A DNA stretch of 39,259 nt, from positions 1 to 39,259 of IMG/VR virus record IMGVR_UViG_3300032893_000154, one strand, 5' to 3'. This DNA is from a virus. The position numbers and the translations under genes are program-made. Under the pieces are notes generated by a model. That model was not told the origin of the DNA. It worked only from the letters and a program-made list of their open reading frames with translations, and did no database searches. This document shows, one piece after another, positions 1-39,259 of this stretch. Positions within the stretch are counted from its first letter, which is position 1. Every line of letters begins with the position of its first letter.

Positions 1-127
1 GGGCGGAAGCGGATCTGTTTCATTTAATATTAATGGCCCTGTCATTTCAAATACGACCACAACAGGTGCTTTATCATCCGTCACTTTGACAAATCAGCAA
101 CTATTAGTTGGTAATACGAGCGCAGCG
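1..127. repeat. Left copy of 127-bp terminal direct repeat (circular contig overlap)
   Basis: These 127 bases are identical to positions 39133-39259. The length equals a common maximum assembly k-mer, so this is most simply the overlap of a circular assembly and not a packaged terminal repeat. It lies inside a fibre reading frame that stays open across the join. Confidence 0.9.
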
Positions 128-790
128 CCAACGGCTAAAACTTTTCAAGTAGTAGTCCAAGTTTTCACTTCAACTGGAACTTATACCCCAACTTCAGGAA
201 TGGTTTATTGTACAATAGAAGTTGTAGGGGGCGGGGGAGGATCTGGAGGATGTGCAACTACTGGAGCTTCCTCTTTTTCTGTTGCGGCTGGTGGAGGCGG
301 TGGTGGCTATGCTAGAAAAACTGTAACCGCAGCAACAATTGGATCTTCTCAGTCGGTCACAATTGGGGCTGGGGGATTGGCTGGCACGGCAGGTAATAAC
401 GCAGGTGGCACTGGTGGAACTTCTTCAGTAGGAAGCATTGTTTCTGCAACTGGTGGATCTGGAGGTTCTGGTGGGGCTGCTCTTACCGCTGGTGGAGTAA
501 CTGGTAGTGCTGCCGGTGGTGTCGGAAGCTCTGGAGATTTCAACGCTACTGGGGGGCCTGCGATTATCGGTATTTGTGGAAGCACGGCTCAAAATATTTT
601 AATTGGAGGAAGTGGAGGCTGTTCTTATTTTGGAGGCGGAGCCATAGGAACAAGTGCCACAGGTGCCACTGCTGGAAATATATATGGAGGCGGTGCAGGA
701 GGAGGTTCTAATTATTTCAACACAAGCCAAATCGCTGGAGCCGCAGGTGCAAAAGGCTTTGTGGTGATCACGGAATATGTACTTTCCTAG
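2..790 (+). CDS. Glycine-rich tail fibre / receptor-binding protein, C-terminal part
   Basis: This is the 3' part of a gene that begins at 38888 and is cut by the contig ends. Joined across the 127-base overlap it encodes 344 residues in one frame. After a short conserved block (NGPVISNTTTTGAL, then LVGNTSAAPTAK) comes a domain packed with GGGGG-type runs and ending VVITEYVLS. This layout is typical of the glycine-rich domains at the tips of phage tail fibres, where glycine loops contact the host surface. The next gene is a paralogue with the same block and domain. The exact receptor is unknown. An ATG-less start at TTG 86 is an artefact of the cut. Confidence 0.85.
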   Translation, partial: GGSGSVSFNINGPVISNTTTTGALSSVTLTNQQLLVGNTSAAPTAKTFQVVVQVFTSTGTYTPTSGMVYCTIEVVGGGGGSGGCATTGASSFSVAAGGGGGGYARKTVTAATIGSSQSVTIGAGGLAGTAGNNAGGTGGTSSVGSIVSATGGSGGSGGAALTAGGVTGSAAGGVGSSGDFNATGGPAIIGICGSTAQNILIGGSGGCSYFGGGAIGTSATGATAGNIYGGGAGGGSNYFNTSQIAGAAGAKGFVVITEYVLS

Positions 791-799
791 GAGAACAAA

Positions 800-2101
800 A
801 TGACAACTAGCATGGGTTCAGTACCACCGCCAGGGCCTCTTAATTACACCGGGGAAGTGGTCGTCCCTTTCATCAATCGGACCTTTAACCCGCAAACGAC
901 TTTCAACACTTTCAGCGTCCCGACTATTTGGATCAATACAATGACCAGCAATGCTTATATCTTAGTAAGCAAAGCTCTTGGAGTTGCCGATTGGGTGCAT
1001 ATTGGAGGGACGCCGGGCGAATTAGACACTATCACAACCCCAGATTCGACGGTCGTCGTACCAACAGCCGGAAATATCAACTTTCTGAACGGCACCGGAA
1101 TGAATATCACTGGCTCCGGAAGTGACATTACTTTCAACATTACCGGAGCGGTTGCCGATCTCTTTACCGCCGATTCTGGTACTGCTACACCATCTGGAGG
1201 AAATCTTATCATCACGGGAAGCTCAACTGGACTTACAACGACGGGAAGCGGGCATACGATTGGTCTTACCGGAACTTTGGCCGTTTCTCATGGTGGAACT
1301 ACAGCCACTTCGTTCAATATTAATGGGCCAGTCATCTCTAATACAACTACGACAGGTGCTTTAGCCGCCGTAACTTTATTGAATCAGCAATTCTTGGTTG
1401 GCAATACAAGCGCTGCACCCACTGCTAAATCTTTCTCCGTTGTAAGTAGGCCATTTACTTCCACTAATCCGTATGTGCCAACAGCCGGAATGGTGGAATG
1501 TATCATTGAATGTGTGGGGGGCGGAGGAGGTTCAGGAGGGTGTGCAGCGACCGGCATGACCGATGGAGCTGCGTCAGGAGGAGGTGGTGGAGGAGAATAC
1601 GCCCGTGGAACTTTTTCAGCTGCCACAATTGCTGCGGCCTTACCCATAACAGTGACCATTGGCGCTGGGGGCCTCGCCGGAGCTGCTGGAAATAATGCTG
1701 GCGGGACTGGCGGGACTACAAGCGTTGGATCTGCGCCTCTTATTTCTTCTGTTGGTGGAGGAGGCGGATCAGGAAGCTCTAATATCGCAGGAACAACTTC
1801 AGGAGCTTTCGGAGGAGGGGCTGGAGGAACCGGAGGTACTGGAGGCGATTTTCATTGCAGTGGTGGACCTGGCGGGTACGGACTTGTAGTTAATGGAATC
1901 ACTTTAGGCATATCAGGTATTGGCGGATCAACCTTCTTTGGAGGTGGTGGCCAAAGTGTGCAAGTTGGAACAGGCGGGACGCCCGGAGGAACTTTTGGCG
2001 GTGGAGCATCTGGATCTGCTAATGGCGCAAATGCTGGTACAAGAGCCGGAGCCGCTGGAGCTCCTGGATACGTAATTATCACAGAATACGTCATCTCATG
2101 A
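800..2101 (+). CDS. Glycine-rich tail fibre / receptor-binding protein (paralogue)
   Basis: This 433-residue protein starts at ATG 800, after a Shine-Dalgarno AGGAGAA that overlaps the previous stop. The N-terminal ~75 residues contain the pattern W-I-x5-AYILV-x6-DW, also seen in the fibre at 35096 (W-I-x6-AYILV), suggesting a shared attachment domain. A threonine/glycine-rich shaft follows with an SGTATPSGG motif. From about residue 170 it repeats the FNINGPVISNTTTTGAL block and glycine-rich tip of the preceding gene, ending VIITEYVIS. It is likely one of several adhesins on the virion; the duplicated tip suggests alternative or mixed receptor binding. Product class is clear, receptor unknown. 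Confidence 0.82.
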   Translation: MTTSMGSVPPPGPLNYTGEVVVPFINRTFNPQTTFNTFSVPTIWINTMTSNAYILVSKALGVADWVHIGGTPGELDTITTPDSTVVVPTAGNINFLNGTGMNITGSGSDITFNITGAVADLFTADSGTATPSGGNLIITGSSTGLTTTGSGHTIGLTGTLAVSHGGTTATSFNINGPVISNTTTTGALAAVTLLNQQFLVGNTSAAPTAKSFSVVSRPFTSTNPYVPTAGMVECIIECVGGGGGSGGCAATGMTDGAASGGGGGGEYARGTFSAATIAAALPITVTIGAGGLAGAAGNNAGGTGGTTSVGSAPLISSVGGGGGSGSSNIAGTTSGAFGGGAGGTGGTGGDFHCSGGPGGYGLVVNGITLGISGIGGSTFFGGGGQSVQVGTGGTPGGTFGGGASGSANGANAGTRAGAAGAPGYVIITEYVIS

Positions 2102-2418
2102 AAATCCACATAGATGATGAATTGATCCACGAGATAACAGAATTTGATCTTAAAGTCTTGGCGACCGATATCGACATAGCTGAATTGCCTAAGATCTTAA
2201 AGGATCGCGTGAAATGGGACGTTCAGAGCTACTGCGAAGAATCTTATGAAAAGCTCAAGAACAAATGGCTGCCGATTCTTTTTACTCGGTTAAAGCAAAT
2301 TCCTACTGACAAGCAAGAATTGCTGCAAGTCATCATGTCCCAGCCCGATTATAAAGATGCCTATTTGAAAAGGATGGAAGCGAAGGCCAAAGCGGAACTG
2401 GCCTTCAAAGTGAACTAA
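2098..2418 (+). CDS. Small protein after tail fibre, function unknown
   Basis: This 106-residue gene is coupled to the fibre by an ATGA overlap (ATG 2098, fibre stop TGA 2099-2101). The product is highly charged and mostly helical-looking, with a K/E/A-rich C-terminus. Small genes translationally coupled behind a fibre often encode assembly factors or fibre chaperones; that role is inference from position only. It ends 4 bp into the convergent gene on the other strand. Confidence 0.7.
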   Translation: MKIHIDDELIHEITEFDLKVLATDIDIAELPKILKDRVKWDVQSYCEESYEKLKNKWLPILFTRLKQIPTDKQELLQVIMSQPDYKDAYLKRMEAKAKAELAFKVN

Positions 2419-2765
2419 ACTGAGGGACACCTGCTATAAATGAACGAGTATTCGTAATGTTCCCACATTTCATTATCAGCTTCTGGGTCGGAAATGCATA
2501 GGCTTCTTAGAGATTCCGAATCTTGAGTGCTTTTCTCGTAGTCTTTAAAAGCTAGATAAAAGCCCATCCGAGTATTAAGATAATGAACTTTTTCTACATT
2601 GGAAATAGAAGGATCATTAATGCGTGCAGTTAAAAGTTCAATCGCTTCAGAAGTATGGTTGCTATAATGCAGATCCCATGCAGCATCTAGCGTACTTTTG
2701 GTGTAATCGCTAAATCCAAAGCAAAGCATTGGGACGGATAGAAGAGAAATTGCAATACGATTCAT
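2415..2765 (-). CDS. Secreted small protein, TPR-like, possible moron
   Basis: This 116-residue minus-strand gene has a good ribosome site (GAGGT, 5 bases before ATG 2765). The first ~18 residues (MNRIAISLLSVPMLCFGF) look like a Sec signal peptide. The rest is helical with an A-W-x-L-x6-EAIELL pattern and a Y-x-A-F-x-DYEKS pattern, reminiscent of a pair of TPR helices. It sits alone against the direction of its neighbours, overlapping the gene on its left by 4 bp, as lysogenic-conversion 'morons' often do. No enzyme motif is visible. A periplasmic or exported partner-binding role is inference. Confidence 0.62.
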   Translation of the reverse strand: MNRIAISLLSVPMLCFGFSDYTKSTLDAAWDLHYSNHTSEAIELLTARINDPSISNVEKVHYLNTRMGFYLAFKDYEKSTQDSESLRSLCISDPEADNEMWEHYEYSFIYSRCPSV

Positions 2766-2805
2766 GTTTACCTCATGACGCGACTATAAAAGGAACGAAA
2801 ATTTT

Positions 2806-3306
2806 ATGCAATATTGTCTCATTTACGAAGATAAAGCAGGGGATTGCAAGATTATCTACCCTGAAGGAGATTTATGGAAGGTACTGACCGATGAAGAAAA
2901 AGCGATTCAACATCTTAGAAACCTTGCGATACCGGATTGTGTTGAGTTTTTTGCGGTTAAGCCAGATCTTGTCCTCAAAGACGAAACCTTCCGATCTGCT
3001 TGGAAAAAAGGAACTATCGAAGAGCCGATTAAAGTCGATTTCGATAAGGCTTTGGAGATCCATCGCCATCGCATTCAAGAAGCTTCTGAAAAGAAGATAA
3101 CTCAGCTTTCTAAGGAATTGGAAATTGCTCTTGAGAACGAAAATACGCCCCAAGCAGTGGCGATTCGTCGAACGATCAAGTTCTTAAGAACGTTTCACAA
3201 TCTCAACTTAACTCATTGCAAAACTGTGGAGGACATCAAGTATGCTATCCCAAAAGAGTTGCACGACGTATGGTCTTTTTACGCTCCAACAAAAGGAGTT
3301 TCCTAA
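2806..3306 (+). CDS. Hypothetical protein, helical C-terminal half
   Basis: This 166-residue protein starts at ATG 2806 after AAGGAAC. The N-terminal ~50 residues have alternating strands and helices and two cysteines. Residues ~80-140 are a long charged helix (A-x-x-I-HRHRIQEASEKKI) that could form a coiled coil. It is monocistronic, between a minus-strand gene on the left and the convergent replication gene on the right. I do not recognise the family. Confidence 0.65.
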   Translation: MQYCLIYEDKAGDCKIIYPEGDLWKVLTDEEKAIQHLRNLAIPDCVEFFAVKPDLVLKDETFRSAWKKGTIEEPIKVDFDKALEIHRHRIQEASEKKITQLSKELEIALENENTPQAVAIRRTIKFLRTFHNLNLTHCKTVEDIKYAIPKELHDVWSFYAPTKGVS

Positions 3307-3466
3307 CTCTGGGCCTACTCCCAGTTGCTCGCTTACAACGAATACGCCTCCTAATCCGAAACAACAGCTTCTAGCGATGTTTCTAGTGAGTTTAATGGCT
3401 TTAGGCTACCTTTCCCTCGTCTAAAGGCGATAACGCGCTACAGGGCAAATAAATGGCCTTCTTTGA

Positions 3467-4387
3467 TCATAATCCTTGAGTGGGTAGATTCATTTTCCTT
3501 AAGTTGTTGAGCACTTGCTCCCGAAATCCATGATCTGAAAACTTCAAATGAGGACGATTAAGAGCTCCAAAATTGAACTCTATGTAGTTGTAACCCACTG
3601 AAATGTCAGGATGATTATTGTATCTCTCAGAGATCTTAAGCACAAGGGTCTTATTCATAGACTCATAATCTAATGGTTTTGGTTTCGAAGCATCTTCTTC
3701 CACAGCCTTTATGACCCAGTTTAGGATAGAACGATAGTCCGTCCCTCCCATTATTTGCTTCCCAATCTTCCAAATAGAAAGCTTTTCGTAACATGCTTTT
3801 AATTTCTCAGGATCGTTTCCTAATTTCTTCAAGAGATTCTCATGCTGAGACTGAGTGATCAGTACCCTTTCAGCCATCTCTTTCTTCTCCTCTTTGATTT
3901 TAATACGAGAAGGAGGGGGAGGAGGCGTAGCCTTTCTTTCTTGTTCTTTAGAATCTGTTATAGAATCTGGTATAGGTGTGGGAATTTCTTCAACTCCCTG
4001 TGGGGAAATTCCCTCGACCATTTGGGACTTTTCCCTTTTGTAGGAAATATTTGAATTTTCATCGACTCCAAACTTCTCTTCATCAACGAATGCATACCAG
4101 AGAGTTCGGTCATACTTGGTTCGATTGAAATTCCCGGTCATTAGAATTTTCAGTTGAACAAGCTTTTGGCATAGATACCTAACAGTCTCGGTAGACCAGT
4201 AAGGAAAATAAGAGCTGATTTCTTCGCGAGTTTGATAAGTCCAACATCGGCCTTCATGTAAATTTCTCTTATTTCTCCGGTTGACTCCAATCCAATGCTG
4301 AAAATGGTGAATTAATAAGGCGCATTCGATCCCATATTTTGATGCTAAATGAATATCAAATGAGTGGTGTTGAGAATAAATAGACAC
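3467..4387 (-). CDS. Phage replication initiator-like protein (winged-helix N-terminus)
   Basis: This 306-residue protein starts at GTG 4387 after AAGGAG with a 6-base spacer. Residues ~1-105 resemble the winged-helix N-terminus of phage replication proteins (LLIHHFQHWI, then TYQTREEISSYFPYWSTETV as recognition helix, then LVQLKILMTG and W-Y-A-F). A proline-rich linker (PPPPPSR, ~residues 150-165) separates a helical C-terminal half with W-K-I-G and ILNWVIKAVEED, similar to regions that recruit the host helicase or loader. The gene points away from a 381-bp non-coding region holding a 14-bp inverted repeat, which would suit an origin. Origin binding and helicase recruitment are inferred from family resemblance. 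Confidence 0.65.
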   Translation of the reverse strand: MSIYSQHHSFDIHLASKYGIECALLIHHFQHWIGVNRRNKRNLHEGRCWTYQTREEISSYFPYWSTETVRYLCQKLVQLKILMTGNFNRTKYDRTLWYAFVDEEKFGVDENSNISYKREKSQMVEGISPQGVEEIPTPIPDSITDSKEQERKATPPPPPSRIKIKEEKKEMAERVLITQSQHENLLKKLGNDPEKLKACYEKLSIWKIGKQIMGGTDYRSILNWVIKAVEEDASKPKPLDYESMNKTLVLKISERYNNHPDISVGYNYIEFNFGALNRPHLKFSDHGFREQVLNNLRKMNLPTQGL

Positions 4388-4443
4388 TGTTTTCTCCTTG
4401 TCGGTTGTTAGAACCGGAGGAGCGACACTTTTTTCTTGCCAGG

Positions 4444-4501
4444 GGACTTGCTAGAAATTATGATCTGAGTTAACATCTCTGATGTCTTTTCTAGCAAGTC
4501 C
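4444..4501. repeat. 14-bp perfect inverted repeat
   Basis: The arms are GGACTTGCTAGAAA (4444-4457) and TTTCTAGCAAGTCC (4488-4501), separated by 30 bases. The spacer contains a small ACATC-TCT-GATGT hairpin. No T-run follows, so it is not a simple terminator. Position beside the initiator gene suggests a protein-binding site or origin element. Confidence 0.7.
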
Positions 4502-4537
4502 AGTGGTCGGAAGTGATGAGCTGCCACCGGATAGTTA

Positions 4538-4563
4538 TAAGGCCCCTTTTACGAGGGGCCTTA
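4538..4563. other. 10-bp G/C-rich stem-loop
   Basis: TAAGGCCCCT and AGGGGCCTTA form a perfect 10-bp stem around a 6-base loop (4548-4553). No T-run follows on either strand. It could be a factor-dependent terminator, a replication structure or an RNA processing site. Confidence 0.5.
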
Positions 4564-4768
4564 CCTTCATCAAATCAGATTCTAGGTAATTCAATATTAA
4601 ATTTCCAGTGCAAATTAAAATCACCCTATGCATTTCGACAATTCGATATGGGAAAACCACCTAAGTAATTGGCACTAAGGTAAGGAATTTTTTCATCTTA
4701 AACGATCCTTTACCACATTTCGCAAAAGGAGTATTCTTAGGATCTTTTACGTCTCAAAGGGAGGTTTT

Positions 4769-5167
4769 ATGCAAAAAGAGGATCTTTTCGAGAAAGTTAC
4801 GCTTCTGAAGGACAAGTTCAAAAATTTCTTCCAACATCGAAAGAAAGTGGCTGCTCTAGAAAATTACGCTCAAGCGGAGCCTGTATCTTACAAAGAAGAA
4901 CTAAAGCTGATTAAGGTGGTTCTGAAGAACCGCTTTTTAAGCCAAAAAGGAGCCGAGTTCATCGAAGAGCTATTGGACGAGCATCAAGTCAACCATCTCG
5001 ATTGGGCGCACCGGACTAAGTGGCTGAAGAAAGAAATCTCAGAGCGTCGTCGAAAAACGAAAGAGGTTCAGAGCACCTTTTTCGATCTAGAGGCAGAGGA
5101 TTTGCCCCTCAATGTTCCCCTGGAGGTGATGATTCCAACGGCTAATCAATATCAACCGAGGGTTTAA
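4769..5167 (+). CDS. Hypothetical charged protein
   Basis: This 132-residue protein has a strong GGGAGG site before ATG 4769. It is rich in lysine and glutamate and largely helical. An FIEELLDEHQVNHLDWAHRTKW segment sits mid-protein, and the last ~25 residues look extended (LPLNVPLEVMIP). It is translationally coupled to the next gene by TAATG and faces away from the initiator-like gene. No known family is recognised. Confidence 0.68.
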   Translation: MQKEDLFEKVTLLKDKFKNFFQHRKKVAALENYAQAEPVSYKEELKLIKVVLKNRFLSQKGAEFIEELLDEHQVNHLDWAHRTKWLKKEISERRRKTKEVQSTFFDLEAEDLPLNVPLEVMIPTANQYQPRV

Positions 5168-5469
5168 TGCTGGAGGCAATATCTACGTTATGTTGGATTG
5201 TAATTGCTAGCTGCCAAATATTTAAGGTTTCTAAGAATTATCAGAAATTATGCGATCTAGAAAAGCTAATTAACAGATTAGCCGACGAAGGAGTTCTTAT
5301 TAACTTTAAAGATAGAGAGGCTCCCAGAAAAACGCCCGGCGCCAATCGCAACCCAAGAACCGAAGAGCAGAAGGCCAAAGCATCAGCCAAGAGAAAAGAA
5401 TGGTGGGCAAGAAAAAGGGCCCAGGAGGGTACAACTCCCGGACCCAATTTAGCATCGAAACAAGATTAG
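5167..5469 (+). CDS. Small basic protein with hydrophobic N-terminus
   Basis: This 100-residue protein starts within the TAATG overlap. Residues ~5-17 (ISTLCWIVIASCQ) are hydrophobic and could be a weak membrane segment. Residues ~50-90 are strongly basic (KAKASAKRKEWWARKRAQ), as in nucleic-acid-binding tails. It ends 4 bp into the convergent ssDNA-binding gene. Function unknown. Confidence 0.62.
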   Translation: MLEAISTLCWIVIASCQIFKVSKNYQKLCDLEKLINRLADEGVLINFKDREAPRKTPGANRNPRTEEQKAKASAKRKEWWARKRAQEGTTPGPNLASKQD

Positions 5470-6230
5470 ACGGCCATTGCTTCCGCTGGCTCAGAAAGCC
5501 ATTTAGCGAATGACTTAATGAATTTTGGGAAAAGAGCCTTTTCCAGACACGCCTTGATGACATTCTCCGGCGTATCGTTCTTAGTCTGGCATCTGAGCTT
5601 GATCCATTCTTCGAGTCTTGCGGTTGGGACTTTCTCAAGCTCCAGGCTTTCTTTCAGCTCCTCTAAGGGGCTAATTGCGCTGGATGCCTGGAAAGGCGCT
5701 TCATTTGCCCTAGAATCGATTATCTCGTTAGAAGGAACCCAAGTCCAAGGGTCACCGTTATAATACAGCGCTTCGAGATTGGCGGGCTTCGCCTTGAGAG
5801 CCGCTTTAATTTCGTCCGAAAGGGGCTTTGGAGGCAACGGGCTAAGAAGATATTTCGTTTGCTGGCCTGAGCCTTCTTTCTTGAGCTTCAGGTCGTAATT
5901 GGTAAAGTCGCCCCATTCTTCATCTTTTGCCAAATTAATCAAGCTCTTGATGATGCTTGCCTGCGTGATTTCCAAGATAAATAGATCCTTTCGAGCGTAG
6001 TCCCAGACGTAAACAGACCAGAATGACTTTACTTCCTTTTCGGGATCGAATGGCTTTAGCGGCTTATTCTTGGGAGGATAGCGAAAAGGCTTGTTGTCTT
6101 TCCAATCGATCCATCCGGCGATTGGCTTCTGAACGATGCGGAAGCGATTGTCGCCTTGTAGCATGTCCTTCATTTTCCAGTAGGATGTTGATTTAGATGC
6201 GTATTCATAATTTTCAGGTAAAAAGTCCAT
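5466..6230 (-). CDS. Phage single-stranded DNA-binding protein (gp32-like OB fold)
   Basis: This 254-residue protein is the last gene of the leftward recombination operon. Residues ~17-50 (Y-W-K-M-K, N-R-FRIVQKPIAGWIDW) followed by K-x-F-W-x-V-Y-V-W-D-Y and ILEITQASIIKSLINL, then W-G-D-F-T-x-YDLKL, fit the pattern of phage gp32-type ssDNA-binding proteins. The C-terminal ~80 residues are helical with acidic patches (PLEELKESLELEK), as expected for a partner-interaction region. It would coat single strands in replication and exonuclease-driven annealing. The assignment rests on pattern memory. Confidence 0.62.
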   Translation of the reverse strand: MDFLPENYEYASKSTSYWKMKDMLQGDNRFRIVQKPIAGWIDWKDNKPFRYPPKNKPLKPFDPEKEVKSFWSVYVWDYARKDLFILEITQASIIKSLINLAKDEEWGDFTNYDLKLKKEGSGQQTKYLLSPLPPKPLSDEIKAALKAKPANLEALYYNGDPWTWVPSNEIIDSRANEAPFQASSAISPLEELKESLELEKVPTARLEEWIKLRCQTKNDTPENVIKACLEKALFPKFIKSFAKWLSEPAEAMAV

Positions 6231-6250
6231 AATTGCCTCATTTAAGTTTG

Positions 6251-6400
6251 TTAATTTAAATCTCTAACGTCTGTTAAGTTTCCATTTTCATCTCGAATGC
6301 AATACCTACGGTATTCCCATTCCATTTGAGCGATGTATTCATCTTGCTTGTCTGCGCAAGACTCGCATAAAAAATCGTAATCACAATTGCAGTCTTTCAT
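6251..6400 (-). CDS. Tiny Cys-rich protein (possible zinc knuckle)
   Basis: This 49-residue gene starts in an ATGA overlap with the upstream gene, with GAGGT five bases before ATG 6400. Four cysteines cluster at residues 4, 6, 12 and 15 (C-x-C-x5-C-x2-C), a plausible metal-binding knuckle, followed by an acidic/aromatic helix (QMEWEYRRYC). It lies between the coiled-coil protein and the SSB in one operon, so a role in DNA metabolism is likely but unproven. Confidence 0.65.
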   Translation of the reverse strand: MKDCNCDYDFLCESCADKQDEYIAQMEWEYRRYCIRDENGNLTDVRDLN

Positions 6401-7008
6401 CGAGACCTCAATTGAGTTACTTGTTCTTCATATATCTCTATTCCTGGAATTTCAGCAACTCCAAGTTTGATATCTCGATTCAGAGCCTCTTCATTCACTT
6501 GCAGATACTTTAAAGGGATCTTGGAAAGGTCAACTGTACGGAATTTCCGTACGGTTCGAGTGAACATAATCGCGCCATCGCCTCTAACGGATTTCTCCGC
6601 AGGAGGCATGCAAACGGCCTCTTCGATCCCAAGAAGATCAATCGCCTTACGCATTTGATCTTCAAGAGCTTTCCTAGCCTTTTCAAGATTGTGCTGATAC
6701 TCTTCGCACTTTCCCTTAGTGATAGACTGGATCAGCTTCAAAGGCGTCAGTAGCTCTTTCGCCTTATCATTCCGAGCATTGATTCGATCTTGATCTGGAG
6801 TATTTGCCTCTTTTCTCAAGAATTCAATACGCTTTTCCCAATCCTTACTCTCGGAGTAAAGAAAAGTGCATTGGCGGAATTGATCTTCGGTAAGTACTGT
6901 CAACTTTTGAGTATAATCAGCGATCTCTTGAAACTTCTTTTTAAGATCGACTTTGTTCGATTCTACTAAGAATTCGTCCACTTCATTTGATGTTAATTGT
7001 GCAGTCAT
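6397..7008 (-). CDS. Coiled-coil protein of the recombination operon
   Basis: This 203-residue protein has long charged helices through residue ~135 (Y-T-Q-K-L, EKRIEFLRKEANT, LEKARKALEDQMRKAI). A compact end follows with R-K-F-R-TVDLSKIPLKYLQ, ALNRDIKLGVAEIPGIEIYEE. That ending (a residue list of the replaced helix then 'IPGIxIYEE') is common in phage proteins next to exonuclease and SSB or annealase genes. I set the start at ATG 7008, which overlaps the preceding stop (ATGA) and follows GGAGGAG; the ATG at 7020 lies inside that ribosome site. Exact function unknown. Confidence 0.66.
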   Translation of the reverse strand: MTAQLTSNEVDEFLVESNKVDLKKKFQEIADYTQKLTVLTEDQFRQCTFLYSESKDWEKRIEFLRKEANTPDQDRINARNDKAKELLTPLKLIQSITKGKCEEYQHNLEKARKALEDQMRKAIDLLGIEEAVCMPPAEKSVRGDGAIMFTRTVRKFRTVDLSKIPLKYLQVNEEALNRDIKLGVAEIPGIEIYEEQVTQLRSR

Positions 7009-7172
7009 AATCTCCTCCATATTCTCTTTTCTGGTTCGTTATAAACCAGACATTCGTAATTATATTCTGCGATTCGAAGTTCTTCTTCGGATGGTTCCTC
7101 CAAGAAATCGATATCGTAGTAAATCGGTTTTGCCGGTGGTAAATCATCAGGCTCTAGGTGTCTGTCCAACAT
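7005..7172 (-). CDS. Small acidic protein, start uncertain
   Basis: This reading frame ends at 7005 in an ATGA overlap with the next gene. I chose ATG 7172 (55 residues) because AGGAA lies about 9 bases upstream; ATG 7214 (69 residues) would deepen the overlap with the upstream gene and lacks a clear site. The product is acidic (LEPDDLPP, LEEPSEEELRI). Function unknown. Confidence 0.52.
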   Translation of the reverse strand: MLDRHLEPDDLPPAKPIYYDIDFLEEPSEEELRIAEYNYECLVYNEPEKRIWRRL

Positions 7173-7335
7173 ACTGTAAAGTTCCTGTTTCAATAAATTT
7201 GTCTGCCAGCGCATCGAGCTTCAACTCGAATTCCAGCACCGCAATATTCTTATCTTTGATTGGCATTTCTAAGTCAAAAATTGTGTTGAGATAATTTTCA
7301 AGATCGTCAATATTGAGTTTGTTCAGCACGAACAT
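7147..7335 (-). CDS. Small acidic helical protein
   Basis: This 62-residue protein starts at ATG 7335, directly behind a strong AAAGGAGGAGAT site; the frame's earlier ATG at 7362 is rejected for that reason. The sequence is amphipathic and acidic (NIDDLENYLNTIFDLEM, then FELKLDALADKFIETG). It sits between the exonuclease and the next small gene. Function unknown. Confidence 0.62.
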   Translation of the reverse strand: MFVLNKLNIDDLENYLNTIFDLEMPIKDKNIAVLEFELKLDALADKFIETGTLQYVGQTPRA

Positions 7336-7351
7336 ATCTCCTCCTTTGGTA

Positions 7352-7373
7352 CCCTGGTGCATTCACACCAGGG
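7352..7373 (+). terminator. Plus-oriented intrinsic terminator-like hairpin inside a minus operon
   Basis: CCCTGGTG and CACCAGGG form an 8-bp stem with a 6-base loop, followed on the plus strand by ACTTTTTG. All genes here are on the minus strand, so it would stop antisense transcripts. Read on the minus strand it is a hairpin in the leader of the gene starting at 7335, without a T-run. Confidence 0.6.
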
Positions 7374-7415
7374 ACTTTTTGTTAATTACTAAACTTAGCG
7401 TATCAGATTAGGGAA

Positions 7416-7985
7416 TTATACGCTAACTTTTTCGGAATTTCTCTCCCAAAAATCGTCTACGGCTTGCAAACAACTCTGGAGAATACTACTGTCAAGTTTG
7501 TATTGAAATACTTTGGGAAGCCCACCATGACGGTCGAGCTTAACGAAGAGAAATCGGGGAGCTACCTCCATGCCAGATTGCTTTAGAAGGTAGAAGTAAA
7601 GATGTGCTTGCATGGGCCAAGTGAGTGGGGATTCGTTGACGCTGGTCTTCCAATCGACGATGATAGCTTTTTCTTCGCCCTCCAGTTTGACAAGAGCGTC
7701 GATACACCCCGTCAGCATTTTCTCGTCGCAGTAACACCGCACCTCGGTTTTAATGAAAGTGGGAAGCAAGGAATTTTTCCACTGCTCGAAGCTTTGGACG
7801 TAGCCCTTCTCTTGGAAGCCAACAACTGGAAAATTTCCCTCGATCTCGTCTTGGATTGCATTATGGACGCGCGTGCCCAAAGATGCCTTGCGCTCCAAGA
7901 CTTCTTTAGAAATGCCGTCGAAGCTGACGAATGGGCTAATAACTTCTGAGACCCTGGCGTAAAGTTTTCCATTAAATTCTAGCAT
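7416..7985 (-). CDS. PD-(D/E)XK exonuclease (RecB/Cas4-type nuclease domain)
   Basis: This 189-residue protein carries the nuclease motif order of the PD-(D/E)XK exonucleases: GTRVHNAI with the conserved His (about residue 41), an E-V-R segment, GCIDALV with the metal-binding Asp (about 94), then IIVDWKTS (D-x-K active site, about 108-114) and Q-A-H-L-YFYLL. It is the first gene of the leftward operon that also encodes a coiled-coil protein and SSB. Expected role is degradation or resection of phage or host DNA for recombination and packaging. A promoter with a good -10 lies just upstream (8018-8046). Confidence 0.85.
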   Translation of the reverse strand: MLEFNGKLYARVSEVISPFVSFDGISKEVLERKASLGTRVHNAIQDEIEGNFPVVGFQEKGYVQSFEQWKNSLLPTFIKTEVRCYCDEKMLTGCIDALVKLEGEEKAIIVDWKTSVNESPLTWPMQAHLYFYLLKQSGMEVAPRFLFVKLDRHGGLPKVFQYKLDSSILQSCLQAVDDFWERNSEKVSV

Positions 7986-8000
7986 CTTTGCGACTAGTCC

Positions 8001-8030
8001 TTGCTTTTTTCATCGAAATTCTACTATGCT
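8001..8030 (+). promoter_or_regulatory. Candidate early rightward promoter
   Basis: TTGCTT (8001-8006) and TATGCT (8025-8030) with an 18-base spacer would start transcription near 8037, twenty bases before the XRE gene. It overlaps the leftward promoter at 8018-8046. Confidence 0.45.
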
Positions 8031-8046
8031 TAGAGGAAATTGTCAC
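8018..8046 (-). promoter_or_regulatory. Candidate early leftward promoter
   Basis: On the minus strand GTGACA (8046-8041), 17 bases, then TAGAAT (8023-8018) fit a sigma-70 promoter for the exonuclease operon. Direct repeats GAAATT at 8015 and 8036, 21 bp apart, lie across both promoters and could be operator half-sites. Confidence 0.5.
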
Positions 8047-8056
8047 TAACTTTTCC

Positions 8057-8260
8057 ATGAATTTAGAAGATTACCTGAATAAGTATCAAATTTCGAAGGC
8101 TGAATTTTCCAGGCGATCTGGCGTTGCGGTCTCAGGTCTTCACCATTACATATCGGGGCGATATAAGCCAAATCAGACTACAGCGGAAAAGATTGAAAAA
8201 GCATCTGATCTTGTTGTGAGCGTTAAAGAACAGAGAGGGAAAGATGATCGAATCAAGTGA
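8057..8260 (+). CDS. XRE-family Cro/C1-like HTH regulator
   Basis: This 67-residue protein is little more than a helix-turn-helix: QISKAEFSRRSGVAVSGLHH with the turn at S-G-V, then YISGRYKPN and EKIEKAS, typical of XRE regulators. I start it at ATG 8057; the longer frame from 7988 begins inside the promoter region. No good Shine-Dalgarno precedes the ATG, so translation may be weak or nearly leaderless. It sits between overlapping divergent promoters, where it probably sets the balance between the leftward recombination operon and rightward early genes. It overlaps the next gene by 17 bp. Confidence 0.75.
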   Translation: MNLEDYLNKYQISKAEFSRRSGVAVSGLHHYISGRYKPNQTTAEKIEKASDLVVSVKEQRGKDDRIK

Positions 8261-8687
8261 AATATTTACTTCTCTCAACAAAGCGGCTGCCTACGCTCAC
8301 GTCACAAGACAAGCGATCTTTTTAGCGATAAAGAAAAAGCAGCTTAAAGCCGAGAGAAACGCAATAGGTGGACGAATTTATTGGTTCATTAAAAGATCAG
8401 ATCTCGATGAATATCGCTCTACAAAGTACAACAGAGAAAAACGGATGCTCGAAGGAGAGCACATAATCTCCCTCGAAAAGGACAAATGGAGTGTCTTGCA
8501 CGCCGCTAAAGCAATTGCACACATGCTTGGGCGTCCATATCCAGCAGCCCACATCTATTACCTCTTGAGAGTCGGAAAACTGCGGGGCTCAAAAAGAGGT
8601 GGGATGTGGGTGCTTTCACCAACAGATATCCGCGCTCTTTATCGACAAGAAATCGGTTTTGTAGCCGAAGAAAAATCATCTTCTTAA
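8244..8687 (+). CDS. Double excisionase-type HTH DNA-binding protein
   Basis: This 147-residue protein has two MerR/excisionase-type units. The first (~residues 8-58) reads SLNKAAAYAHVTRQAIFLAI...GGRIYWFIKRSDLDEY. The second (~82-135) reads SVLHAAKAIAHMLGRPYPAAHIYYLL...GGMWVLSPTDIRAL. The ribosome site is AGAGGGAAAG. With no integrase in the genome, a transcription-regulator role is likelier than excision. It is coupled to the XRE gene, so the two probably act in one early switch. Confidence 0.68.
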   Translation: MIESSEIFTSLNKAAAYAHVTRQAIFLAIKKKQLKAERNAIGGRIYWFIKRSDLDEYRSTKYNREKRMLEGEHIISLEKDKWSVLHAAKAIAHMLGRPYPAAHIYYLLRVGKLRGSKRGGMWVLSPTDIRALYRQEIGFVAEEKSSS

Positions 8688-8741
8688 AATTTCTCTTTTC
8701 AGATTTATTCTGAATGCTCTATCACTTCGAATAAGGCAAAC

Positions 8742-9176
8742 ATGTTTTTATTCGAAGTTAATGGCATTCCAGTTCCGCAAAAGCAGACTAAATTTATCCG
8801 CTCAACTGGCATCGCTTACAATCCATCGAAGAAAGATTTAGAGCGCTTCCAATGGCAAATTCAGCCTTATGCTCCAGATTTTCCACTTGAGGGACCGATC
8901 GAAATGCATTTGACATTCTATCTTCCAATCCCAAAATCAGAATCTAGCAGACGCAAGATGCAAATGCTAAATGGTGTTATTCTTCCCACGAAAAAGCCCG
9001 ACTTCGACAACTTAGCTTACCTCGTTACCAACGCACTCAAGCAGCTAGTTTACAAAGACGATTCGCAAGTGACAGATTGCATTATCAGAAAGCGCTACAG
9101 CGACCGTCCAAGAACAGTCATTAAGGTCATTCCAATTGAAGAGATCGCCCAAGTCGGAGGAAATCCGTGCGCATGA
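8742..9176 (+). CDS. rusA: RusA-family Holliday junction resolvase
   Basis: This 144-residue protein matches RusA in length and motif order: N-terminal G-I-P-V-PQKQTKF, a central KPDFDNLAY with catalytic Asp pair, then NALKQLVYKDDSQVTDCIIRKRY with the second acidic pair, and a hydrophobic end. RusA resolves four-way DNA junctions and debranches replicating phage DNA before packaging. It is the only junction resolvase in the genome and follows the early regulators. It overlaps the next gene by 10 bp. Confidence 0.9.
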   Translation: MFLFEVNGIPVPQKQTKFIRSTGIAYNPSKKDLERFQWQIQPYAPDFPLEGPIEMHLTFYLPIPKSESSRRKMQMLNGVILPTKKPDFDNLAYLVTNALKQLVYKDDSQVTDCIIRKRYSDRPRTVIKVIPIEEIAQVGGNPCA

Positions 9177-9526
9177 TCTTCGAGGAAGTGGACCACGAAT
9201 ATTTTTTCGAGATTATATTGTCTACGGAGGATCTCGAACAAATCAAAACCCTGGGGGGAATCTTAAGAGAGTACCTATGGGAAGGAAACAACATCCGGGA
9301 CATAAACGTCTATATCAGACAAGAAAAGGAAGGCGCAATATGCCACTCGTTAAAGGAAAAAAAGCAAGCAGCAAAGAAGGGTTTTCAGAGAACGTCAAAA
9401 GAGAAATGCACGAAGGCAAACCACAAAAGCAAGCCGTTGCGATCGCTTATTCGGAAGCGCGTCGCGGGAAAAAAAAGGCTGCCAAGAAAAAAGGCAAAAA
9501 GTAATGGCAATAAGAAAAAAGTATAG
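9167..9526 (+). CDS. Small protein with long basic out-of-frame tail
   Basis: This 119-residue frame starts at GTG 9167, six bases after GGAGG; ATG 9173 is in frame but too far from it. The first ~55 residues look like a normal folded domain (EEVDHEYFFEIILSTEDLEQ, INVYIRQEKEGA). The remaining ~60 are almost all Lys/Arg/Ala and overlap the 54-residue gene at 9340 in another frame. The basic tail may be a by-product of the overlap. Function unknown. Confidence 0.55.
   Translation: MRMIFEEVDHEYFFEIILSTEDLEQIKTLGGILREYLWEGNNIRDINVYIRQEKEGAICHSLKEKKQAAKKGFQRTSKEKCTKANHKSKPLRSLIRKRVAGKKRLPRKKAKSNGNKKKV
9340..9504 (+). CDS. Small basic phage protein (PQKQAVAIA motif family)
   Basis: This 54-residue protein starts at ATG 9340 after AGGAAGG. 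It has the pattern SKEGFSENVKREMHEGKPQKQ then AVAIAYSEARRGKKK, a short conserved motif found in many phage proteins (I believe DUF6496). It ends in a lysine-rich tail and overlaps the next gene by TAATG. It is wholly nested in the 3' part of the gene at 9167. The function of the family is not known to me. Confidence 0.75.
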   Translation: MPLVKGKKASSKEGFSENVKREMHEGKPQKQAVAIAYSEARRGKKKAAKKKGKK

Positions 9527-9839
9527 GAGCATCCTCAAGAAAGGGGAAGTCGAAGACATGCTCAATAAGAATTTGAAAGAGTGTCTTAGCCTCTTTAAAG
9601 AGATGAGCAGAGTGATGAAAGAGCATCGGGAATTCCTTGAAAGAATAACCGAAGCTAATGAAGCGGCTGAAGATACTCTTCTCAATGTGCTCTTAGCCAT
9701 TCGTCAAAACGATTATTTACAAGCGTGGTACCCGAAACAAGGCAATCACGCCGAGATGAAAGTGGTTGGACATCATCCGGCCGGTGCATTTGCGACCAAA
9801 AAAGAATCAAAAATTAAAGGAGAAAAGCATGTTAATTAG
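9504..9839 (+). CDS. Hypothetical coiled-coil protein
   Basis: This 111-residue protein is coupled by TAATG. Residues ~10-70 form a long charged helix (KGEVEDMLNKNLKECLSLFK, MKEHREFLERITEANEAAED), probably a coiled coil. The C-terminus (HHPAGAFATKKESKIKGEKH) is basic and contains the ribosome site of the next gene. Function unknown. Confidence 0.65.
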   Translation: MAIRKKYRSILKKGEVEDMLNKNLKECLSLFKEMSRVMKEHREFLERITEANEAAEDTLLNVLLAIRQNDYLQAWYPKQGNHAEMKVVGHHPAGAFATKKESKIKGEKHVN

Positions 9840-10092
9840 ATGGACATTCATTATTAATGACAAGCCAGTCTCAGTAGAAGTAAGAGACGAAAAGGAAGAT
9901 CAGCGCATTGGCGAAATGGTGAACCAGCAAGATGAAAAATTGCTCTTTATCCCTGGAATTGGGAAAGACGCTTATGTTAATTTGGCCTTGACAAGCGTAA
10001 TTTTGAGGGAGGAAGTCAATGAGCAAGCACCTTCAACCAACGAGCAAGCCCCAGTGGGAGCAGAAAACGGAAACGGTCAATCTGTCGCGTAA
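9829..10092 (+). CDS. Hypothetical protein
   Basis: This 87-residue protein starts at ATG 9829 after AAAGGAGAAAAGC; an ATG at 9766 in the same frame has no site. The N-terminus forms beta strands (LIRWTFIINDKPVSVEVRD), the C-terminus is a Q/A/N-rich linker-like tail. It overlaps the next gene by 74 bp. Function unknown. Confidence 0.65.
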   Translation: MLIRWTFIINDKPVSVEVRDEKEDQRIGEMVNQQDEKLLFIPGIGKDAYVNLALTSVILREEVNEQAPSTNEQAPVGAENGNGQSVA

Positions 10093-10252
10093 CGTCTTTT
10101 ATGACGAAGACTTTGGAACGGTGTGTAACCTTGAAGGGATGATTCGGCTTCTCAATAAAGTCCAAGACGAAACGGATAAAGATTGGCGATACGTCGATCT
10201 AGAAGAAGACGATCATCTCTTCAGGTTGCATTTTGTGCGGAGAAAGGCATAA
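10019..10252 (+). CDS. Hypothetical acidic protein
   Basis: This 77-residue protein starts at ATG 10019, six bases after GGGAGG, inside the previous gene. After a short polar leader it reads VFYDEDFGTVCNLEGMIRLL, then DKDWRYVDLEEDDHLFRLHF, a compact mixed fold. The coupling and strong ribosome site support expression. Function unknown. Confidence 0.62.
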   Translation: MSKHLQPTSKPQWEQKTETVNLSRNVFYDEDFGTVCNLEGMIRLLNKVQDETDKDWRYVDLEEDDHLFRLHFVRRKA

Positions 10253-10425
10253 TGGATGACTTAAAATTCAGCATATTCGCGCCTAAAGGGACATTTTTCG
10301 TAATGTGCTCTAAGTGCGGATGTCCAAGTATTCAATACTGCGAGCGCCCAAGCAATCAATGCACTTGGTGCGATCTTAATCTTGAACCTATCGATGATAT
10401 AGAAGACGCTGATGTTGACTCGTAA
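10252..10425 (+). CDS. Small zinc-ribbon-like protein
   Basis: This 57-residue protein starts in the TAATG overlap after GGAGAAAGG; the longer frame from 10183 is out of register with that signal. Cysteines occur as CSKCGCP, then Y-C, then C-T-W-C, a four-to-six Cys zinc ribbon. The end is acidic (DDIEDADVDS). It may bind nucleic acid or a host protein; this is inference. Confidence 0.66.
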   Translation: MDDLKFSIFAPKGTFFVMCSKCGCPSIQYCERPSNQCTWCDLNLEPIDDIEDADVDS

Positions 10426-10436
10426 CATAAGAGATA

Positions 10437-10465
10437 TTATCAGACGGTAAACTTACAATTATAAG
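10437..10465 (+). promoter_or_regulatory. Weak candidate promoter
   Basis: TTATCA (10437) and TATAAG (10460) are separated by 17 bases in the only non-coding gap of this cluster. The leader to ATG 10485 would be only about 13 bases, so the call is weak. Confidence 0.3.
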
Positions 10466-10484
10466 TGAATTAAGGACTTTACAG

Positions 10485-10853
10485 ATGGCATTTAAAAGTC
10501 ATGGACCTCATCAAGATTTCCCAGTTTATGACATTTCTCCAGAAGCAGTAACAAAACTTGCCTTGATCGAGGAGGTAAGACTTATAGCATCGAAGATGGA
10601 CCGATTATACTCAGCGATCAATAGCAAAGTACTATTGCCTGAAGAAGCAACCTTTCGATTTTTGATCTTAGAAAATGCCACTAAGCAATTAGAACAAGCG
10701 AAAAGGAAAATTAAGAGAGACGCAAGATGCACGAAGAAAAAAAGCACGAGATCCGAGAGCCCAAAGAAAGCCTCCATTGGATCAGCTATAACGCAAGACT
10801 TCAAACGAAACTTCTTGAAGACATTCTTTCGGCGCTTAAAAGAATCGAAATGA
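10485..10853 (+). CDS. Hypothetical protein with basic tail
   Basis: This 122-residue protein starts at ATG 10485 after AAGGA. Residues ~1-80 look folded and helical (ISPEAVTKLALIEEVRLIAS, KMDRLYSAI, EEATFRFLILENATKQLEQA). The last ~40 are basic and overlap a small gene in another frame, as with the pair at 9167/9340. Function unknown. Confidence 0.62.
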   Translation: MAFKSHGPHQDFPVYDISPEAVTKLALIEEVRLIASKMDRLYSAINSKVLLPEEATFRFLILENATKQLEQAKRKIKRDARCTKKKSTRSESPKKASIGSAITQDFKRNFLKTFFRRLKESK

Positions 10854-10900
10854 CGGGAAAGCCTAACGAATTCGCTAGGCAAGAAGATCTTCCTTTTTAG
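10727..10900 (+). CDS. Small protein overlapping the previous gene
   Basis: This 57-residue frame begins at ATG 10727 after a purine-rich AAGAGAGACG. It reads like a real helical protein (SLHWISYNARLQTKLLEDIL, then SALKRIEMTGKPNEFARQED). It overlaps 127 bp of the previous gene in another frame and is followed by the 33-residue gene at 10907. Function unknown. Confidence 0.6.
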   Translation: MHEEKKHEIREPKESLHWISYNARLQTKLLEDILSALKRIEMTGKPNEFARQEDLPF

Positions 10901-10906
10901 GATAAT

Positions 10907-11008
10907 ATGTCGGACGAACTAGAGATAATCGATTGTAGGGCTTGTAAAGGGCCTAGATTATTGTCTAAAATTAACTTAACACCTACAGTAAGAGAAAAGG
11001 AGCCATGA
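10907..11008 (+). CDS. 33-residue protein with a Cys pair
   Basis: This tiny frame starts at ATG 10907 after AGGA and ends one base before the terminase small subunit start. It carries one C-x-x-C pair (IIDCRACKGP). Position and ribosome site favour translation; size keeps confidence low. Confidence 0.42.
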   Translation: MSDELEIIDCRACKGPRLLSKINLTPTVREKEP

Positions 11009-11009
11009 A

Positions 11010-11468
11010 ATGGCTAAAGTGAAGAAGAAATCGATACCTCCTCCAGCGCCCAAAGGCAATAAGTATGCTGCTGGTTGCGAGACTAGTGGTAGACCTAGAG
11101 AATGGACCGAAGGTTTCATCGAACAAAAGAGAAAGGCACTCGCAAAGTGGATTGAAAATCCAAAGAGCTACTTCTTTACTAGCTACTTGAATCAAGAAGA
11201 TTTACATCATGAACAAATAGAAAGGTTTTGTAATTACTCGCCAGAATTTCGTGCTACTTATAAGCGAGCTTTAGCAATTCAAGAACAAAGATTAGTAGAT
11301 TTAGCAGTATTTAAAAAGGGCGACGGTAATTTTATTAAGTTCGTCCTCGCTAATAAGGCAGGCTGGAAAGAGAGGCAAGAACTGTCTGGCGACGCCGCCA
11401 ACCCGTTATCTGTCATCCTTGATCGAATAGCAGACAGCGCCAAAGATCCTTTGGAATATGACGACTGA
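11010..11468 (+). CDS. Terminase small subunit
   Basis: This 152-residue protein starts after AAAGGAG. The N-terminus is a K-rich leader with PKGNKYA and TSGRP, typical of phage small terminases. A helical DNA-binding region follows (TEGFIEQKRKALAKWIE; YSPEFRATYKRALAIQEQR) and the end carries A-G-W-K-E-R-QELSGDAANPL, a common small-terminase ending. It would recognise the packaging site and recruit TerL, encoded one gene downstream with a methyltransferase between. It overlaps that gene by 11 bp. Confidence 0.82.
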   Translation: MAKVKKKSIPPPAPKGNKYAAGCETSGRPREWTEGFIEQKRKALAKWIENPKSYFFTSYLNQEDLHHEQIERFCNYSPEFRATYKRALAIQEQRLVDLAVFKKGDGNFIKFVLANKAGWKERQELSGDAANPLSVILDRIADSAKDPLEYDD

Positions 11469-13239
11469 AATCATACAAGGCGATTGCCTCGAAGAAATGC
11501 GCAAGATGGCGGATAACTCGATTTCGGCCGTTGTCACCGATCCGCCTTATGGTCTTCATTTTATGGGAAAGGATTGGGATAAATTTAAAGCATGGAATCA
11601 ACCCAATCCAAAAGGACATTGTATAAAAGCGGGTGCAAAGGCTGCCGGTGAGTATGATCCCAAACGCGACGACGAATTCCAAGCATTTATACGCGAAGTT
11701 GCAATCGAAGCTTTACGCATCGTTAAACCCGGTGGCCATCTTCTCATGTTTGGATCGCCCCGTCGCCATCATAGGCAAATGAGCGGTCTAGAAGATGCGG
11801 GATGGGAGATACGCGACTGCATTTTTTGGTGTTTTGGGTCGGGGTTCCCAAAATCTCACAATTTCGGTTGTAAATGTACCGGAGATGCTGTACCATATAA
11901 CCATGTTCAAAGGGAATCCGAAAGTAAATCTAATTTGTCCGGTTTGCAAGCGGGAATTCAAGATGCCGCATTGTTGGTTCAAAAGGAAAAAGAATCACCA
12001 TTGCAGCTATCAATGTCGGGACATAATGCGCCGATCACGCCCAGAATGGATGGCACATATGAGGCGAATTGCTTCGAACAGCAAGGGCAAGAAATATCCA
12101 TCACGGGGAATGAAACTCGAAAAGAATCCAGCTTGGAAGGGGGGCGTAACTTACAAGAGAAACAAGGGGAATTACATCGGTCCGAAGTATGTGAGATGCC
12201 CGATAGAATTCTTGGAAATGGCCAGGAAAGACGGTTATGTGATGGAGCATCGATTAGTGATGGCGAAACACTTAGGTCGAATTCTTCAAAGAATAGAAGT
12301 AGTTCATCACAAAGATCACAATACTCGGAACAATCAAATAGAGAATCTGGAACTATTTCCGAACAATCGGATTCACAAGATTGTGGAATGGGAACGTGTC
12401 AAAAATGCGGTGGATTAATTGCATTTAAAGGCTACGGCACCGCTCTAAAGCCCGCATACGAACCAATCATCATGGCCATGAAGCCCCTCGACGGCACCTT
12501 CGCCCAGAACGCCCAGAAATGGGGACAGGCGGGGATTAATATTGATGGGTGTAGGATACCTGGATCAAAACCAGATACCATTAGAGGCGCAGGGGGCCAA
12601 AATGGAAGATATTGCCCGATCAATGCTCAGGGCATAATAAAAGATGATGGAAAAGGCCGCTGGCCTGCCAATGTAATCTTTGACGAGGAAGCGGGGGCGA
12701 TGCTGGATGAGCAGAGTGGGCCTTGTAAAACAGGCGATTTGAATGGGCAGCCGAGAGTGGAGAATAAAATATATGGGAAATGTGGATCGACGCTAGGAAA
12801 TGAAAGATATTATAAATCAGACGCAGCTACTGGCGCCTCCCGTTTCTTCTACTGCGCCAAAGCATCATCGCGAGAAAGGAATGAAGGGCTTGAAGAATTG
12901 CCATTAAAGGAAAAAAAGACGCTTAACGATTATGTGCATAACAGCGAAGGGAGAACGGCGTCTAAGAGTGGTGCGCCAATGGCCAATAATCACCCAACCG
13001 TCAAGCCCCTAAAGCTTATGGAATATCTCATCCGTCTCGTTATGCCCCCAAAAGATGGCATCCTGCTCGACCCATTTGCTGGCTCTGGCACGACGATTTT
13101 AGCCGCTAAACGCCTCGGCTTTAACGCGATTGGCATAGAGAAACAGGCAGAATATTGCGAGCTTGCGCGGGCACGCTTAGCTTCTTATTCCGATAAGCCT
13201 AAAACGCCCGATCTAATCGACATGGCAATTTCTCAATGA
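11458..13239 (+). CDS. Beta-class DNA methyltransferase with ~180-residue insert
   Basis: This 593-residue frame has the beta-class order: motif IV (VVTDPPYGL, ~residues 26-33) near the N-terminus, then FGSPRRHHR and FGSGFPKS, GYGTALKPAYEP (~326), NHPTVKPLKLM, and motif I (LDPFAGSGTT) at the C-terminus. It therefore probably methylates adenine N6 or cytosine N4 of phage DNA and may block host restriction. Between FGSGFPKSHNFG and GYGTALKP lie about 180 residues of low-similarity, Ser/Gln/Glu-rich sequence (~138-320) that is the shadow of an HNH endonuclease gene in the +1 frame, yet has no stop. Cys pairs CKC (138-140) and CQKC (314-317) flank it. Whether the insert is tolerated, or the enzyme is inactive, cannot be told. 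It overlaps TerL by ATGA. Confidence 0.85.
   Translation: MTTEIIQGDCLEEMRKMADNSISAVVTDPPYGLHFMGKDWDKFKAWNQPNPKGHCIKAGAKAAGEYDPKRDDEFQAFIREVAIEALRIVKPGGHLLMFGSPRRHHRQMSGLEDAGWEIRDCIFWCFGSGFPKSHNFGCKCTGDAVPYNHVQRESESKSNLSGLQAGIQDAALLVQKEKESPLQLSMSGHNAPITPRMDGTYEANCFEQQGQEISITGNETRKESSLEGGRNLQEKQGELHRSEVCEMPDRILGNGQERRLCDGASISDGETLRSNSSKNRSSSSQRSQYSEQSNRESGTISEQSDSQDCGMGTCQKCGGLIAFKGYGTALKPAYEPIIMAMKPLDGTFAQNAQKWGQAGINIDGCRIPGSKPDTIRGAGGQNGRYCPINAQGIIKDDGKGRWPANVIFDEEAGAMLDEQSGPCKTGDLNGQPRVENKIYGKCGSTLGNERYYKSDAATGASRFFYCAKASSRERNEGLEELPLKEKKTLNDYVHNSEGRTASKSGAPMANNHPTVKPLKLMEYLIRLVMPPKDGILLDPFAGSGTTILAAKRLGFNAIGIEKQAEYCELARARLASYSDKPKTPDLIDMAISQ
11885..12418 (+). CDS. HNH homing-type endonuclease nested in the methyltransferase
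   Basis: This frame, +1 to the methyltransferase, encodes up to 177 residues from ATG 11885 (171 from ATG 11903). It has an N-terminal four-Cys finger (CPVCKREF ... HHCSYQC), a G-x5-NPAWKGG motif, and a full HNH core (GYVMEHRLVMAKHLGR, then VVHHKDHNTRNNQIENLELF). These are hallmarks of free-standing phage HNH homing endonucleases. The frame fills nearly all of the ~550-bp insert in the methyltransferase, leaving no room for a group I intron core. Its stop (12418) falls at the second Cys pair of the host protein. GGAG lies only one base before ATG 11885, so its start is uncertain. Confidence 0.78.
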   Translation: MLYHITMFKGNPKVNLICPVCKREFKMPHCWFKRKKNHHCSYQCRDIMRRSRPEWMAHMRRIASNSKGKKYPSRGMKLEKNPAWKGGVTYKRNKGNYIGPKYVRCPIEFLEMARKDGYVMEHRLVMAKHLGRILQRIEVVHHKDHNTRNNQIENLELFPNNRIHKIVEWERVKNAVD

Positions 13240-14735
13240 ATGTTAAGGTCGAAAAAGCTCTAAGCGACCCGCGTTGGCGTCTCAATAACCTTTACACGAT
13301 CATCGACAAAGAAGGGAAGCAGCGCCTTTTCAAGTTCAATTGGGCGCAAGCCGAGCTCTATGAAAATCTTTGGTATCGCAATATCATTCTGAAGGCGCGT
13401 CAGCTAGGCATCTCGACTTTTGTCTGCCTTTTCTTCTTGGACATCTGTCTTTTCAAACCTAATGTCGCAGCTGGCATCATCGCCCACACGCGCGAAGATG
13501 CGGAACATATGTTCAAGCGCATTAAGTTCGCGTATGATCACCTCCCAGAGGCTTTGAAGGCACTTCGCACGGCTACTGTCGATAGCGCAAGAGAGCTCGT
13601 TTTCAATAATCATTCTAGCCTCCGTGTAGGAACGTCTATGCGAAGCAGTACGCTCCAATATCTCCACATAAGTGAGTTTGGGAAGATATGCGCTCATTTT
13701 CCCGATAAGGCTCGTGAGATCATTACGGGCTCTTTGAATACTTTGGGCGCAAAGCAATACGTCTTCATTGAATCTACCGCAGAAGGCAAGGAGGGATACT
13801 TCTATGACCTCTGCCACCAAGCGGAATCGTCGCAGCTCAGCAAGAAGGATCTCTCGACGCTCGATTACAAATTCCATTTCTTCCCTTGGTTCAAATGCCC
13901 AGATTATGCGATCGACGAGAATATCACAATCCCAGACGAAACGGAAGAATATTTCCATAAGTTAGCCAGCCAATCGATTAAGCTTACGCGCCCGCAAAAA
14001 GCGTGGTATTATAAGAATTTACTTATCCAGAAAGACGACATGAAGCGCGAATATCCTTCGACGCCTCAAGAATCGTTTGAATCTGCAATTGACGGGAGCT
14101 TTTATGCAAAATGGATTAGAGAAGCCAGGGCGGAAGGGCGACTTGGCGTTGTCCCTTGGGATAGAGAAAGCCGTGTATCAGTTGCATTTGATCCAGGGTA
14201 TCTCGATTCGTGTGCAGTCGTATTCTGGCAATGCATTGGACAAGAGATTCACATTATCGACTATTATGAAAACAGCGGAGAGGGGCTCTCACATTATATC
14301 GGCGTTATCAAAGGCAAGCCCTATATCTACGACCAGTATTTCGGCCCGCACGACATCGAATCTCACCAATTTTCTACGGGTCTCTCTACTAAGGATGTTG
14401 CGGCATCTTTGGGCCTTAATTTCGTCACCCTTCGCACCCTCAAATTACGTCTGGAAGACGGCATCGAAGCTGTCCGGGGCATCTTCCCGCGTCTTTGGAT
14501 TGATGAGAAAAAGTGTTCGCGCCTAATTAAGTGTATTGAAAATTATCGAAAAGAGTTTGACGTTAATCACGGAATTTACAAAAGTAAGCCTGTGCACGAC
14601 GAATACTCTCACGGCGCAGACGCGCTGAGGTATGCAGCGATTGCCATCAAGACTCATATAGATAGCGCAAAGAGCGGAATATCGGATGACGAGGCAGACA
14701 AACTCTACAACAAGTTCCATCCCATCTTCAAGTAA
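13236..14735 (+). CDS. terL: Terminase large subunit (ATPase-nuclease)
   Basis: This 499-residue protein, in ATGA overlap with the methyltransferase, is the packaging motor. The ATPase half has a Walker A-like KARQLGIST (~residues 52-60) and a Walker B-like YLHISEFGK (~143-151), then FIESTAEG as coupling motif. The nuclease half has VAFDPGYLDSCAVVFW (~312), IYDQYFGPHD (~364) and a final HDEYSHGADALRYAA (~466) with the acidic residues expected for RNase H-like nucleases. Length is normal. It works with the portal at 19683 and TerS at 11010. Confidence 0.93.
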   Translation: MNVKVEKALSDPRWRLNNLYTIIDKEGKQRLFKFNWAQAELYENLWYRNIILKARQLGISTFVCLFFLDICLFKPNVAAGIIAHTREDAEHMFKRIKFAYDHLPEALKALRTATVDSARELVFNNHSSLRVGTSMRSSTLQYLHISEFGKICAHFPDKAREIITGSLNTLGAKQYVFIESTAEGKEGYFYDLCHQAESSQLSKKDLSTLDYKFHFFPWFKCPDYAIDENITIPDETEEYFHKLASQSIKLTRPQKAWYYKNLLIQKDDMKREYPSTPQESFESAIDGSFYAKWIREARAEGRLGVVPWDRESRVSVAFDPGYLDSCAVVFWQCIGQEIHIIDYYENSGEGLSHYIGVIKGKPYIYDQYFGPHDIESHQFSTGLSTKDVAASLGLNFVTLRTLKLRLEDGIEAVRGIFPRLWIDEKKCSRLIKCIENYRKEFDVNHGIYKSKPVHDEYSHGADALRYAAIAIKTHIDSAKSGISDDEADKLYNKFHPIFK

Positions 14736-14768
14736 CTGCGTCTCTAATCTAAGATTTACGGGGGCTGT

Positions 14769-15065
14769 CTGACCAACGTTGATCGAGACTTTGTTCAATT
14801 TTTCGTCAAAAGATTTACAGAACTTCACAAGGACAATGAACGCTATTCATGCATTAATCTAATTGCCGCTTTTGTAACTTGCTTTAGTATTATGAGTCCA
14901 GATGAACGAATTAAATGCGTAATAGCGCTTGACATGCTTATAAAAGACATTAGCCTGGAACGTTTTGAAGATGGCTTTGACTTTGCAAGCTTTATGAAGG
15001 AAAAAGCCGAAGAGCACAAGAATAAAGGAGATTTCGATTATGACGAGAATGTTGATAGTAAGTAG
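14769..15065 (+). CDS. Small protein with unusual start (CTG or internal ATG)
   Basis: The frame is open from 14748 to TAG 15063-15065 and reads like real protein throughout (DRDFVQFFVKRFTELHKDNE, then INLIAAFVTCFSIMSPDERI). There is no in-frame ATG, GTG or TTG before ATG 14892, which has no ribosome site and would cut the protein in half (57 residues). CTG 14769 follows a GGGGG run by about 4 bases. The start is therefore open: CTG 14769, ATG 14892, or a sequence error. It overlaps the next gene by 26 bp. Function unknown. Confidence 0.48.
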   Translation: MTNVDRDFVQFFVKRFTELHKDNERYSCINLIAAFVTCFSIMSPDERIKCVIALDMLIKDISLERFEDGFDFASFMKEKAEEHKNKGDFDYDENVDSK

Positions 15066-15339
15066 CGACACGCCGGAAGAAGACGTACAGGCAGCGTTTA
15101 CCATCGTTCGTGAGGCGCTTAAGGACGACAAGCTTGAGAAAATCACTTGGTATTCGAACTTCGCTCGAAGTATCGTCCGGTTTGATGAGCGAATATCTGC
15201 CATTGAAAACAATATCAAGACGTTTGTAGAAGCTTTCAATAAGTTTGGCATTGAGACTAGGGCTCAGTTCGAACAGATAAAGCGAATGGAAAAGTCTTTA
15301 ATGGATCTTACTAAGCCTTCAAAGGAGAAAAAAGCATGA
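15040..15339 (+). CDS. Hypothetical helical protein
   Basis: This 99-residue protein starts after AAAGGAG. After a short strand (MLIVSSDTPEEDVQAAF) it is mostly helical with a coiled-coil-like C-terminal half (DERISAIENNIKTFVEAFNK, QFEQIKRMEKSLMDL). It is coupled to the GroES-like gene by ATGA. Function unknown; a partner of that chaperonin is possible. Confidence 0.66.
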   Translation: MTRMLIVSSDTPEEDVQAAFTIVREALKDDKLEKITWYSNFARSIVRFDERISAIENNIKTFVEAFNKFGIETRAQFEQIKRMEKSLMDLTKPSKEKKA

Positions 15340-15620
15340 TTCAATCTTACGGCGAGCGAATCTTAGTGAGAATTGTCGAAAAAGAGGCTAAGAAAGGGCC
15401 TTTGATTTTGCATGATGAGAAAAAAGACTTTCAGATCGGACAAGTAGTATCGATCGGCGAAGGACTTCAATACGACGGCGAAGGCTTCTTTAACTCAATG
15501 CAGATCGATGATTACGTTTACACGCGAAGATATGCTGGTCTTCTCATCGAATACGATGGTATCGAGTATGTATCGCTCGATACTAAAGAGATTTTGGCCT
15601 ATAGCGAGGAGTTGAAGTAA
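15336..15620 (+). CDS. GroES-like co-chaperonin (Cpn10)
   Basis: This 94-residue protein has the Cpn10 plan: YGERILVRIVEKEA at the start (compare 'GDRVLV'), a mobile-loop region with GPLILHDE (~21-28) where GroES has a GGI-type triplet, then IGQVVSIGEG, a D-D-Y-V-Y strand, RYAGLLIEYDG and EYVSLDTKEILAY at the end. Phage co-chaperonins such as T4 gp31 replace host GroES to help GroEL fold a large capsid protein. No phage GroEL is seen, so it would act on host GroEL. It lies in a chain of small coupled genes, away from the capsid gene. Confidence 0.78.
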   Translation: MIQSYGERILVRIVEKEAKKGPLILHDEKKDFQIGQVVSIGEGLQYDGEGFFNSMQIDDYVYTRRYAGLLIEYDGIEYVSLDTKEILAYSEELK

Positions 15621-15802
15621 TGAAGGAACGGCGAAAACTAAGCCCAATGGAAAGGGTAATATCGAGTGGAATCAGCTTGCCGCTAGATCTTTTCGAACTT
15701 ATGGAAGACAAAAGGTGGCAATTGAAGCTTACAAGATCGGAGTTTATTCGATTGGCAATTAAATTATTCTTAGAAGATGTAGAATTAAGGAGTAAATCAT
15801 GA
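15620..15802 (+). CDS. Ribbon-helix-helix DNA-binding protein
   Basis: This 60-residue protein (TAATG overlap) fits the ribbon-helix-helix fold: a strand ISSGISLPLDLFE, then helix DLFELMEDKRW, and helix TRSEFIRLAIKLFLED. Such proteins bind DNA as dimers and often autoregulate. It is followed at ATGA by a small acidic partner-sized gene, as in antitoxin-like pairs, but no toxin motif is seen. Confidence 0.68.
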   Translation: MKERRKLSPMERVISSGISLPLDLFELMEDKRWQLKLTRSEFIRLAIKLFLEDVELRSKS

Positions 15803-15990
15803 GCGAAGTAATTGAAGTGAAAGTAAAAGTTTCCAATGATGAACAAAATTACAACAAGAAATTTATCTGTTATGAGCCAATTCGTCTTGCCAAAGACGAT
15901 CCGATTCTCCTTGGCATGGTCGAAGGTGCGATAAAAGACTTTAAAGGCGGCGTAGACGACGTTGATGTTATAATGAAGATGAAATGGTAG
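15799..15990 (+). CDS. Hypothetical small protein
   Basis: This 63-residue protein is coupled by ATGA to the ribbon-helix-helix gene. It has a strand-rich N-terminus (VIEVKVKVSNDE) and a helix (ILLGMVEGAIKDF). It could be a structural or regulatory partner; no family is recognised. Confidence 0.58.
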   Translation: MSEVIEVKVKVSNDEQNYNKKFICYEPIRLAKDDPILLGMVEGAIKDFKGGVDDVDVIMKMKW

Positions 15991-15997
15991 GAGAAGC

Positions 15998-16246
15998 GTG
16001 AAAGACATTTATTTTGCGGTTAAACGCATGACTATAAAACATGTTATGGATGACGCTGGAGAGTGTCGTGTTAGGTGGATTCACGAAATTACGTTGCTTC
16101 CACCTCTAATGAAAGATGGATGGGAAATCTACCTGCTGAATGGGTTTCAGCGTATAATGGAAATTGACATAGATCTTAAAATGGAGAAATGCGATGGCTG
16201 CCAATGCGCCCAATCCCCCAAGTCAAATCAACTCAGCCGGCGGTAG
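15998..16246 (+). CDS. Hypothetical protein with Cys-rich tail
   Basis: This 82-residue protein starts at GTG 15998 after GGAG. A mixed fold (YFAVKRMTIKHVMDDAGECR, LPPLMKDGWEIYLLNGFQ) is followed by a C-D-G-C-Q-C cluster whose frame runs into the next gene (53-bp overlap). The Cys tail may be a by-product of the overlap. Function unknown. Confidence 0.55.
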   Translation: MKDIYFAVKRMTIKHVMDDAGECRVRWIHEITLLPPLMKDGWEIYLLNGFQRIMEIDIDLKMEKCDGCQCAQSPKSNQLSRR

Positions 16247-16478
16247 TGGATCGCCATTTGCCGGAATCGGCCGTGTGGCTGTTCAAGATCCGCCTCGTCC
16301 TCGTCCTTTTCCTTGGCCCTATCCAGAAAGCGCCACGCAAGGCGCCGTCGGCGGGGCCGGAGGAATAGGGATGGTCCAAGTGTCGCTCCCCCCTTATTAT
16401 GGCCCTTTCAACATGTACTGGCCATACCAAGTGCCCCGATTGAATGGGCTGCCTAACCCAATTGTGAAGGCAAGATGA
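16194..16478 (+). CDS. Proline/glycine-rich low-complexity protein
   Basis: This 94-residue protein starts at ATG 16194 after GGAG. It is rich in Pro, Gly, Ala and aromatics (PPRPRPFPWPYPE, PPYYGPFNMYWPYQ), giving a disordered or extended chain. There is no transmembrane segment. Similar proline-rich chains occur in virion or host-contact proteins; the role here is unknown. Confidence 0.6.
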   Translation: MAANAPNPPSQINSAGGSGSPFAGIGRVAVQDPPRPRPFPWPYPESATQGAVGGAGGIGMVQVSLPPYYGPFNMYWPYQVPRLNGLPNPIVKAR

Positions 16479-16690
16479 TGGAATTCTGGGTTGCTATAAA
16501 ACGGCTGAGCGAAGGAAAGATGGTTAAAATGTCTGGATGGGAAGGAGATAAGCACCTTACTAATACTTCATTTAGAGATTGGTACCTAAACGATCCTGAA
16601 TCTCTTCATTGTTTTGAGCAAAAATGGGAATCTTACCCACCTAAAAGAAGAAGATATTCGATTAAGAAGGTAACGAAATGGACGCAATGA
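16475..16690 (+). CDS. Hypothetical small protein
   Basis: This 71-residue protein starts at the first or second ATG of ATGATG (16475 or 16478). It has a mixed fold with an aromatic cluster (FWVAIKRLSEGKMVKM, FRDWYLND) and a basic tail (PKRRRYSIKK). It resembles small phage proteins with an AIKxLxEGKxVxxxxW pattern that modify host functions, but I do not know its role. Confidence 0.6.
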   Translation: MMEFWVAIKRLSEGKMVKMSGWEGDKHLTNTSFRDWYLNDPESLHCFEQKWESYPPKRRRYSIKKVTKWTQ

Positions 16691-16878
16691 CCGCTGCAAG
16701 TTTAAGTTTTTGCCTACTCTTATTCATCGCCATGGGAATTGTAAATTGGAAAGTGCCCTTGTCGAACGTGGCGGCTTATGTCCTTTTAATCTTGTTCTAT
16801 GTGCCCTTGTCGATCGTGGCGGCTTATGTCCTTTTAATCTTGTTCTATGTGATTTTCAGATTAACGGGACTAGACTAA
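16678..16878 (+). CDS. Small membrane protein with duplicated transmembrane segment
   Basis: This 66-residue protein is almost all hydrophobic. An N-terminal helix (~8-22) is followed by two near-identical 16-residue units VPLS(N/I)VAAYVLLILFY (~26-57), encoded by a 48-bp tandem duplication at 16753-16848. The units read as two membrane helices. Holins and other lysis proteins can have this size and topology, but there is no specific evidence. It ends 7 bp before the tRNA. Confidence 0.6.
   Translation: MDAMTAASLSFCLLLFIAMGIVNWKVPLSNVAAYVLLILFYVPLSIVAAYVLLILFYVIFRLTGLD
16753..16848 (+). repeat. 48-bp in-frame tandem duplication
   Basis: Positions 16753-16800 and 16801-16848 differ at one base (GAACGTG versus GATCGTG). 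The unit is a multiple of three and duplicates a predicted membrane helix. The near-identity implies a recent duplication or slippage. Confidence 0.95.
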
Positions 16879-16885
16879 AGCTTAA

Positions 16886-16958
16886 TGGCCCATAGCTCAG
16901 CGGTAAGAGCGTCGCTCTGATACGGCGAAGGTCGATGGTTCAAATCCCTCTGGGCCAA
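16886..16958 (+). tRNA. tRNA-Ile (GAU anticodon)
   Basis: A complete cloverleaf of 73 nt: a perfect 7-bp acceptor stem (TGGCCCA/TGGGCCA), D arm GCTC/GAGC, anticodon stem TCGCT/GGCGA with loop CTGATAC (anticodon GAT), variable loop AGGTC, T loop TTCAAAT. The T stem has one mismatch (T936-C948 in local numbering 16936/16948). No CCA is encoded. It may support phage AUC decoding; no integrase is present, so it is not evidence of an attachment site. Confidence 0.9.
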
Positions 16959-17011
16959 TCATTTTCGTGACGTCAGACAAAAGAGTGAGAATTAACCGTT
17001 TAGGATAAATT

Positions 17012-17161
17012 ATGCCCCCAGGAATGGTCTCAACGCAAATTCCCCCTTCGCCCGTCCCAAGATCGCCTATGAGTCCTATATCTCAGACTCCCAGCACTAC
17101 GGGCCCAGCGCCTAGAATCCCAGTTCCTCCCGGAGTAACACCCCAATATTCAACACAATGA
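17012..17161 (+). CDS. 49-residue proline-rich protein
   Basis: Starts at ATG 17012 after AGGA and ends in an ATGA overlap with the lipoprotein gene. About a third of residues are Pro, with Ser and Thr (TQIPPSPVPRSPMSPI), so it should be extended. Similar in composition to the gene at 16194. Function unknown. Confidence 0.55.
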   Translation: MPPGMVSTQIPPSPVPRSPMSPISQTPSTTGPAPRIPVPPGVTPQYSTQ

Positions 17162-17331
17162 GGTCTATGAAATATTTACCGCTCTTTGCTATCATCATTT
17201 GCGCACATGGGTGCACCTTTTTCAAGAAAACAACGGAAGACGATGAGCTTTTCCATATCAGCGAAAAGGTGCTAGAGCACAAGGAAGGGATCGACATCAT
17301 CGTTCAGCCCATCCCACTGCCTAAGAAATAG
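17158..17331 (+). CDS. Small lipoprotein-like protein, possible outer spanin
   Basis: This 57-residue protein starts in the ATGA overlap. Residues 4-19 (MKYLPLFAIIICAHGC) look like a lipoprotein signal with a weak lipobox AHGC. The mature ~39 residues are short and polar with a C-terminal PIPLPKK. Small phage lipoproteins of this size include outer spanins (Rz1). Next to small membrane proteins at 17340 and 17534, it could be part of the lysis set. This is inference only. Confidence 0.55.
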   Translation: MRSMKYLPLFAIIICAHGCTFFKKTTEDDELFHISEKVLEHKEGIDIIVQPIPLPKK

Positions 17332-17339
17332 GAGATCTT

Positions 17340-17531
17340 ATGAAATGGCTTAAAGATCACGCAGATAGCGCAGTTGTGCTAGCAGCTCTTTTAAGTGGAA
17401 TGGTATGGATGAATGGCAAATTTACTGATATCGATCGCAGGTTTTCCAATCTTGAAAAAGATGTCGCAATAATCAAGACCGTCTTGATTATGAAGGAAAT
17501 ATTGCCCAGAGAACTTGCAACTCAGGAGTAA
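17340..17531 (+). CDS. Small membrane protein with coiled-coil tail
   Basis: This 63-residue protein starts after GGAG. A membrane helix (~10-25, SAVVLAALLSGMVW) is followed by a charged coiled coil (FTDIDRRFSNLEKDVAI). The pattern resembles the minus-strand proteins at 34712 and 21733. Holin, spanin or an exclusion protein are options; none is proven. Confidence 0.62.
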   Translation: MKWLKDHADSAVVLAALLSGMVWMNGKFTDIDRRFSNLEKDVAIIKTVLIMKEILPRELATQE

Positions 17532-17533
17532 CC

Positions 17534-17842
17534 ATGAATAAATTCATCTATTGTCTTGCATTTATGGTAGTGGCATTGATGTTATTCATTACTGTAGACG
17601 CCTATTGCCATTGGCACTTTGACGTCATTAATCCGGTGGAGCTTTACCAAATTGACAAGGAAAAGTATGAAAAAGAGCATCCGGGCGAACTTGGCTACAT
17701 GACCTACTACGAATGGCAAATCGACCAAGACGGCAAAGATAGAGCTCTTTGGAATGAAATTACACACCAGATCTGCGAATCTTTTGATCCTTGGTACGAA
17801 AGAACGCCAGCGGACGAAGTCAGGGAGCATGGGCAAGATTGA
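17534..17842 (+). CDS. Membrane-anchored protein
   Basis: This 102-residue protein starts after AGGAG. Residues ~4-22 form a clear hydrophobic anchor (FIYCLAFMVVALMLFITV), followed by a soluble domain rich in Trp, Tyr and acids (YYEWQIDQDGKD, ESFDPWYERTP). It is coupled to the next gene by TGATG. It may be an inner-membrane partner of the lysis or exclusion set. Function unknown. Confidence 0.62.
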   Translation: MNKFIYCLAFMVVALMLFITVDAYCHWHFDVINPVELYQIDKEKYEKEHPGELGYMTYYEWQIDQDGKDRALWNEITHQICESFDPWYERTPADEVREHGQD

Positions 17843-18072
17843 TGAATAAGATCGAAGAAATAGTTATTAACCCGTTAGAAGTTGAAATAATGGAATTAGT
17901 ACAGGAAGTCTTCATTAAGCATGGAATCGATTCAAGAAGAATGTCTGGGCTATTAATGAGAATGGTATTCGACTTGTATAAAGAGAATTCTAACAGAGAA
18001 GCTTATTATAGATTCTTAGATAAATGCAAAGATTATTGGCATGCTGATGAGAAACTGAAAAGGGAAAAATGA
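17842..18072 (+). CDS. Hypothetical helical protein
   Basis: This 76-residue protein starts at ATG 17842 within TGATG; the frame's earlier ATG 17791 lies inside the previous gene. It is helical (EVEIMELVQEVFIKHGI, SGLLMRMVFDLYKENS). Function unknown. Confidence 0.6.
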   Translation: MNKIEEIVINPLEVEIMELVQEVFIKHGIDSRRMSGLLMRMVFDLYKENSNREAYYRFLDKCKDYWHADEKLKREK

Positions 18073-18299
18073 TATCACCTGACGATTTATTCGATAGAGA
18101 AGACAAGATGTTTGCTTTTGCGGCAGAGATCTTTAAGTTTTGTCAAAGTCATAATAGAGAAGAAGATCCGCCTCTTCTTATGGCCTCTTTATCGACTCTT
18201 CTTTGTACAGTTTGTCAATACTACGACTTGTCAAAAGAGGGATTTTTGAAGCAAATGGAACGCACTTGGGATGCTTTAGAACTAAAAGAGAGCAAATGA
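18069..18299 (+). CDS. Hypothetical helical protein
   Basis: This 76-residue protein is coupled by ATGA. It is helical with a Cys-containing mid-part (MASLSTLLCTVCQYYDLSKE) and resembles its upstream neighbour in length and layout, so the two may be distant relatives. Function unknown. Confidence 0.6.
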   Translation: MISPDDLFDREDKMFAFAAEIFKFCQSHNREEDPPLLMASLSTLLCTVCQYYDLSKEGFLKQMERTWDALELKESK

Positions 18300-18493
18300 C
18301 CATCGACTGTATTTACTGTGATCCAAATTGTTTTGTAGTCTATGGATATTGTAAGGTGTGTGGTCGTATGTGCGCGCCTCCATTAATCACCTTAGAGAAA
18401 GTAAGTCCACAAGACGCAAAAGAACTTATCAGAAATTGGAACAAGAAGAAAGAAGATCCGGATCATTTATTATTTTCGGTTATAGAGCTATGA
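18296..18493 (+). CDS. Small Cys-pair protein
   Basis: This 65-residue protein starts in an ATGA overlap (the frame from 18203 is not credible). Its N-terminus has three Cys pairs or near-pairs (C-I-Y-C, C-K-V-C, R-M-C), a likely zinc site. A helix rich in K/E follows. Function unknown. Confidence 0.6.
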   Translation: MTIDCIYCDPNCFVVYGYCKVCGRMCAPPLITLEKVSPQDAKELIRNWNKKKEDPDHLLFSVIEL

Positions 18494-18618
18494 TCATCAA
18501 TTGCATTGGTTTCCCGCTGGGAGCGTTCGTTGGAGTAACAGAAGATGGTCGTATATTCATAGGCAAAAGAGATCCAATTACGAAAGAAGTGTTGGAAATT
18601 CATGAATATCAAAATTGA
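18490..18618 (+). CDS. 42-residue hypothetical protein
   Basis: Starts in an ATGA overlap. It reads as a small beta sheet (GFPLGAFVGVTEDGRIFIGK) with an acidic end. Function unknown. Confidence 0.5.
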   Translation: MIINCIGFPLGAFVGVTEDGRIFIGKRDPITKEVLEIHEYQN

Positions 18619-18636
18619 ATGCATATGCCCAGAAAA

Positions 18637-18685
18637 TCGACACATCTTGAAGATATGTCGAAAAAAGGCCAAAAAATCGACATAT
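18637..18685. promoter_or_regulatory. Three copies of TCGACAYAT (operator-like)
   Basis: TCGACACAT (18637-18645), its near-inverse ATATGTCGA (18653-18661) and TCGACATAT (18677-18685) lie within 49 bp, upstream of the gene at 18714. The first and third are 40 bp apart. A binding site for a dimeric regulator is possible. A 24-residue open frame (18619-18693) spans it and is not called. Confidence 0.4.
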
Positions 18686-18713
18686 CACTTTAAGGATAAT
18701 CAAGGAATGAATT

Positions 18714-18866
18714 ATGATTTATGAAAAGCGTAAAAGTGGCCTAAGATTCTGGGTATTTTTTGAATCTTCCGCTCATCCGTTATTGTTTTGCATTCATGCG
18801 AAAAAATTCCCCTATCTCTTTCTGTCAGTCTGTAATAAGAAGAATCAGGAATGGATTGATTTGTGA
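18714..18866 (+). CDS. 50-residue hypothetical protein
   Basis: Starts at ATG 18714 after AAGGAA and overlaps the next gene by 4 bp. It is aromatic-rich with strand-like pattern (LRFWVFFESSAHPLLFCIHA, FPYLFLSVC). It has no clear membrane helix. Function unknown. Confidence 0.5.
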   Translation: MIYEKRKSGLRFWVFFESSAHPLLFCIHAKKFPYLFLSVCNKKNQEWIDL

Positions 18867-19147
18867 TCTGGAAATCCCTACGCGAAGAATGGCCCTACTC
18901 AAACGATGAAGTATGGCTTCGTTGGACGACAGATGGGGTCAATTGGAATGAAAAGATTACGCACGAAAAGGACATCGATCGCGTCGAATGTCTTGGTATA
19001 GCCGAATGGCGAGAACTTGACCCTCCCGAATGGATGTCTGAGCCTCAAAAGATCCGTTTCCAGCAAATGAGAGAAGAGGGCGTAAGTTGGCAAAATCGCG
19101 TAAGTGCGATCAACAAGGAGGAATATGATGAAAAGAATCCGCTGTAA
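18863..19147 (+). CDS. Hypothetical protein
   Basis: This 94-residue protein starts at GTG 18863 in an overlap with the preceding gene. It is Trp-rich and compact (EEWPYSNDEVWLRWTTDGV, then VECLGIAEWRELDPPEWM). Function unknown. Confidence 0.6.
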   Translation: MIWKSLREEWPYSNDEVWLRWTTDGVNWNEKITHEKDIDRVECLGIAEWRELDPPEWMSEPQKIRFQQMREEGVSWQNRVSAINKEEYDEKNPL

Positions 19148-19391
19148 GTTTTGCCACGCAAAGCCACGGGTCCAATTCGCCGTTTCTTATGCTGGTCATG
19201 AGATGTGCCAAGATTGTAGATGGGAATACCAAACGATCTTTGAAGGGAAAGTCAGTAAGGAATTTGAATCTAAGAAAGGAAGGCCGATAGCGAAAGAACT
19301 CCAAGAATTCTTAGATGATTGGCCTAGGCGCATCCTTGAAAAGGAGAAAATGCTAAAAAGAATGCTTAAAGGGCCAATAGATGATATTTGA
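19128..19391 (+). CDS. Zinc-binding small protein
   Basis: This 87-residue protein starts at ATG 19128, six bases after AAGGAGG. It has two Cys pairs (C-K-F-C at ~6-9 and C-Q-D-C at ~29-32), a classic zinc ribbon, then a helical C-terminus (ELQEFLDDWPRRILEKEKML). It may bind nucleic acid. Its ribosome site lies in the previous gene's end. Confidence 0.66.
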   Translation: MKRIRCKFCHAKPRVQFAVSYAGHEMCQDCRWEYQTIFEGKVSKEFESKKGRPIAKELQEFLDDWPRRILEKEKMLKRMLKGPIDDI

Positions 19392-19620
19392 AGACCAAGA
19401 ACCTTACATCCCAAAGCCCAAGTACATCCGTGTAGGTAGCTATATAGCCACCATCGATAATGTACATGGCGTCGTTTCCGTTCGCACCAGTAATAAAGAA
19501 TATCCTTACCAGATCTGCATTACTTACAATGATACTCGGTGCGTAGTCCTTGATTGTGCCAGTAAACAAGAAAGCGAAGATGCTCTTAATAAGATAGCAA
19601 CCGAATTACAAGCAATCTAA
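19381..19620 (+). CDS. Hypothetical beta-rich protein
   Basis: This 79-residue protein reads as beta strands (KYIRVGSYIATIDNVHGVVS, EYPYQICITYNDTRCVVLD) closed by a helix (ESEDALNKIATELQ). It overlaps the zinc-binding gene by 11 bp and is the last gene of the tiny-gene cluster. Function unknown. Confidence 0.6.
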   Translation: MIFEDQEPYIPKPKYIRVGSYIATIDNVHGVVSVRTSNKEYPYQICITYNDTRCVVLDCASKQESEDALNKIATELQAI

Positions 19621-19626
19621 TTCTAG

Positions 19627-19655
19627 TGTTAAATTTCAAATCTAAAGTTTACAAT
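19627..19655 (+). promoter_or_regulatory. Weak candidate late promoter before portal
   Basis: TACAAT (19650-19655) resembles a -10 box, with TGTTAA 17 bases upstream as a poor -35. The 62-bp gap between 19620 and the portal is the largest break between the tiny-gene cluster and the virion operon. Confidence 0.3.
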
Positions 19656-19682
19656 GAGGCTAAACCATGTTAAGGAACCAGC

Positions 19683-21761
19683 ATGTCCAGCCCCATGTCC
19701 GATTATTCCCGTTCGCAAGACTCCAAAGACTTTCTCTCGGATTACAAAAAGAGCATCAAGTCGGACCCACGCCTCGAATTCCATCAAGACATCATCCAAG
19801 ATTTTGGCGAATCTTATGAACGAGCGTACCAACTCTGGAACACCTACTACGCCGAAGCCTATAAGGACCTGTCATACTACCTGGGAAATCAATGGTCGCT
19901 TGAGGAACTTAGTTATCTTAACAACCAGCGACGTTCGTCGTTTACTTACAACAAAATCTTTAGACTGGTCAACCTTGTCCTTGGACGGTACTCAGACACC
20001 ATGCGTGGCTTTCTTGTTGAGCCTATCGAGAATTCATCTGAACTCACTGCCGAGATTCAAACAGATGCGCTTCAATACATCATGCAGTACGCCAATGGCT
20101 ACGAAGTGTGTAAAAAGGCTGTCAAAGGTTCTCTCACTACAGGAATGTCCTTTATATCGCCGTGGCTTGACTATCGAGACGACCCGGTATCCGGGGATAT
20201 ACGTTACCACCTTGACGAATGGAACTCAGTCATTATGGACCCATTCGTCACTAAAAAAGACTTATCAGATTGCGGCTTCATCGCTCGGCGAAAATATCTT
20301 ACTAGAACCGAAGTAATCTCTCTTCTTCCAGAGAAACAAGCGGAAATCGAAGCTTTACCGTGGGGTACTCGTGATGATAAATTTACTTACATGCCTTACG
20401 CCCGTCAATGGGGCATGCAAAAGCTTCTCAATTACAATGAATACTGGCGCACCAAGTGGGAAACGAAAGAAGTCTTGGTCGATATGGAAACTGGGGAGAC
20501 GAAGCAATGGGATGGGGATCGAAAGCGCCTCTATCTTTTTCGCAAGATGTTTCCCCAACTCGAAGTCGTTAAAAAGCCCGTTCGTTCGGTCGAACTTGGT
20601 ATCATCGTTGAAGGACAACTTCTCTATTACGGAAAAGACCCAGGCGGTCTAAACGACTATCCGTTTGTGCCATTCTTCGCCGTATTCGAGCCTTCTTACG
20701 ATCTATATAACTGGAAGATACAATCGTTGGTGCGCTTTATCAGGGACCCGCAAACGGATCTGAATAAAGCCCGTTCAAAGATGGTCGACATCCGCGACAA
20801 TCAGCTCAATTCTGGCTGGATCGCCAAGACGAACTCCGTCTCCAATCCATCCTCGATGTACAAATCGGGTCAAGGCCAGGTTATTTGGCTTAAGCCTGAA
20901 GCGCAGATGACAGACATACAACGGATACCCTCTGCAAACATTGACGCGTCTCAGTTCCAATTAGAGGCCGAATTTGAGAAAGACATGTTCGAGATCTTGG
21001 GACTCAGCACCGAAAACGTTGGAATGGCTGAAAACGAGAAAATTGAGACTGCTGGAATCCTTTCAAAGTATCGCCAGATGGCTGGCTGGATACCTATGCA
21101 GCACATCTTCGATGGTATTTGGGAATCTCAACGCCTTTTGGGTCAAAAGACGCTAAAGCTCATGCAAGCCAACTATTCGCCCGAAAAGATCAAGCTAATC
21201 ACGAAAAAAGATCCGACGCCTGAATTCTACTCCAAGTCGTTTAGTAGATATAATGTCACCGTCGAAGAAGGAATTCTAACAGATTCTCAACGCCAATCCC
21301 AATTCATCCAGCTCGTAGCGTTGCAACAGATGGGCGTTTTACCACCTGAAGGCAATGCTCTCATCATCCAGAATTCGAATCTGCATGGCAAAAAAGATCT
21401 CCATGCTCTTATCCAGCAAAAGCAACAAGCCGAAGCCCAAGCGAATGAGCAGATGATGCAACTTCAGATGGAGAATCAGAAAAATGTCAATAAGGCTGTC
21501 GATTCGGAATCTGAATCTAAAAAGGCTCTTGCGGCTGAGCGTCTTAATAAGATTGGCCTAGATGCAGCTCTCAATGTCGAAAGAATCTCTCGTTCTGAAG
21601 AAGAAAAGACAGCTGGTGCTCTTAACATCATTAAGGCACTCAAAGAGCTGGATGGCATGAATCTGGACAATCTTCAGAAGAAATTGGCTTTATTGCGGGA
21701 ATTAGAGGGTAAAACCGAAGAGAAGAAAGAGACTACTTCTCCTTCCGCCGCTCCTCAATAG
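19683..21761 (+). CDS. P22-like portal protein
   Basis: This 692-residue protein has the P22-type portal pattern: R-A-Y-Q-L-W start, DLSYYLGNQWSLEEL, YNKIFRLVNLVLGRY, then TTGMSFISPWLDYRDD, an L-D-E-W-NSVIMDPF segment and a long helical end (QQKQQAEAQANEQMMQLQM) typical of P22-type portals. A K/E-rich C-terminal tail follows. It forms the dodecameric channel at the packaging vertex, works with TerL and accepts the adaptor at 26679. Start at ATG 19683 after AAGGA. Scaffold and capsid genes follow. Confidence 0.9.
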   Translation: MSSPMSDYSRSQDSKDFLSDYKKSIKSDPRLEFHQDIIQDFGESYERAYQLWNTYYAEAYKDLSYYLGNQWSLEELSYLNNQRRSSFTYNKIFRLVNLVLGRYSDTMRGFLVEPIENSSELTAEIQTDALQYIMQYANGYEVCKKAVKGSLTTGMSFISPWLDYRDDPVSGDIRYHLDEWNSVIMDPFVTKKDLSDCGFIARRKYLTRTEVISLLPEKQAEIEALPWGTRDDKFTYMPYARQWGMQKLLNYNEYWRTKWETKEVLVDMETGETKQWDGDRKRLYLFRKMFPQLEVVKKPVRSVELGIIVEGQLLYYGKDPGGLNDYPFVPFFAVFEPSYDLYNWKIQSLVRFIRDPQTDLNKARSKMVDIRDNQLNSGWIAKTNSVSNPSSMYKSGQGQVIWLKPEAQMTDIQRIPSANIDASQFQLEAEFEKDMFEILGLSTENVGMAENEKIETAGILSKYRQMAGWIPMQHIFDGIWESQRLLGQKTLKLMQANYSPEKIKLITKKDPTPEFYSKSFSRYNVTVEEGILTDSQRQSQFIQLVALQQMGVLPPEGNALIIQNSNLHGKKDLHALIQQKQQAEAQANEQMMQLQMENQKNVNKAVDSESESKKALAAERLNKIGLDAALNVERISRSEEEKTAGALNIIKALKELDGMNLDNLQKKLALLRELEGKTEEKKETTSPSAAPQ

Positions 21762-21936
21762 AGCATAAACGAGTGTGAAAATCCTTCATTTCATCTTTGA
21801 TGGCGATTATTAGATTAATAATATCTCGCCTATCGGCATTGGCTTCGCTTCGAACCCATAACATCATCGCTATCATAGAAGCGATGAGAGTAAAAGTGCA
21901 ACCAGCTATCGACATAATAATTGGAAAGTAATCCAT
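21733..21936 (-). CDS. Minus-strand small membrane protein (DFHxRLCxIEER family)
   Basis: This 67-residue protein starts at ATG 21936 after AAAAGGAG. A membrane helix (~5-27) is followed by a charged helix and the motif DEMKDFHTRLCSIEER. The same motif, DEMKDFHGRLCAIEER, closes the protein at 34465, so the two are paralogues. It runs antisense into the last 29 bp of the portal gene, alone on its strand. Function unknown. Confidence 0.66.
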   Translation of the reverse strand: MDYFPIIMSIAGCTFTLIASMIAMMLWVRSEANADRRDIINLIIAIKDEMKDFHTRLCSIEERRKEK

Positions 21937-22055
21937 TTGAATCTCCTTTTCGCCCATCAATATTAACGCAATTCTTCCATTAATTCTACCTTGTACAAAT
22001 ATTTTGACTCTCCTGTAAACTTTGAATTAGAAACTTTACACTGAAACAAGGTCGC

Positions 22056-22250
22056 ATGGACAAAACAATGGCCAAAGTCACCAAGCAGATGAAGACTGCT
22101 GAGCGTGACATCAAAAAAGGCAAGCCAAAAGCCGCTGTAAAAGCGCTCAAAGGCGCCGAGAAGAAGAATGTCAAGCTCACCAAGATCGACCGGGAAGTCC
22201 GCGATCCGGAGATTGATGCCTATAAAAAGATGAAGAAACGAGGTTGCTAA
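22056..22250 (+). CDS. Small basic protein
   Basis: This 64-residue protein is very basic (KVTKQMKTAERDIKKGKPKA) with helical periodicity and no hydrophobic segment. It is coupled to the next gene by TAATG. It could be a virion DNA-condensing or packaging-linked protein, by composition and by its place between portal and scaffold. Function unknown. Confidence 0.62.
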   Translation: MDKTMAKVTKQMKTAERDIKKGKPKAAVKALKGAEKKNVKLTKIDREVRDPEIDAYKKMKKRGC

Positions 22251-22480
22251 TGTTCGATCCAAGAAACAGATTTCCCGCATCGCCTATGCACCCAGACGAC
22301 GACTATTGGCATCCAGTGCCAGAAGATTCTTACTCCAGAGAACTAGATTCCAGAGTGCAGGCTCAAGAGCGTCCTTACGGTTATTCCTACGGTGAACCTC
22401 CTGCCGATACGGGTGATTTTAACCAAAGAGCCTTAGAGAGCGACAAACAATATCCAAAGCGAAAAGGTAGGGCCGTCTAA
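22250..22480 (+). CDS. Hypothetical acidic/proline-rich protein
   Basis: This 76-residue protein starts at ATG 22250 within TAATG; the TTG at 22244 is rejected. It is rich in Pro, Asp, Tyr and Ser with no helices of note and a basic tail (KQYPKRKGR). Probably flexible; a minor virion component is possible from its place among structural genes. Confidence 0.62.
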   Translation: MFDPRNRFPASPMHPDDDYWHPVPEDSYSRELDSRVQAQERPYGYSYGEPPADTGDFNQRALESDKQYPKRKGRAV

Positions 22481-22662
22481 TGGCAGAGAAATGGATACAA
22501 GGCGCCATCAAGCATCCAGGCGCACTCCGAAAAGAACTCGGAGCGAAAAAAGGCAAACCGATTCCAGCTAAAAAGCTGGCCGCGGCTGCGAAGAAGGGGG
22601 GCAAGATCGGTAAAAGGGCTCGCCTCGCTGAAACTCTCAAGAAAATGCATAGAGGAAAGTAA
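22480..22662 (+). CDS. Small basic phage protein (AEKWIQ family)
   Basis: This 60-residue protein matches a common phage pattern: AEKWIQGAIKHPGALRKELG, then KKGKPIPAKKL, then KRARLAETLKKM. It is strongly basic and probably DNA-binding. It is joined by TAATG on both sides. The function of this family is not known to me. Confidence 0.7.
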   Translation: MAEKWIQGAIKHPGALRKELGAKKGKPIPAKKLAAAAKKGGKIGKRARLAETLKKMHRGK

Positions 22663-22925
22663 TGAAACACATGAAACATCACGATGGACACATGGGCCAC
22701 AAATCTGGGGCGCATATGTACAAAAACGAAGTCGACGAACCACATGTTCCAGCTCATGGCCACCAAGAAGCCGGAATGGGCGTTCACGACTTTAAAGGTC
22801 AGGCGCAAGACATTGCTTACGGTCAAGCCGGAGAGCAGGGTTGCAGATCTGACGAGAAGAAAATGGCAGCTCAATTCAAGAACTACCATTGGGATTCTGA
22901 CACTGGTGGAGCGTCGGGATACTAA
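22662..22925 (+). CDS. Histidine-rich small protein
   Basis: This 87-residue protein has about ten His in its first 42 residues (MKHMKHHDGHMGHKSGAHMY). It could bind metal ions or be pH-sensitive. There is no signal peptide. It is coupled by TAATG and lies in the pre-capsid gene run. Function unknown. Confidence 0.65.
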   Translation: MKHMKHHDGHMGHKSGAHMYKNEVDEPHVPAHGHQEAGMGVHDFKGQAQDIAYGQAGEQGCRSDEKKMAAQFKNYHWDSDTGGASGY

Positions 22926-22928
22926 GTT

Positions 22929-23294
22929 ATGGCTCAAGAAATAGGCGAATCTAGAGAGCAATGGGGATGGAATGTCTGGCACATGGCCGAAGACATCGCC
23001 AACAACCTGAAAAGCGATAAGAGGCCCTTTTACATTGTCTTCGCAGCTAAGCAAGACAAGAGCAACCCTGGCGCCTTTCGGCAAGGTTTCCACATGTATC
23101 GAGACAGACCGCCCAAGTTAATTGGGATACTAGTTTGGTATGTCGACCATACGCAAGGAATCTTCGAATTGGTCCCAGAATTATCAATACCTCCGGATGT
23201 ACCGTTGGATGAATCGCTACTGTCCCAAGATAGCAAAGATTCCTACGCAACGATATCGGAAGTTGGACAGCAGATGGGCGTCATCCTGTCCTAG
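22929..23294 (+). CDS. Hypothetical virion-region protein
   Basis: This 121-residue protein has a folded look: WGWNVWHMAEDIANNL, PFYIVFAAKQDKSNP, KLIGILVWYVDHTQGIFELV. A flexible acidic end follows. It sits directly before the scaffold gene. No family recognised; a head-assembly role is plausible by position. Confidence 0.65.
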   Translation: MAQEIGESREQWGWNVWHMAEDIANNLKSDKRPFYIVFAAKQDKSNPGAFRQGFHMYRDRPPKLIGILVWYVDHTQGIFELVPELSIPPDVPLDESLLSQDSKDSYATISEVGQQMGVILS

Positions 23295-23324
23295 GATTAG
23301 ATCTAGCAACCAAAAGGGAATGCA

Positions 23325-24122
23325 ATGTCTATCGACATGAAAGAATATGCGGGCGAATTAGAGTCTCCAGCCGCCGTGGAGCAACAAAGCGAAGTAAATC
23401 AGTACGAAGCACAGTCGCTAAAAGAAGAACTTGGACTGCCGGACATTCCGAAGCAAGAGTCTCCTGCTAAAGAAGAAACTTTACAGGAATCAAAGCCGGG
23501 ACCCACACCCCAAGAGCTGAACTTTAAAGCACTCTCGGACTCAGTTGAAAAGTTAAAGGCAGAGAAGGAAGCAGAAAGGCGGGAGTACCAACTCCAACTG
23601 GACATGCTTCGAGCGAATCTGACTAAGCAGCAGCAACCGGCCACCCAGGTCAAAAAGATGTTTGACGGCATGGAGGACACAGACGTCCCCAATGTCGGAG
23701 AGCTTCGAAAGGCTTGGCAAGAGCGAGAGCATGCTTACAACGAGAAGATCGAAGAGCTCCAAGTTGCCAATATGCATCCAGACTATGCCGAAGTTTTAGG
23801 AAAGTACGGAAAACACCTAGCAGAAACAGATCCCGGCTTTATGCAGGGTTTGCAGGGTGCGGAGAACAAGGCTCTTTTTGCTTATAGATATGCCAAGAGA
23901 GAACAAGAGCTCCAAACCTTGAGAGAGGCGCAGAAAACACAAAGTGCACCGGCACCAACGCAAGCGAGCATTAATGCTCAAAAGATAGTCGAGAATGCCA
24001 GAAAGCCAGGAACCCTGGCCCAAGCAGGAGGACAATCGGTCCTTTCCAAGGCTGACTACTACGCGAATATGAGTGACCAAGACTTTATGAAGATGGCCTC
24101 CAAATACCTGGGCGAGATCTAA
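23325..24122 (+). CDS. Capsid scaffolding protein (putative)
   Basis: This 265-residue protein sits directly upstream of the capsid gene, the usual place for a scaffold. It is charged, Gln/Glu/Lys-rich, with a coiled coil (LSDSVEKLKAEKEAERREYQ, then LQLDMLRANLTKQQQ) and a short C-terminal helical motif (KADYYANMSDQDFMKMASKY) like those that bind coat protein. It would be absent from the mature virion. No protease gene is seen. Confidence 0.7.
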   Translation: MSIDMKEYAGELESPAAVEQQSEVNQYEAQSLKEELGLPDIPKQESPAKEETLQESKPGPTPQELNFKALSDSVEKLKAEKEAERREYQLQLDMLRANLTKQQQPATQVKKMFDGMEDTDVPNVGELRKAWQEREHAYNEKIEELQVANMHPDYAEVLGKYGKHLAETDPGFMQGLQGAENKALFAYRYAKREQELQTLREAQKTQSAPAPTQASINAQKIVENARKPGTLAQAGGQSVLSKADYYANMSDQDFMKMASKYLGEI

Positions 24123-24139
24123 CAACATAGAGAAAAGAA

Positions 24140-25087
24140 ATGGCAATTACAGGTTTAACTCAACTGCCTCCAGAGGTGCGAACTTACTTCGATAGATTGT
24201 TGCTTGCGCTCGCGCGCCCATACTTCATCTACGATTTATTCGCTCAAAAGAGACAGATTCCGCTTAATTCTGGGGACCAAATGGTTTTCAGAAGGTATGG
24301 TACTCTTACTGCGGCCACAGTACCACTAACAGACGGACAAACGCCTCCAGGCGACCAATTGTCTGTAACAGACTTCAAAGCCCAAATCCAATGGTACGGC
24401 TCGTTTGTAACGATTACCGACCAAGTTCAGTACGTTGTACAAGACCGCGTACTTAATGAAGCGACTAAAGTTTTATCTTTACAGCTTGGATTGACCCTGG
24501 ACACGCTAATTCGCGATATGATGGTAAGTACAGCAAGTACGATCGCATGTCAGTTTGGTCTGAACGGAAATACTCCTACAGAGATTACCGACGCAGACAT
24601 TCAAACTGCGATTATCGCTCTACGTCAGGGTAACGCTCGCTTGATGACCAATCCTCTCCCTGGAGAGAACAAATTTGGTACAGCGCCTGTCAGAAGTTCC
24701 TACTGGGGATTTATGTCAGTCGACCTTCAAGCAGACCTAGAAGCTGTCAGCTCGTTTATTCAAGCTGCGAACTATCCCAATCCAATGAATGCATTGGAAG
24801 CGGAATGGGGCGCAACTAGAAACGTTCGATGGCTCTTGAACACTAACGGATTCAGTAATGGCGCATCTCCGAACGTGTACAGCTCGTTTGTACTCGGTCA
24901 AGAAGCATACGGCGTAGTTCGTCTTGGAGCAAAGGAAGCTGAGTTTATCGTTAAGCCTCTTGGCGCAAGCGGTACAGCAGACCCATTGAACCAACGAGGA
25001 ACTGTCGGTTACAAGTACCCATTTGCAACTCGTATCCTCAATGACAACTGGATTACCAGACTGACATCAACACTGGCATCGAGCTAA
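24140..25087 (+). CDS. Major capsid protein, N4-gp56 family
   Basis: This 315-residue protein has the N4-gp56-type order: LPPEVRTYFDRLLLALARP, then QIPLNSGDQMVFRRYG, LTDGQTPPGDQLS, QIQWYGSFVTITDQV, VLNEATKVLSLQLGLTLD, DMMVSTAS, GLNGNTPTEIT, ENKFGTAPVRSSYWGF, and NDNWITRL at the end. The length is normal for the family. It assembles the head shell; the phage GroES at 15336 might help it fold. ATG 24140 follows GAAAAGAA. Confidence 0.93.
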   Translation: MAITGLTQLPPEVRTYFDRLLLALARPYFIYDLFAQKRQIPLNSGDQMVFRRYGTLTAATVPLTDGQTPPGDQLSVTDFKAQIQWYGSFVTITDQVQYVVQDRVLNEATKVLSLQLGLTLDTLIRDMMVSTASTIACQFGLNGNTPTEITDADIQTAIIALRQGNARLMTNPLPGENKFGTAPVRSSYWGFMSVDLQADLEAVSSFIQAANYPNPMNALEAEWGATRNVRWLLNTNGFSNGASPNVYSSFVLGQEAYGVVRLGAKEAEFIVKPLGASGTADPLNQRGTVGYKYPFATRILNDNWITRLTSTLASS

Positions 25088-25097
25088 GGAGGACACA

Positions 25098-25826
25098 ATG
25101 GCAATAATTAAGAAAGGTACTTTAACTGTAGCGACTGGCGGAGCAGCTCAGAACTTAGCTCTTGGCTTTGTACCGAGTTATCTCAGACTAGAGAATAAAA
25201 CTAAGATTGTAGCGAATACCAACGGCGTTCAAATTGCCGAATGGTATAACGACATGGTTAATGCGAGTGCCTATTTGTGGACTACCACGACTGGCGCACC
25301 TGTTATAAGCTATACGTCTACAAACGGTGTTACTCCACTAATAACGGCAGATGCTTCTCTATACGCTGCTACGAACTTGACTATCACAGGCATTTCGAAA
25401 GCGGCTAATGCAAGCATCACGGCAACACACGCTTTTACAAGCGCTGATATTGGCGTGACAACTGTCAGTTTTCATGGCGTACAAGGTATGACTCAAATCA
25501 ACACTCTTTCGGGCGTAATTCAGTCTGTTACCTCTACGACAAGCTTTACAGTGAACATTAATTCGACAGGCTTCACGACTTATACATCGGGTGGTATTGC
25601 GAACGTGGTCACTGGAAACTATCCATATCCTTTGCAAGGCGGAACTCCAAGCGCTACAAACGCTCCTGGTTTCCCTCCTTCTCAGGCTGCAACTTCTCAA
25701 GTACTCAATGCTGCTCTTTATAACCAAGGCATCATTGGCGTCACTTTGGGATCTGCAATCATGGTTACTACAAGCGATGTATGGCAATACATTGCAATGC
25801 TTGATACAGACGTCACTAGTGCATAA
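25098..25826 (+). CDS. Virion protein with FCCH-like module (capsid-adjacent)
   Basis: This 242-residue protein, ten bases after the capsid gene with GGAGG, begins with strands (GTLTVATGGAAQNLALGF). Residues ~97-176 form an Ig-like module that recalls the FCCH-type repeat in many phage proteins (TITGISKAANASITATHAFT, then VQGMTQINTLSGVIQSV, TSTTSFTVNINSTGFTTYTS). It is probably a head decoration or head-completion protein. The module call is from pattern memory. Confidence 0.65.
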   Translation: MAIIKKGTLTVATGGAAQNLALGFVPSYLRLENKTKIVANTNGVQIAEWYNDMVNASAYLWTTTTGAPVISYTSTNGVTPLITADASLYAATNLTITGISKAANASITATHAFTSADIGVTTVSFHGVQGMTQINTLSGVIQSVTSTTSFTVNINSTGFTTYTSGGIANVVTGNYPYPLQGGTPSATNAPGFPPSQAATSQVLNAALYNQGIIGVTLGSAIMVTTSDVWQYIAMLDTDVTSA

Positions 25827-25832
25827 CGCTTC

Positions 25833-25854
25833 GGGACAGGGCGATATCTGTCCC
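25833..25854 (+). other. Stem-loop after capsid genes
   Basis: GGGACAG and CTGTCCC form a 7-bp stem with an 8-base loop, followed by AAAATTTA and not a T-run. It may lower read-through from the capsid genes or protect mRNA. Confidence 0.45.
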
Positions 25855-25871
25855 AAAATTTAAGGTATGCC

Positions 25872-26243
25872 GTGGGAATGAGGAATATTCCACCTTCTGT
25901 TACTTACCCCTCTCCCAATGAGTATTTGGAGACCGTATATCCCATTACCGGCATTACCAATGCATCTCAAGCAACCGTTACTTGCACAGCTTACGCTTTT
26001 ACATCGGCCGACGAAGACATCACGCAACTGACGATAAAGCAAGTGGTGGGAATGCTCCCGATAAACGGGATCACCTGCTTGATTACAAAAGTCCTTAGCT
26101 CTACGCAATTCCAAATTGCTGTAGATACGACCAATTTTCCGATTTATCGGTCTGGGGGCGTGATTGTAATAGACACGGGGCAGCCTCCAGTGGAACAGCA
26201 AGGGTTCCAGTACTTTAATACTCCGTGGCAGAACGTTTTATAA
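25872..26243 (+). CDS. Small virion protein with FCCH-like module
   Basis: This 123-residue protein starts at GTG 25872 six bases after AAGG (ATG 25878 is in frame). Most of it is one FCCH-like module, parallel to the previous gene (TNASQATVTCTAYAFTSADE, VVGMLPINGITCLITKVL, then STQFQIAVDTTNFPIYRSGG). It is likely a head or tail-neck accessory. Two adjacent genes with the module suggest duplication. Confidence 0.65.
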   Translation: MGMRNIPPSVTYPSPNEYLETVYPITGITNASQATVTCTAYAFTSADEDITQLTIKQVVGMLPINGITCLITKVLSSTQFQIAVDTTNFPIYRSGGVIVIDTGQPPVEQQGFQYFNTPWQNVL

Positions 26244-26255
26244 GAGGAACTTAAC

Positions 26256-26669
26256 ATGGCAAGAACACGAAGAGTGCAATCCACTTTTAAAGAAGCAAAA
26301 TCAGAAGTGATTGCTGAGAACATCCTGAAGGAAAATCCAGAGGGACTCCCTCCAGTCGATCACGCAAGCACAGAGAAAATCGTCCAAGCGAAGTATGTCC
26401 CTGAATACCGAGAAGTCGTCTTCTTGAATGGTAGAGATCCAGGATATCCGCTTGATTTCCATTATTCGAGTAAGACGCATCCGCTCAAAATCTACAAATT
26501 ACTTCACGGTCAGACCTACAAGCTTCCTGTTGAGATTATCGAGCATCTCGAATCTCGCAGCGAACCTCAATACGGCTATCGGAAGGGCGCAGATGGTCAT
26601 CCAGAGATGTACGTCATCTCTCGCAAGTTCATCTTCCAGTGCCGAAACGTACCTAGAGCCGCAGCATAA
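26256..26669 (+). CDS. Conserved head-tail region protein
   Basis: This 137-residue protein begins after AGGAAC. A charged start (VQSTFKEAKSEVIAENILK) is followed by a folded core (REVVFLNGRDPGYPLDFHYS, LHGQTYKLPVEIIEHLESR, GYRKGADGHPEMYVISRKF). The pattern resembles small proteins commonly found between capsid and adaptor genes in N4-gp56-capsid podoviruses. Function unknown; a neck component is likely. Confidence 0.62.
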   Translation: MARTRRVQSTFKEAKSEVIAENILKENPEGLPPVDHASTEKIVQAKYVPEYREVVFLNGRDPGYPLDFHYSSKTHPLKIYKLLHGQTYKLPVEIIEHLESRSEPQYGYRKGADGHPEMYVISRKFIFQCRNVPRAAA

Positions 26670-26678
26670 AGGTGTAGC

Positions 26679-27836
26679 ATGACGATTACTACTTCTGGTT
26701 GGAATTTAGCAAACATCCGAACGAAGCTTCGTAACGTCGTTGGTATGCCGAGTGCCGATCAATTGTCCGATGCTAGCGCTAACGCCTACATCAATAATTA
26801 CGGCACTTATCAGCTTCCTCATGAGCTGAAAACTCAGATTCAGAACAACTTTCTGGATTTCAAAACTACGCCTGGGATCAATACTTACGCCTTCCCAGGC
26901 GCCTATTTAACAGATTCCCCTGGGGCCTATGCGGATGGATTCCCTCTCATCTTTTATGAAGACCCAGACATCTTCTACCAGGACTGGCCCCAGCAATATA
27001 ACGTAGATTCTGTAGCAGCCGGAAACGGCTCTCAAACCTTATTTACAGGCAATACCCAAGGTTTTCCAATCATCATTGGCACGTTCTTTATTACGGATAG
27101 CGTTCAAGTGCTCCAAGACACTGGAATGCCTGTTGTAAGTGGCGTAACTATTGCTACTGGAAACGGCGGGACTTCTTATTCTGGTACCTTAGCCGCAATT
27201 CCCGTTGAAATTGGAACCTTTATAGCAGTTGGTGGAATTGGCGCTACAAGCCCTGAAACCTTCACGGATAACGGAGATGGCACCTTAACAGGCTCACAAG
27301 GCGGTACTGGGACCATCGACTACACAACAGGCGCATGGACCCTTACATTCAATTCTGCTGTCACTACGGGCCTTTTAATCCAAGCAACCTATCGAGTGGT
27401 GGGTTTAGGCGTTTTGGCGGGCGATGGTTCAGGAATGCTGAACTATGCTACCGGTGCATTCTCAGCCACTTTTAATGCAGCTCCAAGTAGTAGCCTCACT
27501 GTCTACGATAAGTATATTGCGTATCAGGGCAATAGACCTCAAGGTGTTCTCTTTTTTCAAAATCAATTTCAACTCATGCCTGTACCTGATCAGGTTTACC
27601 AAATCCGGATGCAGGGCTTTGTTCTTCCAGATCAGTTAGTCAATGACTCTGATACGCCAGCACAGCCAGAATGGGGTCCTTTATATGCTTACGGAGCTGC
27701 TTTAGAGATATTCGCCGATCGAGGAGATACCGAGAACTATGACCGTTACTATCCGATTCTGAAGAAATTTGAAAACGTTGCTTTAGGACGAACAATTCAA
27801 CAATACACGCCCGAACAAGGCGTTCCGAGGTTTTAG
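26679..27836 (+). CDS. P22 gp4-like head-tail adaptor with inserted beta modules
   Basis: This 385-residue protein has adaptor-like ends. The first ~105 residues are helical (NIRTKLRNVVGMPSADQLSD, YINNYGTYQLPHELKTQ). The last ~75 (WGPLYAYGAALEIFADRGD, YDRYYPILKKFENVALG) match the helices of P22 gp4-type adaptors, which bind the portal. Between them (~105-290) lie beta-rich repeats with IDYTTGAWTLTFNSAVTTG and LNYATGAFSATFNAAPSSS, an inserted module not in gp4. It would build the ring below the portal and carry an extra domain to the outside. Family call is from pattern. Confidence 0.72.
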   Translation: MTITTSGWNLANIRTKLRNVVGMPSADQLSDASANAYINNYGTYQLPHELKTQIQNNFLDFKTTPGINTYAFPGAYLTDSPGAYADGFPLIFYEDPDIFYQDWPQQYNVDSVAAGNGSQTLFTGNTQGFPIIIGTFFITDSVQVLQDTGMPVVSGVTIATGNGGTSYSGTLAAIPVEIGTFIAVGGIGATSPETFTDNGDGTLTGSQGGTGTIDYTTGAWTLTFNSAVTTGLLIQATYRVVGLGVLAGDGSGMLNYATGAFSATFNAAPSSSLTVYDKYIAYQGNRPQGVLFFQNQFQLMPVPDQVYQIRMQGFVLPDQLVNDSDTPAQPEWGPLYAYGAALEIFADRGDTENYDRYYPILKKFENVALGRTIQQYTPEQGVPRF

Positions 27837-28427
27837 ATGGCTTATAATCGTGATATACCAGCAGCAAAAGAATTAATCTCGAATAGCCAAAGCGCGATTC
27901 AGGGAAATTTTCAAACGATAGACAGTGGAATGACTGGCACTGGGGTTGGTTTTTCCAGAAACCACGTTACCATGACCGATGCTACAAATGGTGGTCTTCA
28001 CAACACAGTAGATTACTATGCGCCTGTATCCGATCCGACAGTGGGGTCAGCGCCTGTCGCTTCACTTTACGTAAAGGCATCACCAGCCCAGCTTTTCTTT
28101 AGAAATACGTCCGGAATTTTGCAGCTTACAAATTTACCCATTGTAACTGCTACACCCGGAGCAACGGGATATGGAATCGTTACTCCCTGGGGTATCAAGA
28201 TAAATTGGGGCCAAATCGCCAACATTGGAAAAACTACAGGCGCAGCGACCGTTTTTCAGGTTCCTTTCACCGTTCAACCTTCTCTTCAATTGACTGTAGA
28301 GAATGCTGGCATGGATGCCGATGGTTCTTCTACATCTGTTAATGCTCTATCGACGACTGGCTTCACGGCTAGATGCTCTGTGACGCCAGGCACTCACACA
28401 TTATTCTTCTTTGCTATAGGAACCTAA
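27837..28427 (+). CDS. Tail fibre / tail tip protein with gp53-like C-terminus
   Basis: This 196-residue protein starts immediately after the adaptor stop. The N-terminus is helical-polar (AAKELISNSQSAIQGNF), followed by strands. The C-terminal ~90 residues (GYGIVTPWGIKINWGQIANI, then VPFTVQPSLQLTVEN and FFFAIGT) resemble the gp53-like C-terminal fold of phage tail fibres. It is probably a short fibre or tail appendage. It is coupled to the next gene by TAATG. Confidence 0.6.
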   Translation: MAYNRDIPAAKELISNSQSAIQGNFQTIDSGMTGTGVGFSRNHVTMTDATNGGLHNTVDYYAPVSDPTVGSAPVASLYVKASPAQLFFRNTSGILQLTNLPIVTATPGATGYGIVTPWGIKINWGQIANIGKTTGAATVFQVPFTVQPSLQLTVENAGMDADGSSTSVNALSTTGFTARCSVTPGTHTLFFFAIGT

Positions 28428-30073
28428 TGCCAGAAACTCTCCAGCCATTCCTGATTTCGGAGTTTAAGACGGGTATCAACACTTACATGCAGCCCTGGAT
28501 TCGTCCGGCTGACGCGTTTGAGCCTTTAGTAAATGCGTACATCTATCGAGGAACAGTCAATAAAAGAAACGGCTATGTCCAGTATGGAAATGATGTCCCT
28601 GATGGGAATCCAATCATGGGCATCATGCGCTACATTAATGAAACGACTGGCGCAATATCACTTGTCATAGCCACTACAGTGAATCTATACCTTTACGATC
28701 CAGGAACCGGAAACTACAATGCGGTGACTACTCCTCCCACATTTACTGGAAATATCACTAATTTCTTCAACTGGACTAACTGGCAAGCATCATCGGGCGC
28801 TACTTCTTATCTTTACTTTGTGAATAATAAAGATAACATCGGAAGGTTCGATGGTACCGCTTATACTGCTTTAGTTCCAGTGATTGACGGTGCAGGACAG
28901 ACAATTACGACTGCACTTGATGTACAAGTCTATAAGCAACGTCTTTTGGCTATTAGACCAACTTTCAGTACTAATGGAGTGCAGAATCAAGGCATAGCTT
29001 GGAGCGCTGTACAAAACGATTCTCTATGGAAAGAAGATATAGCTGGTCAAGGAGGCTTTTTAGCAGCTCCAACGGGCGATATCATTGAATCCGCAGAATT
29101 CATTCGCGATGTGCTTGTAGTATTCTTCACTAACTCAACTTGGATTTTCCGCTTTACTGGTATCGATTCTGCGCCCTTCCGATGGGATAAAGTTAATAAC
29201 AGTAAATCAACCAACGCGCCTTATGCTTCCATTGCTTATGACGAGCGCTGTACATCAATTGGCAATACAGGACTCATCGCATGTGATGGAGTCAATGTCC
29301 AGCGTTATGACGTCCCCATCATCGACTATTATGAAACTAACTTTAGTGAGGAATTTTATGGGCAGTCCTTTTCTCAAAGGTATGACAACCTCAATCAAGC
29401 ATGGACTCTCTATGTATCCACCAATCCAAATCCCGTCTTTCCTAAAGTGGGTGGCGTTGCCCCTGGTTCCGATAGCGCTCTTGTTTATAATTTCTTGGAA
29501 AATACTTGGGCTACTTACAAATGGAGCATTCCGCTTACTTGTCTTGGCTTATTCTACAATCAAACAGGCGATACCTGGGCATCCCTTAATAAGTCTCCTG
29601 AGAATGAATGGCAAAATATGCAGCAAACTTGGAATGCTACTCAAGGACAAGAAGCCGCCCCCATTCTCTTAGCCGGAGATACAACTGGCCACGTGTATCA
29701 AATGGACATCGGCCTTGATGACAATGGAACAGAATTCGATGTCGATATTGTCACCACTAGATGGAATCCCATCTTAAAGTTAGGCCAAAAGACTCAATTC
29801 TGTTACATCGACATTTATTATCGAATTATCTCTTCGAATGTATCCGTAACATTAGACTTTTACGTAGATAATTCTACAAGGTCTACTCCCACAACTACTA
29901 GAACATTAACTCTTGATGGTCCAGTTGGATCGGACTATTCTTTCAAGAGAGTTTACATCAATCTGATCGGAGAATTTATCCAGATGGAAATCGACCCAGA
30001 TGATGAAGCAAGCATTCAATTTGTTGGCTTTATTATTTGGGCAAGACCTGCCGGGAGGCTTACACCCTTCTAA
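28427..30073 (+). CDS. Large tail protein, possible P22 gp10-like tail hub
   Basis: This 548-residue protein starts in TAATG at 28427; the frame from 28373 begins inside the previous gene. The first residues fit a hub protein (FEPLVNAYIYRGTVNKRNGY), then repeated strands with W/F/Y blades (NFFNWTNWQASSGATSYLYF, SAEFIRDVLVVFFTNSTWIF, TGLIACDGVNVQRYDVP, NQAWTLYVSTNP), as in beta-propeller tail hubs such as P22 gp10. It is likely the tail tube or hub to which the fibres attach. Family match is by pattern only. Confidence 0.66.
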   Translation: MPETLQPFLISEFKTGINTYMQPWIRPADAFEPLVNAYIYRGTVNKRNGYVQYGNDVPDGNPIMGIMRYINETTGAISLVIATTVNLYLYDPGTGNYNAVTTPPTFTGNITNFFNWTNWQASSGATSYLYFVNNKDNIGRFDGTAYTALVPVIDGAGQTITTALDVQVYKQRLLAIRPTFSTNGVQNQGIAWSAVQNDSLWKEDIAGQGGFLAAPTGDIIESAEFIRDVLVVFFTNSTWIFRFTGIDSAPFRWDKVNNSKSTNAPYASIAYDERCTSIGNTGLIACDGVNVQRYDVPIIDYYETNFSEEFYGQSFSQRYDNLNQAWTLYVSTNPNPVFPKVGGVAPGSDSALVYNFLENTWATYKWSIPLTCLGLFYNQTGDTWASLNKSPENEWQNMQQTWNATQGQEAAPILLAGDTTGHVYQMDIGLDDNGTEFDVDIVTTRWNPILKLGQKTQFCYIDIYYRIISSNVSVTLDFYVDNSTRSTPTTTRTLTLDGPVGSDYSFKRVYINLIGEFIQMEIDPDDEASIQFVGFIIWARPAGRLTPF

Positions 30074-30543
30074 TGACGTTTCCAATAATCGCCCAAGCAT
30101 CCTTGCCGCCTAATACGATCGTTCCAGAGAACGACTTTCTCTTCATTCCCTATCTCAATCGCCTCTACGAAGACATTGCCCTGACGGTTAACAACAAAGA
30201 TAATATCTACTTCACTGCCCCAATAACCAGCTCAGCTACGAACATCCCTAATCTTCCGAACTTCGGTGCTTACATCGTATGTGTGAGTTACGCGAAGCCT
30301 GACTTGGATGCGATGGGCAACATTATCGGATACGGGCCTACAGGCACTTGGAGTTTATGCAAATCTTCTGCTTCAGGTGCTGGATCTGTTGTAGTTCTTG
30401 GCTCCCAAGTAGGAACGGGAACTTGGGCTGGAAATACATTGACGATCACCTCTACAGCTACGAATTTCCAGATCGCCCACAACAGAGCGAATGTGACGGG
30501 AAATTTTAACATCCGAATCTTAGGAACGCAAGGAGCCACATAA
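30073..30543 (+). CDS. Small tail protein
   Basis: This 156-residue protein starts at ATG 30073 in TAATG; the frame's earlier ATG at 30037 lies inside the previous gene. It is beta-rich with a conserved-looking start (PENDFLFIPYLNRLYEDIAL). Strands with Thr/Gly (GSQVGTGTWAGNTLTITST) follow. A tail or fibre attachment part is likely from position. No family is recognised. Confidence 0.6.
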   Translation: MTFPIIAQASLPPNTIVPENDFLFIPYLNRLYEDIALTVNNKDNIYFTAPITSSATNIPNLPNFGAYIVCVSYAKPDLDAMGNIIGYGPTGTWSLCKSSASGAGSVVVLGSQVGTGTWAGNTLTITSTATNFQIAHNRANVTGNFNIRILGTQGAT

Positions 30544-31016
30544 TGAGCGCTATAGCGACTGAAACGAAAGAGACGCCAACTGTTTCCAAAAGTGAAACAG
30601 TTCAAAATCTGGAGTTTGTTCGACTTAAACTTCCACGGCTAATCCCCATTGAGCTTATTGAAAATGTTAAGGGCAGAACTTTTACCCCAGAGCAATTTAT
30701 TGCATATCAAGAAAAGCAGGTTAGCAATCCCGGCAATTTCCTCTATGCGGTAATAGATCGAGAAAAGAAAATCCACGGCTACCTATGGGCTGAACTCAAT
30801 ATTTTGGATGGTACGCTCTTTGTAAATACTTTTTCCATATCGAAGGATCACTGGGGAAAAGGCGTAGCGATTCAGAAGGCGATCGACTTTTTAGCGGAGT
30901 TGAAAGCCGTTACAAAAGCGCCTAGGGTATTCTGGGTTACGACTAATGAGAAATTCTTCGCTAAACACGGATTTAAGCGGTCAAAGAATTGTCTTATGGA
31001 ATACAATTCTAATTAA
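30543..31016 (+). CDS. GNAT-family acetyltransferase
   Basis: This 157-residue protein is in TAATG overlap. After a polar ~20-residue N-terminus it follows the GNAT plan: a substrate region (IELIENVKGRTFTPEQFIAY), strand LYAVIDREKKIHGYLWAE, strand TLFVNTFSI, the acetyl-CoA loop DHWGKGVAIQKAIDFL (a variant of the Q/RxxGxG/A motif), then VFWVTTNEKFFAKHGFKRSK. GNAT genes occur in phage tail modules without known role; acylation of a virion or host protein is possible. Confidence 0.75.
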   Translation: MSAIATETKETPTVSKSETVQNLEFVRLKLPRLIPIELIENVKGRTFTPEQFIAYQEKQVSNPGNFLYAVIDREKKIHGYLWAELNILDGTLFVNTFSISKDHWGKGVAIQKAIDFLAELKAVTKAPRVFWVTTNEKFFAKHGFKRSKNCLMEYNSN

Positions 31017-31033
31017 AGGTTTACAGGTGAATT

Positions 31034-31525
31034 ATGGGTCAGAGTAAAGGCGGCGGTTACACGAAGAAAGAAACTCTTCTTCCAGAGCAAATGACGCTGC
31101 TAAAGCAAATCTTAAGCCAAGGTGGAGGGCCATTCACGCAGCAAGCGGCTCAAGGCTATTCTCAGTTCTTACCTGGAGGCGGAGGTGGCGAAGCCATAAA
31201 AGCCCAAGCCCTACGCGATTATCAGCAAAAGACCATCCCATCCATTCTGAATGCCTTTGGAAGTGGCTCTAAGGGCTCTAGCGCCTTGAATCAAGCTTTA
31301 GCCGGCTCAGCAGCCGACCTGAACACTAATCTCGCTTCTCAGCTAGCGCAAATGCAATTGGCAGCTTCTCAAGGAATTGGGAATCTAGGTCTCCAAAGTC
31401 AGCAACAAGGACTCGGAACTCCTGGATTTGCGTACCTGCAAAGGCAACCTCCTCTTTGGCAGCAGCTTTTAACAAGCGGTATTGGATCGTCAGGGGACAT
31501 TTTAAGAGGAATAGGATCATTCTAA
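31034..31525 (+). CDS. Gln/Gly-rich virion protein, likely ejection protein
   Basis: This 163-residue protein starts at ATG 31034 after AGGTG. It is rich in Gln, Gly, Ser and Ala (QAAQGYSQFLPGGGGGEA, LASQLAQMQLAASQGIGNLG). It lies first in the block of three before the large internal proteins, in the place of P22 gp7-type ejection proteins. No enzyme motif is seen. Confidence 0.62.
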   Translation: MGQSKGGGYTKKETLLPEQMTLLKQILSQGGGPFTQQAAQGYSQFLPGGGGGEAIKAQALRDYQQKTIPSILNAFGSGSKGSSALNQALAGSAADLNTNLASQLAQMQLAASQGIGNLGLQSQQQGLGTPGFAYLQRQPPLWQQLLTSGIGSSGDILRGIGSF

Positions 31526-31527
31526 GC

Positions 31528-31743
31528 ATGAAAAACAAGAACGCAGTAAATCAGAGACAATTTAGAGGGGGATATGTACCCGATCAGCCAGTCGATGAGT
31601 GGAATCGCGCTCGGCGAACTGAAGCCAATTCCCCTTCAAGAGCAAGAAAACGAGATTCCATCCAATTGGGCTCACAGACACAGGCCAGACCTGGCCAAGT
31701 TGGTTGGAGCGATAGACCAAGACCCAAGAAAAGAGGTGGCTAA
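31528..31743 (+). CDS. Small Arg-rich protein
   Basis: This 71-residue protein starts at ATG 31528 just after the previous stop; an in-frame ATG at 31456 is inside the previous gene. It is polar and Arg/Gln-rich (RQFRGGYVPDQPVDEWNRAR; DRPRPKKRGG), likely unstructured. It is coupled to the next gene by TAATG. Function unknown. Confidence 0.55.
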   Translation: MKNKNAVNQRQFRGGYVPDQPVDEWNRARRTEANSPSRARKRDSIQLGSQTQARPGQVGWSDRPRPKKRGG

Positions 31744-32558
31744 TGCCAGTCCAAATTTTGCCTTACGTACCATCATTCCTGGAGCAATTAGCTCCGCACA
31801 TTAAGCAGGCTATGAGTGATGTTTCAGCTTCTTTAGAACAACGGAAAGCCATGAAAGGGCTCAATGCTCTTTTCAACCCTCTTCAAGCCCAAGCGGCTCC
31901 AGGTCAAGAGATGCCAGAAGGTGCTCAAATGCCTCAGCAAAGCGCTCTAGACACTACTTCGCCCTTAGCAGCGGTGCAGGCTTTTAAACTAGCTGAAAAG
32001 GCCTTAGGTCCCGCTGGAGCGAAAGTGCTAGTCGATAGCTTAATGCAGAAGCAGAAATTGGGCGATAAAGAAGCTTCTGAGATACGCAAAGAAGAAAGAA
32101 AGGCCGCCGCTGAACAGAAAAAGACGATCGAGGAAAAGCGCGAGCATCAAGGAAATATTCAAAAGACTTTTAATGTCGCTTCCTCTCTTTTGGCGAAAAA
32201 TACTCCAGGTGTAGGAGTTTCTCCAGGAGCTAAAACAGGGCTAAGTCGAACAGCAGTCGAAGGAAGAAATTTCTTCAATAATCTGAAGGGAAAATTCGAA
32301 TCGATTCTTCTCCCAATGGTTAACAAAGGAACTCTTGCTAAAGAACGTTTTAACTTTATCTTGAGCCAGATTCCAGACGCATCAGATCCTCAACGAGTCA
32401 TTGCTGGTAAATTGAGAGGATTAGCTGAGACTCTTAGCGAAGAAGGATTTCCTATCGATACTAAGATTTTAGATTCAATTCCTTGGGCTGCTTCGGAATT
32501 GAAGAACTTAGGCAAAGAAGAAGTCGCGAAACCTCCATTAGAGAGTTTTTTTAAATGA
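31743..32558 (+). CDS. Internal virion / ejection protein (putative)
   Basis: This 271-residue protein is helical, with a Gln/Pro/Ala linker (LQAQAAPGQEMPEGAQMPQQ) and a charged coiled coil (EASEIRKEERKAAAEQKKTI). The C-terminal third (GTLAKERFNFILSQIPDASD) is folded. Position after the small ejection-type gene and before a large helical protein fits P22-like ejection proteins. It overlaps the next gene by ATGA. No motif is diagnostic. Confidence 0.62.
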   Translation: MPVQILPYVPSFLEQLAPHIKQAMSDVSASLEQRKAMKGLNALFNPLQAQAAPGQEMPEGAQMPQQSALDTTSPLAAVQAFKLAEKALGPAGAKVLVDSLMQKQKLGDKEASEIRKEERKAAAEQKKTIEEKREHQGNIQKTFNVASSLLAKNTPGVGVSPGAKTGLSRTAVEGRNFFNNLKGKFESILLPMVNKGTLAKERFNFILSQIPDASDPQRVIAGKLRGLAETLSEEGFPIDTKILDSIPWAASELKNLGKEEVAKPPLESFFK

Positions 32559-34186
32559 CTTTTGACGTAAAAGCCGCAAAAGCTGCCGGATATTCTGATG
32601 CTGAGATTCAAGACTTTTTATCGAAAAACGCTCCAAAGGCCCAAGAATCCAAATCTTTTGATGTTGAAGCTGCTAAAGCTGCTGGATATTCGGACAAAGA
32701 GATTCAGTCGTTTCTTAAGGGCAAGAATGTTTCGAAGCTTAAATCTGTGGTTTCCGCCCCAGTCAAAGGTCTGATAAAAGGATCAGAAGACATAAGTCAA
32801 TACTCAGATCCTGTAGGCATGATCTTGACCAATCTTATTGGTAAAAAACAAGATCTTTTGCCCAAGATCCTCGAAGAAGTCCTTCCAACCAAAAACGAAG
32901 AAGTAGAGAACTTTCTTGAAAGAGCTGGAAGAATTGCGCCAACTGCTGCGCTTGGAGGAGGAGGCGTTCTTAGTGCCATTTTAGGATCTCTTGGAGGAGC
33001 AGCTCTCGGAGAAGTAGCCAAAGAGCAAGGAATAGGCGAAACAGGCCAAAGTGCAGCGGAAGCAGTTGGCTTAGGAATTCCAGGTCTTGCTAAGGCTATT
33101 GGGAAAGGCGCAGTCAATTTATTCAAGTCTCCCATCCAAAAGCTGACTAGCGGAATTACCCAACCACGTGCCTTAGGAGCGAAGTTCGCTGAGAAAGCAG
33201 TGGTAACACCTGGACAACAAGAGAAAGCGATTCAGAGGCTGAATAAAGAGGCTTCTGAGCTAACCAAGCAGACGATTCATAAAGAACTTCCAATCGCGAA
33301 GCAGATCGAAGAAGGATTTAATTTTGAGGATCGATTCGAAAAGAGATTTGGCGGTCTAAAAAGCGTCGCTGAGAAAGCAAACCCTACCATCGATATCACG
33401 CCCATCTCCGAACTCATGGCAAAATCTGCCAAAGAGTACAAAGGCATCCCTAAATTGCATCCTGAAGGCGCAAAAGTCATGTCAGAGATCAGGGCTTTTC
33501 GAGCCAATCCTCAGACTGAAATGAAAAAGCTTTTGAGAACTTACAGATCGAATAACAAGAAAATCAGAAACATTTACGAGACTTCACGGCTGACAGGAAA
33601 ACAAGAAGAATATGTCGATTTTCTTGTGGATTATAATCGAAAAATTGCCAAATCTTTTGAAGGTACTCTTCCAAAGGATTCCCAATGGATCAAAGAATTC
33701 AAAGACATGAACGCCGAGTACAAGCAGTACAAGGATGCTCTCAAGACTTTAAATCACCTTGAAGGCGTTTTAGGAGAAAAAGCTACCCCTGCGAATATTG
33801 CTAAGCTGGCAGATGATAAGAAATTTCATCAGAAGCTTGTTCTTTCTATGGGAGAAAAAGGCGCAGGCGAAGTCACTCAGATCGCCAAAGACCTGAAATC
33901 AGCTACTGAAGCGATCAAGAGAATTCCCGCTAAAGAGCTAAAATGGTACGAGGGATACATTCCTCTCTCTATTTTAATTCCAGGCGCAAAGGTTCTTAGC
34001 GGAGCTTACACGGTTAAAAAGGGCCTTGATTTCACGCGGAGAGGATATGGATGGTTCCTGTCTACTTCTAAGAGAAGGGAAGTTTATAACGATCTTTTAA
34101 AAGGATTGGCTTCTGATAATCGGGGTCAATTTGCGAAAGCTGCGGAAGAAATGTCAAAGCTTTTGAAAGAAGATTCTGAAGATTAG
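32555..34186 (+). CDS. Large internal virion / ejection protein (putative)
   Basis: This 543-residue protein begins with two copies of FDV(K/E)AAKAAGYSD(A/K)EIQ (~3-20 and ~35-52). A Gly/Ala/Leu-rich hydrophobic stretch follows (TAALGGGGVLSAILGSLGGA, ~130-150), as in proteins that insert into membranes, then long charged helices to ~440 and a second hydrophobic stretch (ILIPGAKVLSGAYTV). This is the build of phage DNA-ejection proteins that form a trans-envelope channel. No lysozyme or transglycosylase motif is visible. Its last 4 bp overlap the opposite-strand micro-operon. Confidence 0.66.
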   Translation: MTFDVKAAKAAGYSDAEIQDFLSKNAPKAQESKSFDVEAAKAAGYSDKEIQSFLKGKNVSKLKSVVSAPVKGLIKGSEDISQYSDPVGMILTNLIGKKQDLLPKILEEVLPTKNEEVENFLERAGRIAPTAALGGGGVLSAILGSLGGAALGEVAKEQGIGETGQSAAEAVGLGIPGLAKAIGKGAVNLFKSPIQKLTSGITQPRALGAKFAEKAVVTPGQQEKAIQRLNKEASELTKQTIHKELPIAKQIEEGFNFEDRFEKRFGGLKSVAEKANPTIDITPISELMAKSAKEYKGIPKLHPEGAKVMSEIRAFRANPQTEMKKLLRTYRSNNKKIRNIYETSRLTGKQEEYVDFLVDYNRKIAKSFEGTLPKDSQWIKEFKDMNAEYKQYKDALKTLNHLEGVLGEKATPANIAKLADDKKFHQKLVLSMGEKGAGEVTQIAKDLKSATEAIKRIPAKELKWYEGYIPLSILIPGAKVLSGAYTVKKGLDFTRRGYGWFLSTSKRREVYNDLLKGLASDNRGQFAKAAEEMSKLLKEDSED

Positions 34187-34260
34187 CGATCCAGAGTTTC
34201 AAACACGAAAAACCATATGAGCCAGAATGCCAACAAGCCACCTGGTATTACGATCGTCAT
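34183..34260 (-). CDS. 25-residue membrane peptide (micro-operon gene 6)
   Basis: Starts at ATG 34260 in an ATGA overlap, with AGGA seven bases upstream. Nearly the whole chain is one hydrophobic helix (VIPGGLLAFWLIWFFVF). It is the last gene of the minus-strand chain and overlaps the ejection gene stop by 4 bp. Function unknown. Confidence 0.5.
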   Translation of the reverse strand: MTIVIPGGLLAFWLIWFFVFETLDR

Positions 34261-34385
34261 TTTACTTCCTTTAATTTAACTTCAAGACACTCTACTTTTA
34301 CTTCCAATTTAACGATTCTCTCTTCTATGTCATAGACTACCCAGAAAAGAATTAGAAATATAGTTGCAATCCAAGCGTAAACCAT
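34257..34385 (-). CDS. 42-residue membrane protein with coiled-coil tail (micro-operon gene 5)
   Basis: Starts in TAATG at 34385 with AGGA seven bases upstream. A membrane helix (~3-18, YAWIATIFLILFWVVY) leads to a heptad-like tail (IEERIVKLEVKVECLEVKLK). The layout recalls small phage membrane proteins that pair through coiled coils. Function unknown. Confidence 0.58.
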   Translation of the reverse strand: MVYAWIATIFLILFWVVYDIEERIVKLEVKVECLEVKLKEVK

Positions 34386-34465
34386 TACTTTTTCCTATTT
34401 AGCATATAGACAAGTAGCCATCCAGCCCACGTAGCAATAGCAATCAGAGCAACAGTCCAATGCAT
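34385..34465 (-). CDS. 26-residue membrane peptide (micro-operon gene 4)
   Basis: Starts in TAATG at 34465. It is one hydrophobic helix (TVALIAIATWAGWLLVYML) closed by NRKK, so inside-positive at the C-terminus. Function unknown. Confidence 0.5.
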   Translation of the reverse strand: MHWTVALIAIATWAGWLLVYMLNRKK

Positions 34466-34632
34466 TATTTCTTATTCCTTTCTTCAATAGCGCAAAGTCT
34501 TCCATGAAAATCTTTCATTTCATCTGAAATAGCTTTTAAATGAGAAAGAGTATGAAGATGTAAGGGGATAACGATTCCTAAAACAGTTCCTAGCATAGTT
34601 CCCATTAGCACTAATAATTGAATCCAGTCCAT
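34465..34632 (-). CDS. 55-residue membrane protein (DFHxRLCxIEER family; micro-operon gene 3)
   Basis: Starts at ATG 34632 after AGGAG. One membrane helix (~4-24, IQLLVLMGTMLGTVLGIVIP) is followed by a His-containing link and the motif DEMKDFHGRLCAIEER. It is the paralogue of the lone minus-strand gene at 21733. Two copies in one genome, both antisense to virion genes, imply a shared function, which is unknown. Confidence 0.65.
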   Translation of the reverse strand: MDWIQLLVLMGTMLGTVLGIVIPLHLHTLSHLKAISDEMKDFHGRLCAIEERNKK

Positions 34633-34642
34633 TTTTATTCTC

Positions 34643-34711
34643 CTATTTTCGTGATCCGCAAAACATCCAGAAGTGGATTAACGCCCCAACCGAAAGCCAA
34701 AAGTAAAACAT
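34643..34711 (-). CDS. 22-residue membrane peptide (micro-operon gene 2)
   Basis: ATG 34711 abuts the previous stop and follows a strong GAAAGGAGG site. The chain is one aromatic helix (MFYFWLSVGALIHFWMF) with a short basic end. The strong ribosome site favours translation. Confidence 0.52.
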   Translation of the reverse strand: MFYFWLSVGALIHFWMFCGSRK

Positions 34712-34948
34712 TTAGTCCTCCTTTCTTCGTTCCTTAAGAAGATCGATGAATTCCTGATGCAATACGTCGCATCGCTTGTGGACTTCATCTATACTTCTTT
34801 GAAAATTCGATATTGTAGTATCGAGACGAACCCTAATGGCTGAGCTTTCTTGATAAAAGAAAACGAACATGGCTATAAGAGGAGCATAATACTTAATCCA
34901 TTCTTGCAAATCCCCAAGTTTATCTTTCATTTCTTCGCTCAGCTTCAT
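34712..34948 (-). CDS. 78-residue membrane protein with coiled coil (micro-operon gene 1)
   Basis: I start it at ATG 34948, six bases after AAGGAG; ATG 35005 (97 residues, also with AAAGGA) is possible. An acidic helix (EEMKDKLGDLQEWIKYY) precedes a membrane helix (~25-37), then a coiled coil (LDTTISNFQRSIDEVHKR) and a charged end (LLKERRKED). The build resembles the plus-strand gene at 17340. It is the first gene of the chain. Confidence 0.64.
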   Translation of the reverse strand: MKLSEEMKDKLGDLQEWIKYYAPLIAMFVFFYQESSAIRVRLDTTISNFQRSIDEVHKRCDVLHQEFIDLLKERRKED

Positions 34949-35030
34949 TGTTTTCTCCTTTTCGCTCATAGAGCATAACTGAACGCTTGATTTTTCAAAA
35001 GTCATATTCTTTCCTTTGTCTAAAAAGAAG

Positions 35031-35059
35031 TTTACAGTCCTATTCATTTATTCTAAAAT
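35031..35059 (+). promoter_or_regulatory. Candidate fibre-operon promoter
   Basis: TTTACA (35031-35036), a 17-base spacer and TAAAAT (35054-35059) fit sigma-70 well. Transcription would begin near 35066, thirty bases before the fibre ATG 35096, and face away from the micro-operon. Confidence 0.55.
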
Positions 35060-35095
35060 GAACTTGACAGCAAGCTAGTATGATAAGGAGCTCCC

Positions 35096-37177
35096 ATGAC
35101 ATTTAATCCAGATAATAATCTTTATGGCTTTCCAACACCTTTGACGAGAGTTTTCCCACCTCCCGTTTTATCGCAGAGAGCCCCTCTTACCACAGACTAC
35201 AAATATCCGATCGGTCAAGTATGGATCGATGAGTTGGGCGAAGATGCCTATATACTCGTCAATGTGACCGGCAATTCAGCAACTTGGAACGAAGCAGCAG
35301 CCGTATCTGGCCCGCTAAACACTTTGACTGGGGACAGTGGAGGAGCGGTTTCTCCTTCAGGCGGAGACATAGAACTGCTTGGCACAGCAGATCAAATTAC
35401 AACTACTGGATCTGGAGCTGGACACTCAATCACTTTTAGCGTTCCTTCCACATTCATTGCTCCTGGATCGATCGCATCGACCACGACCATTGAAGCGGGC
35501 ACAGATTTAACGGTAGATGGAAACAGCACGCTGACGGGCACTCTTGGTGTCACAGGCGCATCAACCCTTGCAGCCTTAACCCAAGTCGGGACAGCCCAAA
35601 TAAACGCCTCAGGGGCTGCTACAACAACAATCGGATCTCTTACATCCGGAGCTACCAATCTTAAGTCTGGCGGAACTTTAACAATTGACGTTGCAGCTAC
35701 ACATAATTTGACAATTGGCGGAACTCAAACGAGTGGAACTGTAAATATTGGCGGAACTGGCGCAGCAGTCGGTACTGTAACTCTTTTCGGAGGAACCGGT
35801 GCACAAGAAATTGACCTGGGCGCTTCGACGGGTGGCAAAACGGCTCACCTCTTTGATGGGGCTGGAGCGAATACTGTCACTCTGGGCTCGGCAACAAGCA
35901 CATCAGCTACCACAATTAACTCTGGCTCAGGAGTCTTGAATCTGACTTCAGCGAGCGGAAACATTGGCATCACGACTGTCAACGGAACCGTCACTGTATC
36001 ATCTGGAACTGGAGAAATTGACATTTCAGCTGATGCAGCAGCAACGACGGTCAAAATCGCCACGGGAGCAGGGGCCAAAACCCTTACACTCGGATCGACA
36101 AACTCTACATCCACAACGACAATCCAATCTGGAAGTGGTGGCTTTTCCTTTGCAACGACAGGCGCGATCACCATCAATTCTGGCACTGGAACGATTGGAA
36201 TTAGCACGGACGCATCGGCAACCACGGTCAACGTGGCGACTGGCGCAGCTGCGAAAACAGCGACGTTCGGTTCTACAAACTCAACATCAGCTACGACCAT
36301 CCAATCTGGATCTGGAGCTCTTAATGTCACCTCGACAAATGGCGCTCTCACTATCGACTCTGGAACGGGCAATTTAGGCATTTCTACAGATGCAGCAGCC
36401 ACTACATTGAGCATTGGTACGGGAGGCGCTGCTAAAGCCGTCACAGTAGGTTCGACTAACAGTACTTCAGCAACTACCGTTCAAGGTGGTAGCGGTGGAG
36501 TCACGATCACCGGAACGAACGGTATCATCACTGCTAACTCTGGTACTGGAACGGTCAGCATTTCTACGGACGCAGCAGCGACAACGATCAACATCGGTAC
36601 TGGTGCTGGAGCAAAAGCCCTGACTCTCGGTTCGACCAACAGTACTTCTGCAACCACTTTGCAATCTGGTTCTGGAGCCCTGACTCTTGCGACTACTGGA
36701 ACGATTGGCATCAACTCGGCGACGGGAACGATTTCGATGTCTACAGACGCATCAGCCACGACAATTAATATCGGTACTGGAGCTGCGGCGAAAACGCTTA
36801 CTTTGGGATCTACTAATAGTACATCTACAACTGTAATTAATGCTGGATCTGGCGACGTAAAAGTCACTAACGCCAACCTTCGAATTGCAACTACTGGAAA
36901 AGGGCTGCAAATCAAAGCGGGGGCAGCTACTGACTTTGCGGGTACTGGAACGCTTTCTTCGGGAACGGTCACCATCAATAATACCAACATTGCGACCGGT
37001 GACTACATATTCCTTACAAGAATTGCATCGAACGGATCGACCACTTTTGGGGTTCTTTCTTACACAATCAGCAACGGTGCAAGTTTCACTGTAACCAGCT
37101 TGATTCTTGGTACGCCTGGAAGTACGCAAACCAACGATAATTCCACATTTGCCTACTTCATTGTAAGACCTCTCTAA
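35096..37177 (+). CDS. Long repetitive tail fibre protein
   Basis: This 693-residue protein starts after AAGGAG. The N-terminal ~70 residues carry W-I-D-x5-AYILVN and are likely the virion attachment end, shared with the fibre at 800. A GPLNTLTGDSGGAVSPSGG link is next. Residues ~180-590 are Thr/Ser/Gly-rich, including five 59-60-residue repeats (36023-36850) with TDA(A/S)ATT and GSTNSTS(A/T)TT signatures, a beta-helix or beta-solenoid type shaft. The end differs (GDYIFLTRIASNGSTTFGVL) and may be the tip. It starts the fibre operon. Confidence 0.85.
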   Translation: MTFNPDNNLYGFPTPLTRVFPPPVLSQRAPLTTDYKYPIGQVWIDELGEDAYILVNVTGNSATWNEAAAVSGPLNTLTGDSGGAVSPSGGDIELLGTADQITTTGSGAGHSITFSVPSTFIAPGSIASTTTIEAGTDLTVDGNSTLTGTLGVTGASTLAALTQVGTAQINASGAATTTIGSLTSGATNLKSGGTLTIDVAATHNLTIGGTQTSGTVNIGGTGAAVGTVTLFGGTGAQEIDLGASTGGKTAHLFDGAGANTVTLGSATSTSATTINSGSGVLNLTSASGNIGITTVNGTVTVSSGTGEIDISADAAATTVKIATGAGAKTLTLGSTNSTSTTTIQSGSGGFSFATTGAITINSGTGTIGISTDASATTVNVATGAAAKTATFGSTNSTSATTIQSGSGALNVTSTNGALTIDSGTGNLGISTDAAATTLSIGTGGAAKAVTVGSTNSTSATTVQGGSGGVTITGTNGIITANSGTGTVSISTDAAATTINIGTGAGAKALTLGSTNSTSATTLQSGSGALTLATTGTIGINSATGTISMSTDASATTINIGTGAAAKTLTLGSTNSTSTTVINAGSGDVKVTNANLRIATTGKGLQIKAGAATDFAGTGTLSSGTVTINNTNIATGDYIFLTRIASNGSTTFGVLSYTISNGASFTVTSLILGTPGSTQTNDNSTFAYFIVRPL
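36023..36850 (+). repeat. Five 177-180-bp coding repeats in the fibre
   Basis: Units begin at 36023, 36200, 36380, 36560 and 36737, each starting with codons for (I/M)S(T/A)DA(A/S)ATT and 59-60 codons long. Copies vary in sequence but keep frame. Recombination between units could lengthen or shorten the fibre shaft. Confidence 0.85.
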
Positions 37178-37187
37178 AGGAGAAAAC

Positions 37188-37505
37188 ATGTCAACACCAG
37201 TCTACAACCAAACCCCCACGGTCCAAAACAGACCGATGGGGCGTTTAGATGCGCAAGGAAGAGTAATACCCTCTTCCTTCGACAATATGGCGTTTCAAGG
37301 GGAATATTCGGGCACCAATTTGATCTACCGAGGATTTGCAAGACCAGGCGCGGATACAAGCGCTGCGGTCTGGCAACTCGCTAAGATGACTTACGACGGT
37401 TCCAATAATCTTTTGACGATCACTTGGCCGCAAGATCCAAGCGGTCATGCCAGCAATGATTATGAATTCACTTGGACGGGTAGAGCCGGGTATACGTACT
37501 CTTAA
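37188..37505 (+). CDS. Small fibre-operon protein
   Basis: This 105-residue protein starts after AAAGGAG. It reads as a compact beta domain (VQNRPMGRLDAQGRVIPSSF, VWQLAKMTYDGSNNLLTITW, YEFTWTGRAGYTYS). Small proteins of this kind recur between fibre genes in uncultured phages, but I do not know the role. It may be a fibre linker or cap. Confidence 0.65.
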   Translation: MSTPVYNQTPTVQNRPMGRLDAQGRVIPSSFDNMAFQGEYSGTNLIYRGFARPGADTSAAVWQLAKMTYDGSNNLLTITWPQDPSGHASNDYEFTWTGRAGYTYS

Positions 37506-37514
37506 AGGGGTCTA

Positions 37515-38888
37515 ATGCGTTTTGTAATTAACCCTTTCACGGAACTGCTAGACGTTGCTTCCTTAACGGGTAGCGGATCGCCGCCAATTGAATCCATTAC
37601 TGGAAACAGTGGTGGCGCCGTTGGTCCAAATCCGGCCACTTTTAATATCAATCTTTTAGGCGACAATACTACTGGACTCAATGTAGTCGGAAATCTCGGT
37701 ACTTACACCCTTACCATTTTTGGTCTTGCATCTTCAACCACTCAAGTAGGGACAACAAGATATGCGACGAATGCTGAAGCTGCTGCGCAAACTTTGGGAA
37801 CTGTTGCCCTTACTCCCAGTAATATTACTTCTCTTTTTAGCACTAATCCTGTTCCTACTTCTCAAGGGGGCACCGGGCGCTCTAATCCAGCAGCTCATCA
37901 ACTCATGGTTACCAACGGATCTTCCCCCTTCACCTTATTGGGAGTGGCCTCTAATGGACAAATCCCCATTGGGTCCATCGGATCTGATCCGGTTTTAGCA
38001 AATATCACTTCGACTGGTGGTACACTTACCATTACAAATGGCCCTGGAACGATCAATATTGAAGCTTCTTCAACGGGTGACGTTCAAACCTTGACTGGAA
38101 ATACTGGTGGAGCGATATCGCCAACGGGTGGCAACATCAATACTGTTGGTACGGGAAGCATAACAATTGCTGGATCTGGTAGCACACTTACAACGCAACT
38201 TACTGGCCTTACAAATCATGCGGTGCAAGTAGGAGCTGGAACAGCGACATTGACTCAGATCGCAGCTACAGCCAACACGGGAGCCGTTCTCCAAAACAAT
38301 TCAGGAGGAGATCCCTCTTATTCGACGGCGACCTATCCATCGACTACGACTATCAATCAGATCTTATATTCTAGCGCAGCTAATACAGTTGGTGGACTAA
38401 CAACCGCAAATAATGGAGTGCTAACGACAGGTACTTCAGGAACTCCGGCTATTACGGCTTTGGCATCTGACGGACAACTAATCATAGGCTCTAGTGCAGG
38501 CGCTCCCGCCGCAGCCACTTTAACTGCTGGAACAGGCATCGCAATAACCAATGATCACAATACCATTACGATTGCTACTACAGGCACCACTTTTTTAAAC
38601 GTAACGCCTCTTACTCATGCTTCGTCTCCATATACTGTTTTGTCTACCGATGATTTCTTAGCCATAACAGGGTCTGTCGGCGCATTCACAGTCAAATTAC
38701 CAAACGCCCCTACAACTGGAAGGGTCATAGTTATAAAAGACACTAATGGAGTTGCAGCGACAGATAATATAGCAGTAACGACAGTCGGTGGGACAGTTAC
38801 GATAGATGGACAAACTACTTATACAATGGCCACGAATTATCAAAGCGTAAGTGTGATTTTCGATGGGTCCAATTATGAGGTATTCTAA
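37515..38888 (+). CDS. Tail fibre / adhesin protein
   Basis: This 457-residue protein starts after AAAGGGG. The N-terminal ~40 residues end in an ITGNSGGAVGPN block like the LTGDSGGAVSPSGG link of the fibre at 35096; a second LTGNTGGAISPTGG block lies near residue 195. Thr/Ser/Gly-rich strands form the shaft. The C-terminal ~95 residues (HASSPYTVLSTDDFLAITGS, TVKLPNAP, VIVIKDTNG) are a distinct domain seen at the tips of fibres from uncultured phages. It overlaps the next fibre gene by TAATG. Confidence 0.82.
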   Translation: MRFVINPFTELLDVASLTGSGSPPIESITGNSGGAVGPNPATFNINLLGDNTTGLNVVGNLGTYTLTIFGLASSTTQVGTTRYATNAEAAAQTLGTVALTPSNITSLFSTNPVPTSQGGTGRSNPAAHQLMVTNGSSPFTLLGVASNGQIPIGSIGSDPVLANITSTGGTLTITNGPGTINIEASSTGDVQTLTGNTGGAISPTGGNINTVGTGSITIAGSGSTLTTQLTGLTNHAVQVGAGTATLTQIAATANTGAVLQNNSGGDPSYSTATYPSTTTINQILYSSAANTVGGLTTANNGVLTTGTSGTPAITALASDGQLIIGSSAGAPAAATLTAGTGIAITNDHNTITIATTGTTFLNVTPLTHASSPYTVLSTDDFLAITGSVGAFTVKLPNAPTTGRVIVIKDTNGVAATDNIAVTTVGGTVTIDGQTTYTMATNYQSVSVIFDGSNYEVF

Positions 38889-39259
38889 TGGCATATAATG
38901 GACCTTTACCACAAGTAGTCAATGCAGGTGGGAGCGGAGCTGCAACATTAACTGGTCTTTTGACTGGCAACGGAACATCCGCATTTACTGGAACACCGAT
39001 TACCCAATACAACGTGATAACGGGAGGCGCATCAAATGTGCCTAATTCCGTAGCTCCAGGTAATTCTGGAATTCCTTTAATTTCTCAAGGAGCTGCTGCT
39101 CAGCCGATTTTCGGTACGGCAACTGTACCGGGGGGCGGAAGCGGATCTGTTTCATTTAATATTAATGGCCCTGTCATTTCAAATACGACCACAACAGGTG
39201 CTTTATCATCCGTCACTTTGACAAATCAGCAACTATTAGTTGGTAATACGAGCGCAGCG
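38888..39259 (+). CDS. Glycine-rich tail fibre, N-terminal part (continues at 2)
   Basis: The gene starts at ATG 38888 in TAATG and runs off the right end with no stop (124 codons). The last 127 bases repeat the first 127, so the frame continues at 2-790, giving 344 residues. The N-terminus (MAYNGPLPQVVNAGGSGAAT) is short and polar without the AYILV attachment block of the other fibres, so it may attach through another fibre. Confidence 0.88.
   Translation, partial: MAYNGPLPQVVNAGGSGAATLTGLLTGNGTSAFTGTPITQYNVITGGASNVPNSVAPGNSGIPLISQGAAAQPIFGTATVPGGGSGSVSFNINGPVISNTTTTGALSSVTLTNQQLLVGNTSAA
39133..39259. repeat. Right copy of 127-bp terminal direct repeat
   Basis: Identical to positions 1-127. 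See the left copy for its interpretation. Confidence 0.9.

Follow-up and report, generated by a model that had tools for sequence, protein, structure and literature searches.

A putative HNH homing endonuclease gene overprinted in the +1 frame of an uninterrupted viral DNA methyltransferase gene

The window, the whole 39,259-base stretch of an IMG/VR virus record analysed here, encodes a P22-like portal gene and a DNA methyltransferase (MTase) gene whose reading frame continues uninterrupted for 593 codons, straight across an insert of about 185 codons. Overprinted in the +1 frame of the insert is a second open reading frame (ORF) with the hallmarks of an HNH endonuclease. The features of the locus are listed below, all on the plus strand.

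11458 to 13239, plus strand: DNA MTase ORF, 593 aa, N6/N4 MTase family (PF01555, E=7e-32; PHROG 67)
11458 to 11868, plus strand: MTase N-terminal part (DPPYGLHFMGKDWD ... GFPKSHNFG), from alignment with insert-free relatives
About 11869 to 12423, plus strand: insert as read in the host (MTase) frame, about 185 codons, residues ~138-322, with limits uncertain by a few codons
11869 to 11877, plus strand: C-x-C in the host frame where the insert begins, may be one half of a zinc clasp
11903 to 12418, plus strand: HNH endonuclease overprinted in the +1 frame of the MTase, 171 aa when counted from the preferred ATG
12397 to 12408, plus strand: C-x-x-C in the host frame near the 3' limit of the insert, may be the second half of a zinc clasp
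12424 to 13239, plus strand: MTase C-terminal part (FKGYGTALKPAYEP ... HPTVKP ... LDPFAGSGTT)

The MTase gene has terminase-like genes on both sides (11010-14735), one small-terminase-like with a weak GP3_package match and the other large-terminase-like, and the MTase stop overlaps the large-terminase-like start in an ATGA at 13236-13239. The closest insert-free MTases (e.g. L085, L110 and L111) read GFPKSHN(H/K/N)FG..GYGTALKP, with about 12 residues at the insert position. In the window, the insert sits between KSHNFG and KGYGTALKP, its 3' end reading CGGLIAF followed by KGYG. As host-frame sequence it is hydrophilic, rich in S, G, E and Q and predicted to be disordered, and no Pfam or PHROG match was found within it. 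The protein in the +1 frame matches HNH_3 (PF13392, E=9e-10) and contains a finger (CPVC...CSYQC), NPAWKGG and VVHHKDHNTRNN. A first-pass annotation made from the DNA letters had described a 593-codon MTase frame without a stop, some 180 codons of non-family sequence before GYGTALKP and a full HNH protein with these motifs in the +1 frame of that stretch, all of which we recovered.

The HNH ORF is already open from about 11792-11795, that is, 111 nt upstream of ATG 11903. We place the likely start at this ATG, 11 residues ahead of the first zinc Cys, because the ATGs of the family cluster there: among 30 relatives with a bare insert of the window type, 19 ATGs lie 9-12 residues before that Cys, 11 of them at exactly 11. 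Shine-Dalgarno (SD)-like sites precede some of the clustered ATGs in this class. No clear SD site lies ahead of ATG 11903 in the window, which counts against the overprinting model developed below. Structure prediction of the HNH protein gave a zinc finger plus nuclease with pLDDT >90 over 99 residues. In the predicted MTase structure, host-frame residues 145-311 have pLDDT <50 and are flanked by confident segments of the MTase core. The insert site corresponds to a loop of ~10-80 residues among insert-free MTases, and a loop already variable in length would explain tolerance of the insert. As a suggestion only, the host-frame CxC/CxxC pair at the insert ends may form a zinc clasp; modest support comes from motif counts, which gave p 1e-4 with a narrower counting window and 21/1/4/5, p 0.004, with a wider one, both values being inflated by related sequences.

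With only the HNH protein as query, viral contigs yielded 112 relatives, 80 of which were kept, and further relatives came from genomes (8) and from named phages and plasmids (a few). They belong mostly to uncultured viruses, with the addition of metagenome-assembled genomes of several phyla and one Cupriavidus chromosome (L106, chromosome 2 of Cupriavidus necator UYPR2.512). The same HNH lies in the +1 phase within a continuous MTase frame at 76 of 83 unique loci, the window included, where loci were collected by HNH similarity, openness of the host frame was the criterion for "nested" and shared ancestry means that locus counts are not independent events. A second scan with an HNH profile provided a held-out set of 23 further unique loci, of which 21 are nested with zero host-frame stops. 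The first-pass annotation had mentioned similar low-complexity linkers in other methyltransferases; this was right, and those linkers are overprinted HNH genes too. When the host-frame linker itself was the query, the viral-contig search yielded no matches, as expected if linker sequence is not conserved.

Two architectures were found among the 76 nested loci, with 35 carrying bare inserts like that of the window and 41 an intein as the surrounding host frame, a split that includes five loci first classed as bare by pattern and reassigned to the intein class after sequence inspection. Intein-class genes are laid out as W.YG, then CLSEDTEIL...TDQIVSRNHR...(overprinted HNH)...GAFVARRNGKVFVTGN, then SGFPKS. 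Their host frame contains an N-terminal splicing domain with Cys1 and the block-B His, and a C-terminal GN followed by Ser; splicing of these 41 relatives is predicted from the motifs. A profile of the intein N-terminal region matches solved inteins (AceL NrdHF, 1.5e-7; Spl DnaX, 1e-3), and the intein site lies a few codons upstream of the bare insert site. Inteins with an out-of-frame homing endonuclease occur in L004, L010, L019, L039, L062, L069, L103, L104, L107 and about 32 more. One relative of the window, L075, has 81% DNA identity over 12217-12557, with flanks matching at 67-76%. Compared with the window, an in-frame deletion of 330 nt has cost L075 the HNH start and zinc finger without closing its MTase frame, making it an endonuclease-dead remnant in a still readable host frame.

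Seven of the 83 first-scan loci and two of the 23 held-out loci are not nested in the +1 phase. Among them, L023, L038 and L096 have an MTase interrupted at the HNH: in L023 the HNH is antisense within a broken MTase, and in L038 (2113-3661) and L096 (1103-2701) the same HNH type is free-standing between two MTase half-ORFs. With the HNH outside the host frame, none of the three obeys the codon rule set out below. These seven loci, with an MTase broken or split in at least three, count against the overprinting model. Breakage is nonetheless the exception among homologues, and not the routine finding that the first-pass annotation had said would speak against its reading.

In the +1 phase, the only route to a host-frame stop is an HNH codon ending in T followed by one starting with AA, AG or GA. 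Third-position T (T3) occurs at 0 of 45 such stop-risk junctions in the window versus 53 of 109 elsewhere; given a T3 frequency of 0.49 outside stop contexts, the probability of zero T at 45 risky junctions is ~1e-13. T3 was likewise absent from stop contexts in the 76 nested loci (0/2616 versus 2150/6414 elsewhere) and in the held-out nested set (0/732 versus 587/1984). At the same junctions of non-nested relatives T is used freely (13/29, 17/42 and 32/52, and 42/91 in the held-out pair). Shuffling of the window's HNH codons among synonyms produced an expectation of 13.3 host-frame stops, and synonymous shuffling of the 76 loci an expectation of ~565, against none observed in either case. Together, the shuffling and the T3 counts rule out chance openness of both frames, a far stronger result than the "one in several thousand" originally estimated. 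Because the loci were found via the HNH protein and not the host frame, the absence of stops is not simply a selection effect, though "nested" by definition denotes an open host frame.

Synonymous choice alone can keep the host frame stop-free in this phase for 76 of 76 HNH proteins, and in the other forward phase for only 29 of the 76; for the in-register antisense frame, stop-free encoding is likewise always possible. Thus, among forward phases, only +1 keeps stop avoidance free of amino-acid cost. The +1 phase moreover yields a hydrophilic host peptide (ILMFV 17% versus 24% in the MTase core), and the two properties provide a simple reason why this phase works so well. Common descent explains the uniform phase of the HNH family as well.

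Base variability along the locus indicates which protein is under selection. In the MTase flanks the most variable base is MTase codon position 3, and both MTase halves retain the third-position bias of a selected protein. Within the overlap, variability peaks at HNH position 3, which is position 1 of the MTase codon, and HNH position 2 usually ranks with the most conserved. Host-frame amino acid identity was compared with a null in which the HNH protein is kept and host stops are forbidden, and exceeded it by 0.01-0.02 at 40-60% HNH identity; at HNH identities of 75% or more it becomes larger, an effect that common ancestry would produce by itself. This switch of position, along with near-null host-frame identity, marks the HNH as the selected protein and the host-frame product as scarcely more than a linker free of stops. 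Within the overlap, amino-acid selection acts on the HNH frame, with little selection on the MTase frame detectable beyond stop avoidance. A conserved domain in the host frame was rejected, identity being close to the null and the insert having no Pfam or PHROG match, and the host-frame insert is best regarded as a passive and probably disordered linker.

HNH and MTase have different histories. The window MTase groups with insert-free L088 (98) and the window HNH with L002 (99), in trees built from short or gappy alignments, that of the MTase with FastTree. On the MTase tree the presence or absence of the insert requires 27 changes, at least 10 of them forced by well-supported branches, compared with 46 for shuffled labels; on the HNH tree the bare and intein architectures require only 5. 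HNH and MTase distances are nearly uncorrelated (Spearman 0.06). Conflict between the two trees is as expected for a homing element and lends indirect support to the view that the window element is a homing endonuclease.

From these data, we consider it very probable that the window insert is an overprinted homing-endonuclease element and that translation of the MTase mRNA proceeds in two frames. Reading of the MTase frame through the insert would produce a full-length, presumably active MTase in which a loop already length-variable across the MTase family accommodates a hydrophilic, mostly disordered linker of ~185 residues. From a second start, ATG 11903 in the +1 frame, ribosomes would make the 171-aa zinc-finger HNH endonuclease. 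This endonuclease would presumably cleave MTase genes that lack the insert in co-infecting phages, and repair would then copy the element in (homing). Survival without splicing would be possible because selection keeps T out of the third position of HNH codons that precede AA, AG or GA. The first-pass annotation had likewise proposed a homing-type HNH that lives in the MTase gene by keeping the host frame readable, and codon-level selection, 76 plus 21 loci and the tree conflict now sustain that proposal.

Removal of the insert by a group I intron or cryptic intein would instead give a mature MTase without the linker. Such removal is a real solution in this family, as the same HNH lies inside an intein a few codons upstream in 41 of the 76 nested loci, but we regard it as very unlikely for the window. 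An Rfam gathering scan of the window found no intron RNA match, only a tRNA; neither N- nor C-terminal intein splicing blocks are present in the host frame of the window insert; and an intron would need no open host frame, yet host stops are strictly avoided. A group I intron, for which stop avoidance would be pointless, and an ordinary intein were accordingly rejected for the window. The original dismissal of both holds there; the family does have an intein connection, about half of the relatives lying in intein domains. Ribosome bypassing of the T4 gene 60 kind was discounted by reasoning only, as it would not need an open host frame.

The open host frame might also be maintained mainly for translational polarity, an early MTase stop starving the large-terminase-like gene of ribosomes and MTase function with the linker being perhaps secondary. 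The packing of the MTase between terminase-like genes, with its stop overlapping the next start, fits this reading, which we nevertheless judge very unlikely: intein-borne relatives follow the same codon rule at another site, and both MTase halves bear the third-position bias of a selected protein. Polarity could add to selection for an open frame, the terminase arrangement being known from the window only. Alternatively, programmed frameshifting might make the HNH as a fusion to the MTase N-terminus, without its own start codon, and the 111 nt of open HNH frame that overlap MTase codons upstream of ATG 11903 would allow it. That upstream part is not conserved and is predicted to be disordered, and the clustered ATGs of the bare class, some with SD-like sites, argue for separate initiation, making a fusion most unlikely.

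Overprinting of the MTase by the HNH, as favoured here, has a published precedent in the ShiLan domain of mycobacteriophage methylases, an out-of-frame HNH in an open host frame (PMC11855218; Arsenault, Gosselin, Gogarten 2025). No intron or intein was detected with the ShiLan, or hidden, HNH of actinobacteriophage methylases, and its distribution is disjunct (PMC11855218; Gosselin et al. 2023, PMC9957025). The principle of the hidden HNH is thus already published, and the phenomenon is not new in kind. The window element works like the ShiLan domain, being an out-of-frame HNH in an insert of a phage DNA MTase with an open host frame and a history in conflict with MTase phylogeny, but is a separate element, a variant distinct by site, phase and range. 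Its HNH is in phase MT+1 versus MT+2 for the Mantra HNH (Mantra copy checked here), its insert lies before GYGTALKP and not after GTALKP as in Mantra, and its relatives range more widely than the published set from Mycobacterium phages. Across part of the HNH the two proteins are 30% identical (E 2e-7), and they are probably distant homologues. The intein-borne form, the antisense forms described below and the codon footprint were not found in the literature searched; a preprint cited by the ShiLan paper, on actinophage inteins with "non-canonical architecture" (10.1101/2025.01.02.630785), may already describe the intein form.

Other homing systems resemble the window element in part. I-HmuI, the closest solved HNH homing enzyme, shares the HNH nuclease class with DNA-binding modules and is the best HNH fold match, albeit a weak one (Foldseek prob 0.63, E 0.9) that counts against the overprinting model, and the HNH profile matched nothing among PDB sequences. 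I-HmuI resides in a group I intron, whereas no intron RNA was matched in the window and its host frame stays open. Canonical inteins carry their endonuclease domain in frame; here it is in +1, within an intein domain in 41 nested relatives and without splicing blocks in the window. In T4-like phages, host genes can be split by a free-standing homing endonuclease, e.g. mobE in nrdA. L038 and L096, with the same HNH type between MTase half-ORFs, recall this arrangement, unlike the single uninterrupted MTase frame of the window. Bare insertions, inteins and split genes are thereby linked as alternative solutions of one endonuclease family.

Some MTases of the set carry further inserts, belonging to other HNH types, that likewise leave the host frame open. 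These HNHs are overprinted in +1 in L076 and L019, in +2 in L027, and antisense in L009 (3949-4596, minus strand), L080 (2276-2794, minus strand) and L271 (2501-3019). Host stops in the antisense overlaps number 0 versus 5.2 expected in L009 and 0 versus 6.2 in L080. Similar-looking +2 inserts, one in L047 and a second one in L019, have no significant HNH family match. L008, L016 and L073 also contain a second out-of-frame ORF, but there the MTase frame is interrupted by it. Overprinting is likely to be a general lifestyle of homing endonucleases in this MTase family, involving distinct HNH types, at least three sites and +1, +2 and antisense phases, with inserts either bare (a disordered linker, often with CxC/CxxC ends) or intein-borne (host product spliced out) and codons selected for a stop-free host frame. 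For the HNH family of the window +1 predominates, the sole forward phase without amino-acid cost.

The codon statistics show how a selfish gene can persist within a coding gene, neither spliced out nor disrupting it. As the footprint (no T3 before AA, AG or GA) is clean and countable, the reality of such overlaps is testable from sequence alone. "Low-complexity" MTase regions in databases can, by the same token, be overprinted genes missed by annotation.

Several minor observations accompany these results. A single MTase frame of at least 1191 codons in L019 (2247-5822) holds three out-of-frame inserts: an intein-borne HNH and a further HNH, both in +1, together with a zinc-finger/HNH-like ORF in +2. 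Elsewhere in the window, a tRNA-Ile (GAT) gene lies at 16886-16958, and 35096-37177 encodes a 693-aa protein of imperfect repeats (STSATTIQSGSG...) that has no PHROG match and is possibly a tail or adhesin-like protein.
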